Assembly (NCBI GenBank): GCA_947589425.1
Contig: CANQAV010000008.1
Location: 1 to 64,000, forward strand
Source: Candidatus Gastranaerophilales bacterium
GTDB lineage: Bacteria; Cyanobacteriota; Vampirovibrionia; Gastranaerophilales; Gastranaerophilaceae
Direction: 5' to 3'
Length of the DNA stretch: 64,000 bases
In this document: positions 1 to 64,000 of the stretch, one piece after another
How the letters are laid out: every line of letters starts with the position of its first letter
How positions within the stretch are numbered: the stretch's first letter is position 1
Made by a program: the position numbers and the translations under genes
The notes under the pieces: generated by a model
What the model was told of the DNA's origin: nothing
What the model saw: the letters and a program-made list of their open reading frames with translations, nothing else
Database searches by the model: none

Positions 1-320
1 TCTCAGTCCCATTGTGGCTGATCATCCTCTCAAACCAGCTACTGATCGTCGCCTTGGTAGTCCATTACACCACCAACAAGCTAATCAGGCACAGGCTCAT
101 CTTCAGGCACCGGAGTTTTCAAGATTAGTATTTCAACTAAGCTCATATGGGGTATTAGCAGAAGTTTCCCTCTGTTATCCCCCGCCTAAAGGCAGATTTC
201 CTATGTTGTACTCACCCGTCCGCCACTTATGTATTTCCGAAGAAACCTTATCGTTCGACTTGCATGTATGAGGCACACCGCCAGCGTTTGTCCTGAGCCA
301 GGATCAAACTCTCCGTTGTC
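1..320 (-). rRNA. rrs: 16S ribosomal RNA, 5' end only (cut by window edge)
   Basis: Read on the minus strand, 312-301 is the classic AGAGTTTGATCC start of bacterial 16S, followed by TGGCTCAG and the conserved CATGCAAGTCGAACG stretch. The window begins inside the gene, in the ACTGAGA region. The mature 5' end is placed about 8 nt before AGAGTTTGAT by analogy with other bacteria. Peptides that can be read through this stretch are spurious. Confidence 0.97.
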
Positions 321-336
321 AGAAATTTATGTCTGA

Positions 337-458
337 CAGACCGTAAGGTCTGATTGACTCAAAATTAAATCAAGTTTATTAGATAAACTTGACGCACTGT
401 CCAGTTGTTGATGAGTCTAAGTCCAGTGTCGCTCTGTCCGCCAGACCTCGACGGTCTG
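337..458 (-). repeat. Two leader hairpins with identical 6-bp arms
   Basis: 337-342 CAGACC pairs with 347-352 GGTCTG. 442-447 CAGACC pairs with 453-458 GGTCTG. The two stems have the same arms but different loops (4 and 5 nt), so either left arm could pair with either right arm. They sit just upstream of the 16S 5' end, where processing stalks normally form. Confidence 0.6.
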
Positions 459-854
459 CCGTCACGAGCTCACATCCTAAAGACTCAATTAATTTTTTCG
501 GCAAAAAACTACGTAGTGCTACAAACAAAATTCAACATTTTGTTTTTCGCACCGACTTCGTATCAATTTTTGCACGAAAAAATCTGCTTTCGTAAAAAAA
601 TCAACAGGTATTTGTCGTATGTATTTATATCAACTAACATTGATTGAGGAAGAATTTTGTTTTGGTTTTATGTTTTTCTTCAACATCTTTGCCGTTTAAT
701 TATTTCATTAGAGGCTCCGATGTATTCTCAATTTGTCAGATGACAGATATGATATTCTGTTTTCAATGTACGAATTTGACCGTCGAGGAAAAATCCTGCA
801 CAATAAAGCATCCTTTGGGGTAAAACTTTATGGTCAATAATAGTCGCATTTACT

Positions 855-882
855 AAATTATCATGTCAATTTTAAATGTCAA
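855..882 (-). promoter_or_regulatory. Candidate rRNA promoter
   Basis: On the minus strand a perfect TTGACA (882-877) is followed after 16 nt by TAATTT (860-855). A second TTGACA lies at 869-864. This would give a leader of roughly 500 nt. The -10 match is weak, so the exact start is uncertain. Confidence 0.35.
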
Positions 883-1048
883 ATGTTTTATTTGAAAAAT
901 CATCAATTTTATTTAGAAATTTTAAAATTATTTCAAAAGGTGAATTTGAAAAAACTTGACTCTTATTTTGTTAATGTACTATCGGGCTAGTATACCCGAG
1001 TAAAAATAATATATTACATAAAAAAATAAATGCAAGCATTTTTTGTTA

Positions 1049-1083
1049 AAAAAACAGCCTTAATTTTTAAGGCTGTTTTTTTA
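1049..1083 (-). terminator. Rho-independent terminator of the 1096-1752 gene
   Basis: A GC-containing stem with arms AACAGCCTTAA and TTAAGGCTGTT (about 1053-1077) is flanked by A-runs and T-runs on both sides, so it can work in either direction. It lies 13 nt past the stop codon of the minus-strand gene. Confidence 0.85.
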
Positions 1084-1095
1084 TTTTTTATAAAA

Positions 1096-1752
1096 TTAGG
1101 ATAATTTTTCAATTGCCTTTTCAGCTAATTTATCTGCGTGTTTTGAATATAACTGCTGTTTTAAATCTTCACGGTTTAATAATTTTTCGAGCTCGGTTTC
1201 GCCGTTTTGAATAAAAAAGCTTGCCGAGTCTTTTGCAGACTTATGAGCCATTTTTCCTTTTACGCCGGACAGGACTTCAATGCCTCTCTCCATTTCTTCA
1301 CGTTCTTGTCTTCTTCTCAATAATTTGGCAGCTGCTTCATGAACTTCTTTATTTCCGCCATATTGTTTATCAATCTTTTTAAGCATTTCTTCATATACCG
1401 GATCTAATTTTGTAATGTTAGGAGAAGTATTTAATAAGCCTTGAGAAGCTTCTGGACTTAAATTAGGTGCTTTTTTTGTCAAATCGTCGATACCATTAAG
1501 GAATTTCTTATCGATATTTATTTTTGCTTTACCTTCTGAGCATATTGCATCAAGGCTTGCAGAAAGTTCTTTTTTTGCTATTTGCTTGGCTTTTATTGCT
1601 TCGCTTGCGCCATGCATCACGTCAGACACTTTTTCAACACTTTTTTTTGTCGTGCTTGCAACTGCTTGAGCTGCTCCACGAGTATATTTTTTAGCTGCGG
1701 GAACAACACCGCTTTTTTTTACAGAGTCAGCAATTTTTTGAATAGATAACAT
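1096..1752 (-). CDS. Hypothetical Lys/Ala-rich helical protein
   Basis: A 218-residue protein of unknown function. It is rich in Lys, Ala and Glu and looks almost entirely helical. The first 60 residues are basic and Ala/Ser-rich, without a hydrophobic signal or membrane segment. A cluster RRRQEREEMERG near residues 146-157 suggests a coiled coil or nucleic-acid-facing helix. The ATG at 1752 has AAGGAA about nine bases upstream, and a clear terminator follows, so it is probably a monocistronic real gene. No catalytic motif is visible. A structural or chromosome-associated role is possible but unsupported. Confidence 0.7.
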   Translation of the reverse strand: MLSIQKIADSVKKSGVVPAAKKYTRGAAQAVASTTKKSVEKVSDVMHGASEAIKAKQIAKKELSASLDAICSEGKAKINIDKKFLNGIDDLTKKAPNLSPEASQGLLNTSPNITKLDPVYEEMLKKIDKQYGGNKEVHEAAAKLLRRRQEREEMERGIEVLSGVKGKMAHKSAKDSASFFIQNGETELEKLLNREDLKQQLYSKHADKLAEKAIEKLS

Positions 1753-1874
1753 AAATTTTCATTCCTTTCACATTTGAAAAACTAAACACGCTTTTGGTAA
1801 AACTTCTGAAGAAAAATTATTGCCTTCCATACACTTGTTAAATTAGGCTCTATTAATGACGGGGTAATCATTTT

Positions 1875-1937
1875 CGGGGTTTATTAAATATTTTAACATT
1901 ACTTAATATAACCTATTTTAATATTTAATTTAACCCG
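1875..1937. repeat. Long imperfect inverted repeat downstream of pheA
   Basis: Arms 1875-1892 and 1920-1937 pair at 15 of 18 positions (CGGG at one end, CCCG at the other, AT-rich core) around a 27-nt loop. It lies immediately after the pheA stop codon. It lacks the G+C stem plus T-run of an intrinsic terminator, but could protect or end the pheA mRNA. Confidence 0.4.
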
Positions 1938-1941
1938 ATAG

Positions 1942-2760
1942 TTAATTACCAAAAATCGGATAGCTTCCAATCATCTTATAATAATTGCATTTCTCTTGAA
2001 TTTCGCTGAGCGCATCTTGAATTTCATCAATTCCTCTGTCTACATCAACAAAAAAGTTATATTCCCCAAAAACCTTTTTAGACGGGCGGGATTCAATATA
2101 AACAAGATTTAGTTTATATTTATTTATTATTAATAATATTTCAAGCAATGCCCCGGACTCGTTTTTAGTATTAAAAACAATTGAAGTTCTTGCTTTTTTG
2201 CCCGTGTTTAATTCATTTTTTGAAATCAAAACAAAACGGGTTTTATTGTCTTTTATATCCCCTATGTTTTTATCAATTATATTAAACCCTGTTTTATGCG
2301 CCAAATCACTTGATACAACCGCACTCCAAGAAACATCTTTATCTTTTATAATTTCAAATGCCTTTGCGGTAGAGGTTGATTCAATAAGCTCGATTTTATC
2401 ATCAAAATTAAAAGTAATGTATTTTTGACACTGCGCCAAAGCCTGAGGATGAGAAACAATGTGTTTAATATCTTCTTTCTTTCCTTTTGAAATCAGGCAG
2501 TGTTCAATTTTAATATCAATTTGAGCTTGAATTAAAGTATCCGATAAGTAAATATTATCAACGCTCGGGCGAACAATCCCTTCAATTGAATTTTCAATGG
2601 GCAAAACGGCAATGTTGTTTGAATTATTAACCAGTTCAACAATTTTTGCGATAGTTGAAACGGGAATTATTTCAACATCTTCTTTCAATAATTTTTGAAC
2701 TTTCAAAGCCGCACTTTCACTATATGTACCGTTTGGTCCTAAAAAATATAGTTTTTTCAA
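1942..2760 (-). CDS. pheA: Prephenate dehydratase
   Basis: Converts prephenate to phenylpyruvate in phenylalanine synthesis. The 272 residues give the usual monofunctional two-domain layout: a dehydratase domain (about 1-180, opening with LGPNGTYSESAA and containing the TRF motif in NKTRFVLIS) and a C-terminal ACT domain (about 190-270) with GALLEIL and the ESRP motif, which binds Phe for feedback control. There is no chorismate mutase domain. The start is TTG, supported by AAGGAG seven bases upstream; its TTGA overlaps the smpB stop, implying translational coupling. Confidence 0.95.
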   Translation of the reverse strand: MKKLYFLGPNGTYSESAALKVQKLLKEDVEIIPVSTIAKIVELVNNSNNIAVLPIENSIEGIVRPSVDNIYLSDTLIQAQIDIKIEHCLISKGKKEDIKHIVSHPQALAQCQKYITFNFDDKIELIESTSTAKAFEIIKDKDVSWSAVVSSDLAHKTGFNIIDKNIGDIKDNKTRFVLISKNELNTGKKARTSIVFNTKNESGALLEILLIINKYKLNLVYIESRPSKKVFGEYNFFVDVDRGIDEIQDALSEIQEKCNYYKMIGSYPIFGN

Positions 2761-3224
2761 CCCCGAACTCCTTTTTTAATATCACGCTCAATATCTTTTT
2801 TCTTCAGGCTTTCTCTTTTATCATAAAGTTTTTTACCCTTTGCAAGAGCAATCTCAAGTTTAACCCAGCGGGATGAAAAATACATTTTAGTGGGTACTAC
2901 GGTATATTTTTCCTGTTTTATTTTGTTTAAAATTTTCAATATCTCCTTTTTATTCAAAAGAAGTTTTCTCTCACGCCGAGGCTCATGATTAAATATATTG
3001 CCAAATTCATAAGGAGAAATGTGGCAATTAATCAAATATGCCTCTAATTCATCCGTAATTTTAATATAGCTGTCTTTTAAATTTGCGCCGTTTTTTCTGA
3101 TTGATTTTATTTCCGTACCCAAAAGGGAAATTCCCGCTTCAAATTTATCAAATAAAAGATAATCAAAATATGCTTTTTTATTTGATGAAATTAATTTTTC
3201 GGGAATATTTTTTTCATTTTTCAT
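2757..3224 (-). CDS. smpB: SsrA-binding protein SmpB
   Basis: Partner of tmRNA in rescue of stalled ribosomes. The sequence shows the SmpB oligonucleotide-binding barrel: NKKAYFDYLLFDKFEAGI, GTEIKSIR, then the basic C-terminal tail KGKKLYDKRES...RDIKKGVRG that enters the mRNA channel. I chose the ATG at 3224 (155 aa). An in-frame TTG at 3257 would add 11 residues unlike the family and overlaps the likely -35 element. With ATG 3224 the -10 TATACT ends 6 nt upstream, so the message may be leaderless. It is followed by pheA with a 4-nt overlap. Confidence 0.93.
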   Translation of the reverse strand: MKNEKNIPEKLISSNKKAYFDYLLFDKFEAGISLLGTEIKSIRKNGANLKDSYIKITDELEAYLINCHISPYEFGNIFNHEPRRERKLLLNKKEILKILNKIKQEKYTVVPTKMYFSSRWVKLEIALAKGKKLYDKRESLKKKDIERDIKKGVRG

Positions 3225-3230
3225 ATATGT

Positions 3231-3258
3231 AGTATAGCCTAAACAATATAAATTCAAA
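3231..3258 (-). promoter_or_regulatory. smpB-pheA promoter
   Basis: TTTGAA (3258-3253), 16 nt, TATACT (3236-3231). The -10 ends 6 nt before the smpB ATG, placing the expected transcription start at the A of the start codon. No Shine-Dalgarno is present. Confidence 0.6.
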
Positions 3259-3289
3259 ATTTTAAATTAAAATGTTGCATCACGGTTAT

Positions 3290-3317
3290 TTAACAATTTT
3301 ATATATTGTGCTACAAT
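3290..3317 (+). promoter_or_regulatory. Sensor kinase promoter (extended -10)
   Basis: TTAACA (3290-3295), 16 nt, TACAAT (3312-3317) preceded by TGc. The -10 ends 6 nt before ATG 3324, predicting a leaderless transcript. It diverges from the smpB promoter. Confidence 0.65.
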
Positions 3318-3323
3318 CCTGTT

Positions 3324-5237
3324 ATGGGAAAGAAATTTGGATTTGACTTAACGACTCAAAATAAATTAATTATTTCAGCTATTGTTATTTCAACGGCATT
3401 AATTATAGCAATTGCTTTTTGGGCTGTTAATAAAATAAAAAACGAGCTGGATGACAGTTATCGAAATTTTGGTCAAATGCTAACCAAAACTCTTGCAATA
3501 CAAAACTATGAAATTGTCCAAAACGCAAACTCCCCGGAAACAATAAACTATATAAAAAATCATATCAATTCAATTTTAAAATCCGCAAACGACATATCAT
3601 ACATAACTTTCAAAAATAAAACAGGGGAAATAATCTATTCAACCCGGGAAGTTTTCGGAAAAAAAACACATAAAACCGATACCAATATTTCATCACCGAT
3701 GACAGACCAAAAAGGCAATGTTATCGGAACGGTGGAAGTCGGGCTTTCGGCTGAGTTAGAAAAAAATGTCACACAAACTACAAAAAATTCAATGTTCACA
3801 GTATTTTCCGCAATTTGGGTTGTGTTTACTCTTGTAATTTTGGGAAATGCATTTTTAATAAGAAGGGAATTAAACATTCTTCATCACGGAGTTAAAGAAA
3901 TCGAAAAAGGCAAATTCGGGACAATGCTTAAATACAACCAGGCTTCGGGAGAAATCAAAGAGTTATTTGATGCATTCAACGAAATGTCAAAAAAACTTCA
4001 CAGCTATGAAGAACAAAATATTGACCAACTCACCCTTGAGCGCAACAAGCTTGAAGCGGTTTTAATGAGCATTGCAAACGGTGTTGTTGTATGCGACAGC
4101 TTAGATAACATTACAATGGTAAATTTAGCGGCACAAAAAATCTTAAACGGAACAAAAGAACAAATTACAAATACATCAATACAAAACTTTTGCGATTCAA
4201 AAGGAGAGTTGTGTTTTAAGGAACAGATAGAAATTTTTAAGAGTACGCCTCTTGATATAAGCGAAAAAAAACCTTTTGAATTTAATATTAATATTGACGA
4301 AAGAATTATCAAATCAATTGCTTCCCCAATGTATTCAAAAATGCACGACTATTTAGGTTATATCATTGTATTGATTGATATTACAAAAGAAGCCGAGGTT
4401 GACAGATTAAAAAGCGACTTCATTTCAAATGTATCCCATGAGCTTAGAACTCCTGTTACAATTTTAAGCTCTTATTCCGATACTTTATATAATTACGGGG
4501 ATGAATTTAAATTTGAAGAGCAAAAAGAATTTATCGGTACAATCCACCAAGAAGTTATACGTCTTAATAAAATGGTAAATGATATTTTAGATTTTTCAAA
4601 ACTGCAATCAGACAGAGAGCTTGAAAAAGAAAAACAGGATATTACTCTGACGGTTGAAAAAATTGCCCGCTCACATCAAGTTCTTGCAGATGAAAAACAT
4701 ATTTCGATTTCAATTATAAAAGAGGAAAATTTACCCTATATAACCTATAATTCGCAAAGCATTGAAAGAGCCCTGAGCAATCTTATTACCAACGCAATTA
4801 AATATTCTCCCGAGAATTCAGGAATTAAAATCAAGACGGAAATTGCTCCCGATCCCAATTATATTGAAGTAACCGTTGAAGATAACGGCATCGGAATTTC
4901 TTTAGAACATCAAAAAAAGATTTTTGAAAGATTTTACAGGATTGAAAATCAAGTGCATACAATTAAAGGAACGGGACTTGGGCTTCATTTGGTCAAAGTG
5001 GCCATTGAAAAACACCACAAAGGGAAGGTTTTTGTTAAATCAAAATTAAATGAAGGCTCTACTTTTGGTTTTTGGCTTCCACTTGATAAAGAAGAAATTG
5101 AAAATACTTCTCAAACTCCATATGATGAAAACAAAGAAAAAAGCATTGATGCGGATATTTTTCAAAACAAAGAGCCGATAAAAGTCGGAGCCAAAGAAGA
5201 TGAGTGGGAAATCTCTTTTGAAGTAAGAGAGAAGTAA
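3324..5237 (+). CDS. Membrane sensor histidine kinase (HAMP-PAS-HisKA-HATPase)
   Basis: A 637-residue transmembrane kinase of the PhoR/NblS type. Visible order: membrane helix 14-35, extracytoplasmic domain about 36-156, membrane helix 157-179, HAMP about 180-235, PAS about 240-352, phospho-acceptor His372 in NVSHELRTPV, N-box NLITNAIKYS (486-495), G1 box EDNGIGI (519-525), G2 box GTGLGL (549-554). An acidic tail of about 45 residues follows the ATPase domain. No response regulator is adjacent, so it is an orphan in this window. The start is ATG 3324; an upstream in-frame TTG at 3306 overlaps the promoter. The ligand is unknown. Confidence 0.93.
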   Translation: MGKKFGFDLTTQNKLIISAIVISTALIIAIAFWAVNKIKNELDDSYRNFGQMLTKTLAIQNYEIVQNANSPETINYIKNHINSILKSANDISYITFKNKTGEIIYSTREVFGKKTHKTDTNISSPMTDQKGNVIGTVEVGLSAELEKNVTQTTKNSMFTVFSAIWVVFTLVILGNAFLIRRELNILHHGVKEIEKGKFGTMLKYNQASGEIKELFDAFNEMSKKLHSYEEQNIDQLTLERNKLEAVLMSIANGVVVCDSLDNITMVNLAAQKILNGTKEQITNTSIQNFCDSKGELCFKEQIEIFKSTPLDISEKKPFEFNINIDERIIKSIASPMYSKMHDYLGYIIVLIDITKEAEVDRLKSDFISNVSHELRTPVTILSSYSDTLYNYGDEFKFEEQKEFIGTIHQEVIRLNKMVNDILDFSKLQSDRELEKEKQDITLTVEKIARSHQVLADEKHISISIIKEENLPYITYNSQSIERALSNLITNAIKYSPENSGIKIKTEIAPDPNYIEVTVEDNGIGISLEHQKKIFERFYRIENQVHTIKGTGLGLHLVKVAIEKHHKGKVFVKSKLNEGSTFGFWLPLDKEEIENTSQTPYDENKEKSIDADIFQNKEPIKVGAKEDEWEISFEVREK

Positions 5238-5277
5238 TTCATACAATAAAATGTTTTCATTTTCATAATAAATATTA

Positions 5278-5283
5278 TATAAT
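5278..5283 (+). promoter_or_regulatory. -10 element of the small secreted protein gene
   Basis: A perfect TATAAT ends 7 nt before ATG 5291, with no Shine-Dalgarno. The 19 bases from here (TATAATATTTATTATGAAA) recur exactly at 49181-49199 in front of another exported-protein gene. Confidence 0.55.
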
Positions 5284-5290
5284 ATTTATT

Positions 5291-5590
5291 ATGAAAATAT
5301 TATTGACAATCCTGACATTATTATTTACACTGTCCGCTTATGCAAACGGTTTTGGAATATACAATCGTCAAAACAGTGCATTAACCATAAGACGCCTTCA
5401 AATACAAAACTATAGAAGAGCAAAACTGGGAATTCACAGATACAACAATCCAATGAGAAATATATTGTTTCCAAACAGATATGAAAAATATCCGAATATT
5501 TCAAAAAGCCGCTACAGGCACTATCAAAACAGAAATTACGGTAATATTTACGGACAACCTTACAATGGCGGTTATTACCGAATGTATTAA
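5291..5590 (+). CDS. Small secreted basic Tyr/Asn/Arg-rich protein
   Basis: A 99-residue protein with a clear Sec signal peptide (residues 1-19, hydrophobic LLTILTLLFTL, cleavage likely after SAYA). The mature part of about 80 residues is strongly basic and made largely of Tyr, Asn, Arg and Gly, ending in NRNYGNIYGQPYNGGYYRMY. It has no cysteines and no recognisable fold. It could be a surface or matrix-binding protein, or an antimicrobial-like cationic peptide; neither is shown. It follows the sensor kinase by 53 bp but has its own -10 box. Its stop codon overlaps that of convergent scpB. Confidence 0.75.
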   Translation: MKILLTILTLLFTLSAYANGFGIYNRQNSALTIRRLQIQNYRRAKLGIHRYNNPMRNILFPNRYEKYPNISKSRYRHYQNRNYGNIYGQPYNGGYYRMY

Positions 5591-6099
5591 AGATTTTTTA
5601 AATCCGCCGTTGCATCAAGCTTTTTAACAAGAGCTTTAATATCTCCTTTTAATTTGAAATATTCCTGAAATTTCTTTGTTGTTCTTATGTTGAAGCTTCT
5701 TCCGTTTTTATCTTTAGAGCGTGAAATCAACCCCTTTTCAAGAAGTTCCGAAATATGTTCATAGGCGCTCGGACGTATTTCTTTAAGATATGACTGCCTT
5801 ATGGGCTCTTTAAGAGCAATTACCGTAAGAGTTTTAATTACTGCAGGCGAAAGTTCAACGGGACAGAGTTTTTCAACAATATCCAAATGCTCTGCCTTGA
5901 CTTGAATTATGTATCCGTCTTCATCATCAATTTCTAATGCACCGTTTCTTGAAGAATAATCAAACATTAAATCCAAAAGCGCACTTTCAACTTCTTCTTC
6001 TTTTTCATCAAGAATTTGAGCAATTTCCAAAGGGTGCATTGCTTTTGAAGTAACGAATAAAACAGCTTCTACTTTTGATTTAAGGTTATTTTCTTCCAT
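5587..6099 (-). CDS. scpB: Segregation and condensation protein B
   Basis: Winged-helix (kleisin-interacting, KITE) subunit of the bacterial condensin Smc-ScpA-ScpB, needed for chromosome compaction and segregation. 170 residues is close to the family length. The opening KSKVEAVLFVTSKAMHPLEIAQIL and the central ALKEPIRQSYLKEIR...LLEKGLISR are typical of the two winged helices. Its ATG directly follows the scpA stop codon with no gap, so it is the third gene of an smc-scpA-scpB operon. Confidence 0.95.
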   Translation of the reverse strand: MEENNLKSKVEAVLFVTSKAMHPLEIAQILDEKEEEVESALLDLMFDYSSRNGALEIDDEDGYIIQVKAEHLDIVEKLCPVELSPAVIKTLTVIALKEPIRQSYLKEIRPSAYEHISELLEKGLISRSKDKNGRSFNIRTTKKFQEYFKLKGDIKALVKKLDATADLKNL

Positions 6100-6984
6100 T
6101 TATTCCTCGTCCGTTTCTTCGATATTTTCTTCTTTAGAGTAAGAAGCAAATATTTTTCCGTAGAAATCGTTCTGTAAAATAGTAAACTTTCCTTCACGGC
6201 ATAAAAACAAAAGTGCAACATAGGCGCTTGTTCTGTCAAATCCCAAAAGGCAAAGTTCACGAAGCTCGATTTTTTCTTCTTTTTGAAGAATTTGTTCAAG
6301 ATTTTGGCGCATTTTTTCAACCACTTCTTCAACATATTCTTCATGCGCAAGTTCTTTAATATCTTCGGTTTTTAAATTTGCATAATTTCTTACTCGGCGT
6401 TCTTTCTTTTCAAGAGCGCTTTTTATGGCATATCTTTTTTCTAAATCCTCATAAAATTGAATATGGCGGATAAGGTCTTTTAAAGTAACCGTTCTTTTGC
6501 GGTTTAAGCGGACTGATGTTCTTCTCTCAAGCACTTCATCAAAAGAAACAATATTATTTGTCGGAATTTGAAGCTGTTCATAATCATCCGGAGAAAATCC
6601 GTCATCTTCAAAATAATCTTCCGGCTCAAGCGCAAAATCGTTAACCGAGAGCCCTTGAAGAATATCTGATTTGATTTTCAAAAGAGTGCTTGAAAAAAGT
6701 ATTGCTTTTCCCGCCGTGCGCAAATTGTCCTGTTTAAGTTCTTTAATGCGCTCCATGTATTTATCGTATAAATCAATAATATCAATGTTCCACGGGTCAA
6801 TTTTACCCATTCTTACCAAATCAAGAATGATTTCAATAGAGTCACCTCTTAAATCTTTTCTTATTCCGGTTTTTGAAATAAATTCCGTTCCGTTTGAAAA
6901 ATCAACCATTCCGTCTAAGACTTCAAGTTCATTCATCAAGTCCGATTTTGTTTTATAAAAATCATTCACAGCGTTATTCATCAT
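6100..6984 (-). CDS. scpA: Segregation and condensation protein A (kleisin)
   Basis: Kleisin that bridges the Smc head and neck and binds ScpB. 294 residues, slightly long for the family because of an N-terminal extension of about 45 residues before the conserved GDSIEIILDLVRMGKIDPWN segment that contacts the Smc neck. The C-terminal winged helix ends with FDRTSAYVALLFLCREGKF, and the tail is acidic. The first ATG overlaps the smc stop codon (ATGA). A second ATG three bases on is slightly better spaced from AGGTGA, so the exact start is open by one codon. Confidence 0.95.
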   Translation of the reverse strand: MMNNAVNDFYKTKSDLMNELEVLDGMVDFSNGTEFISKTGIRKDLRGDSIEIILDLVRMGKIDPWNIDIIDLYDKYMERIKELKQDNLRTAGKAILFSSTLLKIKSDILQGLSVNDFALEPEDYFEDDGFSPDDYEQLQIPTNNIVSFDEVLERRTSVRLNRKRTVTLKDLIRHIQFYEDLEKRYAIKSALEKKERRVRNYANLKTEDIKELAHEEYVEEVVEKMRQNLEQILQKEEKIELRELCLLGFDRTSAYVALLFLCREGKFTILQNDFYGKIFASYSKEENIEETDEE

Positions 6985-9900
6985 TCACCTTTAACCAAAG
7001 CCCCCGAAACCATGGTGACTCCTTTTCCTTTCTGTGTTACGCCAATCATCCTATCCGCATTATCAAGCATCGGTTTTCTCAAGGAAACAACCATAAACTG
7101 TGCTTGTTTTGATTGATTGGTAATAATTGAAGACAATCTTTCAACATTAGGTCCGTCAAGGTGCATATCTACCTCATCAAGCGCATAAAAGGGAGAAGGG
7201 AAAAACTTCTGTATTGCAAATAAAAATGCAAGTGCGGTTAAAGACTTCTCGCCGCCCGACATGCCCGCAAGCTTCTGGTTTCTTTTATCTCTTATATTTG
7301 CAACAAAGGTAAGACCGCCCTGAAAAGGATCATCTTCGTTTTCAAGCATTAAACTGCCCGTGCCTTCAGATATTTGAGCAAAAACTTCTTTAAAATTTGT
7401 ATTTATAGCGTTATATGCTTCCAAAAATGTTTCTTTTTTAAGAGTTTGATATCCGCTCATTCTTGTTTTTATCTCATTTTTTTCGTTTTCCAAAGTACCG
7501 ACTTTTTCTCTGAAACCTTCCTGACGTTTCGCCTGTTCGTCATATTCCGTCAGCGCACGCATATTGACTGCGCCTAAATCATCCATTTTCTTTTGAAGTT
7601 TTGCAATTTTATTATTTATTTCATCAAGAGAAATTTCGGTCTGTTCAAGCTCTTTAGGATTAATTCCCGCCTGTTCAAATTCTTTTAATATATTTTCCAA
7701 AATCGGCTCAAGTTCTCTTCTTCTGGCTTTGAAGCTTTCTTCCTGTTCAAGAAGTCTTTCAATATCGTCTTGAACTTTATTTTTCAAAGTTTTGGAATTA
7801 AGAAGATTTTCTTGAAGCTCATCTCTTTTTTTCTGCATTTCAACAAGATTTTTACCCAGCTCTTCAATTTCTTTTTCAAGTTTATCAAGCTCGATTTTTA
7901 CTTTTTCAATTTCTTCCTGAAATTGTTTTTTATCTTTTTCTAAAATTTCATTGTCCGAAGTTAATTTTTTAATGTCTCCTTCACGCATTGAAATTTGACC
8001 GGTGTGGAATTTAATTTGATTTTCGTCTTTTTCAATGTTGTTTTCGGTAGTCATTATTTCTTTTTCAACATTTTTAATATCTTGTTCAGTGTCTTGAGTT
8101 TTTTCTTTCAATTTTTTTAATTCGTCCTGATTAATCAATTTTTCGGCTTCTTCAAGCTCTGCTTGTACTTCGCTCATTTTTTCGCTTAGTTTAATATGAC
8201 GATTTTCAATTAAATCAAGTTCACGGGATAATTTTATATTTTTTCCTTCAAGCTCCTTAAGCTGTTTTTCGCCTTCTTTTATAATTGAAGCGGAAGAGTC
8301 ATTATTTGTTATTAAATTTTTAAGTTCAAGCTTTGCGCCGTTAAGAGAATTAACGGAGGTTGAATATTTTTCCCTTATATCATCCAATCTGCGCTCTAAA
8401 TCTTTTTCTTTTTGAGTCAGGTTTTGGGCATCTTCCTGTGCTTTAATGAAAGCTTTTTTATATTTTTCAAGCTCTCTTTCCTGAGTTTTATCAAAAAAGC
8501 CGGCATTTTTCTTTTTTGCACCGCCTGTAATCAAACCGCTTTTTTCGGTTATATCTCCTTCAAGAGTAACGACTCTGTATTTTCCCGCAAGTTTTTTTGC
8601 GGTGTTTTCATCTTCAACAACTATTGTTTCGCCCAGAGCAAAATAAAAGGCATCTATATATTTATCATCAAAATCAATTAAATTTATCGCAAAATCAATA
8701 ACACCTTTTTCCCTAGGCAGGCTTAATTTTGAAGGAGCTTTTTTTATTATGCTCAAAGGAATAAAAGAGGCTCTGTCTCTTCCTTGAGAACGAAGAATTT
8801 GAATTGCACGATATGCCACATCCTGATCATCAACTACGATTGAATATGCCCGAGAGCCCATTGCAACATTAATCGCATCAATGTATTCCCCTTCAACGTC
8901 AGCTAACTGCGCAAGAGTTTCATGCACTCCTTTAAGATGCGCTCTCATTACGGTTTCAATTCCCGCCCCTTGTCCGAGTGTTTTATATGCATTTTTATTG
9001 GCATCTAAAATCGCAATTCTTTTTTGAGTCTGCTGGATATTATAGTAGGCATCTTCTTTTTGAGATTTTACTTTATCAAGCTCTTCAAAAGTTTTTGTTC
9101 TTATAATTTTACAATCCTGCGTTTCTTTTTCAAGAGTTTCAATTTGAAGATTTAATTTATCCTTTTCATCTTCAAAAACTTTAGATGCATCCAGAAGTTT
9201 TTTAATCTGTTCTTTAATCGAGTTGATTTTTTCGCAATTATTTTTATACTCGCTCTCAAGGGGAAGCTGTTCTTTTATGATTTTTGTTTCATCATCTTTT
9301 AAGCTGTCCGCTTGGGCTTTTAGCTTTTGTACCGTTTGGATATATTCATCGGCAGACTTATTAAGCCCCGTCATTTCATTTGTTATTTTCCGGAGACGTG
9401 CTTTATTTTCTTTCAATTTTTTATTTAAATTCTCAAGCTCCGAGTTTTTTTCTTTAATTGAAGCCTTATATTCTTCAATTTTTTCTTTTTGTTTTTCAAT
9501 TCCGTTTTTATAATTTTCAATTGTTTTAAGATTGTCAAGAACGGTTTTTTCACACTGGGCAATTGCGGATTTTTTGCGCTCTATTTCGCCCTTTTTTTCT
9601 TCGGAAAGTTTTTTTACTTCGAGTTGTTTTTCTTCCCCCTGCGCTTTTACAAGAGCATTAACTTCATCATACTTTAATTTTAAATCGTCGATTTTTGAAG
9701 TTGTTTCTTTTAATTTCTCATTGAGTTCCTTCTTCTCTTTTGTTGCAAGAAGGATATTTTGATGTACAAGCTCAAGGGAGCGTACGGTGTCAAAATATTT
9801 TGCGCTTTGAATTTGGGTTTCAAGAGCGGTCTTTTCATCTTTATATTTTTTATATTTTAGCGCAACTTCTCTTTGCTGTTTTAATTCTTCAATTCTTGAA

Positions 9901-10484
9901 TCAATTTCTTCAAGAAGAATATTCGTATTTGAAATTCTGTCCTCAACGCTTTGAATTTGTTCAAGCGCAAGTTTGATTTTCCTGTCAAAATCGGCAGTTC
10001 CCGCTACTTCGTCAATACGTTCTCTTCGCTCTGTTGAAGAACATTTTGTGATTTCGGTAACGTCGCCTTGCATTATAATATTGTAGCCGTATGGGGAGAT
10101 GTTGTGTTTTTCCAGTTCAAGCTGTATCTGAGTATGGGTTGTCGGTTTATCGTTTAAATAATAATTTGATTGAACTCCGTTTTTTCCTTTTTTAATATAT
10201 CTTCTTATTGAAAGCTCGCCGTTATATTCATCTTCAAGCGCAAAGATAACCTTAACCGAAGCTTCCCCTCTTTTATTATGATTTGTAATTAAATCCGCAA
10301 TTCCCGCATCCGAGCGCAATGCTTTTGAAGAACGCAAACCGAGAGCAAAAAGAATGCTGTCTAAAATATTACTCTTTCCCGAGCCGTTAGGACCGGATAT
10401 GGCAGTAAAACCACCAAGAAAAGGAATGGTGACTTTGTTGGCAAAAGATTTAAAATTGTCTATTTCAATTTCTTTTATGTACAT
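6981..10484 (-). CDS. smc: Chromosome segregation protein SMC
   Basis: ATPase of condensin, 1167 residues as expected. The N-terminal head has Walker A GPNGSGKSN (residues 31-39). Long coiled coils flank the hinge (roughly 510-640, with SYSIVVDDQDVAYRAIQIL and GLITGGAKKK). The C-terminal head has the ABC signature LAGMSGGEKSLTALAFLFA and Walker B FYALDEVDMHLD. The gene heads the smc-scpA-scpB operon with a 4-nt overlap into scpA, so all three condensin subunits are made together. A palindromic site precedes the start. Confidence 0.97.
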   Translation of the reverse strand: MYIKEIEIDNFKSFANKVTIPFLGGFTAISGPNGSGKSNILDSILFALGLRSSKALRSDAGIADLITNHNKRGEASVKVIFALEDEYNGELSIRRYIKKGKNGVQSNYYLNDKPTTHTQIQLELEKHNISPYGYNIIMQGDVTEITKCSSTERRERIDEVAGTADFDRKIKLALEQIQSVEDRISNTNILLEEIDSRIEELKQQREVALKYKKYKDEKTALETQIQSAKYFDTVRSLELVHQNILLATKEKKELNEKLKETTSKIDDLKLKYDEVNALVKAQGEEKQLEVKKLSEEKKGEIERKKSAIAQCEKTVLDNLKTIENYKNGIEKQKEKIEEYKASIKEKNSELENLNKKLKENKARLRKITNEMTGLNKSADEYIQTVQKLKAQADSLKDDETKIIKEQLPLESEYKNNCEKINSIKEQIKKLLDASKVFEDEKDKLNLQIETLEKETQDCKIIRTKTFEELDKVKSQKEDAYYNIQQTQKRIAILDANKNAYKTLGQGAGIETVMRAHLKGVHETLAQLADVEGEYIDAINVAMGSRAYSIVVDDQDVAYRAIQILRSQGRDRASFIPLSIIKKAPSKLSLPREKGVIDFAINLIDFDDKYIDAFYFALGETIVVEDENTAKKLAGKYRVVTLEGDITEKSGLITGGAKKKNAGFFDKTQERELEKYKKAFIKAQEDAQNLTQKEKDLERRLDDIREKYSTSVNSLNGAKLELKNLITNNDSSASIIKEGEKQLKELEGKNIKLSRELDLIENRHIKLSEKMSEVQAELEEAEKLINQDELKKLKEKTQDTEQDIKNVEKEIMTTENNIEKDENQIKFHTGQISMREGDIKKLTSDNEILEKDKKQFQEEIEKVKIELDKLEKEIEELGKNLVEMQKKRDELQENLLNSKTLKNKVQDDIERLLEQEESFKARRRELEPILENILKEFEQAGINPKELEQTEISLDEINNKIAKLQKKMDDLGAVNMRALTEYDEQAKRQEGFREKVGTLENEKNEIKTRMSGYQTLKKETFLEAYNAINTNFKEVFAQISEGTGSLMLENEDDPFQGGLTFVANIRDKRNQKLAGMSGGEKSLTALAFLFAIQKFFPSPFYALDEVDMHLDGPNVERLSSIITNQSKQAQFMVVSLRKPMLDNADRMIGVTQKGKGVTMVSGALVKGE

Positions 10485-10501
10485 TAATATTTTGTAAACT
10501 C

Positions 10502-10548
10502 AGATAGCTAGCTATCTTATTACACTATAAAAAACCGCTCCGTGTCAA
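10502..10548 (-). promoter_or_regulatory. smc operon promoter with 16-bp perfect palindrome
   Basis: TTGACA (10548-10543, overlapping the lepB stop), 18 nt, TGTAAT (10524-10519). Just downstream, across the expected start site, lies the perfect palindrome AGATAGCTAGCTATCT (10502-10517). This resembles an operator. An alternative is mRNA hairpin formation, but there is no T-run. Confidence 0.5.
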
Positions 10549-12023
10549 ATATTATATAAAAATTCATATCTATCTATTATATAATCTCTATCTTTTGGAG
10601 TATTTTTTATTTTTTGTTCATGAAGCCTTAAATATTTATCTTTCAAAATATTAATTCGAGAGAAAGGATAGAACATAAAATTTGCTCTGCCGATTACTCT
10701 TTTTCCGTCTAAAAAGCCCCAAAAACGACTGTCTTGAGAATTGTTTCTGTTGTCGCCCATCATAAAATAGTTGTTTTCGGGTATTACAAAAGGTCCGCAG
10801 AACATATATTCATCACAAGGCGTCCACTCGTTTTTTGAGCTGATATAGGGCTCATCAAGCGCTATATCATTAATAAACACTCTGTATTCACCTATATCAT
10901 CAAGATATTTAATTTCAAATTTATCCTTAGGCATTCCGACAACTCTTTTAATATAAGCAATATCTTTGCAAAAAATTCCCGATAACCTTTTAAACACTTC
11001 AAGAGGGGAATTTTTAAGCTCGGTTGAAGGAGGATAGAAAACCAGGATATCTCCTCTTTTAATTTCTCTTTTGGGATAATCCAATTTTTCAACAAACACT
11101 CTGTCATGCTCATAAATTACGGGATGCATTGAGCCCGATGGAATCCACCTTAATTCGCCTATAAAAAATCTTATTATAATAACGCATACAACAACAAAAA
11201 TAACCGTTGAAAGTATATCCGAAAACACGTCTTTTTCGCTTTCATCCCCGAAGAAGAAGTCTTTTAAAAAATAAAACATTCCCTTTTCTTTTATCATTTT
11301 AAAAGATGATATAATGTCATTTTTGATTGTTTTTAAAAAGTTCTTGATGCATTTAATTATTTCTTTCGGACTGAATAATGTTTTAACAAATTCCCCAATC
11401 TTAGAAGGGATTTTTGATATGGGCTCTTTTAATTTTTTAAGCCAATCAATTTTGGATTTTAGAAAATCTTTCATGAAAGAAGAAAAATCGCAAAAAAGTT
11501 TTTTGGGGTTAAAAAATATCAACAGAGCAAAAAGCCACAAAATCAAACTAACCGTCAAAATCCGGAAAAATATGCAAAGTGCTGTATTCGGTTTGTAGTA
11601 GTTATCGTTCAGGGTTTTAATTGAAATTAATTTTGATGAGGGATAATTTTCAAAAACATAATCCGAAACGGAATTAAAAAGGTTGATTTTATTCTCCTGC
11701 GCTTTATAAGGTAAACCGATAAACAAAGATTTTTCAACCAAAGCACCGTCTTTATCGAATTTTGGATATTTAAATTCGTTTATTTCATCAACAATTGAAT
11801 ATTCAATACCGAGCGAAGAGAGGTATTTTTTAATCTTGACGTTATCCGCCTTTAAATCGGCGTCAATCGAATATTCGAGAATTACTCCTCTTTTTAAGAA
11901 AAAATTAAGAGTTTGAGAATTTTGATTATATAAAACACAAATTAAAACAAAAATTAGACAAAATATAATCAATTTAATATTTTTTTTAATTGTATCAGAT
12001 ATTTTTATTAAACAGTTTTTCAA
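10545..12023 (-). CDS. lepB: Signal peptidase I with long N-terminal membrane extension
   Basis: Membrane serine protease that removes Sec signal peptides. 492 residues against the usual 180-330. The catalytic half is intact: nucleophile Ser298 in PSGSMHP, general base Lys359 in AYIKRVVG, and box E MGDNRNNSQDSRFWG (422-436), anchored by a membrane helix at about 270-288. The first 260 residues are extra: helix 17-33, an extracytoplasmic alpha/beta-looking domain about 40-146 (ILEYSIDADL..., LFIGLPYK), helix 150-171, then a basic amphipathic linker. That helix-domain-helix arrangement recalls SecD/SecF-type domains, but this is an inference. The start is TTG with GGGGAG upstream, in a TTGA overlap with the prenyl synthase. 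Confidence 0.9.
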   Translation of the reverse strand: MKNCLIKISDTIKKNIKLIIFCLIFVLICVLYNQNSQTLNFFLKRGVILEYSIDADLKADNVKIKKYLSSLGIEYSIVDEINEFKYPKFDKDGALVEKSLFIGLPYKAQENKINLFNSVSDYVFENYPSSKLISIKTLNDNYYKPNTALCIFFRILTVSLILWLFALLIFFNPKKLFCDFSSFMKDFLKSKIDWLKKLKEPISKIPSKIGEFVKTLFSPKEIIKCIKNFLKTIKNDIISSFKMIKEKGMFYFLKDFFFGDESEKDVFSDILSTVIFVVVCVIIIRFFIGELRWIPSGSMHPVIYEHDRVFVEKLDYPKREIKRGDILVFYPPSTELKNSPLEVFKRLSGIFCKDIAYIKRVVGMPKDKFEIKYLDDIGEYRVFINDIALDEPYISSKNEWTPCDEYMFCGPFVIPENNYFMMGDNRNNSQDSRFWGFLDGKRVIGRANFMFYPFSRINILKDKYLRLHEQKIKNTPKDRDYIIDRYEFLYNI

Positions 12024-12892
12024 ATTTTGCTCCCCAGGCTTGAAAGCACATTTTTTTTAAGGTCTTTTTTATAAGGGCTTTCAATTTTATCTAAATATTT
12101 AAGAGAGGATTTAATATATTCTTCTTTTTTGTTTCGTGCCAGAGAAATATATTTTTCATCATCCGAAAAATCCGAAGGTTTCTTTTCGGGGTAATCCCTA
12201 AGAAAGTATAACACAGCCAAAGTATAGTTGCCATTTTTTATATCATTTGAAATTTTTAAGTCATTATCAATCTGAAAAGCAATTGTATAATTTTTAAGAA
12301 AATTTCTTAAATTATTTTTTAAATCAAGATTAAATTCCCCCAAAGTAAACAGCGCTTCTAGCCCTGCCATAAAAAGATTTCCTGTTTTGTTATATGATTT
12401 TTCAATATATTGTTCTTCGCTTATTATATGGTTTAAATTTTTATTCTGGCTCAATTCGCCAAAAAGAGTCAGTTTAATTTTATCCGCAAAAATTTTAAGT
12501 ATTTGAGGAGTTGTACCACCCAATTCAAAAAGAGCATAAGAAAGCAGTAAATCCCCTTCAAGCACCGCCATTTTAGAGCCGTATGTACAAAACAAAGAAG
12601 GCAGTTTTCTTCTTGTTTTCGATTCATCTATAATATCATCATGGATTAAAGATGCGCTATGTATAAGCTCCTGTGCAAGAGCAATTTTTTGTACAATTTT
12701 ATTATCCGTTTTTAAAATTTTAGAAAATAAAAACGTAAAAATAACTCTCAAACGTTTTGGGGAATTAAATAAAAATTTTTTTACGTCCTCTTTTAAAAAA
12801 TCGTCCCCGCCTTCAATTATATCAATAAGATTTTTTTCAAAAGACAAAAGTTCATTTTCTATTAAGGAAATATCAGATTTAATTTTATCCAT
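12020..12892 (-). CDS. Polyprenyl diphosphate synthase-like protein
   Basis: Trans-isoprenyl diphosphate synthase fold, 290 residues. Such enzymes elongate farnesyl or geranyl diphosphate for quinones or other lipids. The chain-start motif PKRLRV and the first Asp-rich motif with its basic partner DDIIDESKTRR (85-95) are intact, as is the ELIHSASLIHD helix. The second Asp-rich motif, normally FQxxDDxLD, reads FQIDNDLKIS (207-216): one Asp is Asn and the last is missing. That predicts reduced or altered activity, or a role as a subunit. Product length cannot be read. It lies between the aminopeptidase and lepB genes in one transcript. Confidence 0.8.
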   Translation of the reverse strand: MDKIKSDISLIENELLSFEKNLIDIIEGGDDFLKEDVKKFLFNSPKRLRVIFTFLFSKILKTDNKIVQKIALAQELIHSASLIHDDIIDESKTRRKLPSLFCTYGSKMAVLEGDLLLSYALFELGGTTPQILKIFADKIKLTLFGELSQNKNLNHIISEEQYIEKSYNKTGNLFMAGLEALFTLGEFNLDLKNNLRNFLKNYTIAFQIDNDLKISNDIKNGNYTLAVLYFLRDYPEKKPSDFSDDEKYISLARNKKEEYIKSSLKYLDKIESPYKKDLKKNVLSSLGSKI

Positions 12893-12893
12893 T

Positions 12894-14006
12894 TTAAATT
12901 ATAAACTTACCGTTTTCATAGATTAATTTATCATCGGCATATATTTTCCCGCCGTTTTTCATATTTTTAATCATATCCCAATGAAGTCCGGATTGATTTT
13001 TCCCGCCTGCTTCGGGATAGCTTGCGCCAAGCGCCATGTGAATTGAGCCTCCGATTTTTTCATCAAAAAGAATATTGCCCGTAACATTTTGAATTCTGTC
13101 ATTTGTTCCGATTGCAATTTCGCCCACAAAACGAGAGCCTTCATCCATATTCAACATGTTCTCTAAGAAGTCGTTTCCGAATTCGGCGCTTGCTTCAACA
13201 ACTTTGCCGTTTTCAAGTGTTAAATAAACTTCTTTTGCAGATGAGCCGTGGTAATTTTGAGGAAAATCAAAATATATTTTACCGCAAGCGCTGTTTTCAA
13301 CGGGAGATGTAAAAATTTCGCCGTCAGGGAAATTTAAATTACCCGAACATGCTACCCAAGTTCTCCCTTTTGTTGAAAACGTAATATCTGTTTTATCTCC
13401 CGTTATTCTGAGTGTTGAGGTCTTATTCAGAATATCTGCAATTCGATTTTGTTCTTTATCAATTTCACGCCATTTTTCGCACGGGTCAGCTAAATCAAGA
13501 TAACAGGAATTAATCAAAAATTCGCTGTATTCTTCAAGGCTCATATTTGCTTCCTGCGCAAGAGCATTTGTCGGATAATCCGCAATTACCCATCTCATCT
13601 CATTTTTTGCCGAACGTTCAAGTCTTTTTGAAAGTATGGGATGTGTTGCTTTTGAGCGCCTTGCAAGTTTTTCGCCTGATGCATTTGCAAGATTTTTTAT
13701 ATTTGAAGGCGCACCGATAAATATCATAACGTCGGCAAGTTCAACCTCTTGTTTTGACATTTCATCAATAAAATCAAGCTGTTTATCATTAGCATATTTG
13801 ATGAACGTTTCCGCAATTTCATCCATTGAATTTCTTACAATCGGATTTGCGCCGTTTATCAAACAAAGCTTAAATATTTCTTTAACCAAAGGCTGGGCGG
13901 AGTTTCCTCTTGAATAAATAATTACAAAATCGTTTTCTTTAACTTTTGTTGAATAGTTTACAAGAACATCCGCATATTTATTAATTAAAGGGTTATACAT
14001 CTTCAT
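12894..14006 (-). CDS. M29 family aminopeptidase
   Basis: Metal-dependent leucyl-type aminopeptidase of the AmpS/PepS/aminopeptidase T family, 370 residues, cytoplasmic. Conserved segments visible: FPDGEIFTSPVENSACG (metal-binding Glu), EGSRFVGEIAIGTND (second Glu) and the C-terminal SIHMALGASYPEAGG...GLHWDMI with the His, His and Asp ligands. It overlaps the end of lpxA by 14 nt. GGGAGAAG lies before two in-frame ATGs (14006 and 14000), and either could be used. The likely role is peptide turnover. Its place behind lpxA is operon packing rather than a functional link, as far as the sequence shows. Confidence 0.92.
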   Translation of the reverse strand: MKMYNPLINKYADVLVNYSTKVKENDFVIIYSRGNSAQPLVKEIFKLCLINGANPIVRNSMDEIAETFIKYANDKQLDFIDEMSKQEVELADVMIFIGAPSNIKNLANASGEKLARRSKATHPILSKRLERSAKNEMRWVIADYPTNALAQEANMSLEEYSEFLINSCYLDLADPCEKWREIDKEQNRIADILNKTSTLRITGDKTDITFSTKGRTWVACSGNLNFPDGEIFTSPVENSACGKIYFDFPQNYHGSSAKEVYLTLENGKVVEASAEFGNDFLENMLNMDEGSRFVGEIAIGTNDRIQNVTGNILFDEKIGGSIHMALGASYPEAGGKNQSGLHWDMIKNMKNGGKIYADDKLIYENGKFII

Positions 14007-14820
14007 CTTCTCCCGATAAACCGTGATATGCCGCTTTATCTCTTAGAGTACAGCCTCTTTTTGATGTTCTTACAAATTCAACAAGATTATCGACATATTT
14101 ATTACCCTTAAATTCGCTTTCTATAAGCTCAAGCGCCTGAGTGGTATTATAGCTTTCGTTTCTTAAAATTCTTATGGCTTTATGTATTGCATCACGTGAA
14201 TCTTTATCTACACCTTTTCTTCTTAAACCTATTGCATTTAATCCGACGGGTAAACACGGAATTCCTTCCGCTTTGCAGTATGGAATTATGTCCAGCCTTG
14301 CGGCAGAAGCCCCTGAAATAATTGCCATGTCGCCAATTCTGAGATTTTGATGAAATACGCTCATACCGCCCAGAAAAGCTCCGAAACCGACATGGCAGTG
14401 ACCGCCTATTGTTGCGGCATTTGCCATAATTACGTTATCCCCTAAAACACAGTTGTGTGCAACGTGGCTGTATGCCATTAAAAGGCAGTTGTTTCCGACA
14501 ACGGTGTTGTTTCCTTCGCCTGATGCACGATTTACTGTTGCAAACTCTCTTATCCAGCAATTTTCGCCTATGATAACACCCGTTTTTTCATTTTTGTAGC
14601 CTAAATCCTGAGGCTCTCCTCCGATTGAAGCAAATGGAGAAATTCTTGTATTTTTTCCGATATGTGCAAATTGAATATTTGCGCTTTCCCCTATTTTACA
14701 TCCTTCTTCAATCACCGTATCACGTCCGATTATTGCATAAGCTCCGATTTCAACATCGGGAGCAATTTTTGCGGTTTCATCTATTATGGCTGTTTTGTGA
14801 ATTTTATCGGTTGTTATCAT
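13993..14820 (-). CDS. lpxA: UDP-N-acetylglucosamine acyltransferase
   Basis: First step of lipid A synthesis: moves a 3-hydroxyacyl chain from ACP to UDP-GlcNAc. 275 residues of left-handed beta-helix built from hexapeptide repeats (IDETAKIAPDVEIGAYAIIG and onward), with the catalytic His in YSHVAHNC and the substrate-binding IGG(H) region GGHCHVGFGAFLGGMSVFHQ. The C-terminal helical domain is RKGVDKDSRDAIHKAIRIL. It follows fabZ by 10 bp and ends inside the aminopeptidase start, as the last gene of lpxD-lpxC-fabZ-lpxA. Confidence 0.97.
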   Translation of the reverse strand: MITTDKIHKTAIIDETAKIAPDVEIGAYAIIGRDTVIEEGCKIGESANIQFAHIGKNTRISPFASIGGEPQDLGYKNEKTGVIIGENCWIREFATVNRASGEGNNTVVGNNCLLMAYSHVAHNCVLGDNVIMANAATIGGHCHVGFGAFLGGMSVFHQNLRIGDMAIISGASAARLDIIPYCKAEGIPCLPVGLNAIGLRRKGVDKDSRDAIHKAIRILRNESYNTTQALELIESEFKGNKYVDNLVEFVRTSKRGCTLRDKAAYHGLSGEDEDV

Positions 14821-14830
14821 TGTTTTATCC

Positions 14831-15277
14831 TTATTTTAAAGCTACTGTCAATTCCGCTTCGGTACAAAGTTTGCCGTCTACATAGGCTCTGCCCAGACAT
14901 TTTGCAATCGGGCCTTTAACTTTTAAGCATTCCGTTTCCATTTCAAGTTTATCGCCGGGACGGACAATATTTTTAAATTTTGCATTTTCAACCCCCGCAA
15001 AAAGGGTTAATTTTCCTTTGTATTGTTCCATTGTCATTAAAATGGGAGCGGAAGTTTGAGCTAATGCTTCAATTTGCAATACTCCGGGCATTATCGGATT
15101 ATTCGGAAAATGTCCCTGAAAAAAGGGCTCGTTAAAAGTTACGTTCTTATAACCTTTTGAATATTTTCCGGGGATACACTCCGTTATCCTGTCAACCAAT
15201 AAAAAAGGATAGCGATGCGGAAGCATTTCAAGTATTTGTTCATAATTAAGAGTGATGGGTGTAATTACGGTATCCAT
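14831..15277 (-). CDS. fabZ: 3-hydroxyacyl-ACP dehydratase
   Basis: Hot-dog-fold dehydratase of fatty acid synthesis, 148 residues. The opening ILEMLPHRYPFLLVDRI carries the catalytic His (LPHRYPF), and FFQGHFPNNPIMPGVLQIEALAQ is the central helix with the catalytic acidic residue (Glu). Its position between lpxC and lpxA is common in diderms. It competes with LpxA for the hydroxyacyl-ACP pool, so co-expression balances fatty acid and lipid A synthesis. The ATG at 15277 is preceded by GAGGAAAA. Confidence 0.97.
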   Translation of the reverse strand: MDTVITPITLNYEQILEMLPHRYPFLLVDRITECIPGKYSKGYKNVTFNEPFFQGHFPNNPIMPGVLQIEALAQTSAPILMTMEQYKGKLTLFAGVENAKFKNIVRPGDKLEMETECLKVKGPIAKCLGRAYVDGKLCTEAELTVALK

Positions 15278-15290
15278 TTTTCCTCCTCTT

Positions 15291-16112
15291 TCAGTTTAAT
15301 TTTTCTTTAAGAAGTTTTGCACATTCTACATGCAGTGCATGACCCGCTTCTTTTACCATTATATTTGCACAAAGTTTCAAGGGGTTAGTCCCTGTTAAAT
15401 ATAAATCACCTATTATATCAAGGATTTTGTGTTTAACGGGCTCATATTCGCTTCTTAGTTCGGTTGTATAACCTTCATCTTTTAAGCCTACCGTATTTTC
15501 AATAGTGACTCCTTTTGAATAGCCCATTGCCTGAAACTTTTCAAGGTCTTTCAAATATCCGAAAGTACGAGCTTCTGTTATTTCATTTATATTATCATCC
15601 TGCTTTAATGTCACCCACCTGTGGTTTAAATCGGGGTGATTAAAATTAACGCAGTATGTAATTTCGGTTTTGGCATTATTTGGAGTTATATAAATTAAAG
15701 AATTGTTTTTTTGAAATATAACAGTATCGCTAAGAGGTTTTACTTCTTCTTCAACACCAGAAAAACCGACTTCATTAAACTTTTCAACCCAAACTTTTGC
15801 ACTTCCGTCAAAAATCGGCATTTCAAAACCTTGAGAATTAAAATAAACATCTAATGCATCAATTGAACAGATTGCACAAGCAGCCATAAAATGTTCAATC
15901 AGTGCAATTTTATTTTTTGCCGAGTTTTCAACATCCGCCAAAATTACACAATGTTCGCACGATACAACGTTTTCAAGCTTCGCTGCAATTTCAGCGTTGT
16001 TTATGTGAAAACGAATACCTTTCTTATCCGAAGGTTTTATTTCAATTTCGGCGGGAGCTGCAAACATAAGCCCCGTGCCTTGAAGTTTAAGATTAGATTT
16101 TAGCGTCTTCAT
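15291..16112 (-). CDS. lpxC: UDP-3-O-acyl-N-acetylglucosamine deacetylase
   Basis: Zn-dependent deacetylase, the committed step of lipid A synthesis. 273 residues. Zinc and catalytic motifs are visible: IEHFMAAC (Glu-His pair), [15 protein letters not shown], and [14 protein letters not shown] with His...Asp. The C-terminal [13 protein letters not shown] holds the catalytic His. The N-terminus lacks the usual GLHSG and reads [14 protein letters not shown], a minor departure near the active-site entrance. The ATG overlaps the lpxD end by 20 nt. Confidence 0.95.
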
Positions 16113-17202
16113 TTAAAAATTTCTCGTAATCCTCTAATAAATGTTGATATTTCTTGTATTTCTGCACCATAATTTCAGCTTCGTCAAGATATTTCAATCT
16201 CTTGATGAAATCTTTTCTTAATACCGCAGGAGCGCCCATAATAACCGATTTATTCGGGAAGGACTTTGTAACACCTGCTTTAGCTAAGATAATTGAATCA
16301 TCGCCGATTTCAACATGGTCTTTTAAGCCGGCTTGTCCCGCTATTACAACTCTGTCGCCGATTGTACAGCTTCCCGCAATTCCCACTTGAGAAACGATTG
16401 TGCAGGCATTTCCGATTTTACAGTTATGACCTATCATAACAAGGTTATCTATTTTTGTTTGAGAGCCTACTGTTGTATTTTCTATCGTTCCTCTGTCTAT
16501 TGCGGTATTAGCGCCGATTTCAACATCATCCCCAATGGTAACCGAGCCCAGAGAAGGAATTTTAAACACTTTTACATCTTTATTCGTTTCTTTAATTGCT
16601 CCTTCTTGTCTTGCCTTTTCAATGTTATTCGGGCTTTCGGTAACAAAAGAAAATCCGTCTGCGCCGATACTTGCGCCATGATGAATTATGCATCTGTTTC
16701 CGATTTCAACAAAATCACCGATATTAACACCGGGGTGGAATAAACAATCAGAGCCTATTTTAACCCCTTTTCCTATATATACGTTAGGCATAAGAGCAGT
16801 ATTATCGCCTATTATTGCATCTTTTGATATTACAACGTTAGCTCCTATTGAAACATTTTTTCCGAGTTTTGCGCTTTCATCAATTACCGCAGACGGATGT
16901 ATGTTTCGGGGAGTATCGGGAGCTATGTAGAACATGTTTAAAAGCTTCATAAATGCCAATCTGGGACGCTCTACCTCAATTGTTGAAATGCCTTCCAGAT
17001 TAACTCCCAAAGGCACTAAAACAGCAGGCGCACAAGATTCGGACATGTTTTCAATTTCATCTTCATTCATAGCAAGAGCAAGGGTATTTTTATCCGCCAA
17101 TTTAGGCGGTGCAACTCTGTTTATTGCAACGTCATGGACTTTTGTTAAAATACCGCCGACCGCATTTGACAATTCTTCTAAACTGTAGCTCTTTTCAACC
17201 AT
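16093..17202 (-). CDS. lpxD: UDP-3-O-(3-hydroxyacyl)glucosamine N-acyltransferase
   Basis: Third lipid A enzyme, adds the N-linked acyl chain. A 369-residue protein with a small N-terminal uridine-binding domain (1-100), a left-handed beta-helix of hexapeptide repeats (about 105-320, starting [20 protein letters not shown]) and a C-terminal helix. The catalytic His is in [13 protein letters not shown] place the start at ATG 17202, which has GGGAG five bases upstream; a GTG two codons earlier would overlap that site. It is the first gene of the lpxD-lpxC-fabZ-lpxA-aminopeptidase operon and has its own promoter. Confidence 0.96.
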
Positions 17203-17236
17203 ATTCACTCCCTCATATAACAGATATTGTATATCT

Positions 17237-17265
17237 ATTTTATAACAATAAATTCATTTTGCCAA
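17237..17265 (-). promoter_or_regulatory. lpxD operon promoter
   Basis: TTGGCA (17265-17260), 17 nt, TAAAAT (17242-17237) on the minus strand, 34 bp before the lpxD ATG. Unlike the leaderless starts elsewhere, this one leaves room for a Shine-Dalgarno (GAGGGAG). Confidence 0.6.
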
Positions 17266-17285
17266 TTTTTTAAAGAAAAATAAAG

Positions 17286-17756
17286 TTAAGATTTCTCTAT
17301 TTTCTTAATAATATTTGTTGTGGATTTTCCCTCTACAAAATTAATAAATTCAACTCTGCCGCCGTTTTTTAGGACGGTTTTTGCTTCTTTTAGGGTAGAG
17401 AGAGTATAATCCGACCCTTTTGTGTATATATCCGGTTTTATTTCATCAAGCAGATTTTCGGGAGTATCTTCATCAAAAATTACGACAAAATCAACAAAAT
17501 TAAATTCGGACAGGATTTCCGCTCTGTCATGCTCAGGATTTACGGGGCGGTTTTCCCCTTTCAATTTTTTAACCGATAAATCGGAATTTAATCCGACAAT
17601 TAAAACATCCCCAAATTTAGCGGTTTCTTTTAAATATCTTACATGCCCGATATGGATTATATCAAAACACCCGTTTGTAAAAACTATTGTTTTATTTTCA
17701 TCTTTTAATCGTTTAACAATATTTTTTATATCTTCTCTTTGAACAACACTTCCCAT
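17286..17756 (-). CDS. rfaE2: D-glycero-beta-D-manno-heptose 1-phosphate adenylyltransferase
   Basis: Nucleotidyltransferase domain of the HldE/RfaE type, making ADP-heptose for the LPS core. 156 residues, standing alone without the kinase domain found in fused HldE. Motifs: VFTNGCFDIIHIGHVRYL with the HxGH nucleotide-binding signature, and a C-terminal KGKSTTNIIKKI-like segment (EGKSTTNIIKKI). It sits next to the lpx operon, consistent with LPS work. No good Shine-Dalgarno precedes ATG 17756. A hairpin lies 15 bp upstream. Confidence 0.93.
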   Translation of the reverse strand: MGSVVQREDIKNIVKRLKDENKTIVFTNGCFDIIHIGHVRYLKETAKFGDVLIVGLNSDLSVKKLKGENRPVNPEHDRAEILSEFNFVDFVVIFDEDTPENLLDEIKPDIYTKGSDYTLSTLKEAKTVLKNGGRVEFINFVEGKSTTNIIKKIEKS

Positions 17757-17769
17757 TTTGTTTTCCCAT

Positions 17770-17801
17770 AAAATCAGCCGTATATAATACGGCTGATTTT
17801 T
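17770..17801 (-). terminator. Hairpin between parvulin gene and rfaE2
   Basis: A stem of AATCAGCCGTA with TACGGCTGATT (17772-17799), with T-rich sequence on both sides. It is placed just after the stop of the parvulin lipoprotein gene, so probably an intrinsic terminator or attenuator ahead of rfaE2. Confidence 0.65.
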
Positions 17802-17813
17802 ATAAATTTTTCA

Positions 17814-18950
17814 TTATTTTACGGAAGGCGTACCTTCAGATGGTGATGCCTGAGACTTTTGAGCTTGTTCCATTTGTTTTTTCTGCGCTTCATCAAGCTT
17901 TTTGGCAATATTTTCCGGATTAATTGTTTCATCAAGATATTCAATTTTGGCATTTGATTTTAAGCCCGTTAATATTGTCTGCATTTGAGCAAACTTTTTC
18001 TGCTGAGACAAATACGCTTTTAAATCTTCCTTGACTTCTGATAACGGTTGAACTCCTTTTGCCGCCTTATCTCTTACATATATAATGTGTTCTCCGAATT
18101 GAGTTTTAACAACGGGGCTGATTGTACCGACTTTTTGGGTAAATGCCGCATCACCAAATTCTTTGACAACACTATCACGGGCGATAAATCCTAAATCACC
18201 GCCACGTACGGCGCTTGCCTTATCTTCGGAATATTGACGAGCTAAATCAGCAAACTTTTTAGGATCTTTTACTAATTGTTCTCTTAAATCTTTTACAAGC
18301 TTTTCTTTTCTTGCAACTTCTTCGCTGACTTTTTTATCAATATCCGCAGTGGATAATTTTGCTTCTTTATCGGCATCCGCTATCATTCTTTTAATGCTTG
18401 CGGGATTTGTATCAATCAAGATATGGCTTGCTAAAACACGTTCCGGCTGTTCAAACTGAGCTTTATTTTCTTTATAAAATTTTTCAATTTCGGAATTGCT
18501 AATCTTAGGGTCGCCTGTAAGCTTATCGCTCTGAACTTCAAATTTCATATCGTCATTGAACTGTTCTTCTTTTATTCCGTTTTCTTTCATAAGGTTATCA
18601 AATTGTTCTTTAGAGCCGAGCATTTTGATGATATTATCTTTTTTTGCCTGAAGCTCTTCGGGTGTTGCTTCAATCTTTCTTTTTTCAAACTCTTGTTTTA
18701 AAAGCTCTCTTGCCACAAAATCATCAACATATCTCTCTTTTATTGCTAAAACGAGCAGACTGTCATCTTTCTGATATTCTTTCGGAGCATCTTTTAAGCG
18801 TATTTCTTTAATTTTATTAAAATCGTTATAAAATTCGGCTCTGGTAATTTCTTTATCATTAATTTTCAAAACCACATCCGATTTTTTTGCGCATCCGCAA
18901 AATAAAAGCGTTGAACACAAAAGAGTGAGCGCTATTTTTGTAAACTTCAT
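17814..18950 (-). CDS. Peptidyl-prolyl isomerase lipoprotein (SurA/PrsA-like)
   Basis: Extracytoplasmic folding factor, 378 residues. A lipoprotein signal peptide ends at Cys20 (TLLFCGC). A SurA-N-like helical chaperone domain follows (about 25-165), then a parvulin PpiC domain (about 170-305) with RVLASHILIDT, ARQYSEDKASAVRGGDLGF and FGEHIIYVRDK. The Gln/Ser-rich tail ends in PSEGTPSVK. The insert of about 40 residues between the first two parvulin strands is charged and helical. AAAGGAGGA precedes the ATG. It follows mfd by 18 bp. Likely role: folding of exported and outer-membrane proteins. Confidence 0.9.
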   Translation of the reverse strand: MKFTKIALTLLCSTLLFCGCAKKSDVVLKINDKEITRAEFYNDFNKIKEIRLKDAPKEYQKDDSLLVLAIKERYVDDFVARELLKQEFEKRKIEATPEELQAKKDNIIKMLGSKEQFDNLMKENGIKEEQFNDDMKFEVQSDKLTGDPKISNSEIEKFYKENKAQFEQPERVLASHILIDTNPASIKRMIADADKEAKLSTADIDKKVSEEVARKEKLVKDLREQLVKDPKKFADLARQYSEDKASAVRGGDLGFIARDSVVKEFGDAAFTQKVGTISPVVKTQFGEHIIYVRDKAAKGVQPLSEVKEDLKAYLSQQKKFAQMQTILTGLKSNAKIEYLDETINPENIAKKLDEAQKKQMEQAQKSQASPSEGTPSVK

Positions 18951-18968
18951 TTGTCCTCCTTTATATAA

Positions 18969-21900
18969 TTATTTATTTGTATTAAAGCTTAAAATTACCT
19001 CAGATATATAATAAAACAAATCAGCCAATTTGTTAAATATTTCATCAAAATCATCTTCATTTTTATTCATAAGAAGAATTCCCTTTGTTTTAGCTAAATT
19101 TTTAGGCGGAATTGAATATGAAAAATGTTTAACAATTTCTCCGTTTGTTCTTTGTTTTATAATCATCCACTCTTGCTGAGTAAAAGGAGTATATATCCTT
19201 ATTTGATTTGAAAAAGAGCGAACTTGCGTTATGTTGGCATTTGTTGCCAAAATTCTCAGTTTAATTAACTTTATCAGATTTTGAACACAAGGGGGGATTT
19301 TGGAAAATCTGTCTTTTAAATTGATCTCCATATTCTCAAGCTCGCTTAAAGTTTCAACATCCGAAAGCCTTTTATATTCGAGGATTTTCTGTTCATAAGT
19401 CTGTGCCCATTCGTCGGGTATATAAGCATCCGCTTGTATATCAATAATTGCGCTTTGTTTTTTGGGTTGGGGTTTATGATAGGGGTCTTTACTGCTCTTT
19501 TGTCTTAAATCTTCTATACATTCGGAAAGTAAATTACAATATGTATCAAATCCGACATTTACCATCTGACCATGCTGGCGGGTGCCTAAAATATTTCCCA
19601 CTCCCCTTATTTCAATATCCCTCAGGGCGATTTGATATCCGCTTCCCAAATTTGTAAAATCTTTAATTGATTCAAGGCGTTTTCTTGCCTGTTCATTTAA
19701 TTCTTTATTTTTTGAATAAAAACAAAAACAATATGCCTGTCTTTCGCTTCTTCCCACTCTTCCTCTAAGCTGGTATAACTGCGCAAGCCCGAAATTTACC
19801 GCATCATGGATTATCATGGTATTTGCATTGGGTATATCAAGCCCCGATTCAACGATTGTTGTAGATAAAAGAACATCATACTTTTTGGAAGCAAAATCAC
19901 AGATTATGTTCTCTAACATGTTTTCTCTCATCTGTCCGTGGGCAACGGCAATCCTTGCGTTTGGAACAATTTCCTGCAGTTTTTCTTTAAATTTATCAAT
20001 TGTTTCCACACGATTATAAAGATAAAATATCTGTCCGTCACGCTGTATTTCTTGATTTATAGCATTTTTTACATATTGAGCCGAAAACTCGCCGACATAA
20101 GTTTTGATGGGAAGTCTGTTTTTAGGGGGAGTATTTATAACCGACAAATCTTTAATTCCCGATAATGCCATGTTGAGTGTTCTTGGAATTGGCGTTGCGC
20201 TCAGCGCCAGAACATCTATATTCTCTCTGAATTTTTTTAATTTTTCTTTATGTCTTACCCCGAATTTGTGCTCCTCATCAATTACCAATAATCCCAAATT
20301 TTTAAACTCTATGTCATCCGAAAGCAGTCTGTGGGTAGCAATTATAACATCAATTTCGCCGGATTTTAATTTTTCCGTAATCTGTTTTTGTTCTTTTGGG
20401 GGGCAAAATCTGTTTAAAACCGCAACTCTTACATCAAACGGCTCAAACCTTTCTTTAAGAGTTTCATAATGCTGCATGGTAAGAATTGTGGTGGGAGCAA
20501 TGAGTGCCGTTTGATATCCGCTCATAACAGCTTTAAACATTGCACGCATGGCAATTTCAGTCTTTCCGAAACCCACATCCGCACATATCAGCCTGTCCAT
20601 GGGTTTATCGCTTTCCATGTCTTTTTTGGTTTCTATTATTGCCTTCATTTGGTCGGGAGTTTCAGTGTATTCGAAGTTATCCTCCATTTCATACTGCCAC
20701 CTTGTATCCGCTTCAAAAGCTATCCCTTTTGACATTTTTCTTTTTGCATATAAATCAAGAAGGTCGTATGCAATTAATTCCACTTCTTTTTTAGCTTTTG
20801 CTTTTGTATTTTCCCACGCACTTCCGCCCATTTTGGATAATTGCGGACGGCTTGAGCCCGTACCTCTGTATCGGGATATAAGATTTATCTGCTCTGCCGG
20901 CATAAAAAGTTTATCGTTCCCCTGAAACTGAATTTCAAGGTAATCTTTTTGGCACTCATCTATTGTCTGTTTTGTAATGCCGTTATATATCCCTATCCCG
21001 TGGACATAATGGACAACATATTCCCCTTCTTTTATATCGTTAATAGAATCGATAAAATCCTGCGTTTGCTTATTTGAATGATATTTTTTGGTTGTAACAT
21101 CTCTTGTTTGGCGGTTAAAAAGCTCCTTATCCGTTATAAAAATCATTTTATCGCTTGAAACTTTTTCATCTTCACAAACAACACCCCCCGATAAAATGTT
21201 GGGAAAATAAAAAATATCATCCGAAAATATTTCAAATTCATCAAAAACTTCTTTTAATCTGTTGGGGAAATTTGAGCAGATATAAATTTTATAATTTTCT
21301 TTGAGCGATTTTTTAATAAAATCCGATATATTCTTCATATTTGAACAAAAATTCAAAGGCAGGGTCATATCAAATTCGATGATTTTATCGTAATCTTCGC
21401 TTATAAAATTATCAATTCCTATTCTTTTAAAACTTTTTATACTGCTTAAAAAGTCCTCATAACTTGTGTGATTAAGGGTTTTAAGAGGAATTTTCAAATT
21501 GCTTTTTATATTATCTTTATAGTCATCGCAAAACTCCTCGTCTAAAGACTTATATTTTGATAAGATTTGGCTTGTTTCTTTGAATATAATCGTGTAATCT
21601 TTAAAAAAATCAAGCGGTGTTGAAGTTTCCTTAAGGAAATAATTAAGATAGTATTCAATTCCTTCAAAATATCCCGTTTCATCAATTTTTTCAAGAAGTT
21701 CGTTTTTAAGATTTTCCAAAAATTCAGAGCATTTTGTATTTTTTATTTCTTGTTTAAAATTTTCTCTGTTTTCATTATTCAAACTAAATTTATATAACGG
21801 TAAAACCCTTGCAAATTCAACACTTTTGATGCTTTTTTGAGTATTCGGGTTAAAATATCTTATATCCTCAATAGTATCCGCAAAAAATTCAATTCTTACC

Positions 21901-22436
21901 GGGTTGTCATCAAGAGAATATATATCCAAAATATCGCCCCTGAGCGCAAATTCCCCGATATCAACAACGTTTGCCGTTCTTTTATAGCCCATATTAACAA
22001 GTTTTTCGGCAATTTTTGAATAATCAATTGTTTCATTCTTTTTAAATTCAATCAAATTTTTTTTATAAAATTCAATCGGGGCAAATTTTTCAAGCAACGC
22101 TTTGGCATGAATAAAAACAACATCAGGCTGTGAAAGCGCTATATTAATCTGTTCCTGATATATATAGCTGTTTTTTTCAAGCTCGGAATAAAAACCTATG
22201 TCTTGAGAAGGATATATTTTGGAATCTATTTTTAAAAGATTATAAAGGTCTTTTTGTTTTTTGAGCGAAGTCTGCTCATCTATAGTAATATATAATACTT
22301 TTTTGTTATTTTTTAAGATTTTATCAATCAAAAACAAATCAAAAGGAGCTAAAAATCCCGATAAAACAAGATTTAACTTCATATCGTTTTTAATAAAGCC
22401 ATCAAGCGGTTTTAAGGTAATATTTTCAATTGTCAT
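18969..22436 (-). CDS. mfd: Transcription-repair coupling factor
   Basis: SF2 translocase that removes RNA polymerase stalled at lesions and recruits UvrA. 1155 residues, full length. Order: degenerate UvrB-like N-terminal domains (1-350), CarD-like polymerase-interacting domain (about 475-545, GEYVVHYVHGIGIYNG), translocase lobes with Walker A ICADVGFGKTEIAMRA, DEEH box LLVIDEEHKFGVRHKEKL, SATPIPRT, and RGRVGRSERQAYCFCF, then the TRCF C-terminal domain. The family DEEQ box is DEEH here. The ATG overlaps the ROK kinase gene by 11 nt. Confidence 0.97.
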   Translation of the reverse strand: MTIENITLKPLDGFIKNDMKLNLVLSGFLAPFDLFLIDKILKNNKKVLYITIDEQTSLKKQKDLYNLLKIDSKIYPSQDIGFYSELEKNSYIYQEQINIALSQPDVVFIHAKALLEKFAPIEFYKKNLIEFKKNETIDYSKIAEKLVNMGYKRTANVVDIGEFALRGDILDIYSLDDNPVRIEFFADTIEDIRYFNPNTQKSIKSVEFARVLPLYKFSLNNENRENFKQEIKNTKCSEFLENLKNELLEKIDETGYFEGIEYYLNYFLKETSTPLDFFKDYTIIFKETSQILSKYKSLDEEFCDDYKDNIKSNLKIPLKTLNHTSYEDFLSSIKSFKRIGIDNFISEDYDKIIEFDMTLPLNFCSNMKNISDFIKKSLKENYKIYICSNFPNRLKEVFDEFEIFSDDIFYFPNILSGGVVCEDEKVSSDKMIFITDKELFNRQTRDVTTKKYHSNKQTQDFIDSINDIKEGEYVVHYVHGIGIYNGITKQTIDECQKDYLEIQFQGNDKLFMPAEQINLISRYRGTGSSRPQLSKMGGSAWENTKAKAKKEVELIAYDLLDLYAKRKMSKGIAFEADTRWQYEMEDNFEYTETPDQMKAIIETKKDMESDKPMDRLICADVGFGKTEIAMRAMFKAVMSGYQTALIAPTTILTMQHYETLKERFEPFDVRVAVLNRFCPPKEQKQITEKLKSGEIDVIIATHRLLSDDIEFKNLGLLVIDEEHKFGVRHKEKLKKFRENIDVLALSATPIPRTLNMALSGIKDLSVINTPPKNRLPIKTYVGEFSAQYVKNAINQEIQRDGQIFYLYNRVETIDKFKEKLQEIVPNARIAVAHGQMRENMLENIICDFASKKYDVLLSTTIVESGLDIPNANTMIIHDAVNFGLAQLYQLRGRVGRSERQAYCFCFYSKNKELNEQARKRLESIKDFTNLGSGYQIALRDIEIRGVGNILGTRQHGQMVNVGFDTYCNLLSECIEDLRQKSSKDPYHKPQPKKQSAIIDIQADAYIPDEWAQTYEQKILEYKRLSDVETLSELENMEINLKDRFSKIPPCVQNLIKLIKLRILATNANITQVRSFSNQIRIYTPFTQQEWMIIKQRTNGEIVKHFSYSIPPKNLAKTKGILLMNKNEDDFDEIFNKLADLFYYISEVILSFNTNK

Positions 22437-23388
22437 TTTGGTATTCTTCTAATAATGAAGCTCCCACAACCCCGGAATAATCATTTAATTGGGCTTTTTT
22501 AAATTCTAAATTTTGTACTGTCGTATATAATGCCTTAGCTTTTGTCAATCTGATTGTTTTTAAGTATATATCATCAATACCTTGAATTAATCCCCCGCCC
22601 AATATAACCAATTCCGGATTTAAAAAATTTATAACACTTGCAATTCCGCCCGAAAGATATTCTATTGCTTCATTTACATATTGGCTTACAACTTCATCAT
22701 GGGCATCAAGAGATTTTTTAATATGTTTTGTTGAAATATTTTCACCCTTTGAGATATCTGTTATGATAGATTTTCTTCCCTTTTTAACGGCTCCTTTAAT
22801 CCTTGTTTCAATAGCGCTTCTTGATGCATACGCCTCAAGACAGCCGGCTCCTCCGCAGGCGCAGCTTCTTCCGTTCAAATCAACAATCATGTGTCCGATT
22901 TCGCCCGCTGTTCCGGACGAACCGTAATACAATTTTTTATTTATTATTATGGATGAGCCCACGCCCGTGCCGATAAAAATACAAATAATATTGCTGTATC
23001 CTCTGCCCGCTCCCAAAAGCAATTCCCCGATAGCAGCCGCTTCTACATCATTTAAAAGATATGTTTTAATACCGTACTTTTCTTCAATAAGTTTTTTAAC
23101 TTCCAAATTACAACATTCCAAATTGCAGCAGTTAAGTGCAATTCCGTTTTTTCTGTCTACCTGTCCGGCTATTGCTATGCCTATATAATTTATTTCATCT
23201 TTTTTAACTTTGGAAATTTGAAAAAGCTCGTCCAATGCTTCACAAAGCCTTGAAGCAATTCTTTCATTTCCCTTTTCTTTTTTTGTTTTCTTTTTTACTT
23301 CAAAAAGAATTTTGCCGGTTGATTTTTCAACCAAAGCGCACAGTATTTTTGTTCCGCCTAAATCAACCCCTATATTATATTTTTTCAT
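22426..23388 (-). CDS. ROK family sugar kinase (glucokinase-like)
   Basis: ATP-dependent kinase of the ROK family, 320 residues, probably glucokinase. The phosphate-1 motif is GVDLGGTKI (8-16), with a sugar-binding EIGHMIVDLNGRSCACGGAGCLE that includes the structural zinc motif (His plus CxCGxxGCxE), and LNDVEAAAIGE with the catalytic Asp. There is no DNA-binding N-terminus, so it is an enzyme rather than a repressor. Its ATG shares a base with the plsC-like stop (TAATG). It would feed glucose released by the GH57 enzyme into glycolysis. Fructo- or N-acetylmannosamine kinase activity cannot be excluded. Confidence 0.88.
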   Translation of the reverse strand: MKKYNIGVDLGGTKILCALVEKSTGKILFEVKKKTKKEKGNERIASRLCEALDELFQISKVKKDEINYIGIAIAGQVDRKNGIALNCCNLECCNLEVKKLIEEKYGIKTYLLNDVEAAAIGELLLGAGRGYSNIICIFIGTGVGSSIIINKKLYYGSSGTAGEIGHMIVDLNGRSCACGGAGCLEAYASRSAIETRIKGAVKKGRKSIITDISKGENISTKHIKKSLDAHDEVVSQYVNEAIEYLSGGIASVINFLNPELVILGGGLIQGIDDIYLKTIRLTKAKALYTTVQNLEFKKAQLNDYSGVVGASLLEEYQNDN

Positions 23389-24215
23389 TACTGTTTATTG
23401 TCGTCTTTCATACCTATATTTTTGAGCCTTCTTTCGATATCTCTCCACCAGCTCAGTTTTTTTCTGAAAAGGTATTGATATCCTTCAAAATTTCCGCTTG
23501 AAATCTGTTTTTGCTGATTATCACACTGAATTTCAAATTCTCTTTCCAGCTTGTGACAGAAATCTTTTCTGTTTTCTTTAAAATTATAAAAAGTGGTGAC
23601 TTTACCGAATTCTATTACAACTTCGGGTTTATCCTGTCTTAAAAAAGTATAATTTACGCTCACGGGACATATATTAATCCCTCCGTAATTTTTAACCGCA
23701 TTTTCAATTAAATATGCAAGCCCCGTTTGAAAAACTTCGGGTCTGTAATGTGGGGGGCGGATAATACCCTGCGGGAAAAGCCAAAAATTAATATCGGGAG
23801 CATCAAGTGTTGTTGCCGCATATTTTAGCGCTTTAACAGCATCCTGAGGTGTTTTTTTATTTATCGGGAAACAACCGATATATTGAAAAAGAGGAAATCT
23901 GTTCATCTCCTCAATCATTAGGCGCAATCTGCCTTTCATTATTCTTCTTGCAACATTAAATCCGACAATTCCGTCCCACCAGTTGTTATGATTTGTGTAA
24001 AACAACATTGCCTTTGATTTATCTCTTTTTTCGAGATTTTCGCTGCCTTTATACATTAGAGAATGAAAACGAGAGGAAAGCATTTTAGGAAAAACATAAT
24101 CAGCAATCATAAGCCAAAAAGGGTTGTCTTTTGCCACTCTAAACTTTTCTTCTCTGTTTCTTAAAATTGTAGGAGGTGTATCGCAATAAAGATGCTGTGG
24201 TGTTTCAACTGTCAT
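23388..24215 (-). CDS. PlsC-like acyltransferase
   Basis: Member of the 1-acyl-glycerol-3-phosphate acyltransferase superfamily, 275 residues. The catalytic HX4D motif is NHNNWWD (near residue 77). The later block FPQGIIRPPHYRPEVFQTG replaces the usual FPEGTR substrate-binding loop. There is a hydrophobic patch but no obvious multi-span membrane domain. The divergence from typical PlsC suggests an unusual acceptor (glycolipid or lysophospholipid). It sits between the giant ATPase gene and the ROK kinase in a tight minus-strand series. Confidence 0.8.
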   Translation of the reverse strand: MTVETPQHLYCDTPPTILRNREEKFRVAKDNPFWLMIADYVFPKMLSSRFHSLMYKGSENLEKRDKSKAMLFYTNHNNWWDGIVGFNVARRIMKGRLRLMIEEMNRFPLFQYIGCFPINKKTPQDAVKALKYAATTLDAPDINFWLFPQGIIRPPHYRPEVFQTGLAYLIENAVKNYGGINICPVSVNYTFLRQDKPEVVIEFGKVTTFYNFKENRKDFCHKLEREFEIQCDNQQKQISSGNFEGYQYLFRKKLSWWRDIERRLKNIGMKDDNKQ

Positions 24216-24220
24216 ATTAG

Positions 24221-27200
24221 TTACTTATCCTCTATAATCCTGTTTAATTGGCAATATGCCCTAAATGAAGTTAAATCTTTTTCCAATTTCTTTATGTGAT
24301 TTTTTAAATTTAGTCTGCTTGCACTGTCGATAGTTCTATTATACAATTTTATGATATTTTGAGCATAGTCATATTTTTTGTTGTTAGGCTGTTCGGTCAT
24401 TCTTTCTCTTGCTATTGTTGCTTTAAGAGAATTTAATCTCACCTGAAGATATGTTAATTCGTTTGTAATTGCACTCTGCAAAGCTAAGTCGCAATACATT
24501 TGAGCATTTTCTTTATCGTTTAATTTAAGATAAGATTTTGCAAGAAGCTCTTGGAACAATATTTTGAAATAATTATTGTTGTTTTGAGCATTTTCACATA
24601 TTTTAACAGCTTTTTCACAAATTTCAATGCAATACATGTCGGCTTTGTTGCTTGCTGTTGCAGCTGCACTTATATACCATGCCAACAAAGCCCCGAAAGC
24701 AATTTTTTTGGATGAAAAATATTGCATTTCTTCCGTTGCTATTCCGAGTGCCTTAAGATAAGATTTCTCTTCCAAAAACACATAAGCAAGAAGTGTTTTA
24801 AGAATATTTTTTGAAAATTCATCATTCGCATTATTTGCATAAGCGGCAGCTTCAAACAATTCTTCTTTTATTGAACCCAAATCAAGGCTCAAAACTTTAT
24901 TGATAATATTTATAATATTCCATTCGCAAAAATCGGGTGTGTCTATAACGTATGAATAATCTTTAATGATGTCCCCTAAAATTGCTTGAGATTCCTCAAA
25001 ATAACCTCTTGAAGTATATGCCATGGCGCTTGCATATTCAAGACGAAGTTTTAATTCATCCGTTTTTTGTCCTTTTTCTTTTGATAAAACCTTATCTATT
25101 TCATCTATTAATTCAAAAGCCAAAGGAGAGCCTTGCTGAGCATAGCTTTGAGCAAGAATTATATTTGATTCTATCCAGGAATAAAATATTTCGTTTTGAC
25201 TTATCCATTTGTGTTTTGAGAAAAAGTTTAAATGTTTTTGAAGGGTCGGATTGATTTCAGTATTTACAATGCTTGAAATTTCTTCCCATTGCCCAAGTTT
25301 TAACAATGCCTGTAATTTTCTTGTTTTAATAAGAGCAATTTGAAGCTCTGTTACATTTTTCTTCTCTGTTCTGTCGCTTTTATTGAAATATTTCAAAATA
25401 TTATCCGCAACCTCTACAACCCCGGTATAATCTTGCGTAAGGTATTCACTTTTTACAAGATATCCCGATAAATCTATCACTTTATTTTTATTATTGTTTT
25501 TTTGTGCGGATGCAATTGCATTTGTCAAATAATCACGAGCTTGTGCGGGACTTTTTGTATAAACTAATTTTCCCAGTCTTTCGCAAATATTGTTTTTAAT
25601 ATATTCAAAATTATCCGTTTTAATGCTTTCAAGCAAAATTAAGCTCTGCTTCTGCGCCATGGCATAAATGTTTAAATCTCCTATATAACTTGCAAATTGA
25701 AGATTTCTTGTCCAAAGATTAAAAGCAAGTTCTTTATTTTCTATAATTTGAGCAAGTATGGGGCAAATCAAAGGCGTTGAAATAACCTTATTATTTAATC
25801 CTGAAAGCAATTTTTTTGCTTCATTTTTTATTAAAATTTCATCTTTTGCTCTGATATAACAATATGACCAGGTTAGAGAATTTTTAAACCCGTAAACATC
25901 ATCATATTTTCTCTTCAGATAACCTCTTTTTTCAAGTCTTTTAACTGTTTCATAAAAAGCATCCCGGCTGAGAGAAAATACCTCTGATAAAATTCCGCAA
26001 TCAAGCTTATCGCCAAGAAGAGATGCAACATTTAAGAAAACATATTCTTTTTGATTTTGCTCTTTTAAAAACTCAAGTCTTTTAACAAAGCACTCTTCCA
26101 ATGTCGGAGGAATGTGAATTTCGGAAATCTGACCCTTAAACTTAACCGCCTTATCCTGTACCGTCAAAATTTTTCTCTCAAATAAATATTGAAGAATTTG
26201 TTCAATATAGGCAAGGTTGCCTTTTGCATTATAGGCAATTTGAGATAACAATTCGGATGGTACGATTGAATTTTGACCCAGAACCTTTTTAATAAAAGCT
26301 TGGGATTCCGGAATATTGTATTGTCTCAGGGAAATATTTAAACAATTATTGTTGTTAAGCTTATTTGATTGGAAATATATTGCAATCGAATGCTGGTTTT
26401 TATATCCTAACACCAATTTTGCATCGTGTTCAAAATAATCGTTAACTACAAGATGTTTTAAAAATCCGTAAGAAGACTCATCAATCAAATCAAAATCATC
26501 AATTATAAATACCAGATTTTTCTTTTGTTTTATATAATCAAATATATCTTTTAAATATTTGTAAGTAATTTCTTTATTTATCAATATATTTTCAAAGTAA
26601 TCTTTTTTTATCGGATAAATCAAATTTGCAAGCGTCTCAAGAGCTTCATCATCTATTTTTTCAAGCTGTAATTTTTCAAGCACTTTTTTTTCAAAAGATT
26701 TAATATTAAAATCTTCAGCTAAAATATTCGGACATTCAAACAATGTTGAAAACAAATTTTGAATCAAACCGTAAGGACTTATCTGAGTAAGAGCCGAACA
26801 TTGAGAATAAAAAACCGCAGTATTGTTTAATTTTGCTCTGTTTACCCTGTAATATAAATCATTCAAAAGATGCGTTTTTCCGGCCCCCCTCGGAGCATTA
26901 AGAGATATCGCCCTTATTTTTGAATTGTTATCCGCCAGATTGTTTAACATTATCTCAAGAGCTTTATCGTATTTTTCATCTTCCGATTGCTCAAAAACGG
27001 GTTTTTGGTCTAAAAAAACCATTTTATACGAATCCGGCGAAATTTTAATCAAAGATAATTCCGAATTTAATTTTGAATAACAACCGTTTGAAACAATTAC
27101 ATCACCGTCCGACCCCAGTTTTAGCTGGGTAATTTCGCCATTTGAGCGCACTTCGTCTTCGGTTGTAATTATAAATTTATATGATATTCCGCAATCAAGA

Positions 27201-27808
27201 GTTTTTTCAAGTATTTGGTTAAATTTTTTAAATTCGGCTTCAAAATAGTTAATTTTATTAAGCAGTTTTGTCTTTTTTGAATACATCAATCGAAACATAA
27301 CAGTGCGTGAAGTAACAAAGTCACAATTTGTTTTAAAAACGATTTTTACGGTTGTTTTAATGTTTTGAATAACTTTTTGTTTAAATTCTTCTTTATTGTA
27401 TTTTTCAAAAGTCCTGTCTAAATTAATAAAATCAATATAGAACAAAAAAACATCGGCTTCTTCTTTGTCATCAGGTTTTTTAGGAGAAATTTCGAGTGGT
27501 TTTTCATCGGAAGGCTTAGGTGATATTTCTGTTTTGTCCTGTTTTATAGGTATATTTTCTTCAATTTTATCTTCGGGTTTATTGTCAAATTCGTATCCGC
27601 ATTTACGACAGATTGAACTTGTGGCATAGTTTGCGCTGTGGCATTTCGGACAAAACTTCACAAAGGTATATCCGCATTTTTTACAGCTCACGGAGCCCAG
27701 ACGAGTTGGGGAGCCGCATCTGGGACATTTAAATATCAATCTTAATTTACAATTTGGACAAACGGTATCATCTTTTGATACTTTTGTCTTACATTTTGGA
27801 CAAATCAA
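24221..27808 (-). CDS. Zinc-ribbon / cyclase-like / ATPase / helical-repeat signalling protein
   Basis: A 1195-residue multidomain protein of unknown function. Three zinc ribbons come first (Cys pairs 3/6+17/20, 28/31+42/45, 53/56+67/70), then a Pro/Lys-rich linker. A domain at about 117-268 looks like a degraded class III nucleotide cyclase (FLFYIDFINLDRTF, LKLGSDGDVIVSNGCYSKL). A P-loop ATPase follows with Walker A APRGAGKTH (305-313) and Walker B VFIIDDFD (433-440), then winged-helix-like segments and about 550 residues of TPR-like helices. The architecture resembles STAND/AAA16 signalling ATPases. The start is TTG with only a weak GGAA. It is the first gene of its run. Confidence 0.8.
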   Translation of the reverse strand: MICPKCKTKVSKDDTVCPNCKLRLIFKCPRCGSPTRLGSVSCKKCGYTFVKFCPKCHSANYATSSICRKCGYEFDNKPEDKIEENIPIKQDKTEISPKPSDEKPLEISPKKPDDKEEADVFLFYIDFINLDRTFEKYNKEEFKQKVIQNIKTTVKIVFKTNCDFVTSRTVMFRLMYSKKTKLLNKINYFEAEFKKFNQILEKTLDCGISYKFIITTEDEVRSNGEITQLKLGSDGDVIVSNGCYSKLNSELSLIKISPDSYKMVFLDQKPVFEQSEDEKYDKALEIMLNNLADNNSKIRAISLNAPRGAGKTHLLNDLYYRVNRAKLNNTAVFYSQCSALTQISPYGLIQNLFSTLFECPNILAEDFNIKSFEKKVLEKLQLEKIDDEALETLANLIYPIKKDYFENILINKEITYKYLKDIFDYIKQKKNLVFIIDDFDLIDESSYGFLKHLVVNDYFEHDAKLVLGYKNQHSIAIYFQSNKLNNNNCLNISLRQYNIPESQAFIKKVLGQNSIVPSELLSQIAYNAKGNLAYIEQILQYLFERKILTVQDKAVKFKGQISEIHIPPTLEECFVKRLEFLKEQNQKEYVFLNVASLLGDKLDCGILSEVFSLSRDAFYETVKRLEKRGYLKRKYDDVYGFKNSLTWSYCYIRAKDEILIKNEAKKLLSGLNNKVISTPLICPILAQIIENKELAFNLWTRNLQFASYIGDLNIYAMAQKQSLILLESIKTDNFEYIKNNICERLGKLVYTKSPAQARDYLTNAIASAQKNNNKNKVIDLSGYLVKSEYLTQDYTGVVEVADNILKYFNKSDRTEKKNVTELQIALIKTRKLQALLKLGQWEEISSIVNTEINPTLQKHLNFFSKHKWISQNEIFYSWIESNIILAQSYAQQGSPLAFELIDEIDKVLSKEKGQKTDELKLRLEYASAMAYTSRGYFEESQAILGDIIKDYSYVIDTPDFCEWNIINIINKVLSLDLGSIKEELFEAAAYANNANDEFSKNILKTLLAYVFLEEKSYLKALGIATEEMQYFSSKKIAFGALLAWYISAAATASNKADMYCIEICEKAVKICENAQNNNNYFKILFQELLAKSYLKLNDKENAQMYCDLALQSAITNELTYLQVRLNSLKATIARERMTEQPNNKKYDYAQNIIKLYNRTIDSASRLNLKNHIKKLEKDLTSFRAYCQLNRIIEDK

Positions 27809-27937
27809 AATTTTTATTCCGATATAGAGTTATAACTTTTCCAACAAAATTATAATACAAATATCTTTTTTTGAAATTTTATTGTAAACTTTGTAAATTT
27901 TTTGTTTTTTAATTTTTTCTTGTAGTAATATTTTTTT
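27809..27937. promoter_or_regulatory. Divergent promoter region, pdxJ and giant ATPase gene
   Basis: A 129-bp AT-only-looking spacer. On the plus strand TAATAT (27926-27931) ends 6 nt before the pdxJ ATG, so that transcript is predicted to be leaderless. On the minus strand a TATAAT lies near 27850, compatible with a promoter for the large gene. No operator symmetry stands out. Confidence 0.45.
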
Positions 27938-28645
27938 ATGAATTTAGGAGTAAATATTGACCATATTGCAACTTTAAGAAATGCCAGAGGCGGTTTTGAG
28001 CCCGATATAGTTGAAGCTGCAAAAATTATTTTAAAAGAAGATGTTTTTGCTCTTACCATGCATTTAAGGGAAGACAGGCGGCACATTAAAGACGAAGATT
28101 TATATAACATCAAAAAGCTTGGTGCAAAAATCAATCTTGAAATGGCTGCAACAAAAGAAATTTTAAATATTGCACTTGATGTTGAGCCTTACAGTGTTTG
28201 TATCGTTCCCGAAAGAAGACAGGAAATTACAACCGAAGGCGGGCTTGACGCTTATTCTCAAAAGGAATATCTGAAAGAATTTATAAAACCCCTGAAAGAC
28301 AAAGGTATTATTGTAAGCTTTTTTACGGATGCCCAAAACAAGGCGCTTGAAGCTTCAAAATATGCGGGTGCGGATTATGTTGAACTTCACACCGGCTGTT
28401 TTTCAAATGCATTTTTAAAAAATGATTATCAAAATGAACTTGAGCAGTTAAAAAAAGCATCTTTATATGCTCAAGATATAGGGCTTAAAGTTAATGCCGG
28501 ACACGGTTTAACTTATGATAACGTATATTTAATGAAAGAAGTAGCAAATTTAAGCGAATTAAATATCGGACACAGCATAATTTCAAAAGCGGTATTTATC
28601 GGGTTGGATAATGCCGTAAAAGAAATGCTGAAGCTTATAAAATAA
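27938..28645 (+). CDS. pdxJ: Pyridoxine 5'-phosphate synthase
   Basis: Final ring-closing step of the DXP-dependent vitamin B6 route, condensing 1-amino-3-hydroxyacetone phosphate with DXP. 235 residues, TIM barrel. Signatures: LGVNIDHIATLRNARGG at the N-terminus, TMHLREDRRHI with substrate-binding residues, NLEMAAT, VPERRQEITTEGG, and GLKVNAGHGLTYDN near the C-terminus. It implies de novo PLP synthesis. It is transcribed alone, upstream of rplU, which has its own promoter. Confidence 0.97.
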   Translation: MNLGVNIDHIATLRNARGGFEPDIVEAAKIILKEDVFALTMHLREDRRHIKDEDLYNIKKLGAKINLEMAATKEILNIALDVEPYSVCIVPERRQEITTEGGLDAYSQKEYLKEFIKPLKDKGIIVSFFTDAQNKALEASKYAGADYVELHTGCFSNAFLKNDYQNELEQLKKASLYAQDIGLKVNAGHGLTYDNVYLMKEVANLSELNIGHSIISKAVFIGLDNAVKEMLKLIK

Positions 28646-28662
28646 GTTTTGTAAACATTTTC

Positions 28663-28691
28663 TTGACAGTAAATTTTGTCTTTTATATATT
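28663..28691 (+). promoter_or_regulatory. rplU-rpmA promoter
   Basis: TTGACA (28663-28668), exactly 17 nt, TATATT (28686-28691). This is the best sigma-70-type match in the window, fitting a highly expressed ribosomal protein operon. Confidence 0.75.
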
Positions 28692-28708
28692 ATTAATGCA
28701 GATAGGTT

Positions 28709-28752
28709 GATTGCGCCTAAATGCTCGTTAATTCAACGCACGAGCTGCAATC
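28709..28752 (+). ncRNA. Structured 5' leader of rplU (L21-leader-like)
   Basis: Two nested stems lie between the promoter and rplU: outer GATTGC (28709-28714) with GCAATC (28747-28752), inner GCTCG (28723-28727) with CGAGC (28741-28745). This is the place and size of ribosomal-protein L21 leaders that let L21 control its own operon. Identity to the known L21 leader families has not been tested. Confidence 0.55.
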
Positions 28753-28773
28753 CCTTAAAAGAAAGGATATAAA

Positions 28774-29127
28774 ATGTACGCAATAGTTGAAACAGGCGGA
28801 AAGCAATACAAATTTGAAGAAGGAAAATATACCGATATCGAATTGCTTGAAGCTCAAAAGGACGAAAAAATAGTTTTTGATAAAATCGTTATGCTTGTTA
28901 ACGGAAAGAAATCAAAAGTAGGAACTCCCTATGTGACTTCTGCCACTGTTGACGCAACAGTTGTAAAAAACGACAAAGCAAAAAAAGTAATTGTTTACAA
29001 ACAGCGTCCTAAAAAAGGAACAAGAGTTAAACAAGGTCACAGACAACAGTTCACCAGAGTTATGATTAACAAAATCAATACAAAAGCAAAATCATCAAAA
29101 GGTGAAGAAACTACAGGAGAAGAATAA
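28774..29127 (+). CDS. rplU: 50S ribosomal protein L21
   Basis: Large-subunit protein, 117 residues. It begins [19 protein letters not shown] and contains [22 protein letters not shown], both family hallmarks. A short Ser/Glu/Thr tail ([11 protein letters not shown]) extends past the usual end. AAAGGAT lies six bases before ATG. It is followed two bases later by rpmA, and preceded by a structured leader that may give autoregulation. Confidence 0.98.
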
Positions 29128-29129
29128 AA

Positions 29130-29384
29130 ATGGCACATAAAAAGGGTGTAGGTTCATCAAAGAACGGCAGAGATTCCGAAAGTAAACGATTAGGCGTTAA
29201 AAAATTCGGCAACGAACAAGTTGTTGCAGGAAATATAATTGTAAGACAAAAAGGTACAAAAATTCATCCCGGCAACAATGTTGGTATGGGTAAAGATAAT
29301 ACGTTATTTGCACTTGTAGACGGTGTGGTTAAATTTGAGCCCTACAGAAGAACAAGAAAACAAGTCAGCGTATATTCCAACTAA
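29130..29384 (+). CDS. rpmA: 50S ribosomal protein L27
   Basis: Large-subunit protein at the peptidyl-transferase centre, 84 residues. It begins [20 protein letters not shown], the bacterial L27 N-terminus without the cleavable leader found in Firmicutes, and contains [26 protein letters not shown] precedes the ATG. It is co-transcribed with rplU, and probably with the tRNA-Asp gene 23 bp downstream. Confidence 0.98.
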
Positions 29385-29407
29385 ATAAATGAAAATTTAA
29401 TATGGAT

Positions 29408-29485
29408 GGGAGCGTAGCTCAGTTTGGTTAGAGCGCTTGCCTGTCACGCAAGAGGTCGCGGGTTCGAGCCCCGTCGTTCCCGCCA
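29408..29485 (+). tRNA. tRNA-Asp (GTC)
   Basis: A 78-nt cloverleaf. The acceptor stem is GGGAGCG with CGTTCCC (one G-T pair). The D-arm is GCTC...GAGC, the anticodon arm CTTGC-CTGTCAC-GCAAG with anticodon GTC, and the T-arm has loop TTCGAGC. Discriminator G is followed by an encoded CCA. A terminator follows at once. The adjacent downstream DNA looks acquired. Confidence 0.97.
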
Positions 29486-29492
29486 TATAATT

Positions 29493-29518
29493 AAAAAAGC
29501 CCCAATCGGGGCTTTTTT
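29493..29518 (+). terminator. Terminator after rplU-rpmA-tRNA-Asp
   Basis: A strong stem AAAGCCCC with GGGGCTTT and a 4-nt loop region, flanked by A6 and T6. It ends the ribosomal protein/tRNA transcript. Confidence 0.92.
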
Positions 29519-29537
29519 AATACTTATTTACGGAATA

Positions 29538-29583
29538 TTAAGCTTGATGCGCTTTTAACTTCACATCAGACATTTTATCGCAG
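29538..29583 (-). pseudogene. Remnant of the 3' end of an HExxH peptidase gene (direct repeat, left copy)
   Basis: On the minus strand these 46 bases read CDKMSDVKLKAHQA and a stop, matching the last 14 residues (CDKMSAMKLKAHQG) of the intact gene at 36911-37921. The DNA matches 36911-36956 at 41 of 46 bases, in the same orientation, starting exactly at the stop codon. Upstream, the frame hits a stop three codons away, so this is a relic of a paralogue or a duplicated end. Confidence 0.8.
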
Positions 29584-29656
29584 CTACATTATGACTTAGG
29601 ATAAATTGATGGAATTTATCTAAAAATATTTTAGAAATAAATTCTGATTTTAATAC

Positions 29657-29685
29657 TTGACAGGTAAACTATTAAATAGTAAAGT
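29657..29685 (+). promoter_or_regulatory. Promoter and operator of the island operon
   Basis: TTGACA (29657-29662), 17 nt, TAAAGT (29680-29685). The spacer contains a perfect inverted repeat ACTATT-A-AATAGT (29668-29680) that runs into the -10. This is the classic place for a MarR repressor to block RNA polymerase, and the first gene, 23 bp downstream, encodes a MarR protein. Confidence 0.65.
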
Positions 29686-29708
29686 AATTTTATCGGGATT
29701 AAGAAACT

Positions 29709-30173
29709 ATGACAAAAACTCTGAAACTTGAGCAGGAATGCATATATAGCATTGTAGGCGCATATAATTTATTGCTTAAAAACCTTGAAAAAGTTTTTAA
29801 ACCATACAACATTAGTGTTTCCAAATTCAATATTTTAATGGTTATAAAACACAAAGCTCCAAAAGAAGGAATAAGCCAGATTGACATTGGCTCAAAACTA
29901 ATTGTGGGAGAAGCAAATATTGCAAAAATAACAAATAAATTATACGAACAATGTTATATTACAAGAAAAACCAATCCAAATGACAGAAGATACAACCTTT
30001 TAAAAATTACAAAGAAAGGCTCTGATTTACTCGATGAAATTTGGCCTAAATATTTAAAAGCCGTAGAAAATTTAACAAAAAATTTAAAAAAAGATGAAAA
30101 AGATATATTAATTAAAATAACAAAAAACTGGACGGAATCATTAAAAAAGAAAGGTTTGAAAGAAATTGACTAA
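29709..30173 (+). CDS. MarR family transcriptional regulator
   Basis: Dimeric winged-helix regulator, 154 residues. The recognition helix region is ISQIDIGSKLIVGEANIAKITNKL, followed by the wing with the MarR signature DRRYNLLKITKKG (near 97-109). Long helices at both ends form the dimer interface. As first gene of the island, behind a palindrome placed between -35 and -10, it probably represses its own operon and is released by a pathway product or precursor. The Shine-Dalgarno is weak. The next gene starts inside its last codons. Confidence 0.88.
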   Translation: MTKTLKLEQECIYSIVGAYNLLLKNLEKVFKPYNISVSKFNILMVIKHKAPKEGISQIDIGSKLIVGEANIAKITNKLYEQCYITRKTNPNDRRYNLLKITKKGSDLLDEIWPKYLKAVENLTKNLKKDEKDILIKITKNWTESLKKKGLKEID

Positions 30174-31152
30174 CGTTAAAATTATTGCTACGGGCTCATA
30201 TTTGCCCCCCAAAACAGTAACGGATGATATTTTTGACAAAAGATTTAATCTTGAAAAAGGGACAACTTTTAAAAAATCCGGTGTTAAAATAAGACACTAT
30301 GCAGAAAGCGAAACGCAAGTTGATATGGCCATATATGCAATTAAAGAAGCATTTAAGGAAATTGAAGATAAAAATATTGATTGTATTGTTTTTGCAGGCG
30401 GAACACCACAGCAGCTAATTCCTTGCACTGCTTCATTAATTCAAAAAGCATTAGGAAAGGAATATAATTGCATTCCATGTTTTGATATAAATTCAACCTG
30501 CCTTAGCTTTGTAACTGCGTTTGATACAATTTCTTATTTAATTGATTCCGGAAAATATAAAAGAATTCTTTTGGTTTCAAGCGATATAGCATCTCCGGGA
30601 ATAAACAAAAAAGATTTCAACAGTTCAATTTTATTTGGAGATGGAGCCGCAGCCGCTATTATAGAAAAAACACCCGATAATGGAACATCCGGAATTTTAA
30701 CCTATAATTTTAAAACATTTGGTGAAGGTGCTCAATATGCCAGAATTTCAGGTGGTTCAAGTTATCTACCGTCTTATAAATACAGCAATGAAAACAGGGA
30801 TGAATATTTATTTCATATGGACGGATTAAAGCTCTATGAAATAGCTTCAAAACACATTGTCAAGATATTTAATGATGCACTGGATAGTCAAAACCTGACA
30901 CTTGATGATATTAAGCTTGTAATTCCTCATCAGGCAAGCTTAATGGCAATGAAATTAATACAGAGGAAATTAAAAATTCCAACCGAAAAATACATGTATC
31001 ATATAGAAAATCAAGGCAACACAATTGCTTCCTCAATCCCTCTTTGCCTTGATTATGCAATTAAAAATAAAATGGTGAAAAGAAAAGATAAGGTAATTTT
31101 ACTTGGAACATCAGCAGGCTTATCAATAGGAGTAATGGTATTTGAGTATTAA
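30166..31152 (+). CDS. KAS III-like beta-ketoacyl synthase
   Basis: Thiolase-fold condensing enzyme of the FabH/OleA superfamily, 328 residues. The Cys-His-Asn triad is visible: Cys112 in NSTCLSFVTAF, His255 in VIPHQASLMA, Asn285 in ENQGNTIASSIPL. It would join an acyl-CoA or acyl-ACP starter to a malonyl-type or second acyl extender by Claisen condensation. The gene is not in a fatty acid locus, so a specialised starter-loading role is more likely than housekeeping FabH. The start is TTG, overlapping the marR end by 8 nt. It is coupled to the ATP-grasp gene by an 11-nt overlap. Confidence 0.9.
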   Translation: MTNVKIIATGSYLPPKTVTDDIFDKRFNLEKGTTFKKSGVKIRHYAESETQVDMAIYAIKEAFKEIEDKNIDCIVFAGGTPQQLIPCTASLIQKALGKEYNCIPCFDINSTCLSFVTAFDTISYLIDSGKYKRILLVSSDIASPGINKKDFNSSILFGDGAAAAIIEKTPDNGTSGILTYNFKTFGEGAQYARISGGSSYLPSYKYSNENRDEYLFHMDGLKLYEIASKHIVKIFNDALDSQNLTLDDIKLVIPHQASLMAMKLIQRKLKIPTEKYMYHIENQGNTIASSIPLCLDYAIKNKMVKRKDKVILLGTSAGLSIGVMVFEY

Positions 31153-32281
31153 AAATATTTTAATAACAGGCTCACGTGCCCCTGCCGCACTTTTTTTAAT
31201 AAGAAAATTATCAAAAGAAGGATATAATATATTTACTGCTGAGAGCTGTGATTATTTTTTGGGTAAATATTCAATTTGTGTTAAGCGAAATTATAAAATT
31301 ACAGCACCTAATGCAAATTTTGAGCAATTTATAAAAGATATCATTGAAATTATCCAAAAAGAAAAAATTGACCTGATTATTCCGACTTGCGAAGAAATTT
31401 TTCATATTTCAAAGGAGAAAAAGACTTTAGAAAAATATTGTCAAGTCTTTTGCGATAATCTTGAAAACTTACTTGAATTACACAATAAATGGAGTTTTTA
31501 TAACAAAATTAAAAATTCAAATTATGATATTAAACTGCCCCAAAGCTGGTATATTGAAACCTTAAATGATGTAAAAAATATAATTAAAGATAATCAAAAA
31601 TATATTTTAAAACCTGTTTATTCAAGGTTTGCAGCAAAAACAAAAATTATTGATAAAATTCCAAAAAAGCTTGAATACAATCAATATATCCTGCAAGAAT
31701 TTATTGAAGGAGAGCAATTTTGCAGTTATTCAATTATAAAAAACCGTAAATTAAATCTATATAGTGATTATAAAACAATATACAGTGCTAATGGCGGAGC
31801 AACAATAGCTTTTAAGTATGCGCAAAATGAAAAAATAAAAGAATTTGTTGAAAATTTTTCTAAAAATGAAAATTTTGAAGGTCAAATAGCTTTTGATTTT
31901 ATACAAAATGATAACGGTTTATATTTAATTGAATGCAACCCAAGACTAACAAGCGGTATTCAATTATTTAACGAAGATATATCCGAAGCATTTTTATCTG
32001 ATAAACAAATAAAAACTTATTATCCCAAAAAAGAAACTAAATCCGTATTATTTCTTGCAATGTTAATTTATAGCTTATCTAACATACATTCTTTTAAAGA
32101 TGTTATCAGTTGGTTTGAAACAACATTTTTATCAAAAGATGTTATATTTGATAAATATGATATAAAACCATTTTTAATGCAAGGGTTTATAATGATTATG
32201 ATGATAATATCAGGGTTAAAACAAAATATTAATTTAAAAGAAATATCAACTTATGATATAGAATGGAACGGAAATGACTAA
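31142..32281 (+). CDS. ATP-grasp ligase
   Basis: Carboxylate-amine or carboxylate-thiol ligase of the ATP-grasp superfamily, 379 residues. An N-terminal pre-ATP-grasp Rossmann domain (NILITGSRAPAALFLIRKL) is followed by the ATP-binding lobes with YILKPVYSRFAAKT and ILQEFIEGEQFCSYSI. The metal-binding motif is LYLIECNPRLTSGIQ (Glu, Asn, Arg). The last 100 residues are less conserved and contain a hydrophobic stretch (FLMQGFIMIMMIISG) that may touch the membrane. It probably forms an amide or ester on the pathway intermediate. TTG start. Confidence 0.87.
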   Translation: MSIKNILITGSRAPAALFLIRKLSKEGYNIFTAESCDYFLGKYSICVKRNYKITAPNANFEQFIKDIIEIIQKEKIDLIIPTCEEIFHISKEKKTLEKYCQVFCDNLENLLELHNKWSFYNKIKNSNYDIKLPQSWYIETLNDVKNIIKDNQKYILKPVYSRFAAKTKIIDKIPKKLEYNQYILQEFIEGEQFCSYSIIKNRKLNLYSDYKTIYSANGGATIAFKYAQNEKIKEFVENFSKNENFEGQIAFDFIQNDNGLYLIECNPRLTSGIQLFNEDISEAFLSDKQIKTYYPKKETKSVLFLAMLIYSLSNIHSFKDVISWFETTFLSKDVIFDKYDIKPFLMQGFIMIMMIISGLKQNINLKEISTYDIEWNGND

Positions 32282-33248
32282 GGCAATTGTTACTGGGGCA
32301 ACAGGTTTTTTAGGATTTCATCTTGTAAAAAAATTGAAAAAAATGAATTTTGAAGTCATCGGACTCGGACGAAATATTGAAAAAGGCAATAAATTAAAAG
32401 AATTAGGCGCAAAATTCATTTCCGTTGATTTATCAGAAAAAGAAAAATTAGATAAAATTTTTCAAGATATTGATTATGTTTTTCATTGTGCAGCCAAATC
32501 AAGTGTTTGGGGAGATTATAAATCTTTTTATAAGGCAAATGTTGAAGGTACAAAAAATATAGCTGATATATGTTTAAAAAATAATGTAAAAAGACTTATT
32601 TATGTTTCAAGCCCAAGCATATATTTTGATTTTAAAAATAAATTAAATATAAAAGAAACGGAACTTCCGACAAAACACCCCGCTAATAATTATATAAAAA
32701 CAAAAATTATAGCAGAAAGTGTTATTGATAATGCTTATAGTCAAGGGCTGGACGTTATTACAATCCGCCCGAGAGGAATTTTCGGCTCGGGTGACAGTGC
32801 TATCTTACCTCGCCTGTTAAAAGCAAACAGAGAAAAATTTATACCAAAAACCGCAAAAGATGATATTTTAATTGATATAACACATGTTGATAATGTTGTT
32901 ATTGCAATGATTTTGGCAATGCAAGCGGATAAAAAATATAACGGTGAAAAATATAACATTACAAATGATGAAAGTATTTATTTATTTAAAACTTTAGAAA
33001 ATATACTTAAAAGCAGGAAAGAAAAGTTTAATTCAAAATATATTCCTTATAACTTGATGTTTTTACTTGTATCAATAATAGAATTTTTATATAAATTTAT
33101 CCCAAACAAAGAGCCCGCATTCACAAGATATTCGCTTGGGCTTTTATCATTTAGCCAGACTCTTGATATAACAAAAGCAAAAAATGATTTAAAATATAAA
33201 CCGATAATTTCTATTGAAGAAGGCTTAAAGGAGTGCCTGAATGATTGA
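32274..33248 (+). CDS. NAD(P)-dependent reductase, extended SDR (3beta-HSD/OleD-like)
   Basis: Extended short-chain dehydrogenase, 324 residues. The cofactor motif is TGATGFLG (7-14), and the catalytic residues are Ser in YVSSPSIYF and Tyr140/Lys144 in NYIKTK. Two segments, HCAAKSSVWGDYKSFYKANVE and the C-terminal TRYSLGLLSFSQTLDITKA followed by SIEEGL, are the kind seen in 3beta-hydroxysteroid dehydrogenase and OleD proteins, which act on beta-keto or beta-hydroxy substrates. It fits reduction of the ketone made by the KAS III-like enzyme. ATG start with an 8-nt overlap. A hydrophobic patch near 257-275 may associate with membrane. Confidence 0.87.
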   Translation: MTKAIVTGATGFLGFHLVKKLKKMNFEVIGLGRNIEKGNKLKELGAKFISVDLSEKEKLDKIFQDIDYVFHCAAKSSVWGDYKSFYKANVEGTKNIADICLKNNVKRLIYVSSPSIYFDFKNKLNIKETELPTKHPANNYIKTKIIAESVIDNAYSQGLDVITIRPRGIFGSGDSAILPRLLKANREKFIPKTAKDDILIDITHVDNVVIAMILAMQADKKYNGEKYNITNDESIYLFKTLENILKSRKEKFNSKYIPYNLMFLLVSIIEFLYKFIPNKEPAFTRYSLGLLSFSQTLDITKAKNDLKYKPIISIEEGLKECLND

Positions 33249-34044
33249 ATATAAAATATTAAAAGCGGGATATTGCCTTCAAAACGAATTATGCTCAATA
33301 ATAAAAGGCAAAAACAAACAAACAAAATTTTATGCAATGTTTGTTCTTTTGAAACACGAGAAATACGGAAATATATTATTTGATACGGGTTATAGTAATT
33401 ATTTCTATGAAGCTTCTCAATTTTTTCCATATTCAATATATGAAAAAATCACCCCTGTTTTTACGGATAAACAAAATTCGGCAAAATATCAACTTGAGCA
33501 ATTAGGAATTAACTCAAACGACATTTCATATATTATTATTTCTCATTTCCATGCCGACCACATCGGAGGTCTTAAAGATTTTAACAATGCAAAATTTATA
33601 TGCCATAAAGAAGCATATAGTTATTTAAAAAATAAAAAAGGGGTAAGTGCGCTCAAAGAAGGTTTTTTGCCAAATTTATTACCTGATGATTTTGAAAAAA
33701 GATTAATAACTTTAGAGAATAAAATTATATCAAGCGATTTTAAGCCATTCGACAGTTATTATGATGTATTTAATGATAAAAGTATTCTTGCTTTTGATTT
33801 ATCGGGGCACGCCAAAGGGCAAATCGGAATACTTGTTAATGATAAATTTTTTGCAGCTGATTCTTGTTGGCACAGTAAGTCTTATAAGAAAAATCTTCCG
33901 CCGCCCTTATGGGTCAGATTGCTTTTGGGTGATAACAAAGAATATTTAAAAACTTTAGATAAACTGCATCAATTTTACGATAAAAATCCCGAAATTGAGA
34001 TTATACCATCACATTGTAACGATTTTTGGAGTAAATATGTTTAA
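33241..34044 (+). CDS. Metallo-beta-lactamase-fold hydrolase
   Basis: Two-metal hydrolase, 267 residues, without a signal peptide. The HxHxDH motif is SHFHADHIGG (102-107). The other ligands lie in DLSGHAKGQIG (His), FAADSCWHSK (Asp) and EIIPSHCNDF (His). The spacing is like N-acyl-homoserine lactonases and related small-molecule esterases or lactonases. In this operon it may hydrolyse a thioester, lactone or ester intermediate, or give self-protection. ATG start overlapping the reductase gene by 8 nt. Confidence 0.88.
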   Translation: MIEYKILKAGYCLQNELCSIIKGKNKQTKFYAMFVLLKHEKYGNILFDTGYSNYFYEASQFFPYSIYEKITPVFTDKQNSAKYQLEQLGINSNDISYIIISHFHADHIGGLKDFNNAKFICHKEAYSYLKNKKGVSALKEGFLPNLLPDDFEKRLITLENKIISSDFKPFDSYYDVFNDKSILAFDLSGHAKGQIGILVNDKFFAADSCWHSKSYKKNLPPPLWVRLLLGDNKEYLKTLDKLHQFYDKNPEIEIIPSHCNDFWSKYV

Positions 34045-35326
34045 AACATTAATTATCTTATATTTTTATTTTAAAACCAAATATTTTAACAAATTTTCAA
34101 ACAGAAGCGCTCTTTTAAATTGGCAGGATAAAAAAGTCGAAGGGTTTCTGAATAAAATCCTGAAAAAATCGAAATATTATAATGCTAAATTCAAAGGTTT
34201 AAATTTGGCCGATTGGAAAGATTTTCCAACAATTGATAAAAAAGAATTAATGGAGAATTTTGATAATCTGAATACCGTTAATATTTCAAAAAAAGAAGCG
34301 TTTGAATTTGCATTAAATTGCGAAAAAACAAGAAATTTTAAACCCGAAATAAATAATATTACAATAGGTTTATCATCAGGCACTTCAGGCAACAGAGGAT
34401 TATTTTTGGTCAGCAGATTTGAGCAGTGCCGCTGGGTCGGGATGATACTTGCCAAAATGCTGCCTTATTCAATTTTAAAAAAACACAAAATAGCTTTCTT
34501 TTTAAGAGCTAACAGCAATTTATATGAAAATGTCAAAAGCCGGAATATTGATTTTGAATATTTTGATATGATAAATAGTATTGATGAAAATTTAAAAAAA
34601 TTAGATAATTTTAAACCGACTATTATCGCTGCACCGCCTTCAATGCTGAAAATAATAGCTAAAAATATTTCAAATCTCAATATAAACCCGGTTAAAATAA
34701 TTTCCGCAGCAGAAGTTTTGGAAGATATAGATAAAAAATATTTGGAAAAAACCTTTAATCAAACAATTCATCAAATCTATCAAGCTACAGAGGGATTTTT
34801 AGCTTGTACATGCAAATATGGAAACCTTCACTTTAACGAAGATATTGTTGCCATACAAAAAGAATACATCGGCGAAAATAAATTTATCCCTATAATTACT
34901 GATTTTAAAAGAACATCTGAACCTATTATAAGATACAGGTTAAATGATATTATAACGGAAAGCCCCAAAACATGCCCGTGCGGCTCTAAACATCTTTTAA
35001 TTAAAAAGATTGAAGGCAGATGTGATGATATTTTTTATCTTGAATCAAATAACGGCAACTCATTAGTCTCGATTTTTCCTGATTTTATTTCAAGAGCAGT
35101 TATTTTTGCATCTGACATTATTGAAGAATATAAAATAATCCAAATTTCAAAAGATGAAATACAAGTTTATATTGATAAAATGAGCGAATTTAATAAGGTG
35201 AAAGATTCATTAACTAAATTATTTCATAAACTGAATTGCAAAATACCGAACATAATTGAGCTTAGTATTTTATCAACAGATAATTCTAAAAAATTTAAAA
35301 GAATAGAAAGCAAAATTAATGGATAA
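34037..35326 (+). CDS. F390-synthetase/CapK-like adenylate-forming enzyme
   Basis: ANL-type enzyme of the PaaK/F390 synthetase/CapK branch, 429 residues from ATG 34037, which has GGAG six bases upstream; a frame extension 14 codons earlier is not supported. The AMP-binding loop is SSGTSGNRG (113-121), the adenine-site region IYQATEGFLAC, and EPIIRYRLNDI with Asp follows. A CxC cluster (CPCGS) sits near the hinge. The N-terminus is hydrophobic (FKTLIILYFYFK). It activates a carboxylic acid as acyl-AMP, passing it to CoA, a carrier or an alcohol/amine. It overlaps its neighbours by 8 nt on each side. Confidence 0.83.
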   Translation: MFKTLIILYFYFKTKYFNKFSNRSALLNWQDKKVEGFLNKILKKSKYYNAKFKGLNLADWKDFPTIDKKELMENFDNLNTVNISKKEAFEFALNCEKTRNFKPEINNITIGLSSGTSGNRGLFLVSRFEQCRWVGMILAKMLPYSILKKHKIAFFLRANSNLYENVKSRNIDFEYFDMINSIDENLKKLDNFKPTIIAAPPSMLKIIAKNISNLNINPVKIISAAEVLEDIDKKYLEKTFNQTIHQIYQATEGFLACTCKYGNLHFNEDIVAIQKEYIGENKFIPIITDFKRTSEPIIRYRLNDIITESPKTCPCGSKHLLIKKIEGRCDDIFYLESNNGNSLVSIFPDFISRAVIFASDIIEEYKIIQISKDEIQVYIDKMSEFNKVKDSLTKLFHKLNCKIPNIIELSILSTDNSKKFKRIESKING

Positions 35327-36461
35327 CATATTTTTATATGATAAAAATAATATCGATTCTTTGGTTATTCCCGATAATGAAGATGCAAAATATGCATACA
35401 ATTATTTAACGCCTATGATTAAAAACGGGGTTAAAAAATATATTAAAAACATTGATAGCGATTTAAAAATTTTAAACATTGATGATATATTATTGCCCGT
35501 TAATATAAATGAAAAAGAATATCAAAATTCTTATACATCATCTTTATATGCCCATTACGTATCATATGCCAAAGAAGAACTGCATGAACTCAAAAGTCCT
35601 GTTTTGAAATTTATTTTAAAATTTATACTTAATATTTTAGGATATTTTTATAAATTGTTTGAGATTGATAAAGTTGTATATGTAAATAATTGGTTTTTAT
35701 CTACAAATCTATATCTTAAATTATCAAAAGAGCAATACAAAAAGATTAGCGATTTTCTTAAAGCAAAATATCCGAATTACGCAATTGTTTTTCGCTCATT
35801 AAATAATAGTTTACTTGAAAATGAAATTTCTTATTTAAAAAAATTAGGATATAAAATGCTTGGAAGCAGACAGGTTTATATATTTGATTTTAATAAACGA
35901 TATAAACTCAAAGGAAAAGATAAAAACAAACTGTATAAAGATATAAAGCTATTAAAAAACAGTGAATATAAAGTAGCGGATATAAATAATAATTGTATAA
36001 GAAAGGCTTTAGAATTATATAATCAGCTGTATTTAGACAAATATTCCGAATATAATCCGCAATTTTCAGAAGAATATATAGAATTATGCCATAAAAATAA
36101 TCTGTTAAACTTTAAACTTTTGTCAAAAGACAATAAAATAAACGCTGTTCTTGGTTATTACAAAAGAAATAATATTATGACAACCCCCATTTTTGGCTAC
36201 GATACAACTCTTCCGAAAAATGAAGGATTATATAGGATGTTATCTGCCCAACTTGTGCTTGAGTCTGAACAAAACGGATGTACCATAAATATGAGTTCAG
36301 GTGCAAGCAAATTTAAAATATATAGAGGCGCAATACCATCAATTGAGTATTCTGCCCTATATTATTCCCATTTGCCTTTTTATCGAAAATCAGGATATAG
36401 ATTACTGCTTTTTGTAATTAATAAAATCGCAATTCCTTTGATTAAAAGTCAAAAATTATAG
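35319..36461 (+). CDS. GNAT-fold acyltransferase-like protein
   Basis: A 380-residue protein, last gene of the island operon. The N-terminal third is unassigned with a hydrophobic region (FILKFILNILGYFYKLF, about 96-112). The C-terminal part (about 200-360) looks like a GNAT or FemAB-type acyltransferase (KINAVLGYYKRNNIMTTPIFGYD, then SSGASKFKIYRGA). The acceptor is unknown; it may transfer an acyl or aminoacyl group in the final step. ATG start with an 8-nt overlap. It ends 6 nt into the convergent broken ligase gene. Family assignment is tentative. Confidence 0.65.
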   Translation: MDNIFLYDKNNIDSLVIPDNEDAKYAYNYLTPMIKNGVKKYIKNIDSDLKILNIDDILLPVNINEKEYQNSYTSSLYAHYVSYAKEELHELKSPVLKFILKFILNILGYFYKLFEIDKVVYVNNWFLSTNLYLKLSKEQYKKISDFLKAKYPNYAIVFRSLNNSLLENEISYLKKLGYKMLGSRQVYIFDFNKRYKLKGKDKNKLYKDIKLLKNSEYKVADINNNCIRKALELYNQLYLDKYSEYNPQFSEEYIELCHKNNLLNFKLLSKDNKINAVLGYYKRNNIMTTPIFGYDTTLPKNEGLYRMLSAQLVLESEQNGCTINMSSGASKFKIYRGAIPSIEYSALYYSHLPFYRKSGYRLLLFVINKIAIPLIKSQKL

Positions 36462-36839
36462 ACTTTCATACCATTCTTTTAAATCTTTTCTTTTAACCTT
36501 ACGGGTTGAAGTTTTAGGAAGTTCATCCCTATGTAAAACCACAACCGTTGGAGCTTTATACGGAGCAAGGTTTGCTTCGGATAATTTCTTAACTTCTGTT
36601 TCCAATTCTTTTTGAATTTCTTCATCTGTTTTCTTTTGTAAATCATCCGCCGGTGTAATTATCGCACCAACTTCTTCCATTCCTGCTTTATTTCCTGACT
36701 TTATGGTTAAAGACATAACACAGACTTCTTTTATTAAATTTGATGTTTCAAGTACAGCTTCAACTTATTCGGGGAAAATTTTCTTTCCGCCGCCTAAAAC
36801 TATCATATTTTTAATTCTGCCTGTGAGCTATTTGTTTGC
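36456..36839 (-). pseudogene. Broken 3' end of an acyl-CoA ligase/acyl-ACP synthetase gene
   Basis: The 86-residue frame at 36716-36456 is only the C-terminal lid of an AMP-forming ligase (LAPYKAPTVVVLHRDELPKT, then RKVKRKDLKEW). Reading upstream in the same frame continues the family sequence, LTGRIKNMIVLGGGKKIFPE, then a TAA (36767-36765) where Glu is expected, then VEAVLETSNLIKEVCV. Another stop, TAG, lies at 36830-36828. Everything before this is missing. It is therefore a decayed remnant, not a small gene. Confidence 0.88.
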
Positions 36840-36910
36840 AAATATATTAAGTAAAACTATATTTCACAAATAATTACATCTTATTTCGTGTGCTAAACTA
36901 CAACAGCACA

Positions 36911-37921
36911 TTAACCTTGATGTGCTTTTAACTTCATGGCAGACATTTTATCGCAGGCAGTTTCGGCATCTTTTTTTGTACCCTGAATTCGGTTTTGCAT
37001 AGCAAGCGCCAATTTAACGCCAAGCGCACCCGATGCCGCAAATGCCAAATAAGTACTGAAACCGAGCGCATTACATTTTGCAACATTTCTGCCCAATTTC
37101 TTTGCAAGTTCGCCCTTCTTTATGAGCTCATTTGCCATTTTTTGACCCCTGAGGGATGCAATAGCTTCTTCTAAAAGTATTGGCAGGCAGGATAAAAACG
37201 CAATTTTAGGTGCGTGTTTTACGAATGTTTTTTTCAAATCCGCTTTTTTGTTGTCAGAGGATACTTTTTTATCATCTTTTTTTCTGTTTAATATAAGAGA
37301 CGATAGTAATGTAACAACAGGCAAAACCCTGCCCAAAGGATATAATTTACCGAGTGCTTTCAGATTACCGTTAGCATTCAATGCATGACCCATTTCATGG
37401 AAAATTATACCCTGAAGTGATTTCTCGGGAGCAACAATAAGATTTTTTTGTTTGCAAAAGAACGCATTAACTCCTTCTATACACTCAATTAATCTTGTCT
37501 TTATGGCAATATCAAAACCGTTGTCCAACGCTTGTTTATATTTGTCAGGAAAAAGTCTTGATAAAAATTTATATCCTTTACCGTTCTTAATGGCATCCCT
37601 TAATTCTTCAAGGGCTTTTTTATTATTCAAAGTTTCAAAAGAAAGAAACTCATCCGTCCTCAGCAATTTAACGCCTTTTTTATTTAGTCCCGAGGTTTCC
37701 AATGTTTTTTTAATGGCGCCCTGCAGCGACTCTGTTTCTTTATCAGGCAATGCGGTTTTTTTTATAAGCTTGATGAAAACCTTATCAAATTGATTCTTGC
37801 ATGTCGATGATAATGCTAAAGAAGTTGTCATAGGCAGCACAACAGTGTTTGCAAAACTGTTTCTTTCCGAAGAATTATTTAATTTGACGTTTGTTTTATT
37901 AGAATTAACCGAAACAGACAT
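36911..37921 (-). CDS. Membrane-associated HExxH zinc peptidase, uncharacterised family
   Basis: A 336-residue protein I cannot place in a named family. The zinc-binding motif HEMGH (175-179) is followed by a candidate third ligand in LLEEAIASLRGQ (Glu251/252), a gluzincin arrangement. Hydrophobic segments lie near 197-211, 239-250 and 285-305. The N-terminus is Asn/Ser-rich without a signal peptide. The tail ends CDKMSAMKLKAHQG, and a decayed copy of exactly this tail lies at 29538-29583, implying a multi-copy family. AAAAGGAAAG precedes the ATG. Substrate unknown. Confidence 0.75.
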   Translation of the reverse strand: MSVSVNSNKTNVKLNNSSERNSFANTVVLPMTTSLALSSTCKNQFDKVFIKLIKKTALPDKETESLQGAIKKTLETSGLNKKGVKLLRTDEFLSFETLNNKKALEELRDAIKNGKGYKFLSRLFPDKYKQALDNGFDIAIKTRLIECIEGVNAFFCKQKNLIVAPEKSLQGIIFHEMGHALNANGNLKALGKLYPLGRVLPVVTLLSSLILNRKKDDKKVSSDNKKADLKKTFVKHAPKIAFLSCLPILLEEAIASLRGQKMANELIKKGELAKKLGRNVAKCNALGFSTYLAFAASGALGVKLALAMQNRIQGTKKDAETACDKMSAMKLKAHQG

Positions 37922-38054
37922 GGCACTTTCCTTTTTATCTGTTATAGATAAAGTAACAAAATAAATAAATTTGCCATATTATTAAAAAAAATTAAAATAA
38001 ATTATTTTTTTAATATAAATGATATAATAAAAATAACATTATTTAGCGGGATAA

Positions 38055-38987
38055 ATGGAACAAGAAAACAAAAAACTCGGCAATCAATCAAAAATAAACT
38101 CTTACGGCGAATTTAGAACACAAGCGCAAAACCATTATACACGCCATTATTTGCCTATTGTTAAAGCTTTTGAAATTGAAAGATTGAATGAATTCAAAAA
38201 AGCAATTAACTATGTTTTATCTTCGGTTGCTATCGTTGCCGCTTATTTTATTATAACATTAATCGGAAATTATCATTTCAAAATCAACCTTTCGACGGTA
38301 ATTGTCTTGATGGGTGTTTTTGCATATTTTATAATACGGTACAGGTTTTTGCTAAAAATACAAGATTACTTGATTGAAAAAATGTGTATACTTTTGAATA
38401 CCAAGTGGCAATATGAAGGTTATGACAGCTCAAATATATATAAAGATTCGTGTATTACTAATTTTTATAATAAAGAAATTTATAAAAATCTTTTTAGCGG
38501 CACATACAGAGGTATACCCTTTGAAATGATGCAGACAAAATTTCAAAATAAAAATACGATAGTACCCGAAAATGTTTTTAAAGGCGTTTTAATCAAAATC
38601 AAATTAATTAAAAAATTTAAAATTCATTCAGTTATACAATCAAAACTTATAAACTACAATCCTCCGTCTAACTTTATTGAAGTGCCTGTTAATAATTCAT
38701 CCTTCGCCTCAAACTATGTTTTATATTCAACAAATGTAAAAGACCCCCAACAAATGATAACAAACGAGCTTGTTGAAAGTATAAGAAATATAGAAAGGTG
38801 TTTTGATACAAGAAAAACCGCCGTAGCATTTTACGGAAATGAAATAGTTATCGCAGTTAATACAAATGATAACATATATATTCCGTTTTCATTTGAAAAA
38901 TCAATTATTAATCATGGTCAATATATGGATTTATTTGAAAAAATTACCGCAATTTATAAATTTATTGACTATTGGATGGATCTTTAA
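38055..38987 (+). CDS. DUF3137 family membrane protein
   Basis: A 310-residue protein. After a 55-residue cytoplasmic start come two adjacent membrane helices (about 56-74 and 80-96), then a soluble C-terminal domain with GTYRGIPFEMMQTKF and SNYVLYSTNVKDPQQMITNELV. This layout matches DUF3137 proteins, whose function is unknown. The upstream region has TATAAT (about 38020) and a weak GCGGGAT before the ATG. Three bases after its stop comes the YjbR-like gene, likely co-transcribed. Confidence 0.78.
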   Translation: MEQENKKLGNQSKINSYGEFRTQAQNHYTRHYLPIVKAFEIERLNEFKKAINYVLSSVAIVAAYFIITLIGNYHFKINLSTVIVLMGVFAYFIIRYRFLLKIQDYLIEKMCILLNTKWQYEGYDSSNIYKDSCITNFYNKEIYKNLFSGTYRGIPFEMMQTKFQNKNTIVPENVFKGVLIKIKLIKKFKIHSVIQSKLINYNPPSNFIEVPVNNSSFASNYVLYSTNVKDPQQMITNELVESIRNIERCFDTRKTAVAFYGNEIVIAVNTNDNIYIPFSFEKSIINHGQYMDLFEKITAIYKFIDYWMDL

Positions 38988-38990
38988 CTA

Positions 38991-39386
38991 ATGTCCGAAA
39001 AAGATTTTAAAAGCAAAATTACAAAAAAGGTTATCAAATATATTAAAGAACAATACGGAGATAATCTTGAATTTCTTTGGGAAAAATACCCCTCAACCGC
39101 AGTGTTCAGAAGAAAAGATTCAAAAAAATGGTACTGTATTTTCATGCCCGTATCAAAAGATAAATTCGGTTTTAAATCAAAAGAAATTGCAGAAGTTATT
39201 AATCTCAAAGCTCCGAGCGAAGAAATTATCATGATAGTTGATAATAAAACGATTTTTCCCGCATACCACATGAACAAAAAACACTGGATATCAATTATTT
39301 TAGACGGCTCTTTAGATATTGAGGAAATATATTCAAGAATTGATATCAGCTATAATCTTGTCGGAAAAAATAAAGCTCCGAATTAA
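38991..39386 (+). CDS. MmcQ/YjbR family protein
   Basis: A 131-residue protein of the MmcQ/YjbR (CyaY-like fold) family, annotated as putative DNA-binding. Visible marks: an N-terminal helical part, a central strand pattern WYCIFMPVSKDKFGF, and the typical C-terminal HWISIILDGSLDIEEIYSRIDISYNLV (family pattern of a helix after the W-I pair and ending S-Y-x-L-V). The molecular role is not established. A bidirectional terminator overlaps its end. Confidence 0.82.
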   Translation: MSEKDFKSKITKKVIKYIKEQYGDNLEFLWEKYPSTAVFRRKDSKKWYCIFMPVSKDKFGFKSKEIAEVINLKAPSEEIIMIVDNKTIFPAYHMNKKHWISIILDGSLDIEEIYSRIDISYNLVGKNKAPN

Positions 39387-39396
39387 CGGAGCTTTA
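39371..39396. terminator. Bidirectional terminator between yjbR-like gene and pfp
   Basis: A stem TAAAGCTCCG (39371-39380) with CGGAGCTTTA (39387-39396) around a 6-nt loop. It straddles the stop of the plus-strand gene and lies 6 bp past the pfp stop, so it can end both convergent transcripts. Confidence 0.7.
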
Positions 39397-39401
39397 TTGA
39401 T

Positions 39402-41081
39402 TTATACATTTGCCAATTGCTTTTCTTGTTCCAATTGAAGAGTAATTGTCGCTATATCGCAAACATCCGAAGGCCCGAAATATTGAATTGCGCCGGGGTA
39501 TATAAAGCAATCTTCAAGAGCCCATTTTTCTCTGTATTTTTCTAAAGCTGCAAAAACGGGGCCATCAAGTTCAACAAGAGCTTTTTTAATAACAGGCTTC
39601 ATTTCGCCGTGTCTTTTTTCCATATTCATCATCATTGTAAGAGGTACACCCCCTGCAATCCACTCGGAAGCGGGTTTTGTCGTATTTTTAATTGATGACA
39701 AATAACCCGTTAAACCTGCCTGAATAAGAGCAAAAGCATTATAGCCCAATGAATAGCAATAATCCGCATCAAAATTTGAAGGCATTGCACATCTTCCTTC
39801 ATAGCCGAAGAAATGCGCCTGATCAGAGAATTTGCCCGTATATTTTCCTTCTTTTTTCATTTGAGATAATTTTTCTTTAATCATCGCAATCAATAATTTT
39901 TCGGTTTCAATTTTAGATACCTGAACGTTTCCGTGAGGATCTCTATCCATTAACAATTGCGCTTTAATTTGTGCCGGAAGCGAATTAAAAAGTTTTGCAT
40001 CGGAATCATTAAGTTTTGATGAAATTATTGAATATTTTTCATCCTCTTTAGCGTTAATATATGAGTCATTTCCTTCAAGTCCCGCTAAAAGGTCATTCAA
40101 TGATGATATCATATTTTTCATCTCGGGAATAAATTCGATTAAACCTTCGGGAATTAAAGCAACACCATAGTTTTTGCCTTTTTCTGCACGTTTTGCAATG
40201 ATGTCTGCCATATATGTCACGATTTTATCAAGCGACCAGGCTTTTTGTTCAACTTCTTCGCCAATCAAAGTGATATTAGGCTGTGTTTGAAGAGCAGCTT
40301 CAAGACATACGTGAGATGCGCTTCTTCCCATTAATTTGATGAAATGCCAGTATTTTTTAGCCGAATTTGCATCTCTTTGAATGTTTCCGATTAACTCGGC
40401 ATAAGTTTTTGTTGCAGTATCAAACCCGAAAGAAATTTCAATCTGGTCATTTTTAAGGTCGCCGTCAATTGTTTTCGGACATCCGATTACCGAAATACCC
40501 GTATTGTTTTCTTTCATCCATTGCGCCAAAAGGCAGGCATTTGTATTAGAGTCGTCCCCGCCTATGATAACAATTGCGCCGATTTTTAATTCTTGGCAAA
40601 CGCCAAGCGCTTTTTTAAATTGTTCTTGAGTTTCAAGCTTTGTTCTGCCGGAGCCTATGATATCAAAACCGCCGGTATTTCTGTATGCGTTAATGATTTC
40701 ATCCGTTAATTCAATATATTTACCGTCAACTATGCCTGAAGGACCGCCTAAAAATCCGTATAATTTGTTTTGAGTATTTGCGGTTTTAAGAGCATCAAAT
40801 AATCCCGCAATAACGTTATGTCCGCCGGGAGCTTGACCGCCCGAGAGAATAACACCGACATTTTTATTTTCTCTTGAAAGTTCGCTTCCCTGAGCTTCAA
40901 ATCTTGCAATGGGTTCGCCGAATATATTCGGGAACAGTTTTTTAATTTCTTCAACATCGCCCACGGCGCTTGTTTTATCTTTGAGGGACAATTTAATATT
41001 GTTAATTCCCAAAGAAAGTACTCCCGCAAGCTTCGGACGATAATTTAATCTTTCTTTTTGAAGAGGTGAAATTTCTCTCAT
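39402..41081 (-). CDS. pfp: PPi-dependent 6-phosphofructokinase (long type)
   Basis: Reversible phosphorylation of fructose 6-phosphate using pyrophosphate. 559 residues, the long plant/spirochaete-like class. Motifs: [16 protein letters not shown] (nucleotide-site relic), [11 protein letters not shown] with the GGDD Asp that selects PPi over [12 protein letters not shown] with the catalytic Asp, [15 protein letters not shown] and [13 protein letters not shown] 41081 has AGGAG eight bases upstream; an earlier in-frame TTG at 41087 is too close to that site. In this window it is the only phosphofructokinase of the PfkA superfamily. Confidence 0.95.
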
Positions 41082-41171
41082 AATCAATACTCCTATATTT
41101 ATTAGTTGTCTTAATTATCTCATAAATATAAAAATATTGAACAAAAAAGAAAATATTATTAAAATAATTCT

Positions 41172-42566
41172 ATGATTAAAATTGCACTAATACCGATTGA
41201 CAATCGTCCGATATGCTATGATTTAATTAAAGATGTAATTAATATCAATAAAGATATTGAACTTTTTATGCCCGACATTAAAGATTTAGGCGGACTTAAA
41301 AGCAAAAGCAATATTAAAAATCTTTTTAAATTTATTGAAAACCTTGATAAAGTTGATTATTTCATTGTTTCTCTTGATACAATTGCCTACGGCGGGCTTG
41401 TAGCTTCAAGAAGATGCCCCGAAACGTTTGATGAAATTAAAGAAAGAATTGAAAAATTTAAATCTCTGATTTCAAATAAAGCGGAGAAAATTCTTGCTTT
41501 TTCTTCTATCATGCGAATTTCAAACAACAATATCAATGAAGAAGAAAAAGAGTACTGGTCAAGTTGGGGAAAAAGAATTTTCGATTGGTCATATCATCTT
41601 CACAAATCACAAAAAGAAAACACATATAACTGTGTCCACAACATTATCCCCTCGGACATTTTAGAAGATTATCTTCAAACAAGGAAAAGAAATTATAAAA
41701 TTAATAAAATTTACCTTGATTGGGCGGTTGAAGGATTTTTTGATACTTTAATTCTCTCAAAAGACGACTGTGCAAGTTACGGACTTAACGTAAAAGAGGC
41801 GCAAGAGCTTCAAAAAATCATAAACGAAAAAAATATTTTACAAGCGCACATTAAAACAGGGGCGGATGAAATACCTTTATCTCTTATCACAAAAGCCCTT
41901 TTAAAAGATAACAAAGTTAAAATTAAACCGATTTTTACAGAAGATGCTTCCCTTGATTTAATTTCAAAATATGAAGATATTTCAGTCAGAGAATGTACCA
42001 AAGCCCAAATTGAACTTGCGGGAGCGCAAATAACCGAAGAAAATCAGGATTTAGCGCTTATTGTAAACAATTTTAAATATGAGCAAGGGGATTTGGTTTT
42101 AGGAGAGGTTGTAAATTCAACAGATAAAAATATTGATTTTGCGAAAAATTGTTTTATTGCCGATATAAATAACGCAAACGGCTCGGATAATAATTTTGTT
42201 CGGCAATTGCTTAATCAAGAAAATGATTTTTTTGGCTATTGCGCATATAATACAAGCGCAAACAGTTTAGGATGTGCGATATTTTGTGCGGTTGTAAAAT
42301 TTTTGGCTCTTAAAAATAATTCGTATAATGACTTTGCCTTTAAAAAATTTCAGTTTATAAGGCTTGTTGATGATTGGCTTTATCAGGCAAAATATAGAAA
42401 ATATATAAGAGAAAAAGGGGGAGATTTTTCTCAAACCCTAAAAGAGAAAGAAGATGAAATTAAAAACAATTCAAAATTAATTTCAAAATTTTTGAATTTC
42501 TATCCTCAAAATATAAACCTTACTCTCCCTTGGGAAAGGTCTTTTGAAATAAGAATAATTGTATAA
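41172..42566 (+). CDS. DUF4127 family protein
   Basis: A 464-residue protein recognised as DUF4127 by its opening IALIPIDNRPICYDL, then SLDTIAYGGLVASRR, and the later ENQDLALIVNNFKYEQGD and DINNANGSDNNF. There is no signal peptide. Function unknown; the fold looks alpha/beta. A TAAAAT ends 6 nt before the ATG and there is no Shine-Dalgarno, so it may be translated from a leaderless mRNA. It diverges from pfp. Confidence 0.88.
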   Translation: MIKIALIPIDNRPICYDLIKDVININKDIELFMPDIKDLGGLKSKSNIKNLFKFIENLDKVDYFIVSLDTIAYGGLVASRRCPETFDEIKERIEKFKSLISNKAEKILAFSSIMRISNNNINEEEKEYWSSWGKRIFDWSYHLHKSQKENTYNCVHNIIPSDILEDYLQTRKRNYKINKIYLDWAVEGFFDTLILSKDDCASYGLNVKEAQELQKIINEKNILQAHIKTGADEIPLSLITKALLKDNKVKIKPIFTEDASLDLISKYEDISVRECTKAQIELAGAQITEENQDLALIVNNFKYEQGDLVLGEVVNSTDKNIDFAKNCFIADINNANGSDNNFVRQLLNQENDFFGYCAYNTSANSLGCAIFCAVVKFLALKNNSYNDFAFKKFQFIRLVDDWLYQAKYRKYIREKGGDFSQTLKEKEDEIKNNSKLISKFLNFYPQNINLTLPWERSFEIRIIV

Positions 42567-42643
42567 ATCATTTTTTCATCTATATAACCCAAAAATCGCT
42601 TTATAAAGATGTCTAAAATTTGTTTTTAGAGTAGAATAAGGAT

Positions 42644-43441
42644 ATGTTCGAACTTAAAAAGACTCTTACCTACCAAGGATATATACTTCTTTGGGGGCAA
42701 ATCAGGGATTTTTTAATCACTCTCGGAAACATAGGGTGTGATTTTTCTCGTGTATTAAAATACCTTCTGAGCCTTAGAGTTAATATCAAAGAGACAATTG
42801 AGCAATCAAAACGATTTGCGTATGACAGCCTTCCGATAAGTCTTACAATTGTCGGGATGACATCTGCTATAATTGCAATGCAATTGGCTCCCGAACTTGC
42901 ACGTCAGGGAGGGGGCGACTACACCGGCACATTATCCGCTCTTGTTATGATAAGAGAGCTTGCACCGGTTATGAGCGGATTTGCAATAATTTCAATGGTG
43001 GGCTCGTCATTTGCTTCAGAAGTTGCTTCAATGTCAGTCACGGAACAAATTAATGCAATGAGGGTTTTAAAAGTTGACCCCGTTGAATATTTAATTGTGC
43101 CGAGATTTGTTGCGGGCGGATTATTCATGCCTGTGGTGTTTATTGTTTCCGCAACTTTCGGACTGATTTGTGCAGGGCTTGTATCAAACTGGTGTGCGGA
43201 TTTAAGTCTTTTAAACTATATAACATCTCTGTGGCATGGGCTTTATATAAGAGATATTTTTATAGCACTTTTAAAAACATCGTTTTTTGGTGCGACAATT
43301 GCGCTTATCAGCTGTTCTTGCGGTTATGCCGCAAGAGGGGGTGCTAAAGAGGTCGGTTTGGCAACCACCAAAGCCGTTGTTTGGTCTTTTCTTGCAATCG
43401 CTTTTTGGGATTTTGTTTTTGCATCAATATTCTATTTATAA
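42644..43441 (+). CDS. mlaE: MlaE-type lipid transport permease
   Basis: Integral membrane subunit of the Mla/TGD phospholipid transporter linking inner and outer membranes. 265 residues with about five hydrophobic segments. Family marks: GMTSAIIAMQLAPELARQGG, LVMIRELAPVMSGFAIISMVGSSFASEVASM with the conserved coupling helix, and the C-terminal SCSCGYAARGGAKEVGLATTKAVVWS. AAGG precedes the ATG. It is the first gene of mlaE-mlaF-mlaD-lpxK. Confidence 0.95.
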   Translation: MFELKKTLTYQGYILLWGQIRDFLITLGNIGCDFSRVLKYLLSLRVNIKETIEQSKRFAYDSLPISLTIVGMTSAIIAMQLAPELARQGGGDYTGTLSALVMIRELAPVMSGFAIISMVGSSFASEVASMSVTEQINAMRVLKVDPVEYLIVPRFVAGGLFMPVVFIVSATFGLICAGLVSNWCADLSLLNYITSLWHGLYIRDIFIALLKTSFFGATIALISCSCGYAARGGAKEVGLATTKAVVWSFLAIAFWDFVFASIFYL

Positions 43442-43449
43442 AGGATAAA

Positions 43450-44175
43450 ATGACTTTAGAAGTAAAAAACTTAGTAAAAATATTCGACGGAAAGAAGGTT
43501 TTGGATAACATTTCTTTTCGTGTTGAAAGCGGTTATACCCTCGGCGTTATCGGCTTTTCGGGCTCAGGCAAATCAACTCTTTTAAAAATAATTTCAGGCA
43601 TTTTATATGAAGATGAAGGTGAAATAATAACCCCTAAAGACTCTGAAATTGCAATGGCATTTCAATACAGCGCTCTTTTTGATTTTTTAAATGTTCACGA
43701 CAACATTGCCTTCCCTCTTGTTGAAAGAAAAGATTACAGGAAAAAATATTCAAAAGAGCAGATATCAAAAATTGTAAGCGAAAAGCTTAAAATGGTAGGT
43801 CTTGAAGGAATAGAAGAAAAATATCCTTCGGAATTATCGGGCGGTATGCAGAAGCGTGTCGGGTTTGCCCGTGCAATCGTAACGAATCCTAATATAATTT
43901 TATATGATGAGCCGACAGCGGGATTAGACCCTGTAACATCAACCATGATAGAAGATTATATAGTGAGATTAAAAAACGAACTAAATGCCTCCTGTGTAGT
44001 TGTAACACACCAATTATCAACCATAAAACGTGCGGTTGATTATGTAATTATGCTTTATCAGGGCAGAATTGTATTCACGGGAAGCGTAAATGAACTTTTA
44101 AGCGGCAGAAACGAATATGCAAAACAGTTTGTAAACGCTTCGATACACGGTCCTATGAATATCGCAACAAGTTAA
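43450..44175 (+). CDS. mlaF: MlaF-type ABC transporter ATPase
   Basis: ATPase subunit of the Mla-type transporter, 241 residues from ATG 43450 (AAGGAT six bases upstream); an in-frame extension of 23 codons into mlaE is not plausible. Walker A is GFSGSGKSTLL, Q-loop AMAFQYSALFD, signature LSGGMQKRVGFARAI, Walker B IILYDEPTAGLDP, and the H-loop His is in VVTHQ. The Walker A starts GFSGSGKS rather than GxSGxGKS with Gly/Arg, within family range. Confidence 0.95.
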   Translation: MTLEVKNLVKIFDGKKVLDNISFRVESGYTLGVIGFSGSGKSTLLKIISGILYEDEGEIITPKDSEIAMAFQYSALFDFLNVHDNIAFPLVERKDYRKKYSKEQISKIVSEKLKMVGLEGIEEKYPSELSGGMQKRVGFARAIVTNPNIILYDEPTAGLDPVTSTMIEDYIVRLKNELNASCVVVTHQLSTIKRAVDYVIMLYQGRIVFTGSVNELLSGRNEYAKQFVNASIHGPMNIATS

Positions 44176-44193
44176 AACAAGGAAATGAGATAA

Positions 44194-45558
44194 ATGGAAA
44201 AAAAGAAAAAATATTCTTCAGCTCTAAAAGTCGGCATCCTGACACTTAGTGCCATATCTATCCTTATATTCACGGTTTTGTGGGTTAAAGGAAGAAGCTT
44301 ATCGGGCGGAGAACGTATAGATATAGCGTTCAAAGACGTTAACGGCATGAGAGCAGGCTCCGCAGTTCAAATGATGGGGCTTAGAATAGGTCAGGTTGAA
44401 GATATAACTCCCGTTATACAAGGGAAAGACAGCTATGTTAAACTCAGATTTGTCGTCACCGAAAAAGGAGTTAAAATTCCTTATGCTTCAACAATTTCCA
44501 TTCAGCAATCAGGCATTATAGGGGAGCAATTCTTGGAAGTTACCCCTCCGAAAATTGAAACAATATATGCTCAAACAAACTCTGCTCAAACAAATATTCA
44601 AAAAGACCAAAATATTTATATGATTTTATCCGAAGGAGAAAGCGAAATCGGTAAAGTTGTTGATGCAGAAGTTGTAAAAAATTCTCAGCTTCCTTATGAA
44701 ATAAGACAAAAAATGAAAACAAAAAATGTCTTAAAAGTTTCATATTATGTCGATTTGGCAGGTCTTGCCCTGAACAGTGAAATGCTTGAGATGAAAATTA
44801 AAAACAATAAAATAACATTCAATTTAAGCGACGGGGAAATTCCTTTCACGCCTAAAAAAGATTTAAAATACACCGTAATTGAGCCCATAAGACTGTCGGA
44901 ATTTATGGACTTAGGCTTCAGAGCAACCCATGCAATGCTTGAAACAAATGATAAAATTAATGAAATATTATCCGACGAATTTATAGGCGATATTAAAAAT
45001 TCGGTTGAAAATATAAGACAATTGACACAAAGCGCAAATACAACGCTTGATAAGGCATCTCTTTTAATTGATTCCTCTAAAACGGATATAAACGCTCTGT
45101 TAGATGAATCAAAAGATTTAATTAAGAGCCTTACAAAATTATCAGACAACTTAAATGACATTGTATCGGATGAAACACTTAAAAATGATGTGGTTTCAAG
45201 TTTAAAATCTGTCGGAAAAATGTCTGACAATATAAATAAAATTCTTGAAGATGAACAATCCGAAGAAATCTTGTGCAACTTAAATGAGGCAATGAAAAAC
45301 CTTGCCGATATATCTTTATATATCAGTGAATACACTAAAGATGAAAAACTAAAAGAAGATATCACTTCAACGGTTTCCAATCTTTCAACAATTACTCAAA
45401 ATGTTGCAAAAATTATGCAGGATTATAACAGCCTTGAAGACAGCGAAAAATTAAAACTGAAAAGCACGGTAAAAGATGTTTTAACAATTACTCAAAATGT
45501 TAAAAAATTCTCTGAAAAATTAAACAAAAGATTTTTACTGTTTAGGCTGATGTTCTGA
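44194..45558 (+). CDS. mlaD: MCE-domain substrate-binding protein (MlaD-like)
   Basis: Lipid-binding subunit anchored by one N-terminal membrane helix (about 10-29). The MCE domain follows at about 38-120 (VNGMRAGSAVQMMGLRIGQVEDI). 454 residues is much longer than E. coli MlaD and closer to cyanobacterial/plastid TGD2-like proteins: a beta-rich insertion (about 120-235) leads to a long coiled coil (about 250-440, repeated SxxxDNLNDI-like segments) that could span the periplasm. It follows mlaF by 18 bp, with AAGGAAATGA upstream. Confidence 0.92.
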   Translation: MEKKKKYSSALKVGILTLSAISILIFTVLWVKGRSLSGGERIDIAFKDVNGMRAGSAVQMMGLRIGQVEDITPVIQGKDSYVKLRFVVTEKGVKIPYASTISIQQSGIIGEQFLEVTPPKIETIYAQTNSAQTNIQKDQNIYMILSEGESEIGKVVDAEVVKNSQLPYEIRQKMKTKNVLKVSYYVDLAGLALNSEMLEMKIKNNKITFNLSDGEIPFTPKKDLKYTVIEPIRLSEFMDLGFRATHAMLETNDKINEILSDEFIGDIKNSVENIRQLTQSANTTLDKASLLIDSSKTDINALLDESKDLIKSLTKLSDNLNDIVSDETLKNDVVSSLKSVGKMSDNINKILEDEQSEEILCNLNEAMKNLADISLYISEYTKDEKLKEDITSTVSNLSTITQNVAKIMQDYNSLEDSEKLKLKSTVKDVLTITQNVKKFSEKLNKRFLLFRLMF

Positions 45559-45562
45559 TAAT

Positions 45563-46618
45563 ATGAAAGATTTCAAAACTAAAATTCAAGATATACACTA
45601 TTTAAGAGAAAAACCCGATATGATTTTAAAATCGGTTTTTTCTCTGTGCGAATTTTTCTATGGCAAAATAATAAGAACAAAAAACCGCTTATACGAAAAA
45701 GGAATATTAAAAGAAGAATTTATTGAAAACACGGAAATTATCTGTGTCGGAAATCTTACAACGGGAGGAGTGGGTAAAACTCCCATAGTTGCAAAACTGG
45801 CGGAAAAAATATCCAAAACAAAAAAAACCGCAATAATATCAAGAGGTTATAAAGCAAAAATATCAACCAAAAACCCTGTTGTAATTAAAGATGATAAAGG
45901 GCTTAAATTTAAAGACGGCACATTGTGTTCCGATGAGCCTTTTCAAAGTGCAAAAAATACCCCCGATAATGTCATTGTAATAATCTGTAAAGACAGAAAA
46001 AAAGCCATAGATTATGCAATTAAAAACTACGAATGCGAAACAATAATTCTTGATGACGGCTTTTCAAACAGAAAAGTAAAAAAAACAAAAACATTCATTG
46101 TAATTGATTCAAAAATGAAATTCGGAAACAATCATCTTTTACCTATGGGACCTTTAAGAGAGCCTGTGGAAGAAATCAAAAGAGCGGATGAAATTATTCT
46201 TGTTGATAAAGATGATAAAAATATAGATGACGCTGTTATTTGGGCGAAAAATTCATTTAATAAAAAAATATCAATCGCAAAAATGGCTCCCAAAAAAATA
46301 TATAATGCGCTGACAAAAGCACAAATAAAGGAAAGCGGAAAAAATGCAATTGCGTTCTGCGCCATAGGGCAAGCTGAGCAATTCTATAATTTTGCGGAAA
46401 AATATTACGAACTTAAAGATAAAATAACTTTCTGCGACCATTACAAATATACAAAAAATGACATCAAAAATTTAATCAAGCTTGCCGAAAAAAACAAAGT
46501 TAATACTTTTATAACAACCCAAAAAGATGAAACCAAAATAGTTTCTTTAATCAAAAATTATAAAGATTATAGTTTTAATGTTTTGGAACTTGACTGTAAA
46601 ATTCAAGAAATCAATTAA
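45563..46618 (+). CDS. lpxK: Tetraacyldisaccharide 4'-kinase
   Basis: Sixth lipid A enzyme: phosphorylates the 4' position of the disaccharide precursor at the inner membrane. 351 residues. The P-loop is VGNLTTGGVGKTPIV (about 58-72), then AIISRGYKAK, SDEPFQSA, and ILDDGFSNRKVKK with the DDGFQ-type motif (here DDGFS). HYKYTKNDI lies near the C-terminus. It is only 4 bp behind mlaD, linking LPS synthesis with phospholipid traffic in one operon. Its stop overlaps that of the convergent REC-STAS gene. Confidence 0.93.
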   Translation: MKDFKTKIQDIHYLREKPDMILKSVFSLCEFFYGKIIRTKNRLYEKGILKEEFIENTEIICVGNLTTGGVGKTPIVAKLAEKISKTKKTAIISRGYKAKISTKNPVVIKDDKGLKFKDGTLCSDEPFQSAKNTPDNVIVIICKDRKKAIDYAIKNYECETIILDDGFSNRKVKKTKTFIVIDSKMKFGNNHLLPMGPLREPVEEIKRADEIILVDKDDKNIDDAVIWAKNSFNKKISIAKMAPKKIYNALTKAQIKESGKNAIAFCAIGQAEQFYNFAEKYYELKDKITFCDHYKYTKNDIKNLIKLAEKNKVNTFITTQKDETKIVSLIKNYKDYSFNVLELDCKIQEIN

Positions 46619-47526
46619 AGACTGTTGTTTTCAATGTATTCAACAGCTTCTTCAATTGTTTCAAATGCCGGGATGGCATCTGTCAAAAATACATATTCCA
46701 ATGCTTTAATAACGTCATCACAAGGTTTTACAAGCACAAATAAACCTTCTTTTTGACTTGTTGATTTATATATTTCAGAAAACAAATTTGCGAAATTATC
46801 GGAAAATATCTTTACATTTTCTAAATTTAAAATTATGTTCGGTTTTCCTGATAATACGTTTGTATTAACTTCTTTGATGATTTTTTCAACATATTTGTCA
46901 TTATTAATTTTATACACCGTAAGGGCACAAATATTATCATTAACGTAAAATCTTGAAAATTCTTCATTTGAGGATTTGTTAATAGAGTTTAAAATAAATT
47001 TTATAACATCTTCATGCCATTGCGGAACTTTTGAAATAAATTCATCTATTTCATATTTATAAGCTTCCTGAATTATTTGAGGGTTGTCCGTGCCGGAAAC
47101 GGCAACAATTTTGAAGTCACGATTTTCTTCTTTTTTAATTCTGTTTGCTTCTTTAATTAAATCAAAACCGTCTTTATAGTCAGGCAAATATAAATCAAGC
47201 ACTAAAAAATTAAAATGCTTTTTCTTAAATTCTGCGTATGCTTCTTCTTTAGTCCTTGCAACATATACATTTACACCGATTTTCTGGAACATAACAGACA
47301 GTTGAAAAATAGACAGCTCCGTATCGTCTACAATCAACACATTTGTAGTATCGCCGTCAAACGGACTTGTCGGCTGATTAAAATAATTAAGCTGTCTTTC
47401 AATTGCAATTAATGCTCTTGAAATAAGCTCGCCCGGTTCTTCTTCCGTATCCGGTGCCAACTCAATTGCCGATAATTTTATAAGATTATCAAACTGTTCC
47501 TTCGTAATAATTATTTCTTTTTCCAT
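46615..47526 (-). CDS. REC-STAS hybrid regulator
   Basis: A 303-residue protein joining a two-component receiver to a STAS (anti-sigma antagonist) domain. The receiver spans about 61-182, with acidic pair Asp67/Asp68, phospho-acceptor Asp111 in VLDLYLPDYKDG, Ser144 in AVSGTDN and Lys166 in ISKVP. The STAS-like part is about 198-300 (NIILNLENVKIFSDNFANL), with Ser242 near the usual phospho-site and the typical final IEEAVEYIE. The first 60 residues are a separate helical region. TATAAT ends 7 nt before the ATG with no Shine-Dalgarno. It probably connects phosphorelay input to a partner-switching module. Confidence 0.82.
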   Translation of the reverse strand: MEKEIIITKEQFDNLIKLSAIELAPDTEEEPGELISRALIAIERQLNYFNQPTSPFDGDTTNVLIVDDTELSIFQLSVMFQKIGVNVYVARTKEEAYAEFKKKHFNFLVLDLYLPDYKDGFDLIKEANRIKKEENRDFKIVAVSGTDNPQIIQEAYKYEIDEFISKVPQWHEDVIKFILNSINKSSNEEFSRFYVNDNICALTVYKINNDKYVEKIIKEVNTNVLSGKPNIILNLENVKIFSDNFANLFSEIYKSTSQKEGLFVLVKPCDDVIKALEYVFLTDAIPAFETIEEAVEYIENNSL

Positions 47527-47621
47527 ACAAGTAATTATACAATCAATTAATTAAAAATGCTACAAATAAATTTTTATTATATAATAAATACAGTTGAAAT
47601 AAGGGAAAATTGGAGAAAAAT
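47527..47621. promoter_or_regulatory. Divergent promoter region, REC-STAS and phosphohexomutase
   Basis: On the minus strand TATAAT (47539-47534) ends 7 nt before the REC-STAS ATG. On the plus strand a TATAAT-containing stretch near 47578-47584 is followed by GGAG seven bases before ATG 47622. One divergent gene appears leaderless and the other has a normal ribosome binding site. Confidence 0.5.
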
Positions 47622-49136
47622 ATGGAAAAAACCCTCAACACAAAAGCATTCGGAAAAAATGACATTAGAGGAATTTTTCCTTCGGAAGTAAATGCCAATC
47701 TTTTTTTCTGGGCAGCAAAAGGGTATGTTTCCTTTGTTATTAATGAATTAAAAAAAATAAATCAGGAAAAAAATCCGTCCGAACTTCTCTTTAGCGTATG
47801 TATGGATGCAAGAGTGCACTCCGTTGAACTAAAAAGGGCAATTATACAAGGGCTTACTTCAACGGGAGCAAATGTCCTTGATTTAGGGCTTGCGCCGACT
47901 CCGCTCGGATATTACAGCGAATTTGCAAAGATTGAGCCCGAAATAACGGAAAATAAAAAAGTTTTAGGAGCGCTTATTGTCACCGCTTCACATAATCCGA
48001 GCGAATATAACGGCTTAAAAATGACATTTCACAAAAGAAGCTTAAATGAAGAACAAATTAAAGAAGTAAAAAAATATACCGAAGAACTCTTTGAAAATTC
48101 GGGAGGATACAGACAGGTAATAAAAGGTTTTAGCAAAAGCTATGATATTATTGAAAATTACCAAACAAAACTTTATAACATGTTTGGCAGAATAGGTCAT
48201 TACAATGATAAAAAAATTAAAGTTGTTGTAGACTCCGCAAATGCAACGGGCGGAATTGCCGCTCCCCAGCTGTATCGTGATTTAGGCTGTGAAGTAATTG
48301 AAATGTACTCGGAGCCCGACGGCACTTTTCCAAATCATCATCCCAATCCTTCGGATAAAAAAACACTTACTCAAATTGTAAAAAAAGTAAAAGAAGAAAA
48401 AGCCGATTTAGGCATTGCCTTTGACGGTGATGCGGACAGAATAGGCGCAATAGGAGAAGACGGCACAATTTTAAGCGGAGATAAACTCCTTTTAATCTAT
48501 GCGGTTGATTTAATTAACACTCTTAAAGTTCATGATGAAAAGCCGACAATTGTATCCGAAGTAAAATGCTCCCAAGTGTTATACGACACAATTGAAAATA
48601 TGGGTGCAAATGCCGTTATGACAAAAACGGGACATGGTTATATCAAATCTAAAATGAAAGAAACCAATGCGCTTTTAGCGGGCGAAATGTCGGGACATAC
48701 ATTCTTTAAAGACAGATACTACGGATATGATGATGCTATTTACGCAGGATGCCGCTTGATTGAAATTGTTGCAAAAAACAAAGCTCAAAATCCGAACTTC
48801 AAATTAAGCGATTTATTGGAGCCTTTTAACAAAGTTTATCTTTCGGACGAAGTCAGATTAAAATGCCCAAATGAACACAAAAAAGAAGTATTGGAAAAAT
48901 TAAAAGAAAAAATATCAGATAAGCTCTTTAATTCAAAAATCAAAGAAATAATTACAATCGACGGTTTGAGAATAATTTTCCAAGACGGTTTCGCACTTAT
49001 AAGACAAAGCAATACAGAGCCTGTTTTCACCCTTAGATTTGAAGCAAAAACAAAAGAACAGTGCGAAAACTATAAAAATACTCTCGTTAATTTGACTTCT
49101 GATATAGTAGAAGAAATGACAGCCCAAAAAGTATAA
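47622..49136 (+). CDS. Phosphomannomutase/phosphoglucomutase
   Basis: Alpha-D-phosphohexomutase interconverting hexose 1- and 6-phosphates, 504 residues from ATG 47622 with GGAG upstream (an in-frame TTG at 47610 overlaps that site). Phosphoserine loop VTASHNPSEYNGLK, metal loop AFDGDADRIGAIG, sugar-binding GEMSGHTFFKD, and phosphate-binding RQSNTEPVFTLRFEAK are all intact. It connects central metabolism to glycogen, LPS sugars and nucleotide sugars. Whether mannose or glucose is preferred cannot be read. Confidence 0.93.
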   Translation: MEKTLNTKAFGKNDIRGIFPSEVNANLFFWAAKGYVSFVINELKKINQEKNPSELLFSVCMDARVHSVELKRAIIQGLTSTGANVLDLGLAPTPLGYYSEFAKIEPEITENKKVLGALIVTASHNPSEYNGLKMTFHKRSLNEEQIKEVKKYTEELFENSGGYRQVIKGFSKSYDIIENYQTKLYNMFGRIGHYNDKKIKVVVDSANATGGIAAPQLYRDLGCEVIEMYSEPDGTFPNHHPNPSDKKTLTQIVKKVKEEKADLGIAFDGDADRIGAIGEDGTILSGDKLLLIYAVDLINTLKVHDEKPTIVSEVKCSQVLYDTIENMGANAVMTKTGHGYIKSKMKETNALLAGEMSGHTFFKDRYYGYDDAIYAGCRLIEIVAKNKAQNPNFKLSDLLEPFNKVYLSDEVRLKCPNEHKKEVLEKLKEKISDKLFNSKIKEIITIDGLRIIFQDGFALIRQSNTEPVFTLRFEAKTKEQCENYKNTLVNLTSDIVEEMTAQKV

Positions 49137-49193
49137 GTATACTAATACTTACTTCTAAGAAAAAATCATTAAAGCGTTGTTATAATATTTATT

Positions 49194-50057
49194 ATGAAAT
49201 TTTTAAAAAATAACTTAATACTTTTTATTCTGATAAGCGCTCTGGGTTTAAATGTGTGCTTCGGAGCTCAATCTGCAATAACGGGTCAAATATCAAAAAT
49301 GGAAAATTCAATCTGGGGTTTTGAATATTCTCAAGATGATGTGTCAAAAAGACTGTCTCGAATTGAAAACAATGTTTTCGGGAAAATGAATACCAATTTG
49401 AGCGAAAAAGAAAGAATAAACAAACTGAATGAAGCGCTCGGCTTTGAATCTTTTGAAGACAGCACAAAACAAGCTTATGAACTTGATAAAACGGAAGAAG
49501 TTGCGGGAATTAACTATCCTCAAATAGATGCGCTTGAAAACCAGATGTTTCAAACTACTTATGAAAAAGAAAATATCTATAAAAGGCTTGAAAGGCTTGA
49601 AAAAAAGATATTCGGCTCAGCTCAGGAAGGAAACCTTGCCTCTCGAACAGACAGGTTAAAATCTTATGTAAATAAAGATGCCGTTGCTTCTCAAAATCCT
49701 TCCTATCACGTACAAAAGCCATATACAATGACACAAGATATTGAACAATACATGGGCTCACAAAATAAATACGAAAATTCCGATATCTATATCCAGCTTG
49801 CAGGGCTTGAAACAACACTTTTTTCAAAAACATATTCTCAAGACCCCGTGGGCTTAAGGTTAAACAGGCTTGAGCGAAAAATTTTCCAAAGAGATTTTTC
49901 TTCGGATGATGAATATTTAAGGCTTCAAAGGCTTCAAGCCGCAGCTAATGCCCAGCAGACAGCAAGACTCTATGAAGCAAATAAATTCCAAAAATATGCT
50001 TCAACGGGTATTCAATTGGGCTCAATTATCCTTATGATACTTGCTTTAATACTCTAA
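49194..50057 (+). CDS. Exported protein with three 31-residue LExxxF repeats
   Basis: A 287-residue protein of unknown function. Signal peptide (1-24, ending VCFGA), C-terminal hydrophobic helix (274-287), and three copies of a 31-residue unit at 33-63, 111-141 and 202-232. The shared pattern is L-x-x-[LM]-E-x-x-[ILM]-[WF], Tyr at position 13 or nearby, R-L-x-R-[IL]-E and a closing [VI]-F. It probably forms helical hairpins in the periplasm tethered by its tail. TATAAT (49181-49186) ends 7 nt before the ATG, with no Shine-Dalgarno. It overlaps proA by 12 nt, convergently. Confidence 0.8.
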   Translation: MKFLKNNLILFILISALGLNVCFGAQSAITGQISKMENSIWGFEYSQDDVSKRLSRIENNVFGKMNTNLSEKERINKLNEALGFESFEDSTKQAYELDKTEEVAGINYPQIDALENQMFQTTYEKENIYKRLERLEKKIFGSAQEGNLASRTDRLKSYVNKDAVASQNPSYHVQKPYTMTQDIEQYMGSQNKYENSDIYIQLAGLETTLFSKTYSQDPVGLRLNRLERKIFQRDFSSDDEYLRLQRLQAAANAQQTARLYEANKFQKYASTGIQLGSIILMILALIL

Positions 50058-51302
50058 ATCTTTATGGGTAAATGTTTTTTTGCCGGATATAAAAGGGGAA
50101 ACCGTGTCATAATTGCCTTTTAATTTATATTTATAAATTGTAAGTCCAAAAAGCCCGACAGGTCCTCTTGCGTGAGTTTTATTCGTTGAAATACCGACTT
50201 CTGCGCCAAAGCCATATCTGAAACCGTCCGCAAACCGTGTTGAACAATTTGCAAAAACCCCTGCGGAATCAACATATTTCATAAATTTATCTATATTTTC
50301 TTTATTATCCGAAATAATTGCATCGGTATGCCCCGAGCCGTATTTATTTATGTGCTCTATTGCATCATTAAGCGAATTAACGATTTTAAAAGATAAAATC
50401 TTATCCCCCCACTCAATATCCCATTTCTCGGGATTTTCTTCAATTTTAACTCCGTTTTCCGAAAGCGATTGTTTTAATTTATCAATATCGGAAAAATCTT
50501 TGTGCACCAATAGTGTTTCAATTGAATTACAAGCGCTTGGGTATTGTGTTTTAGCATCAAGCACAACATCAAGAGCATTTTGAAATTTGCTTTCTTTATC
50601 TATATAAATATGGCAGATACCGCTGGAGTGACCCAGAACGGGTATTTTTGTATTTTCTTTTATATATTTTACAAGGCTGTTTGAGCCCCTCGGGATGATT
50701 AAACTTAAATATTCATCCATATCAAGCATTTTTTTAATATCTTCTCTTGAATATACAAGGTTAATTGTGTTTTGAGGATAATTAACGGATAAAAGCGCAT
50801 TCGTTGTAATTTTTGAAAATATTGTATTGGTATTCAGCGCTTCACGTCCGCCCTTTAAAAGTGCGCAGTTACCGGATTTTATAATTAATGATGCAATTTG
50901 AATAAAGCAATCGGGACGTGCCTCAAAAATTACCCCTATTACTCCTATGGGAGTTGATACCTTCTCAAGCGTTAAATCGGGCGCAAGCTCTCTTTTTAAA
51001 AGAACTTTGTTAACAGGGTCATCAAGCCTTATTAAATCCTCAATCCCTTTAATTAAATCTCTGAATTTTGCTTCGTCCAGCTTCAGTCTGTCATAACTTG
51101 ATTTTGTAATTTCATTGTTTTGAAGAAGGGTTTTTGCTTCAATTAAATCTTTTTTATTTGCTTCAAAAATAAGCTCTTTGTTTTGATTTAACTTATCGGC
51201 AATTGCTCTGAGAGCCGAATTTTTAATTTCATTATCAAAAGTTTGAGTTTTAAAATATGCTTCATGAGCTTTTTTTGCAATTTCTTTAATATCAAATTCC
51301 AT
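50046..51302 (-). CDS. proA: Gamma-glutamyl phosphate reductase
   Basis: Second enzyme of proline synthesis, making glutamate semialdehyde with NADPH. 418 residues. Marks: VSTPIGVIGVIFEARPDCFIQIA, LKGGREALNTN, the catalytic Cys in YPSACNSIETLLVH, and ARGPVGLFGLTIYKYKL-type C-terminus. It lies 8 bp after proB, with AAGGAT before its ATG; the order proB-proA is conserved in many bacteria. proC is not in this window. Confidence 0.96.
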   Translation of the reverse strand: MEFDIKEIAKKAHEAYFKTQTFDNEIKNSALRAIADKLNQNKELIFEANKKDLIEAKTLLQNNEITKSSYDRLKLDEAKFRDLIKGIEDLIRLDDPVNKVLLKRELAPDLTLEKVSTPIGVIGVIFEARPDCFIQIASLIIKSGNCALLKGGREALNTNTIFSKITTNALLSVNYPQNTINLVYSREDIKKMLDMDEYLSLIIPRGSNSLVKYIKENTKIPVLGHSSGICHIYIDKESKFQNALDVVLDAKTQYPSACNSIETLLVHKDFSDIDKLKQSLSENGVKIEENPEKWDIEWGDKILSFKIVNSLNDAIEHINKYGSGHTDAIISDNKENIDKFMKYVDSAGVFANCSTRFADGFRYGFGAEVGISTNKTHARGPVGLFGLTIYKYKLKGNYDTVSPFISGKKTFTHKDLEY

Positions 51303-51310
51303 ATAAATCC

Positions 51311-52417
51311 TTAAATTAAAACAAGATTGTCTTTGATTATAACGTCATCATCAAATTTGTAGCCCAAAACACCGCAAATTTTATCGGAGTGCAGTCCCTT
51401 AATTTTATCCGTTTCATCTGATGAATAGCTTGATATTCCTCTTGCAAATTCACGGTCTTTTTCATCAACAACGGATACAATTTCTCCCCTTTTAAAATGC
51501 CCTTGAACATCCACAATTCCTATTGACAAAAGGCTTTTTTGGTTTTCAACAATTGCTTTTTTTGCCCCGTCGTTGACTTTAATTGTACCCATGATGTTTG
51601 TTGCATAAGCTATCCAGCGCTTTTTATGGGAGAGATTTTTATTGGGCAAAAACACGGTCCCAATGTTATCATCAAATATTTTTTTTAAAATGTCGGGCGT
51701 TTTTCCGTTAACAATTTTTGCATATAATCCGCTTGAAGTGACAACTTTTGCAGCCTGAAGCTTTGTAATCATGCCCCCTCTGCCCCCGTCTGCCGCACCT
51801 GTTGCCAGAGCTTCAATTTTCGGTGTAACTTTTTCGACTTTTGAAATTAATTTTGCATCGGGATAAATTTTCGGGTTTTTGTCATAAAGCCCGTCTATAT
51901 CGGAAACCATTACAAGAAGATTTGCATCCAGTTTTGAAGCAACAATTGAGGAGAGTTTATCGTTATCCGAAAAACAAACATGCTCCAATTCCGAAGGCGA
52001 CACTGCATCGTTTTGATTAATTATCGGAATTACTTTATTTTCAAGAAGCTTGTGAAGGGTCAATCTTAAGGATAAATATTTTTTTCTGTTTGAAAAATCT
52101 TCTTCCGTTAATAAAATTTGGGATGTCGTAATCCCGTATTTTGCAAAGCCGTCCTGCCATATACTCATTAAAAGGGGCTGACCTACACTTGCAGCCGCTT
52201 GTTTAAGGGTTGTTGAATCAGATATATCAATCCCCAATTTTTTAGCCCCCAGACCGACAGCGCCCGATGTTACAATTAAAATTTCCTTTCCCGATTTAAA
52301 AAGATAAGCTATATCCTCAATAAATGAATAAAGATGAGAAAGAGAAACTTCTTTATATTCGTTCCTTAAAATGTTTGTTCCGAACTTAAAAACTATTCTT
52401 TTTGAGTCTTTTATCAT
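51311..52417 (-). CDS. proB: Glutamate 5-kinase
   Basis: First enzyme of proline synthesis, phosphorylating glutamate. 368 residues: amino-acid kinase domain (1-260) with RIVFKFGTNIL, IVTSGAVGLGAKKL, IINQNDAVS and TGAADGGRGGMITKL, then a C-terminal PUA domain (about 275-365). Full two-domain form, so expected to be feedback-inhibited by proline. Its ATGA overlaps the ald stop. Confidence 0.96.
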   Translation of the reverse strand: MIKDSKRIVFKFGTNILRNEYKEVSLSHLYSFIEDIAYLFKSGKEILIVTSGAVGLGAKKLGIDISDSTTLKQAAASVGQPLLMSIWQDGFAKYGITTSQILLTEEDFSNRKKYLSLRLTLHKLLENKVIPIINQNDAVSPSELEHVCFSDNDKLSSIVASKLDANLLVMVSDIDGLYDKNPKIYPDAKLISKVEKVTPKIEALATGAADGGRGGMITKLQAAKVVTSSGLYAKIVNGKTPDILKKIFDDNIGTVFLPNKNLSHKKRWIAYATNIMGTIKVNDGAKKAIVENQKSLLSIGIVDVQGHFKRGEIVSVVDEKDREFARGISSYSSDETDKIKGLHSDKICGVLGYKFDDDVIIKDNLVLI

Positions 52418-53550
52418 TTTAATTTAAAGCCTATTAAAAGTTCAATCTGACAAAATTCATGTTTTAGAGATTGCGCCACTGCCTGATTTGTAATTTCGCC
52501 GTTAAAAGTATTAACTCCGTTTAATAAATCCTGATTTTCTTTTATGGCATCAATCAGCCCGTGTTCGCCTAAAGCTTTCAGATAGGGGTACATAGCATAA
52601 GAATAAGCATAAGAAGACGTTTTTGGAACTGCAGAAGGGATGTTTGGAATAGCGCAGTGTAAAACACCGTATTTTTCATAAGCGGGATTTTCATAAGTTG
52701 TAATTCTGTCGATAGTTTCGGTGTTTCCGCCCTGATCAATTGCAACATCAACAATTACGGAGCCTTTTTTCATTGATTTTACGATTTCCTCGGAAATTAA
52801 TTTCGGAGCAAGTTCGGAGTGTTTTAAAACACAGGTTATTAATAAATCCGCTTTGGGTATTTCCGCTTTTAATTTTGCGGGGTTTGAATAATGAGTTTTA
52901 ATGCTTGTTCCGTATTTGCTATCAAGTATACTCAATTTTTTCGGGTCAACATCAAACACGGAAACATCAGCTCCCATGCCGATTGCAATTTGAGCGGCAT
53001 TTTTACCCACAACGCCTGCGCCGATTATAATAACTTTTCCGGGTTGAACTCCCGCAACCCCTGATAAAAGCACACCTGACCCGCCGTTATGATGTTCAAG
53101 AAGGTGAGAGCCTATCTGTACCGACATTCTTCCCGCAACTTCAGACATCGGCGCCAAAAGAGGAAGGGTTTTATCCTCGGTTTCAACCGATTCAGAGGCT
53201 ATTGCCGTTACTTTTTTCTTTAGAAGCTCTTTTGTTAATTCTTCTTCAACCGCAAGGTGAAGATAAGAAAAAATTACCATATCCGGTCTAAAATATTGAT
53301 ATTCACATTTTTGAGGCTCCTTTACCTTAACTATAACTTTGGAATTATTCCACACTTCGCTTGCGGAATTTGCAACCTCAGCACCGCTTTTAATGTAATC
53401 TTCATCACAAAAACCCGATAAATCTCCGGCACCTTTTTCAACAAGAACGCTCAAACCGTCCTCTTTAAGCATTGCAACAACGTCGGGAGTAATTGCAACA
53501 CGTGTTTCACATTCTTTTAATTCCTTAACTACCCCAAAATTATATTTCAT
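52414..53550 (-). CDS. ald: Alanine dehydrogenase
   Basis: NAD-dependent reversible deamination of L-alanine to pyruvate. 378 residues from ATG 53550, which has GAGG upstream; a TTG four codons earlier is less likely. Marks: GVVKELKECETRVAITPDVV, KVKEPQ, the NAD-binding KVIIIGAGVVGKNAAQIA, and DVAIDQGG. ald leads into proB with a 4-nt overlap, so it is co-expressed with proline synthesis. This points to balancing pyruvate, ammonia and glutamate-family amino acids. Confidence 0.95.
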   Translation of the reverse strand: MKYNFGVVKELKECETRVAITPDVVAMLKEDGLSVLVEKGAGDLSGFCDEDYIKSGAEVANSASEVWNNSKVIVKVKEPQKCEYQYFRPDMVIFSYLHLAVEEELTKELLKKKVTAIASESVETEDKTLPLLAPMSEVAGRMSVQIGSHLLEHHNGGSGVLLSGVAGVQPGKVIIIGAGVVGKNAAQIAIGMGADVSVFDVDPKKLSILDSKYGTSIKTHYSNPAKLKAEIPKADLLITCVLKHSELAPKLISEEIVKSMKKGSVIVDVAIDQGGNTETIDRITTYENPAYEKYGVLHCAIPNIPSAVPKTSSYAYSYAMYPYLKALGEHGLIDAIKENQDLLNGVNTFNGEITNQAVAQSLKHEFCQIELLIGFKLK

Positions 53551-53609
53551 AAAGCCTCGCAAATTAACTTATTATGATTGATTTTATCACCCTTAAACGA
53601 TTATTGCAA

Positions 53610-53858
53610 TTACTCTTTAATTTCTTCATAAAGCTCTGAAGCAAGATTTATCGGAACATTATTTTGAGGAATTGATAAAATTTTATATTTTTTTATCGCA
53701 TTCTTAAATTCAATTGAAATAATATCCCCAACCTTCAATTGTTTAGCGGGTTTTGCCGGATTGTTATTAACAAATACACGGGCGCAGTCGCAAACTTCAT
53801 TTGCAACAGTTCTTCTTTTAATTAATCTTGAAACTTTTAAAAACTTATCAAGACGCAT
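53610..53858 (-). CDS. rqcP: RqcP-like S4-domain RNA-binding protein
   Basis: An 82-residue S4-domain protein. The start MRLDKFLKVSRLIKRRTVAN and the middle RVFVNNNPAKPAKQLKVGD match RqcP (formerly YabO)/Hsp15-type proteins, which hold the P-site tRNA during RqcH-driven alanine tailing on split 50S subunits. RqcH itself is not in this window. It lies 3 bp after the PfkB kinase gene and is probably translated from the same mRNA. Confidence 0.9.
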   Translation of the reverse strand: MRLDKFLKVSRLIKRRTVANEVCDCARVFVNNNPAKPAKQLKVGDIISIEFKNAIKKYKILSIPQNNVPINLASELYEEIKE

Positions 53859-53861
53859 ATT

Positions 53862-54911
53862 TTAAGCTTTTATTACCTTTACTTTAAAGTCTTTATGTTC
53901 TTTCAATTTTTCTTCAATTTCACAGAATTTCAAAAAGCCGTCCTGTGCGCCAAAATGAGTACAAATTGAAGCGGAATTAACGGAAGCATATTTAAGCGCT
54001 TTTTCAATATCCCAATTAAATTTGTCTGCCGCAGCACAAAATGTTGATGAAAAAGCATCACCCGCACCAAGGGTTGAAACTACTTGAGCAGGGAAAATAG
54101 GACAGATATATATTTTTTTACCGTCATAGCAATATACGCCGTGTTTACCGTCCGTTATAACAACAACGGCATCGGTATTTCCTCTTAAGCTTTTCAGCAT
54201 TAATACAATATCGGGATGTATTTCATCATTTGAAAATTTTTGTTCTTTTGTATCGGGTCTTACTTGAATTTTTGTCACAAGGGATGCTTCTTCTTTGTTC
54301 ATTACAACGATTTGAGCAGTCTTTAAAATTTTTGAAAAATATTTTTCACCTTTTTTAAGAGCCGTTGTACCTGCATTTACGGCAAGATTGATTTTGTTTT
54401 CTTCACAAAATTTTGCAATTTTATCCAAAATTTTGTTTGAACTGCCTGAAAGCGGAGAAACATAAACCCACCTTGAATTTTTTATTGCATCAAAATTGAC
54501 TTCATCTTCATCGACAAATGCATTTGCGCCTCTGTGCGCCAAAACGGTTCTATCTCCTTGAAAACTTACCAATACTATGGAAAAACCGGTCAGATGTTTT
54601 TTGGAATCAATTACATTCATTATATCAACACCCGATTGAGCAAGCTTTAATTTGATTATGCTGTTTAATTCATCATATCCCAGTTTTATTATTGTCGAAG
54701 TTTTAAAACCTAAATTAGCAAAATTTGTAGCGGTATTTACAGCGCCTCCGCCAAGATTTTTTGAAAAATCCGCAATTTCGGTTTTTGCACCGTACGGGAA
54801 CGACATAAATTCGCTTTTTTTCGCTATCTGGCTAACCGATACAATGCTTGCTACATCCGATTGTACAAAAACATCCTGTGTCGCAGAGCCGATTGTTATA
54901 AAATCATACAT
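53862..54911 (-). CDS. PfkB family carbohydrate kinase
   Basis: Ribokinase-like sugar or nucleoside kinase, 349 residues. Marks: LGGGAVNTATNFANLG (substrate Gly-Gly motif), VVMNKEEASLVT, VVVITDGKHGVYCYDG, and the anion-hole/catalytic STLGAGDAFSSTFCAA. The family DTxGAGD reads STLGAGD here, a Ser for the first Asp, while the catalytic Asp (GAGD) remains. The substrate is not evident. It diverges from recF, and the two -10 boxes overlap in the 41-bp gap. GGAG lies nine bases before its ATG. Confidence 0.88.
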   Translation of the reverse strand: MYDFITIGSATQDVFVQSDVASIVSVSQIAKKSEFMSFPYGAKTEIADFSKNLGGGAVNTATNFANLGFKTSTIIKLGYDELNSIIKLKLAQSGVDIMNVIDSKKHLTGFSIVLVSFQGDRTVLAHRGANAFVDEDEVNFDAIKNSRWVYVSPLSGSSNKILDKIAKFCEENKINLAVNAGTTALKKGEKYFSKILKTAQIVVMNKEEASLVTKIQVRPDTKEQKFSNDEIHPDIVLMLKSLRGNTDAVVVITDGKHGVYCYDGKKIYICPIFPAQVVSTLGAGDAFSSTFCAAADKFNWDIEKALKYASVNSASICTHFGAQDGFLKFCEIEEKLKEHKDFKVKVIKA

Positions 54912-54936
54912 CTTTTTATACTCCTTTGATTTATCT

Positions 54937-54946
54937 ATTATACAAT
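54937..54946. promoter_or_regulatory. Overlapping divergent -10 boxes of recF and the PfkB kinase gene
   Basis: TATAAT on the minus strand (54942-54937) and TACAAT on the plus strand (54941-54946) share two base pairs. RNA polymerase could not occupy both at once. The plus-strand box ends 6 nt before the recF ATG. Confidence 0.5.
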
Positions 54947-54952
54947 ATAATT

Positions 54953-56047
54953 ATGAAATTAAAAAAGCTTGTTTTAAAAAATTTCAGGAATTATGATGAG
55001 TTTAATTACGATTTTAATTCGCAAAAAACTCTTATAATCGGTAAAAATGCACAGGGTAAAACCAATATACTGGAAGCGGTTTATTATCTTTGCACCCTTA
55101 ATTCAAACAGAATTAAAAAAGACTCGGAATTAATTACTTTTAATAAAGATATGGCAAATATTAAAGCTGTTGTCGAAAAATCAGATACCGAACTTGAACT
55201 TGAAGTTGTGCTTAATCCGCCAAAGAATAAAATTTTAAAAGTAAACGGATTAAAAAAAACAAAGTCAAAAGATTTTTTGAGGGTATTATCAAGCGTTAGC
55301 TTTTCAACTTCGGATTTACTGCTTTTAAGAGGAGAGCCTCAAGACAGAAGAAAATGGCTTGATTTGGCTATTTTTCAGGTATACCCCCTGTATGGCGAAA
55401 AGCTTGCAAAGTTTAATAAGATAAGGCTTCAAAAGGCAAATTATCTGTCTTTTGGCTCGATTAATTTCGACATGCTTGATATTTATAACAGACAGATGGC
55501 TGTTTCAAGCGCAAACGTTATATATTTAAGAAGAAAATATTTAAAAGAGCTTGAAAAAACGGCAATTGAAAAACAATATTCAATATCCGATAAAGAAAAT
55601 TTAAAAATCGAATACAGAAGCATTGTAAAAGAAGATTTGCCCGCAGGGGAATTAAGCGAATTAATTTATCAAAAATTAAACGAAATAAAAGACGAAGAAA
55701 TAAGAAAAGGACAGTGCTTATTGGGCGCACACAGAGATGACATTGATTTTTATATCAACGATATTGATGCAAAAAAATTTGCTTCTCAAGGACAGCAAAG
55801 AACAATCGTCCTTGCGCTTAAGCTTGCCGAATTACAGATTTTAAAAGATAAACTAAGTTATTCTCCTCTTCTTCTGTTGGATGATGTTTTGGCAGAGCTT
55901 GACTCTTTAAGGCAGAATTATCTTCTTAATTCAATTGATGATGATGTACAAATGATTATAACAAGCACCGACACACTTGTATTTAAAGAAGAATTTTTAA
56001 AAAATGTTGATATAATTAAAATAAGCGGCGGTAAAATTATAAAATAA
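54953..56047 (+). CDS. recF: DNA replication and repair protein RecF
   Basis: SMC-like ATPase that loads RecA at gaps in the RecFOR pathway. 364 residues from ATG 54953, the typical length. It starts MKLKKLVLKNFRNYDEF, then Walker A GKNAQGKTNILEAVYYL, the RecF signature DRRKWLDLAIFQV, ABC signature region KFASQGQQRTIVLALKLAE and Walker B LLLLDDVLAELD. An upstream in-frame TTG extension overlaps the promoter and is rejected. It is not next to dnaA/dnaN here. Confidence 0.96.
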   Translation: MKLKKLVLKNFRNYDEFNYDFNSQKTLIIGKNAQGKTNILEAVYYLCTLNSNRIKKDSELITFNKDMANIKAVVEKSDTELELEVVLNPPKNKILKVNGLKKTKSKDFLRVLSSVSFSTSDLLLLRGEPQDRRKWLDLAIFQVYPLYGEKLAKFNKIRLQKANYLSFGSINFDMLDIYNRQMAVSSANVIYLRRKYLKELEKTAIEKQYSISDKENLKIEYRSIVKEDLPAGELSELIYQKLNEIKDEEIRKGQCLLGAHRDDIDFYINDIDAKKFASQGQQRTIVLALKLAELQILKDKLSYSPLLLLDDVLAELDSLRQNYLLNSIDDDVQMIITSTDTLVFKEEFLKNVDIIKISGGKIIK

Positions 56048-56108
56048 CGAAATGCAAAAATTATATAAAGAACAATTTATTTTCCCTCAATTTTAAGATA
56101 TAATTTTA

Positions 56109-58358
56109 ATGGATATGAAAAAGTTAAACATAGCTTTTATATGGCATTTTCATCAGCCTAACTATCAACAGAGGTATGACAGCGAATTTCTTTTGCCATG
56201 GGCAAGACTCCACGCATCAAAAGATTATCTTGACATGCTCAAAAGAATGGATAAATTTCCTAAGTTAAAACTCAATTTTAACTTTTCTCCCGTTTTATTA
56301 TCCGCCCTTCAAAAATATGCAAACGGCGCAAGAGATGTACACCTTGACCTTTTGATAAAAGATGAAAACGAGCTTAGTGAAAGTGATAAAATTTTTATTT
56401 TAAACAATTATTTTGACCTTAACTATAAGAATATGGTTTTAACAAGACCTTATTTTACATTTCTGTATAATCAGAGGGCTAATGCCAAAGAACTTAATAC
56501 ATCAATGTTCACCCTTCAGCAATATGCTGATATTATGGCGAATTTTACCCTTCTTTGGATAGACAAACTCTTTATTAAAGACTATCTTGAGCTTAAAGAA
56601 CTTTTTGCAAAAGAAAAAAACTATACTCTTGAAGAAAGAAGAACTTTATATAAAATTCAGCTTGATATTATAAACAGGATTTTAACGGAATATAAAACAT
56701 ATCAGGATAATAACAGGATAGAAGTATCAATCAGCCCCTATTATCATCCGATAATTCCTTTACTTCTTGATTTTAAGAATAAAGAAATCAAAAATTTTGA
56801 AAACCTTCCCGAACACATCAAGGGACTGCAATTTGCAAAAGACCAAATTTCGTACGCAATAAAAAAATATGAAGAAATCTTCGGCATAGAGCCGAGAGGC
56901 ATGTGGCTTTCAGAGCAGTGCGTATGCTCCAAAACAACGGAATTATTATCAAAAGCAGGGATAAAATGGAGCGTTTTAGATGAAGGCATACTTTCAAAAT
57001 CCACCAAGAATGAATTTATAAGAGATTTTGAAGGAAATCTTGAAAACCCTTTTAATTTGGATATAAATTACAAAACAAAAAGCAAATACCCGCTAAATCT
57101 TCTTTTTGCGGATTCATTCTTTTCCAATCTTTTAAATTTCGGCTACGGCAATTATGATTTCAAAATTGCCGCAAACGATATGTATGAAAAAATCAAAACC
57201 ATTCAATTTAAGCTTCAAAATTCCCCCAAAGAAAACCACATTTTAACAATTGCACTTGACGGTGAAAACTGCTGGGAAACATATCAAAATGACGGCTCGG
57301 AATTTTTGGATACTCTCTACAACCTCATTTGTCAGGATGAAACCCTTGAAACAACTCTTGTAAGCGACTATCTTGAAAATAATCCGCCTGAAATTCTTGA
57401 AAATCTTAAATCAGGCTCTTGGATTAACAGAAACTTTGACCTTTGGGTGGGCGAGCCAACAAAAAATGTTGCTTGGCTCTATCTTGCAAGCGTTTATAAA
57501 GACTATGAAAAATTCAGAGCTCAAAGCACAAAAAATGTAAAAAATCCCGAACAAAGAAAAAAACTTGAAGAAATTTTATTTGAAGCAAAAAGAGAAATCT
57601 TAATAGCTCAAGGAAGCGACTGGTATTGGTGGTACGGAGAGCCGAACGAATCTAAAAATGATGATGTTTTTGATTTTCTCTTCAGAAGTCATCTGTCAAA
57701 CGTTTATGAAATACTTGGGCTTGATGTACCCGAATATCTTTCAAGACCGCTTGCAAGCGCAACAATTCATCCTTTAAGAAATCCGAGCGGTAAAATATCT
57801 CCCTCTCTTGATTGCAGCGAAGAAGATAAAAACGACGAATGGAAAAATGCAGGTTTTATTTTCATACCCGACGGCCCGACATCAAACGTAGGCAGACTGG
57901 TTAAAAACATACATTTCGGATATGACGATGATTACCTTTATTTCAGGTTTGAACTGAACAAAAATTCTCTCAAAATTTCTTATCCGGGAATTGAAAACCA
58001 AATTGCAATCTATTTTGCAAATGAGGACAGCATGCATTTTTCGCCCGTAAGATTTGTCAGCAAAAATGATAACATATACCCTATTATTAAAAATCAATTT
58101 ACCCGTGAAATAAGATTTGTTTTTGATAACAAAAGAATTTCAAGAATATTTTTTAATAAAGCCTGTGCTTGGGGTTTATGGAGCCAAATTGTGGCTAAAC
58201 ATTCAAAAATTGCATATAAAAACGTAATTGAACTAAAAATCGCATTTGAAGACTTGGAATTTGTCAACAAAGAATTTTCCTTCTGTATAATGGATGCTAC
58301 AAATGAGCTGATAAATGAAGTTTATCCGCAGGATATTTTAGTTGACTTAAAAGTATAA
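56109..58358 (+). CDS. Glycoside hydrolase family 57 protein
   Basis: Retaining alpha-glucan enzyme, 749 residues, no signal peptide and so probably cytoplasmic (glycogen or maltodextrin handling). GH57 conserved regions: IWHFHQPNYQ (12-21), SPYYHPIIPLL, GMWLSEQ with nucleophile Glu269, and ALDGENCWE with acid/base Asp384. The C-terminal 200 residues (about 560-749) form a beta-rich domain like those of amylopullulanase/glucodextranase relatives. Either ATG 56109 or 56115 could start; TATAAT (56099-56104) lies just upstream without a Shine-Dalgarno. Activity could be amylase or 4-alpha-glucanotransferase. Confidence 0.92.
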   Translation: MDMKKLNIAFIWHFHQPNYQQRYDSEFLLPWARLHASKDYLDMLKRMDKFPKLKLNFNFSPVLLSALQKYANGARDVHLDLLIKDENELSESDKIFILNNYFDLNYKNMVLTRPYFTFLYNQRANAKELNTSMFTLQQYADIMANFTLLWIDKLFIKDYLELKELFAKEKNYTLEERRTLYKIQLDIINRILTEYKTYQDNNRIEVSISPYYHPIIPLLLDFKNKEIKNFENLPEHIKGLQFAKDQISYAIKKYEEIFGIEPRGMWLSEQCVCSKTTELLSKAGIKWSVLDEGILSKSTKNEFIRDFEGNLENPFNLDINYKTKSKYPLNLLFADSFFSNLLNFGYGNYDFKIAANDMYEKIKTIQFKLQNSPKENHILTIALDGENCWETYQNDGSEFLDTLYNLICQDETLETTLVSDYLENNPPEILENLKSGSWINRNFDLWVGEPTKNVAWLYLASVYKDYEKFRAQSTKNVKNPEQRKKLEEILFEAKREILIAQGSDWYWWYGEPNESKNDDVFDFLFRSHLSNVYEILGLDVPEYLSRPLASATIHPLRNPSGKISPSLDCSEEDKNDEWKNAGFIFIPDGPTSNVGRLVKNIHFGYDDDYLYFRFELNKNSLKISYPGIENQIAIYFANEDSMHFSPVRFVSKNDNIYPIIKNQFTREIRFVFDNKRISRIFFNKACAWGLWSQIVAKHSKIAYKNVIELKIAFEDLEFVNKEFSFCIMDATNELINEVYPQDILVDLKV

Positions 58359-59465
58359 TTATCTTGTAATTTCTTTATATAAAGTTGAATATCTTGTATA
58401 AAATTCTTCGGGATTATCTTTTGCAGCTCTTATAATTCCTTCAATTTCAACAAATTTTTGTGCCAAATTAGGATCAAATTGCGCTCCCGCACATTTTTGA
58501 ATTTCTTGAATTGCAATATCATGGTCAAGCGCAGTTCTATAGGAACGGGTGGAAGTCATCGCATCATAAGTATCGGCAATTGCAATAATTCTTGCGGCAA
58601 AAGGAATATCTTCTCCTGCAAGATGATCGGGATAGCCTCTGCCATCCCATCTTTCGTGGTGATGTTTTACGCCGGGGGAAACTTCGTTAAGCTTTTTGAT
58701 GCTTGAAATCAATTTTTCCGAATTCAGGGAATGCGATTTCATTACCACAAATTCTTCATCCGTTAATTTTCCGGGTTTACATAAGATTGATTCGGGAATT
58801 GCGATTTTACCTATGTCATGTAACAGACCCGCAGTCTCAATCATTTCAAGCTGGTCTTCCGGAGCATTTAATTCTTTTGCAAGAATAATCGAATATAATG
58901 TTACTCTGAGGGAATGACCGTGAGTATAAGGGTCTTTCGCATCAAGTGCCGATGAAATTGATTTAATTGTTTTATAAAATAATTCTTTTAAGTCTTTTAA
59001 AATTAAAGATTTAGAACTTACAAGGTCAAATTTATCAATACCGTTTTTAACGGCCTCCTGTAATTCATCAGGGTCAAAAGGTTTTAGCACATATTGAAAC
59101 AGATTGCATTTGTTTACGGCATCCGTAATAATATCAATGTCGGCAAAACCCGTTAACAAAATTTTAATAACATCAGGGGCAATATTATTTGCCTCTTCCA
59201 AAAATTTTGTGCCTTCCATAATGGGCATTTTATGATCCGAAACAATAAGAGAGATGTCTTGTATATTGTTTTTAAGGGTTTCAAGACCTTCAAGTCCGTT
59301 TGATGCAGTCAGTATACGATATTTTCCCCTAAAAGTCCTTTTTAATAATTGTAAATTATTTATTTCGTCGTCAACAATCAATATTGTATGTTCATTTTGC
59401 ATTTGCTGGGCGCAAATCAACTCTCCGACACTGTTTAATATTAAATCACTCTTAACATTTAACAC
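58359..59465 (-). CDS. HD-GYP response regulator (c-di-GMP phosphodiesterase)
   Basis: A 368-residue RpfG-type regulator. The receiver domain at about 27-140 has acidic IVDDE, phospho-Asp in LIVSDHKMPIMEG and Lys in YVLKPFD. The HD-GYP domain at about 165-345 has HGHSLRV, LLHDIGKIAIPE and HHHERWDGRGYP, the residues needed for c-di-GMP hydrolysis. The start is GTG with AGAGG nine bases upstream. It has its own promoter about 95 bp upstream. It suggests c-di-GMP signalling under two-component control; its kinase is not adjacent. Confidence 0.94.
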   Translation of the reverse strand: MLNVKSDLILNSVGELICAQQMQNEHTILIVDDEINNLQLLKRTFRGKYRILTASNGLEGLETLKNNIQDISLIVSDHKMPIMEGTKFLEEANNIAPDVIKILLTGFADIDIITDAVNKCNLFQYVLKPFDPDELQEAVKNGIDKFDLVSSKSLILKDLKELFYKTIKSISSALDAKDPYTHGHSLRVTLYSIILAKELNAPEDQLEMIETAGLLHDIGKIAIPESILCKPGKLTDEEFVVMKSHSLNSEKLISSIKKLNEVSPGVKHHHERWDGRGYPDHLAGEDIPFAARIIAIADTYDAMTSTRSYRTALDHDIAIQEIQKCAGAQFDPNLAQKFVEIEGIIRAAKDNPEEFYTRYSTLYKEITR

Positions 59466-59560
59466 TTAGATATCCTCTTTTTGTTTCATACCATATAACG
59501 GCACAAAAACAAAATACTTTAATTTATGTTACAAAATATAAAGTTAAAATATATAAACAT

Positions 59561-59588
59561 TGTATACCAAATTTGTGAAAATTTACAA
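59561..59588 (-). promoter_or_regulatory. HD-GYP gene promoter (extended -10)
   Basis: TTGTAA (59588-59583), 16 nt, TATACA (59566-59561) preceded by TGG on the minus strand. It gives a leader of about 90 nt before the GTG start. The spacer includes a short CACAAATTTG-like symmetry. Confidence 0.55.
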
Positions 59589-59601
59589 TAAACCAAAAAA
59601 A

Positions 59602-60537
59602 TTATTTAATTCTGAATTTAAATTTTATACCAAAAAGGGTTAGGACATACCTGTTTCCGACACAACCGGCAAAAAATAATTTATGCATTTTAAATTCTTG
59701 CTGCATGCGATATTCAAAAAGCCTGTTCAAAAATTTTTCATAAAAATATGTTTTTCTTGCATATTTCCACCACAGAAACATCCCTCGATGAGAAAAATTA
59801 TAATCATTCCACGGTTTTGAATTTATTGCGGTAAAATGCCAAATGTAAATATCTTCAAGAGGGATATCAACTTTTCTTGGAAAAATATTATACATTTTAT
59901 TGATATAACTTATCTTATCGGGATTTTTGCGGGTAAAATAATGATATAAAAGACTTTGGTCGCAATAAACAATATCTTTTAAACCGCTGCCAAAATCAAG
60001 CAAGGCTTCAAGCGTATTTTCTTTTCTCCATTGTTTTAAATTAAGCATCACAAAGCCCGCATTAGACATATCAGGATATTGTTCATACCCCGGAGCCTCT
60101 GCCATTACAACAAGATTGTCAGCCATATCTATATCATAAACTTCTTCTAAGTCGCAATTTACAAGCATATCAGTATCAATATATATAACTTTATCAATAT
60201 CGGATATAATTTTTGGAGCACAAAGATACATATACAAAGCCACTGCAGCCTCTTTTCTCCATGCACCGTTTCCCAGTTTATTAAAAAGATATAAATAAGA
60301 ATTTATATCATAGAGCTTATATTCAATGTTGTTTTCTAAAAAAGTATATTTAAGGGCTTCAAAAATATTTGTTTTTTCCTGTTCTCTTACTTGTCTGAAG
60401 GGTTTTGAATATAATATATGGATAAATAACTTTGTATTTTTATTTTTCAAATTTTCTTTAACAGCTACTGCTCCGACTGCTGCATGGGGAATAAAATCAA
60501 CCGTTACGGCGTATAGAAGATGAAGTGTTTTTGCCAT
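59602..60537 (-). CDS. Glycosyltransferase family 8 protein
   Basis: Retaining glycosyltransferase, 311 residues, using UDP-hexose. Metal-binding DxD in VIYIDTDMLVN, then MSNAGFVMLNLKQWR and the C-terminal HFTAINSKPWNDY with the conserved His. The C-terminal basic tail (FLNRLFEYRMQQEFKMHKL, ending FKFRIK) is typical of membrane-associated LPS glucosyl/galactosyltransferases such as RfaI/WaaJ. It probably adds a sugar to LPS core or another cell-surface glycan. GAGGG precedes the ATG. It is monocistronic, divergent from the MerR-like gene. Confidence 0.92.
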   Translation of the reverse strand: MAKTLHLLYAVTVDFIPHAAVGAVAVKENLKNKNTKLFIHILYSKPFRQVREQEKTNIFEALKYTFLENNIEYKLYDINSYLYLFNKLGNGAWRKEAAVALYMYLCAPKIISDIDKVIYIDTDMLVNCDLEEVYDIDMADNLVVMAEAPGYEQYPDMSNAGFVMLNLKQWRKENTLEALLDFGSGLKDIVYCDQSLLYHYFTRKNPDKISYINKMYNIFPRKVDIPLEDIYIWHFTAINSKPWNDYNFSHRGMFLWWKYARKTYFYEKFLNRLFEYRMQQEFKMHKLFFAGCVGNRYVLTLFGIKFKFRIK

Positions 60538-60564
60538 AATAAACCCTCTAAAATTATCATGAAA

Positions 60565-60592
60565 ATCATAGCAAAAAAATTTATAATTACAA
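60565..60592 (-). promoter_or_regulatory. GT8 gene promoter (extended -10)
   Basis: TTGTAA (60592-60587), 16 nt, TATGAT (60570-60565) preceded by TGC on the minus strand. Confidence 0.55.
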
Positions 60593-60675
60593 TATTTTTA
60601 TACCTAACATTTATTATTTATAAATTAGTTTGATAAAAAATAAAAATATACCGAATTTATTTAAAAGTTAAATCA

Positions 60676-60689
60676 TTGTAACATTACAA
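60676..60689 (+). promoter_or_regulatory. Palindrome TTGTAA-CA-TTACAA before the MerR-like gene
   Basis: A perfect 6-2-6 inverted repeat ends one base before the Shine-Dalgarno GAGGGG of the MerR-like gene. It is a candidate autoregulatory operator in the 163-bp divergent spacer. Confidence 0.45.
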
Positions 60690-60700
60690 AGAGGGGATTT

Positions 60701-61063
60701 ATGTTAATAGATAAAGAAAAGCCTTTTTATAATGTTGCTCAGGTGTCTGAGATATTAGGTATAAGTACGGACAGACTGCGCACTTATGATGAAGAAAATC
60801 TGGTGTGCCCCGCACGTTTTGGCAAAGGAGATAAAAGACTCTATTGCGAACTTGATATAGAATGGCTTCAGGATTTAAGAACTCTTATATCCAAAAACAG
60901 AATGAACATTTATTCGTTTAAGCTAATGCTTAATGTTTTGGATTTTTTAAATGAAAAAGATATTAAAAAACTTGCAAAAAACAATCCTCAGGATGAAATT
61001 TGGGAAATATTTCTGAGAATTAAGAAAAACCCTAATTATAAAAAATTAAAAAACGGCGATTAA
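60701..61063 (+). CDS. MerR-like transcriptional regulator
   Basis: A 120-residue protein with an N-terminal MerR winged helix: YNVAQVSEILGISTDRLRTYDEENLVCPAR, then GDKRLYCELDIEWLQDLRTLI. The usual RyYe reads RTYDEE. The short C-terminal part (about 75-120) is a helix with a basic end, without cysteines for metal sensing; this resembles HspR/GlnR-like small MerR proteins. GAGGGG lies ten bases before ATG. Its stop abuts that of convergent aroE. A palindrome upstream suggests self-regulation. Confidence 0.88.
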   Translation: MLIDKEKPFYNVAQVSEILGISTDRLRTYDEENLVCPARFGKGDKRLYCELDIEWLQDLRTLISKNRMNIYSFKLMLNVLDFLNEKDIKKLAKNNPQDEIWEIFLRIKKNPNYKKLKNGD

Positions 61064-61927
61064 TTACTTGTTGTAAATCAAAACTTGTTCCAATACATCA
61101 ATTTTCACGCTTTTAAAATCAACTTTTTGATTATACCATATCTCAAAAGCACGAATTGCCTGCCAAATTAACATATCAAGCCCCGCAACAAATCTTTTGT
61201 TATATCTTATTGCCTTTGAAATTAGAGCCGTTCTTAAAGGATTATAGACAATGTCATAAACAAGAGCGGTGTCTTTTAAGCTTTCAATATTTTTATCATC
61301 AACGGGAGAGTTGTTTTCGCTGAAATCCTTCATTCCCAAAGGAGTTGTATTTACAAGTATATCAACATCTTCAAGCCCATGCATCAGGTCTGATTGAATA
61401 ACCTGTATCTTTGTTTTATCAAACCTTCTTCTTAAGGTTTCAATCGTGTCTTTTGAATTGATTATGTTTCTTGTATAAATATCTATATTTTTAATTCCGA
61501 TTTTGTACAATCCCGCACAAATTGCCCTTGATGCACCTCCTGTACCAATTACCGCCGCTTTTTTGCCTTCGAGATTGATGTCTTTTGGAATTGCTTCAAT
61601 AAAACCCCAAACATCGGTATTATAACCCGACAAGGTTAAATCATCTTCAATTTTTACCGTATTTACGGCATTTGTCATATTAACAAATTCGTCAAATTTT
61701 GATAAAAATAATGTTATGGGAACTTTATAAGGTATTGTAACGTTAAAACCGTAATAGTTATTATTTTTTAAATATTTTAATTTTGTTATTAAATCTTCTT
61801 CCAAAACAGGCATAAGTTCATAGCTTCCTTCAATACCCGCCTGTTTAAAAGCGCTTTTATATATAACGGGGCTTAAAGAGTGCCCCAGAGGATAACCTAT
61901 GAGTGCTAATTTGTTTTCTCTCATCAT
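61064..61927 (-). CDS. aroE: Shikimate dehydrogenase
   Basis: NADPH-dependent reduction of 3-dehydroshikimate in aromatic amino acid synthesis. 287 residues. Substrate-binding ALIGYPLGHSLSPVIYKSAF, catalytic Lys in GFNVTIPYKVPI, the TNAVNTV motif, NADP-binding AAVIGTGGASRAICAGL and DIVYNPLRTALI. Its first ATG overlaps the topA stop (ATGA). With pheA it shows that Phe/Tyr/Trp precursors are made de novo. Confidence 0.96.
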   Translation of the reverse strand: MMRENKLALIGYPLGHSLSPVIYKSAFKQAGIEGSYELMPVLEEDLITKLKYLKNNNYYGFNVTIPYKVPITLFLSKFDEFVNMTNAVNTVKIEDDLTLSGYNTDVWGFIEAIPKDINLEGKKAAVIGTGGASRAICAGLYKIGIKNIDIYTRNIINSKDTIETLRRRFDKTKIQVIQSDLMHGLEDVDILVNTTPLGMKDFSENNSPVDDKNIESLKDTALVYDIVYNPLRTALISKAIRYNKRFVAGLDMLIWQAIRAFEIWYNQKVDFKSVKIDVLEQVLIYNK

Positions 61928-64000
61928 TCTTCATCCATTGGTCTTGAATATTTGCAATTTTTATTTGAACAAGCAATCTTATTTCCTTTTTTGAGGAATT
62001 TTTTAACAAGAAGGCTTGAGCATTCGGGACATTTTTCGCCCGTGGGCTCTGCCCAAAGGGCAAAAGAGCAGTCGGGATATTTTGAACATCCCCAAAAATA
62101 AGAGCCATATCTTGATCTTCTTTTAACAAGCTCGCCGTCACGTCCTTTAGCTTCGCATTCGGGACATTTTACACCCGAAGATTCAACAATTGAAAATCTT
62201 TTTTTGCATTTTTCATTTAAACACTGGTAATATTTTCCGTAAGGCCCTGTTTTAATTACCATTTCGGACCCGCATTTTTCGCATTTTTTATCTGTCGGCT
62301 CATCCTCAATTTTATTTTGTGTATTTGTACCATCCATTGGAAGTGCCGTTTTACATTCGGGATAGCCCGAACATGCCAAAAATTGTTTGCCGTAGCGTGA
62401 TAATTTAACCACCATTTTTCTTCCGCAATTAGGACAAACTTTATCCGTTTCAACATCAACCCTTGTCATGTTTTGTTTTGCATCATCAAGTGTTTTTGAG
62501 AAAGGTTTCCAGAAATCATTTAAAAATTTCGTTGAATTTTGTTTATCTTCCGCAATATCATCAAGGCTTGCTTCCATTTGAGCCGTAAATTTATAATCCA
62601 TGATTTTAACGAAATGTTCAACCAATTGTTTGCAGACCGCTCTTCCCAAAGGAGTAGGCTTAAGGGATTTATTATCAATTTTTTCAACGTAATTTCTCTG
62701 CTGAATTTTTGTGATAATCGGCGCATAAGTAGAAGGTCTGCCTATTCCGTATTCTTCCAGCTGTTTTACAAGGCTCGCTTCCGAGTATCTTGAAGGGGGC
62801 TGGGTAAAATGTTGTTCGGTATTTAATTTCTTAAAGTTTAATTCGTCATTAACTTTTAAATCTGGGAATTTTTGAGCAATAACATCTTCTTCATCTTTAT
62901 AAATTTTCGTAAAACCGTCAAATATAAATTTTGATGAGCCCATTTTAAAAATATAGTTGTTTGCTTCAATATCAACCGTCAGATTTTTAACTTTTGCATT
63001 TGTCATCTGAGAAGCCATAAACCTTTCCCAAATCAGTTTATAAAGCTTATATTGTTCCGGAGTTAAATATTTTTTAATGCTTTCCGGAGTTTTATCTATA
63101 TATGAAGGACGAATTGCCTCATGGGCATCTTGAACATTTTGTTTTTTCTTTGTGTATATATTGGGGGTTTTAGGATAATAATCATCCCCGAAATTATTTA
63201 AAATATATTCTTTCGCACTCTGCTGAGCATCGTCTGATATACGGGTTGAATCCGTTCTCATATATGTAATTAAGCCGATTGAGCCTTCGCCCAAGTCAAT
63301 GCCTTCATAAAGCTTTTGGGCTATCTGCATTGTTTTTGAAACACCATAACCCAATTTAGAGCTTGCTTCTCTTTGCAGGGTTGATGTTATAAAAGGAGGC
63401 TGGGGCTTTCTTTGGGTATCTCTCGGAGTAATTTTTGAAACAATATATTTTGCGCCTTTAAGTTTTTCCAAGACCTCTAAAACTTCTTTTTCGCTGTGAA
63501 GTTCAATCTTTTCATCTTTTGCGCCTTTAATCTTCCTTGAAAGTTCCGCCGTAAAATCAACACCGGACTTGTTTAAAAGCGCTTCTATGCTCCAATATTC
63601 TTTCGGGACAAAAGCTTCAATTTCATCTTCTCTTTCGCAAATCATTTTAAGCGCAACGGATTGAACTCTTCCTGCCGAGAGTTTATAGTTTTTCATTTTT
63701 TCCCATAAAATCGGGCTTATTTTAAAACCCACGAGCTTATCAAGAATTTGCCTTGTTTTTTGAGCTTCCACTTTAAGCATATCAATTTGATGATAGTTTG
63801 CTACCGCTTCTTTTATGGCATGGGGGGTAATTTCGTTAAAAACTATTCTGAATATCTTATCTTCGGGGAATTTAAGGCACTCTTTAACATGCCAAGCTAT
63901 TGCTTCGCCTTCTCTATCGGGGTCTGATGCCAGATAAATTCTGTCAACTGTTTTTGCAATTTTATTCAGCTCATTTACGACTTTTTTCTTTTCGGGGATA
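61924..64000 (-). CDS. topA: DNA topoisomerase I (5' end beyond window)
   Basis: Type IA topoisomerase relaxing negative supercoils. The frame runs off the right edge. The visible part begins within the Toprim domain, with YLASDPDREGEAIAWHVKE (Asp and Glu metal ligands) around 63921-63865. The active-site Tyr lies in GLITYMRTDSTRIS, followed by IGRPSTYAPII. Four C-terminal zinc ribbons come next (CPNCGRK, CEKCGSE, CPECEAKG, CPECSSL). At least 690 residues are seen. It is coupled to aroE by a 4-nt overlap. Confidence 0.96.
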   Translation of the reverse strand, partial: IPEKKKVVNELNKIAKTVDRIYLASDPDREGEAIAWHVKECLKFPEDKIFRIVFNEITPHAIKEAVANYHQIDMLKVEAQKTRQILDKLVGFKISPILWEKMKNYKLSAGRVQSVALKMICEREDEIEAFVPKEYWSIEALLNKSGVDFTAELSRKIKGAKDEKIELHSEKEVLEVLEKLKGAKYIVSKITPRDTQRKPQPPFITSTLQREASSKLGYGVSKTMQIAQKLYEGIDLGEGSIGLITYMRTDSTRISDDAQQSAKEYILNNFGDDYYPKTPNIYTKKKQNVQDAHEAIRPSYIDKTPESIKKYLTPEQYKLYKLIWERFMASQMTNAKVKNLTVDIEANNYIFKMGSSKFIFDGFTKIYKDEEDVIAQKFPDLKVNDELNFKKLNTEQHFTQPPSRYSEASLVKQLEEYGIGRPSTYAPIITKIQQRNYVEKIDNKSLKPTPLGRAVCKQLVEHFVKIMDYKFTAQMEASLDDIAEDKQNSTKFLNDFWKPFSKTLDDAKQNMTRVDVETDKVCPNCGRKMVVKLSRYGKQFLACSGYPECKTALPMDGTNTQNKIEDEPTDKKCEKCGSEMVIKTGPYGKYYQCLNEKCKKRFSIVESSGVKCPECEAKGRDGELVKRRSRYGSYFWGCSKYPDCSFALWAEPTGEKCPECSSLLVKKFLKKGNKIACSNKNCKYSRPMDEE

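Follow-up and report, generated by a model that had tools for sequence, protein, structure and literature searches.

The OleABCD enzymes form an olefin and beta-lactone pathway (PMC7064751), and the catalytic glutamate of OleA (Glu117) reaches the active site of its partner (PMC4578411). CorB and MxnB are the free-standing ketosynthases of corallopyronin and myxopyronin (PMC4901931); they work with large PKS assembly lines, where they join two ACP-bound beta-ketoacyl chains into an alpha-pyrone. In the PqsA-PqsD-PqsE system (Pseudomonas quinolone), an acid-activating ligase, a KAS III and an MBL hydrolase act together.

Here, we analysed a gene cassette within a 64,000-nucleotide stretch of DNA (the window) from a Candidatus Gastranaerophilales bacterium. 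Like OleABCD, it brings together in one cluster a thiolase-fold condensing enzyme, an OleD-like extended SDR, an adenylate-forming enzyme and a hydrolase. However, its KAS III lacks the OleA glutamate and is placed outside OleA, a TIGR02304/PaaK-like ligase and an MBL-fold hydrolase are found instead of the OleC ligase and the OleB alpha/beta-hydrolase, and an ATP-grasp enzyme and a GNAT are extra. With CorB and MxnB the KAS III shares Q-x-x-P and CLSF motifs and the absence of a catalytic glutamate, but the cassette has no PKS and has a reductase and a ligase. The sequence relation to the Pqs enzymes is weak, and the cassette adds an SDR, an ATP-grasp and a GNAT and has no PqsBC pair. No description or named counterpart of the operon was found in the literature searched, as the original prediction had supposed, and no paper was found there on PRK07204, PRK06849, 'CoF synthetase', the E. 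coli protein accession or the TIGR02304 (F390 synthetase-related) family.

Results

Gene content of the cassette

Seven open reading frames were found at 29657-36461, all on the + strand, and each adjacent pair overlapped by 8-11 bases, in agreement with the seven one-strand genes with overlapping ends described in the original prediction. That prediction had also held that the cassette encodes no carrier protein, and none was present among its ORFs of at least 80 aa. Pfam and NCBIfam bore out the family assignments, with the exception of the GNAT-like protein, which had no significant Pfam match itself.

29657..29685, + strand: putative promoter TTGACA-17-TAAAGT, the top-scoring + strand promoter-like site upstream of marR
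29668..29680, no strand: ACTATT-A-AATAGT palindrome lying inside the promoter, between its two hexamers; candidate operator for MarR
29709..30173, + strand: MarR-family regulator, outside the conserved operon
30166..31152, + strand: KAS III (PRK07204-like), CorB/MxnB-like, C112/H255/N285, TTG start
31142..32281, + strand: ATP-grasp ligase (PRK06849-like), TTG start; model resembles PylC and L-amino-acid ligases
32274..33248, + strand: extended SDR, OleD-like; S112, Y140 and K144 invariant
33241..34044, + strand: metallo-beta-lactamase-fold (MBL) hydrolase with complete metal site; AHL lactonases nearest
34037..35326, + strand: F390 synthetase-related adenylate-forming enzyme; TIGR02304, 530 bits (cut-off 251.9); ATG start, the same frame also being opened by a TTG at 33995
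35319..36461, + strand: dual-GNAT acyl/aminoacyltransferase, FemX/MprF fold, from orthologue matches and the predicted model

The operon is conserved across phyla

The census was based on 99 loci carrying an F390-like gene, near which MBL (93 loci), KAS (89), SDR (88), ATP-grasp (77) and GNAT (58) genes were found. The four core enzymes lay on a single strand at 83 of the 99 loci, with the order KAS-SDR-MBL-ligase kept at 81, and the complete six-gene set was present at 47 loci, with the window's order in 44. Genes in the ordered sets were mostly overlapping or at most 20 bp apart. The core enzymes co-evolve: their distance matrices correlated at r = 0.75-0.86, and 0 of 999 permutations gave values as high. 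Hosts were Bacillota (including Paenibacillus), Pseudomonadota, cyanobacteria, Chlamydiota (a chlamydia) and Fusobacteriota, gut bacteria among them, and the four-gene core was carried by 672 of 5,426 complete E. coli genomes (about 1 in 8). These results indicate that the set of KAS III, ATP-grasp, SDR, MBL, F390-like ligase and dual GNAT is a conserved operon and no chance grouping. The earlier reading as a pathway cassette, for which a conserved gene order and co-occurrence had been the proposed check, is thereby upheld.

The KAS III is neither FabH nor OleA

The cassette KAS III scored 207 bits against TIGR00747 (FabH), under the curated cut-off of 292.1, whereas the genome's own FabH, encoded elsewhere, reached 361 bits. 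Plain FabH identity, the outcome that the original prediction had named as adverse, was rejected on these scores. The predicted Cys112-His255-Asn285 triad was present and was kept in 11 diverse homologues; it is general to KAS III enzymes, OleA included. The position of the OleA glutamate was occupied by Ile in the window's KAS, by I or L in 34/34 cassette KAS and by V in CorB/MxnB, and the catalytic Glu was present in 3/3 reference OleA. Cassette KAS separated from OleA with 100% support, on a long branch. An OleA orthologue was rejected on the missing glutamate. The top solved relatives were CorB and MxnB (profile E-values of 1.4e-91 and 3.7e-88).

SDR, MBL hydrolase and F390-like ligase

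The S-Y-K residues of the SDR were invariant. The OleD models NF042423 and NF042422 gave 241 and 197 bits on the window's SDR, below the cut-off of 580 but still its best matches, and the two models were the top NCBIfam matches for 6/6 cassette SDRs tested. The MBL enzyme kept its metal-site residues (HxHxDH/H190/D207/H258) and was closest in sequence to AHL lactonases rather than thioesterases, although the lactonase models AttM and AiiA scored 77 and 51 bits, under their cut-offs of 390 and 375. The F390-like enzyme was a clear member of TIGR02304 ('F390 synthetase-related protein', NCBIfam), a model whose name assigns no substrate, and its ANL motifs were intact. Against the coenzyme F390 synthetase model TIGR03335 it reached 24.9 bits (cut-off 458.7), and its solved relatives were PaaK enzymes.

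Structure models of the ATP-grasp and GNAT-like proteins

Profile searches of PDB sequences yielded nothing useful for the GNAT family or for the ATP-grasp family (E up to 1e-6), and structure models were therefore used. PylC and L-amino-acid ligases were among the best structural matches of the ATP-grasp model. Orthologues of the GNAT-like protein matched Acetyltransf_6/FemAB_like, and its model (pLDDT 95) was a dual GNAT of the FemX/MprF type, with Z of about 14-17.5 over roughly 250-285 residues against aminoacyl-tRNA-dependent synthases, FemX and MprF. The models thus show a resemblance of the ATP-grasp enzyme to PylC and L-amino-acid ligases, and for the GNAT-like protein the dual-GNAT fold common to FemX/MprF aminoacyl-tRNA-dependent transferases; in both cases fold similarity leaves the donor unfixed.

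Regulation and horizontal acquisition

The MarR protein had been proposed as the sensor of the system, but at other loci TetR, ArsR or no obvious regulator lay alongside the operon, so MarR is a local addition that lies outside the conserved operon. A single promoter had likewise been proposed. A good promoter-like site does lie upstream of marR and may be under the control of the local MarR; it is suggestive only, because such sites abound in this AT-rich DNA (61 found versus 46 expected).

The window's copy of the operon was acquired by horizontal transfer. The operon was not found in 27 congeners, and the nearest relatives of all six operon proteins were those of Succinimonas, a gammaproteobacterium. 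Congener DNA matched the window as far as a tRNA-Asp gene and not past it. The borders comprise the following features.

29408..29485, + strand: tRNA-Asp (GTC), identified with ARAGORN, at which the acquired region has its left border
29490..29521, + strand: terminator-like hairpin after tRNA-Asp
29537..29583, no strand: left-hand copy of a direct repeat of 47 bp, imperfect (89%), that flanks the region
36456..36826, - strand: outside the operon; C-terminal remnant of an acyl-ACP synthetase/acyltransferase-type gene
36910..36956, no strand: right-hand copy of the same 47-bp repeat

The remnant matched the C-terminal end of a 1160-aa congener gene (77% DNA identity). As to viral carriage, no relative was present in viral_contigs.

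Discussion

The operon itself is well supported, and from its enzymes we infer a chemistry that probably yields a fatty-acid-derived compound. Our tentative preference, to which we give just short of an even chance, is a transferred biosynthetic operon built on the four-enzyme core (KAS III, SDR, MBL and F390-like enzyme), with a beta-hydroxy-acyl lipid or lipoamino acid as its product. The CorB/MxnB-like KAS III would take an acyl group onto Cys112 and condense it with an activated (malonyl- or beta-ketoacyl-) thioester on a host ACP or CoA. The MBL enzyme would then release the beta-keto acid (or open a lactone), the OleD-like SDR would reduce it to the beta-hydroxy acid, and the F390-like enzyme would adenylate the carboxylate for attachment to an amino acid or amine by the ATP-grasp ligase and the dual GNAT. 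This amide or aminoacyl step would not be universal, because four-gene versions are without ATP-grasp and GNAT. The MBL sequence, nearer to lactonases than to thioesterases, speaks against this reading, as does the frequent use of aromatic acids or phenols in place of fatty acids by F390-like and PaaK enzymes.

An Ole-type logic would give the four enzymes the same roles, and the OleD models as top matches of the cassette SDRs, the lactonase-like MBL enzyme and a comparison drawn from true ole clusters all agree with it. We consider it unlikely, since the catalytic glutamate is missing throughout the cassette KAS, which stand apart from OleA with full support, though on a long branch, and since the ligase is TIGR02304/PaaK-like rather than OleC and no OleB is present. 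In a pqs-like aryl-ketone pathway, the PaaK-like ligase would activate an aromatic acid, the KAS III would extend it once, the MBL enzyme would act as a PqsE-like thioesterase and the SDR would reduce the ketone; the PaaK relatives of the ligase, and PqsD and PqsE among the relatives of the KAS and MBL enzymes, fit this scheme. It is nonetheless quite improbable, given that PqsD and PqsE are far weaker matches than CorB/MxnB and lactonases, that a desaturase and a fatty-acid-hydroxylase-like protein occur in the E. coli version, and that, among the conserved genes, none for supplying aromatic acids was noted.

A third rival is a MarR-controlled operon for catabolism or detoxification, in which the MBL enzyme would open a lactone or acyl compound and the ligase would activate it for degradation. 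MarR regulators and lactonases are found in degradation operons, and the lactonase-type metal site is intact. But KAS III enzymes condense and do not cleave, an amide ligase with a FemX-like transferase is biosynthetic, and the operon is not consistently accompanied by MarR, so that this rival seems very doubtful. Every enzyme class here is common by itself, and unrelated neighbours with a KAS III that is merely a second FabH could in principle have produced the cassette; the gene order conserved across phyla, the co-evolution of the core and the scores of the two KAS III proteins against the FabH model refute this, and its probability is negligible.

The enzyme set combines CorB-like and Ole-like condensation, both of them known logics, with ligases from a family of apparently unassigned substrate; therefore, one metabolite from any host would provide a function for several conserved hypothetical families. 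A compact enzyme set kept in order in such distant hosts likely makes a product useful to them. A bolder version, possible but rather doubtful, would have the operon produce beta-hydroxy-acyl lipids of a class not described before, with an aminoacyl group added where all six genes are present. The operon would have passed from phylum to phylum among bacteria of gut, soil and aquatic habitats, and in E. coli its four-gene core would have been redeployed alongside genes for a desaturase, a hydroxylase and a phosphatase.

Of the products named in the original prediction (signal, lipid or antibiotic), accessory genes at other loci make us lean towards a lipid-like one. The E. coli core is accompanied by PAP2, OlsE-like hydroxylase and desaturase genes, and one further locus (L033) has an acyl-ACP/phospholipid acyltransferase gene; such 'lipid'-type genes are confined to some lineages. 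A second SDR gene is present in 36 loci, mostly among those dominated by Paenibacillaceae.

A conserved operon of four to six genes

As claimed in the original prediction, the cassette consisted of seven ORFs on one strand, with neighbouring pairs overlapping by 8-11 bases. The assignments as MarR, KAS III, ATP-grasp, extended SDR, metallo-beta-lactamase fold (MBL) and F390-related adenylate-forming enzyme were backed by Pfam and NCBIfam. Only the last, GNAT-like gene was without a significant Pfam match; its orthologues matched Acetyltransf_6 and FemAB_like, and its structure model was a dual GNAT. No carrier protein was seen among the ORFs, as predicted. For the single promoter that had been proposed, the best plus-strand promoter-like site lies about 23 bases 5' of marR and encloses a small palindrome; because such sites are frequent in the window sequence, it is a suggestion only.

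KAS and F390-like genes, sought by tblastn in plasmids, were separated by a few kilobases in Bacillota, Pseudomonadota and Fusobacteriota. Annotated regions contained all six genes in the order of the window in Paenibacillus urinalis, five of them in Pontibacillus, a rearranged six-gene set in Paraburkholderia, and a core of four genes (KAS-SDR-MBL-F390) in Ketogulonicigenium, Paracoccus, Pseudomonas and E. coli. Among GTDB species genomes, 80 loci came up as best matches to the F390-like profile, led by Succinimonas amylolytica (69% identity); their hosts include many Paenibacillaceae, cyanobacteria and one Parachlamydiaceae MAG. Of 100 loci in all, 99 had a recognisable F390-like gene, and near it were found MBL (93), KAS (89), SDR (88), ATP-grasp (77) and GNAT (58) genes, co-occurrence being counted from the F390-like side only and the GTDB loci being dominated by Paenibacillaceae. 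In the gene-neighbourhood check that the original prediction had called for, the core order was kept in 81 of the 83 loci with four core genes on one strand, and the six-gene order in 44 of the 47 having all six, the median gene spacing ranging from -4 to -22 bases. The distance matrices of the four core proteins correlated with each other (r = 0.75-0.86; 0/999 permutations reached the observed values). The order conserved among the loci examined argues against a chance grouping, and a conserved operon, from four-gene core to six-gene set, is close to certain. MarR was placed outside this unit, since the regulator beside the operon varies (MarR in the window, TetR-like or ArsR-like elsewhere). 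On two Pseudomonas megaplasmids (L025, L026) the core genes were dispersed among hypothetical genes, with KAS and F390-like genes 9-18 kb apart.

Acquisition by the host

The cassette was present in one of 28 genomes of the genus, the window's own; the other 27 matched the window DNA to about the tRNA-Asp gene, which the region adjoins, and not within the cassette. Across the phylum sample, the F390-like gene exceeded the family cut-off in 9 of 386 genomes. All six proteins were nearest to Succinimonas (56-71% identity), a genome of the same order being less close (45-56%), and the KAS tree paired the window with Succinimonas (support 100/99). The operon is an acquisition of the window's host, with these features at its borders:

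29537-29583 and 36910-36956: 47-bp imperfect direct repeat, 89% identical, bracketing the acquired region
36456-36826, minus strand: gene remnant (C-terminal end) of acyl-ACP synthetase/acyltransferase type, abutting the operon

Duplication and an integration scar are candidate origins of the repeat; a 336-aa minus-strand gene (36911-37921) reaches with its 3' end into the right copy. A congener (L142) carries a full-length 1160-aa gene whose end matches the remnant. Upstream of the Succinimonas operon is an 835-aa ORF (L031:2853-5360), transposase-like by eye only; a putative transposase there would fit mobility.

Enzymes and comparison with known systems

The KAS III catalytic triad was invariant in the homologue alignment, and the nearest solved structures were MxnB and CorB. 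The protein failed the FabH family membership test and differs from the genome's own FabH, so that with the conserved gene order the original observation stands. OleA was likewise rejected: the position of its catalytic Glu is Ile or Leu in 34/34 cassette KAS proteins and Val in CorB and MxnB, where the meaning of this residue has been discussed (PMC4578411). In CorB and MxnB a second carbonyl is considered to activate the nucleophile, so the extender of the cassette enzyme would probably be malonyl or beta-ketoacyl.

The SDR Ser-Tyr-Lys was invariant; OleD models were the best match of all six cassette SDRs tested, at scores under the cut-off, and OleD membership was rejected. The MBL metal site was complete, with AHL lactonases nearest and PqsE a weaker relative. 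The F390-like protein was a clear member of TIGR02304, with PaaK as nearest solved relatives. The ATP-grasp model was confident (pLDDT 94), and Foldseek placed PylC and L-amino-acid ligases among its top matches; on a second look the best match was carbamoyl-phosphate-synthase-like, with PylC tied with several carboxylase-type enzymes. The best structural matches of the GNAT model were aminoacyl-tRNA-dependent peptide synthases, FemX and MprF; by fold it is of the FemX/MprF type, which does not identify the donor.

The Ole system as a whole also failed the membership test. Because the Ole tests failed while TIGR02304 membership and closeness to CorB/MxnB were found, the operon may work by combining condensation of the CorB type with processing of the Ole type, and would not itself be an Ole system. 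No description of it was found in the open-access literature searched (most subscription journals lie outside it), in keeping with the prediction of no named counterpart.

Product and the E. coli version

We propose that condensation by KAS III would be followed by MBL release, SDR reduction, adenylation and amide/aminoacyl attachment. Of 5,426 complete E. coli genomes, 672 carry the four-gene version, nearly always on the chromosome; it sits between narI and a tRNA-Tyr pair, and no paper on this locus was found. PAP2 phosphatase, OlsE-like hydroxylase and acyl-CoA desaturase genes accompany the core in E. coli (L022, L156, L157). A second SDR was present in 36/100 loci, its best named-substrate model being 3-ketodihydrosphingosine reductase (216 bits vs a cut-off of 400), and one locus (L033) has an acyl-ACP/phospholipid acyltransferase gene 3' of the operon. 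Accessory genes in several lineages thus point to lipid-type chemistry and support, without proving, an acyl-chain product; an acyl or lipid nature is moderately likely. Rieske oxygenase-like genes, weakly similar to 4beta-methylsterol monooxygenase, lie 3' of the operon in Shinella (L029:10282-11271) and Paenibacillus chitinolyticus (L092:14421-15560).
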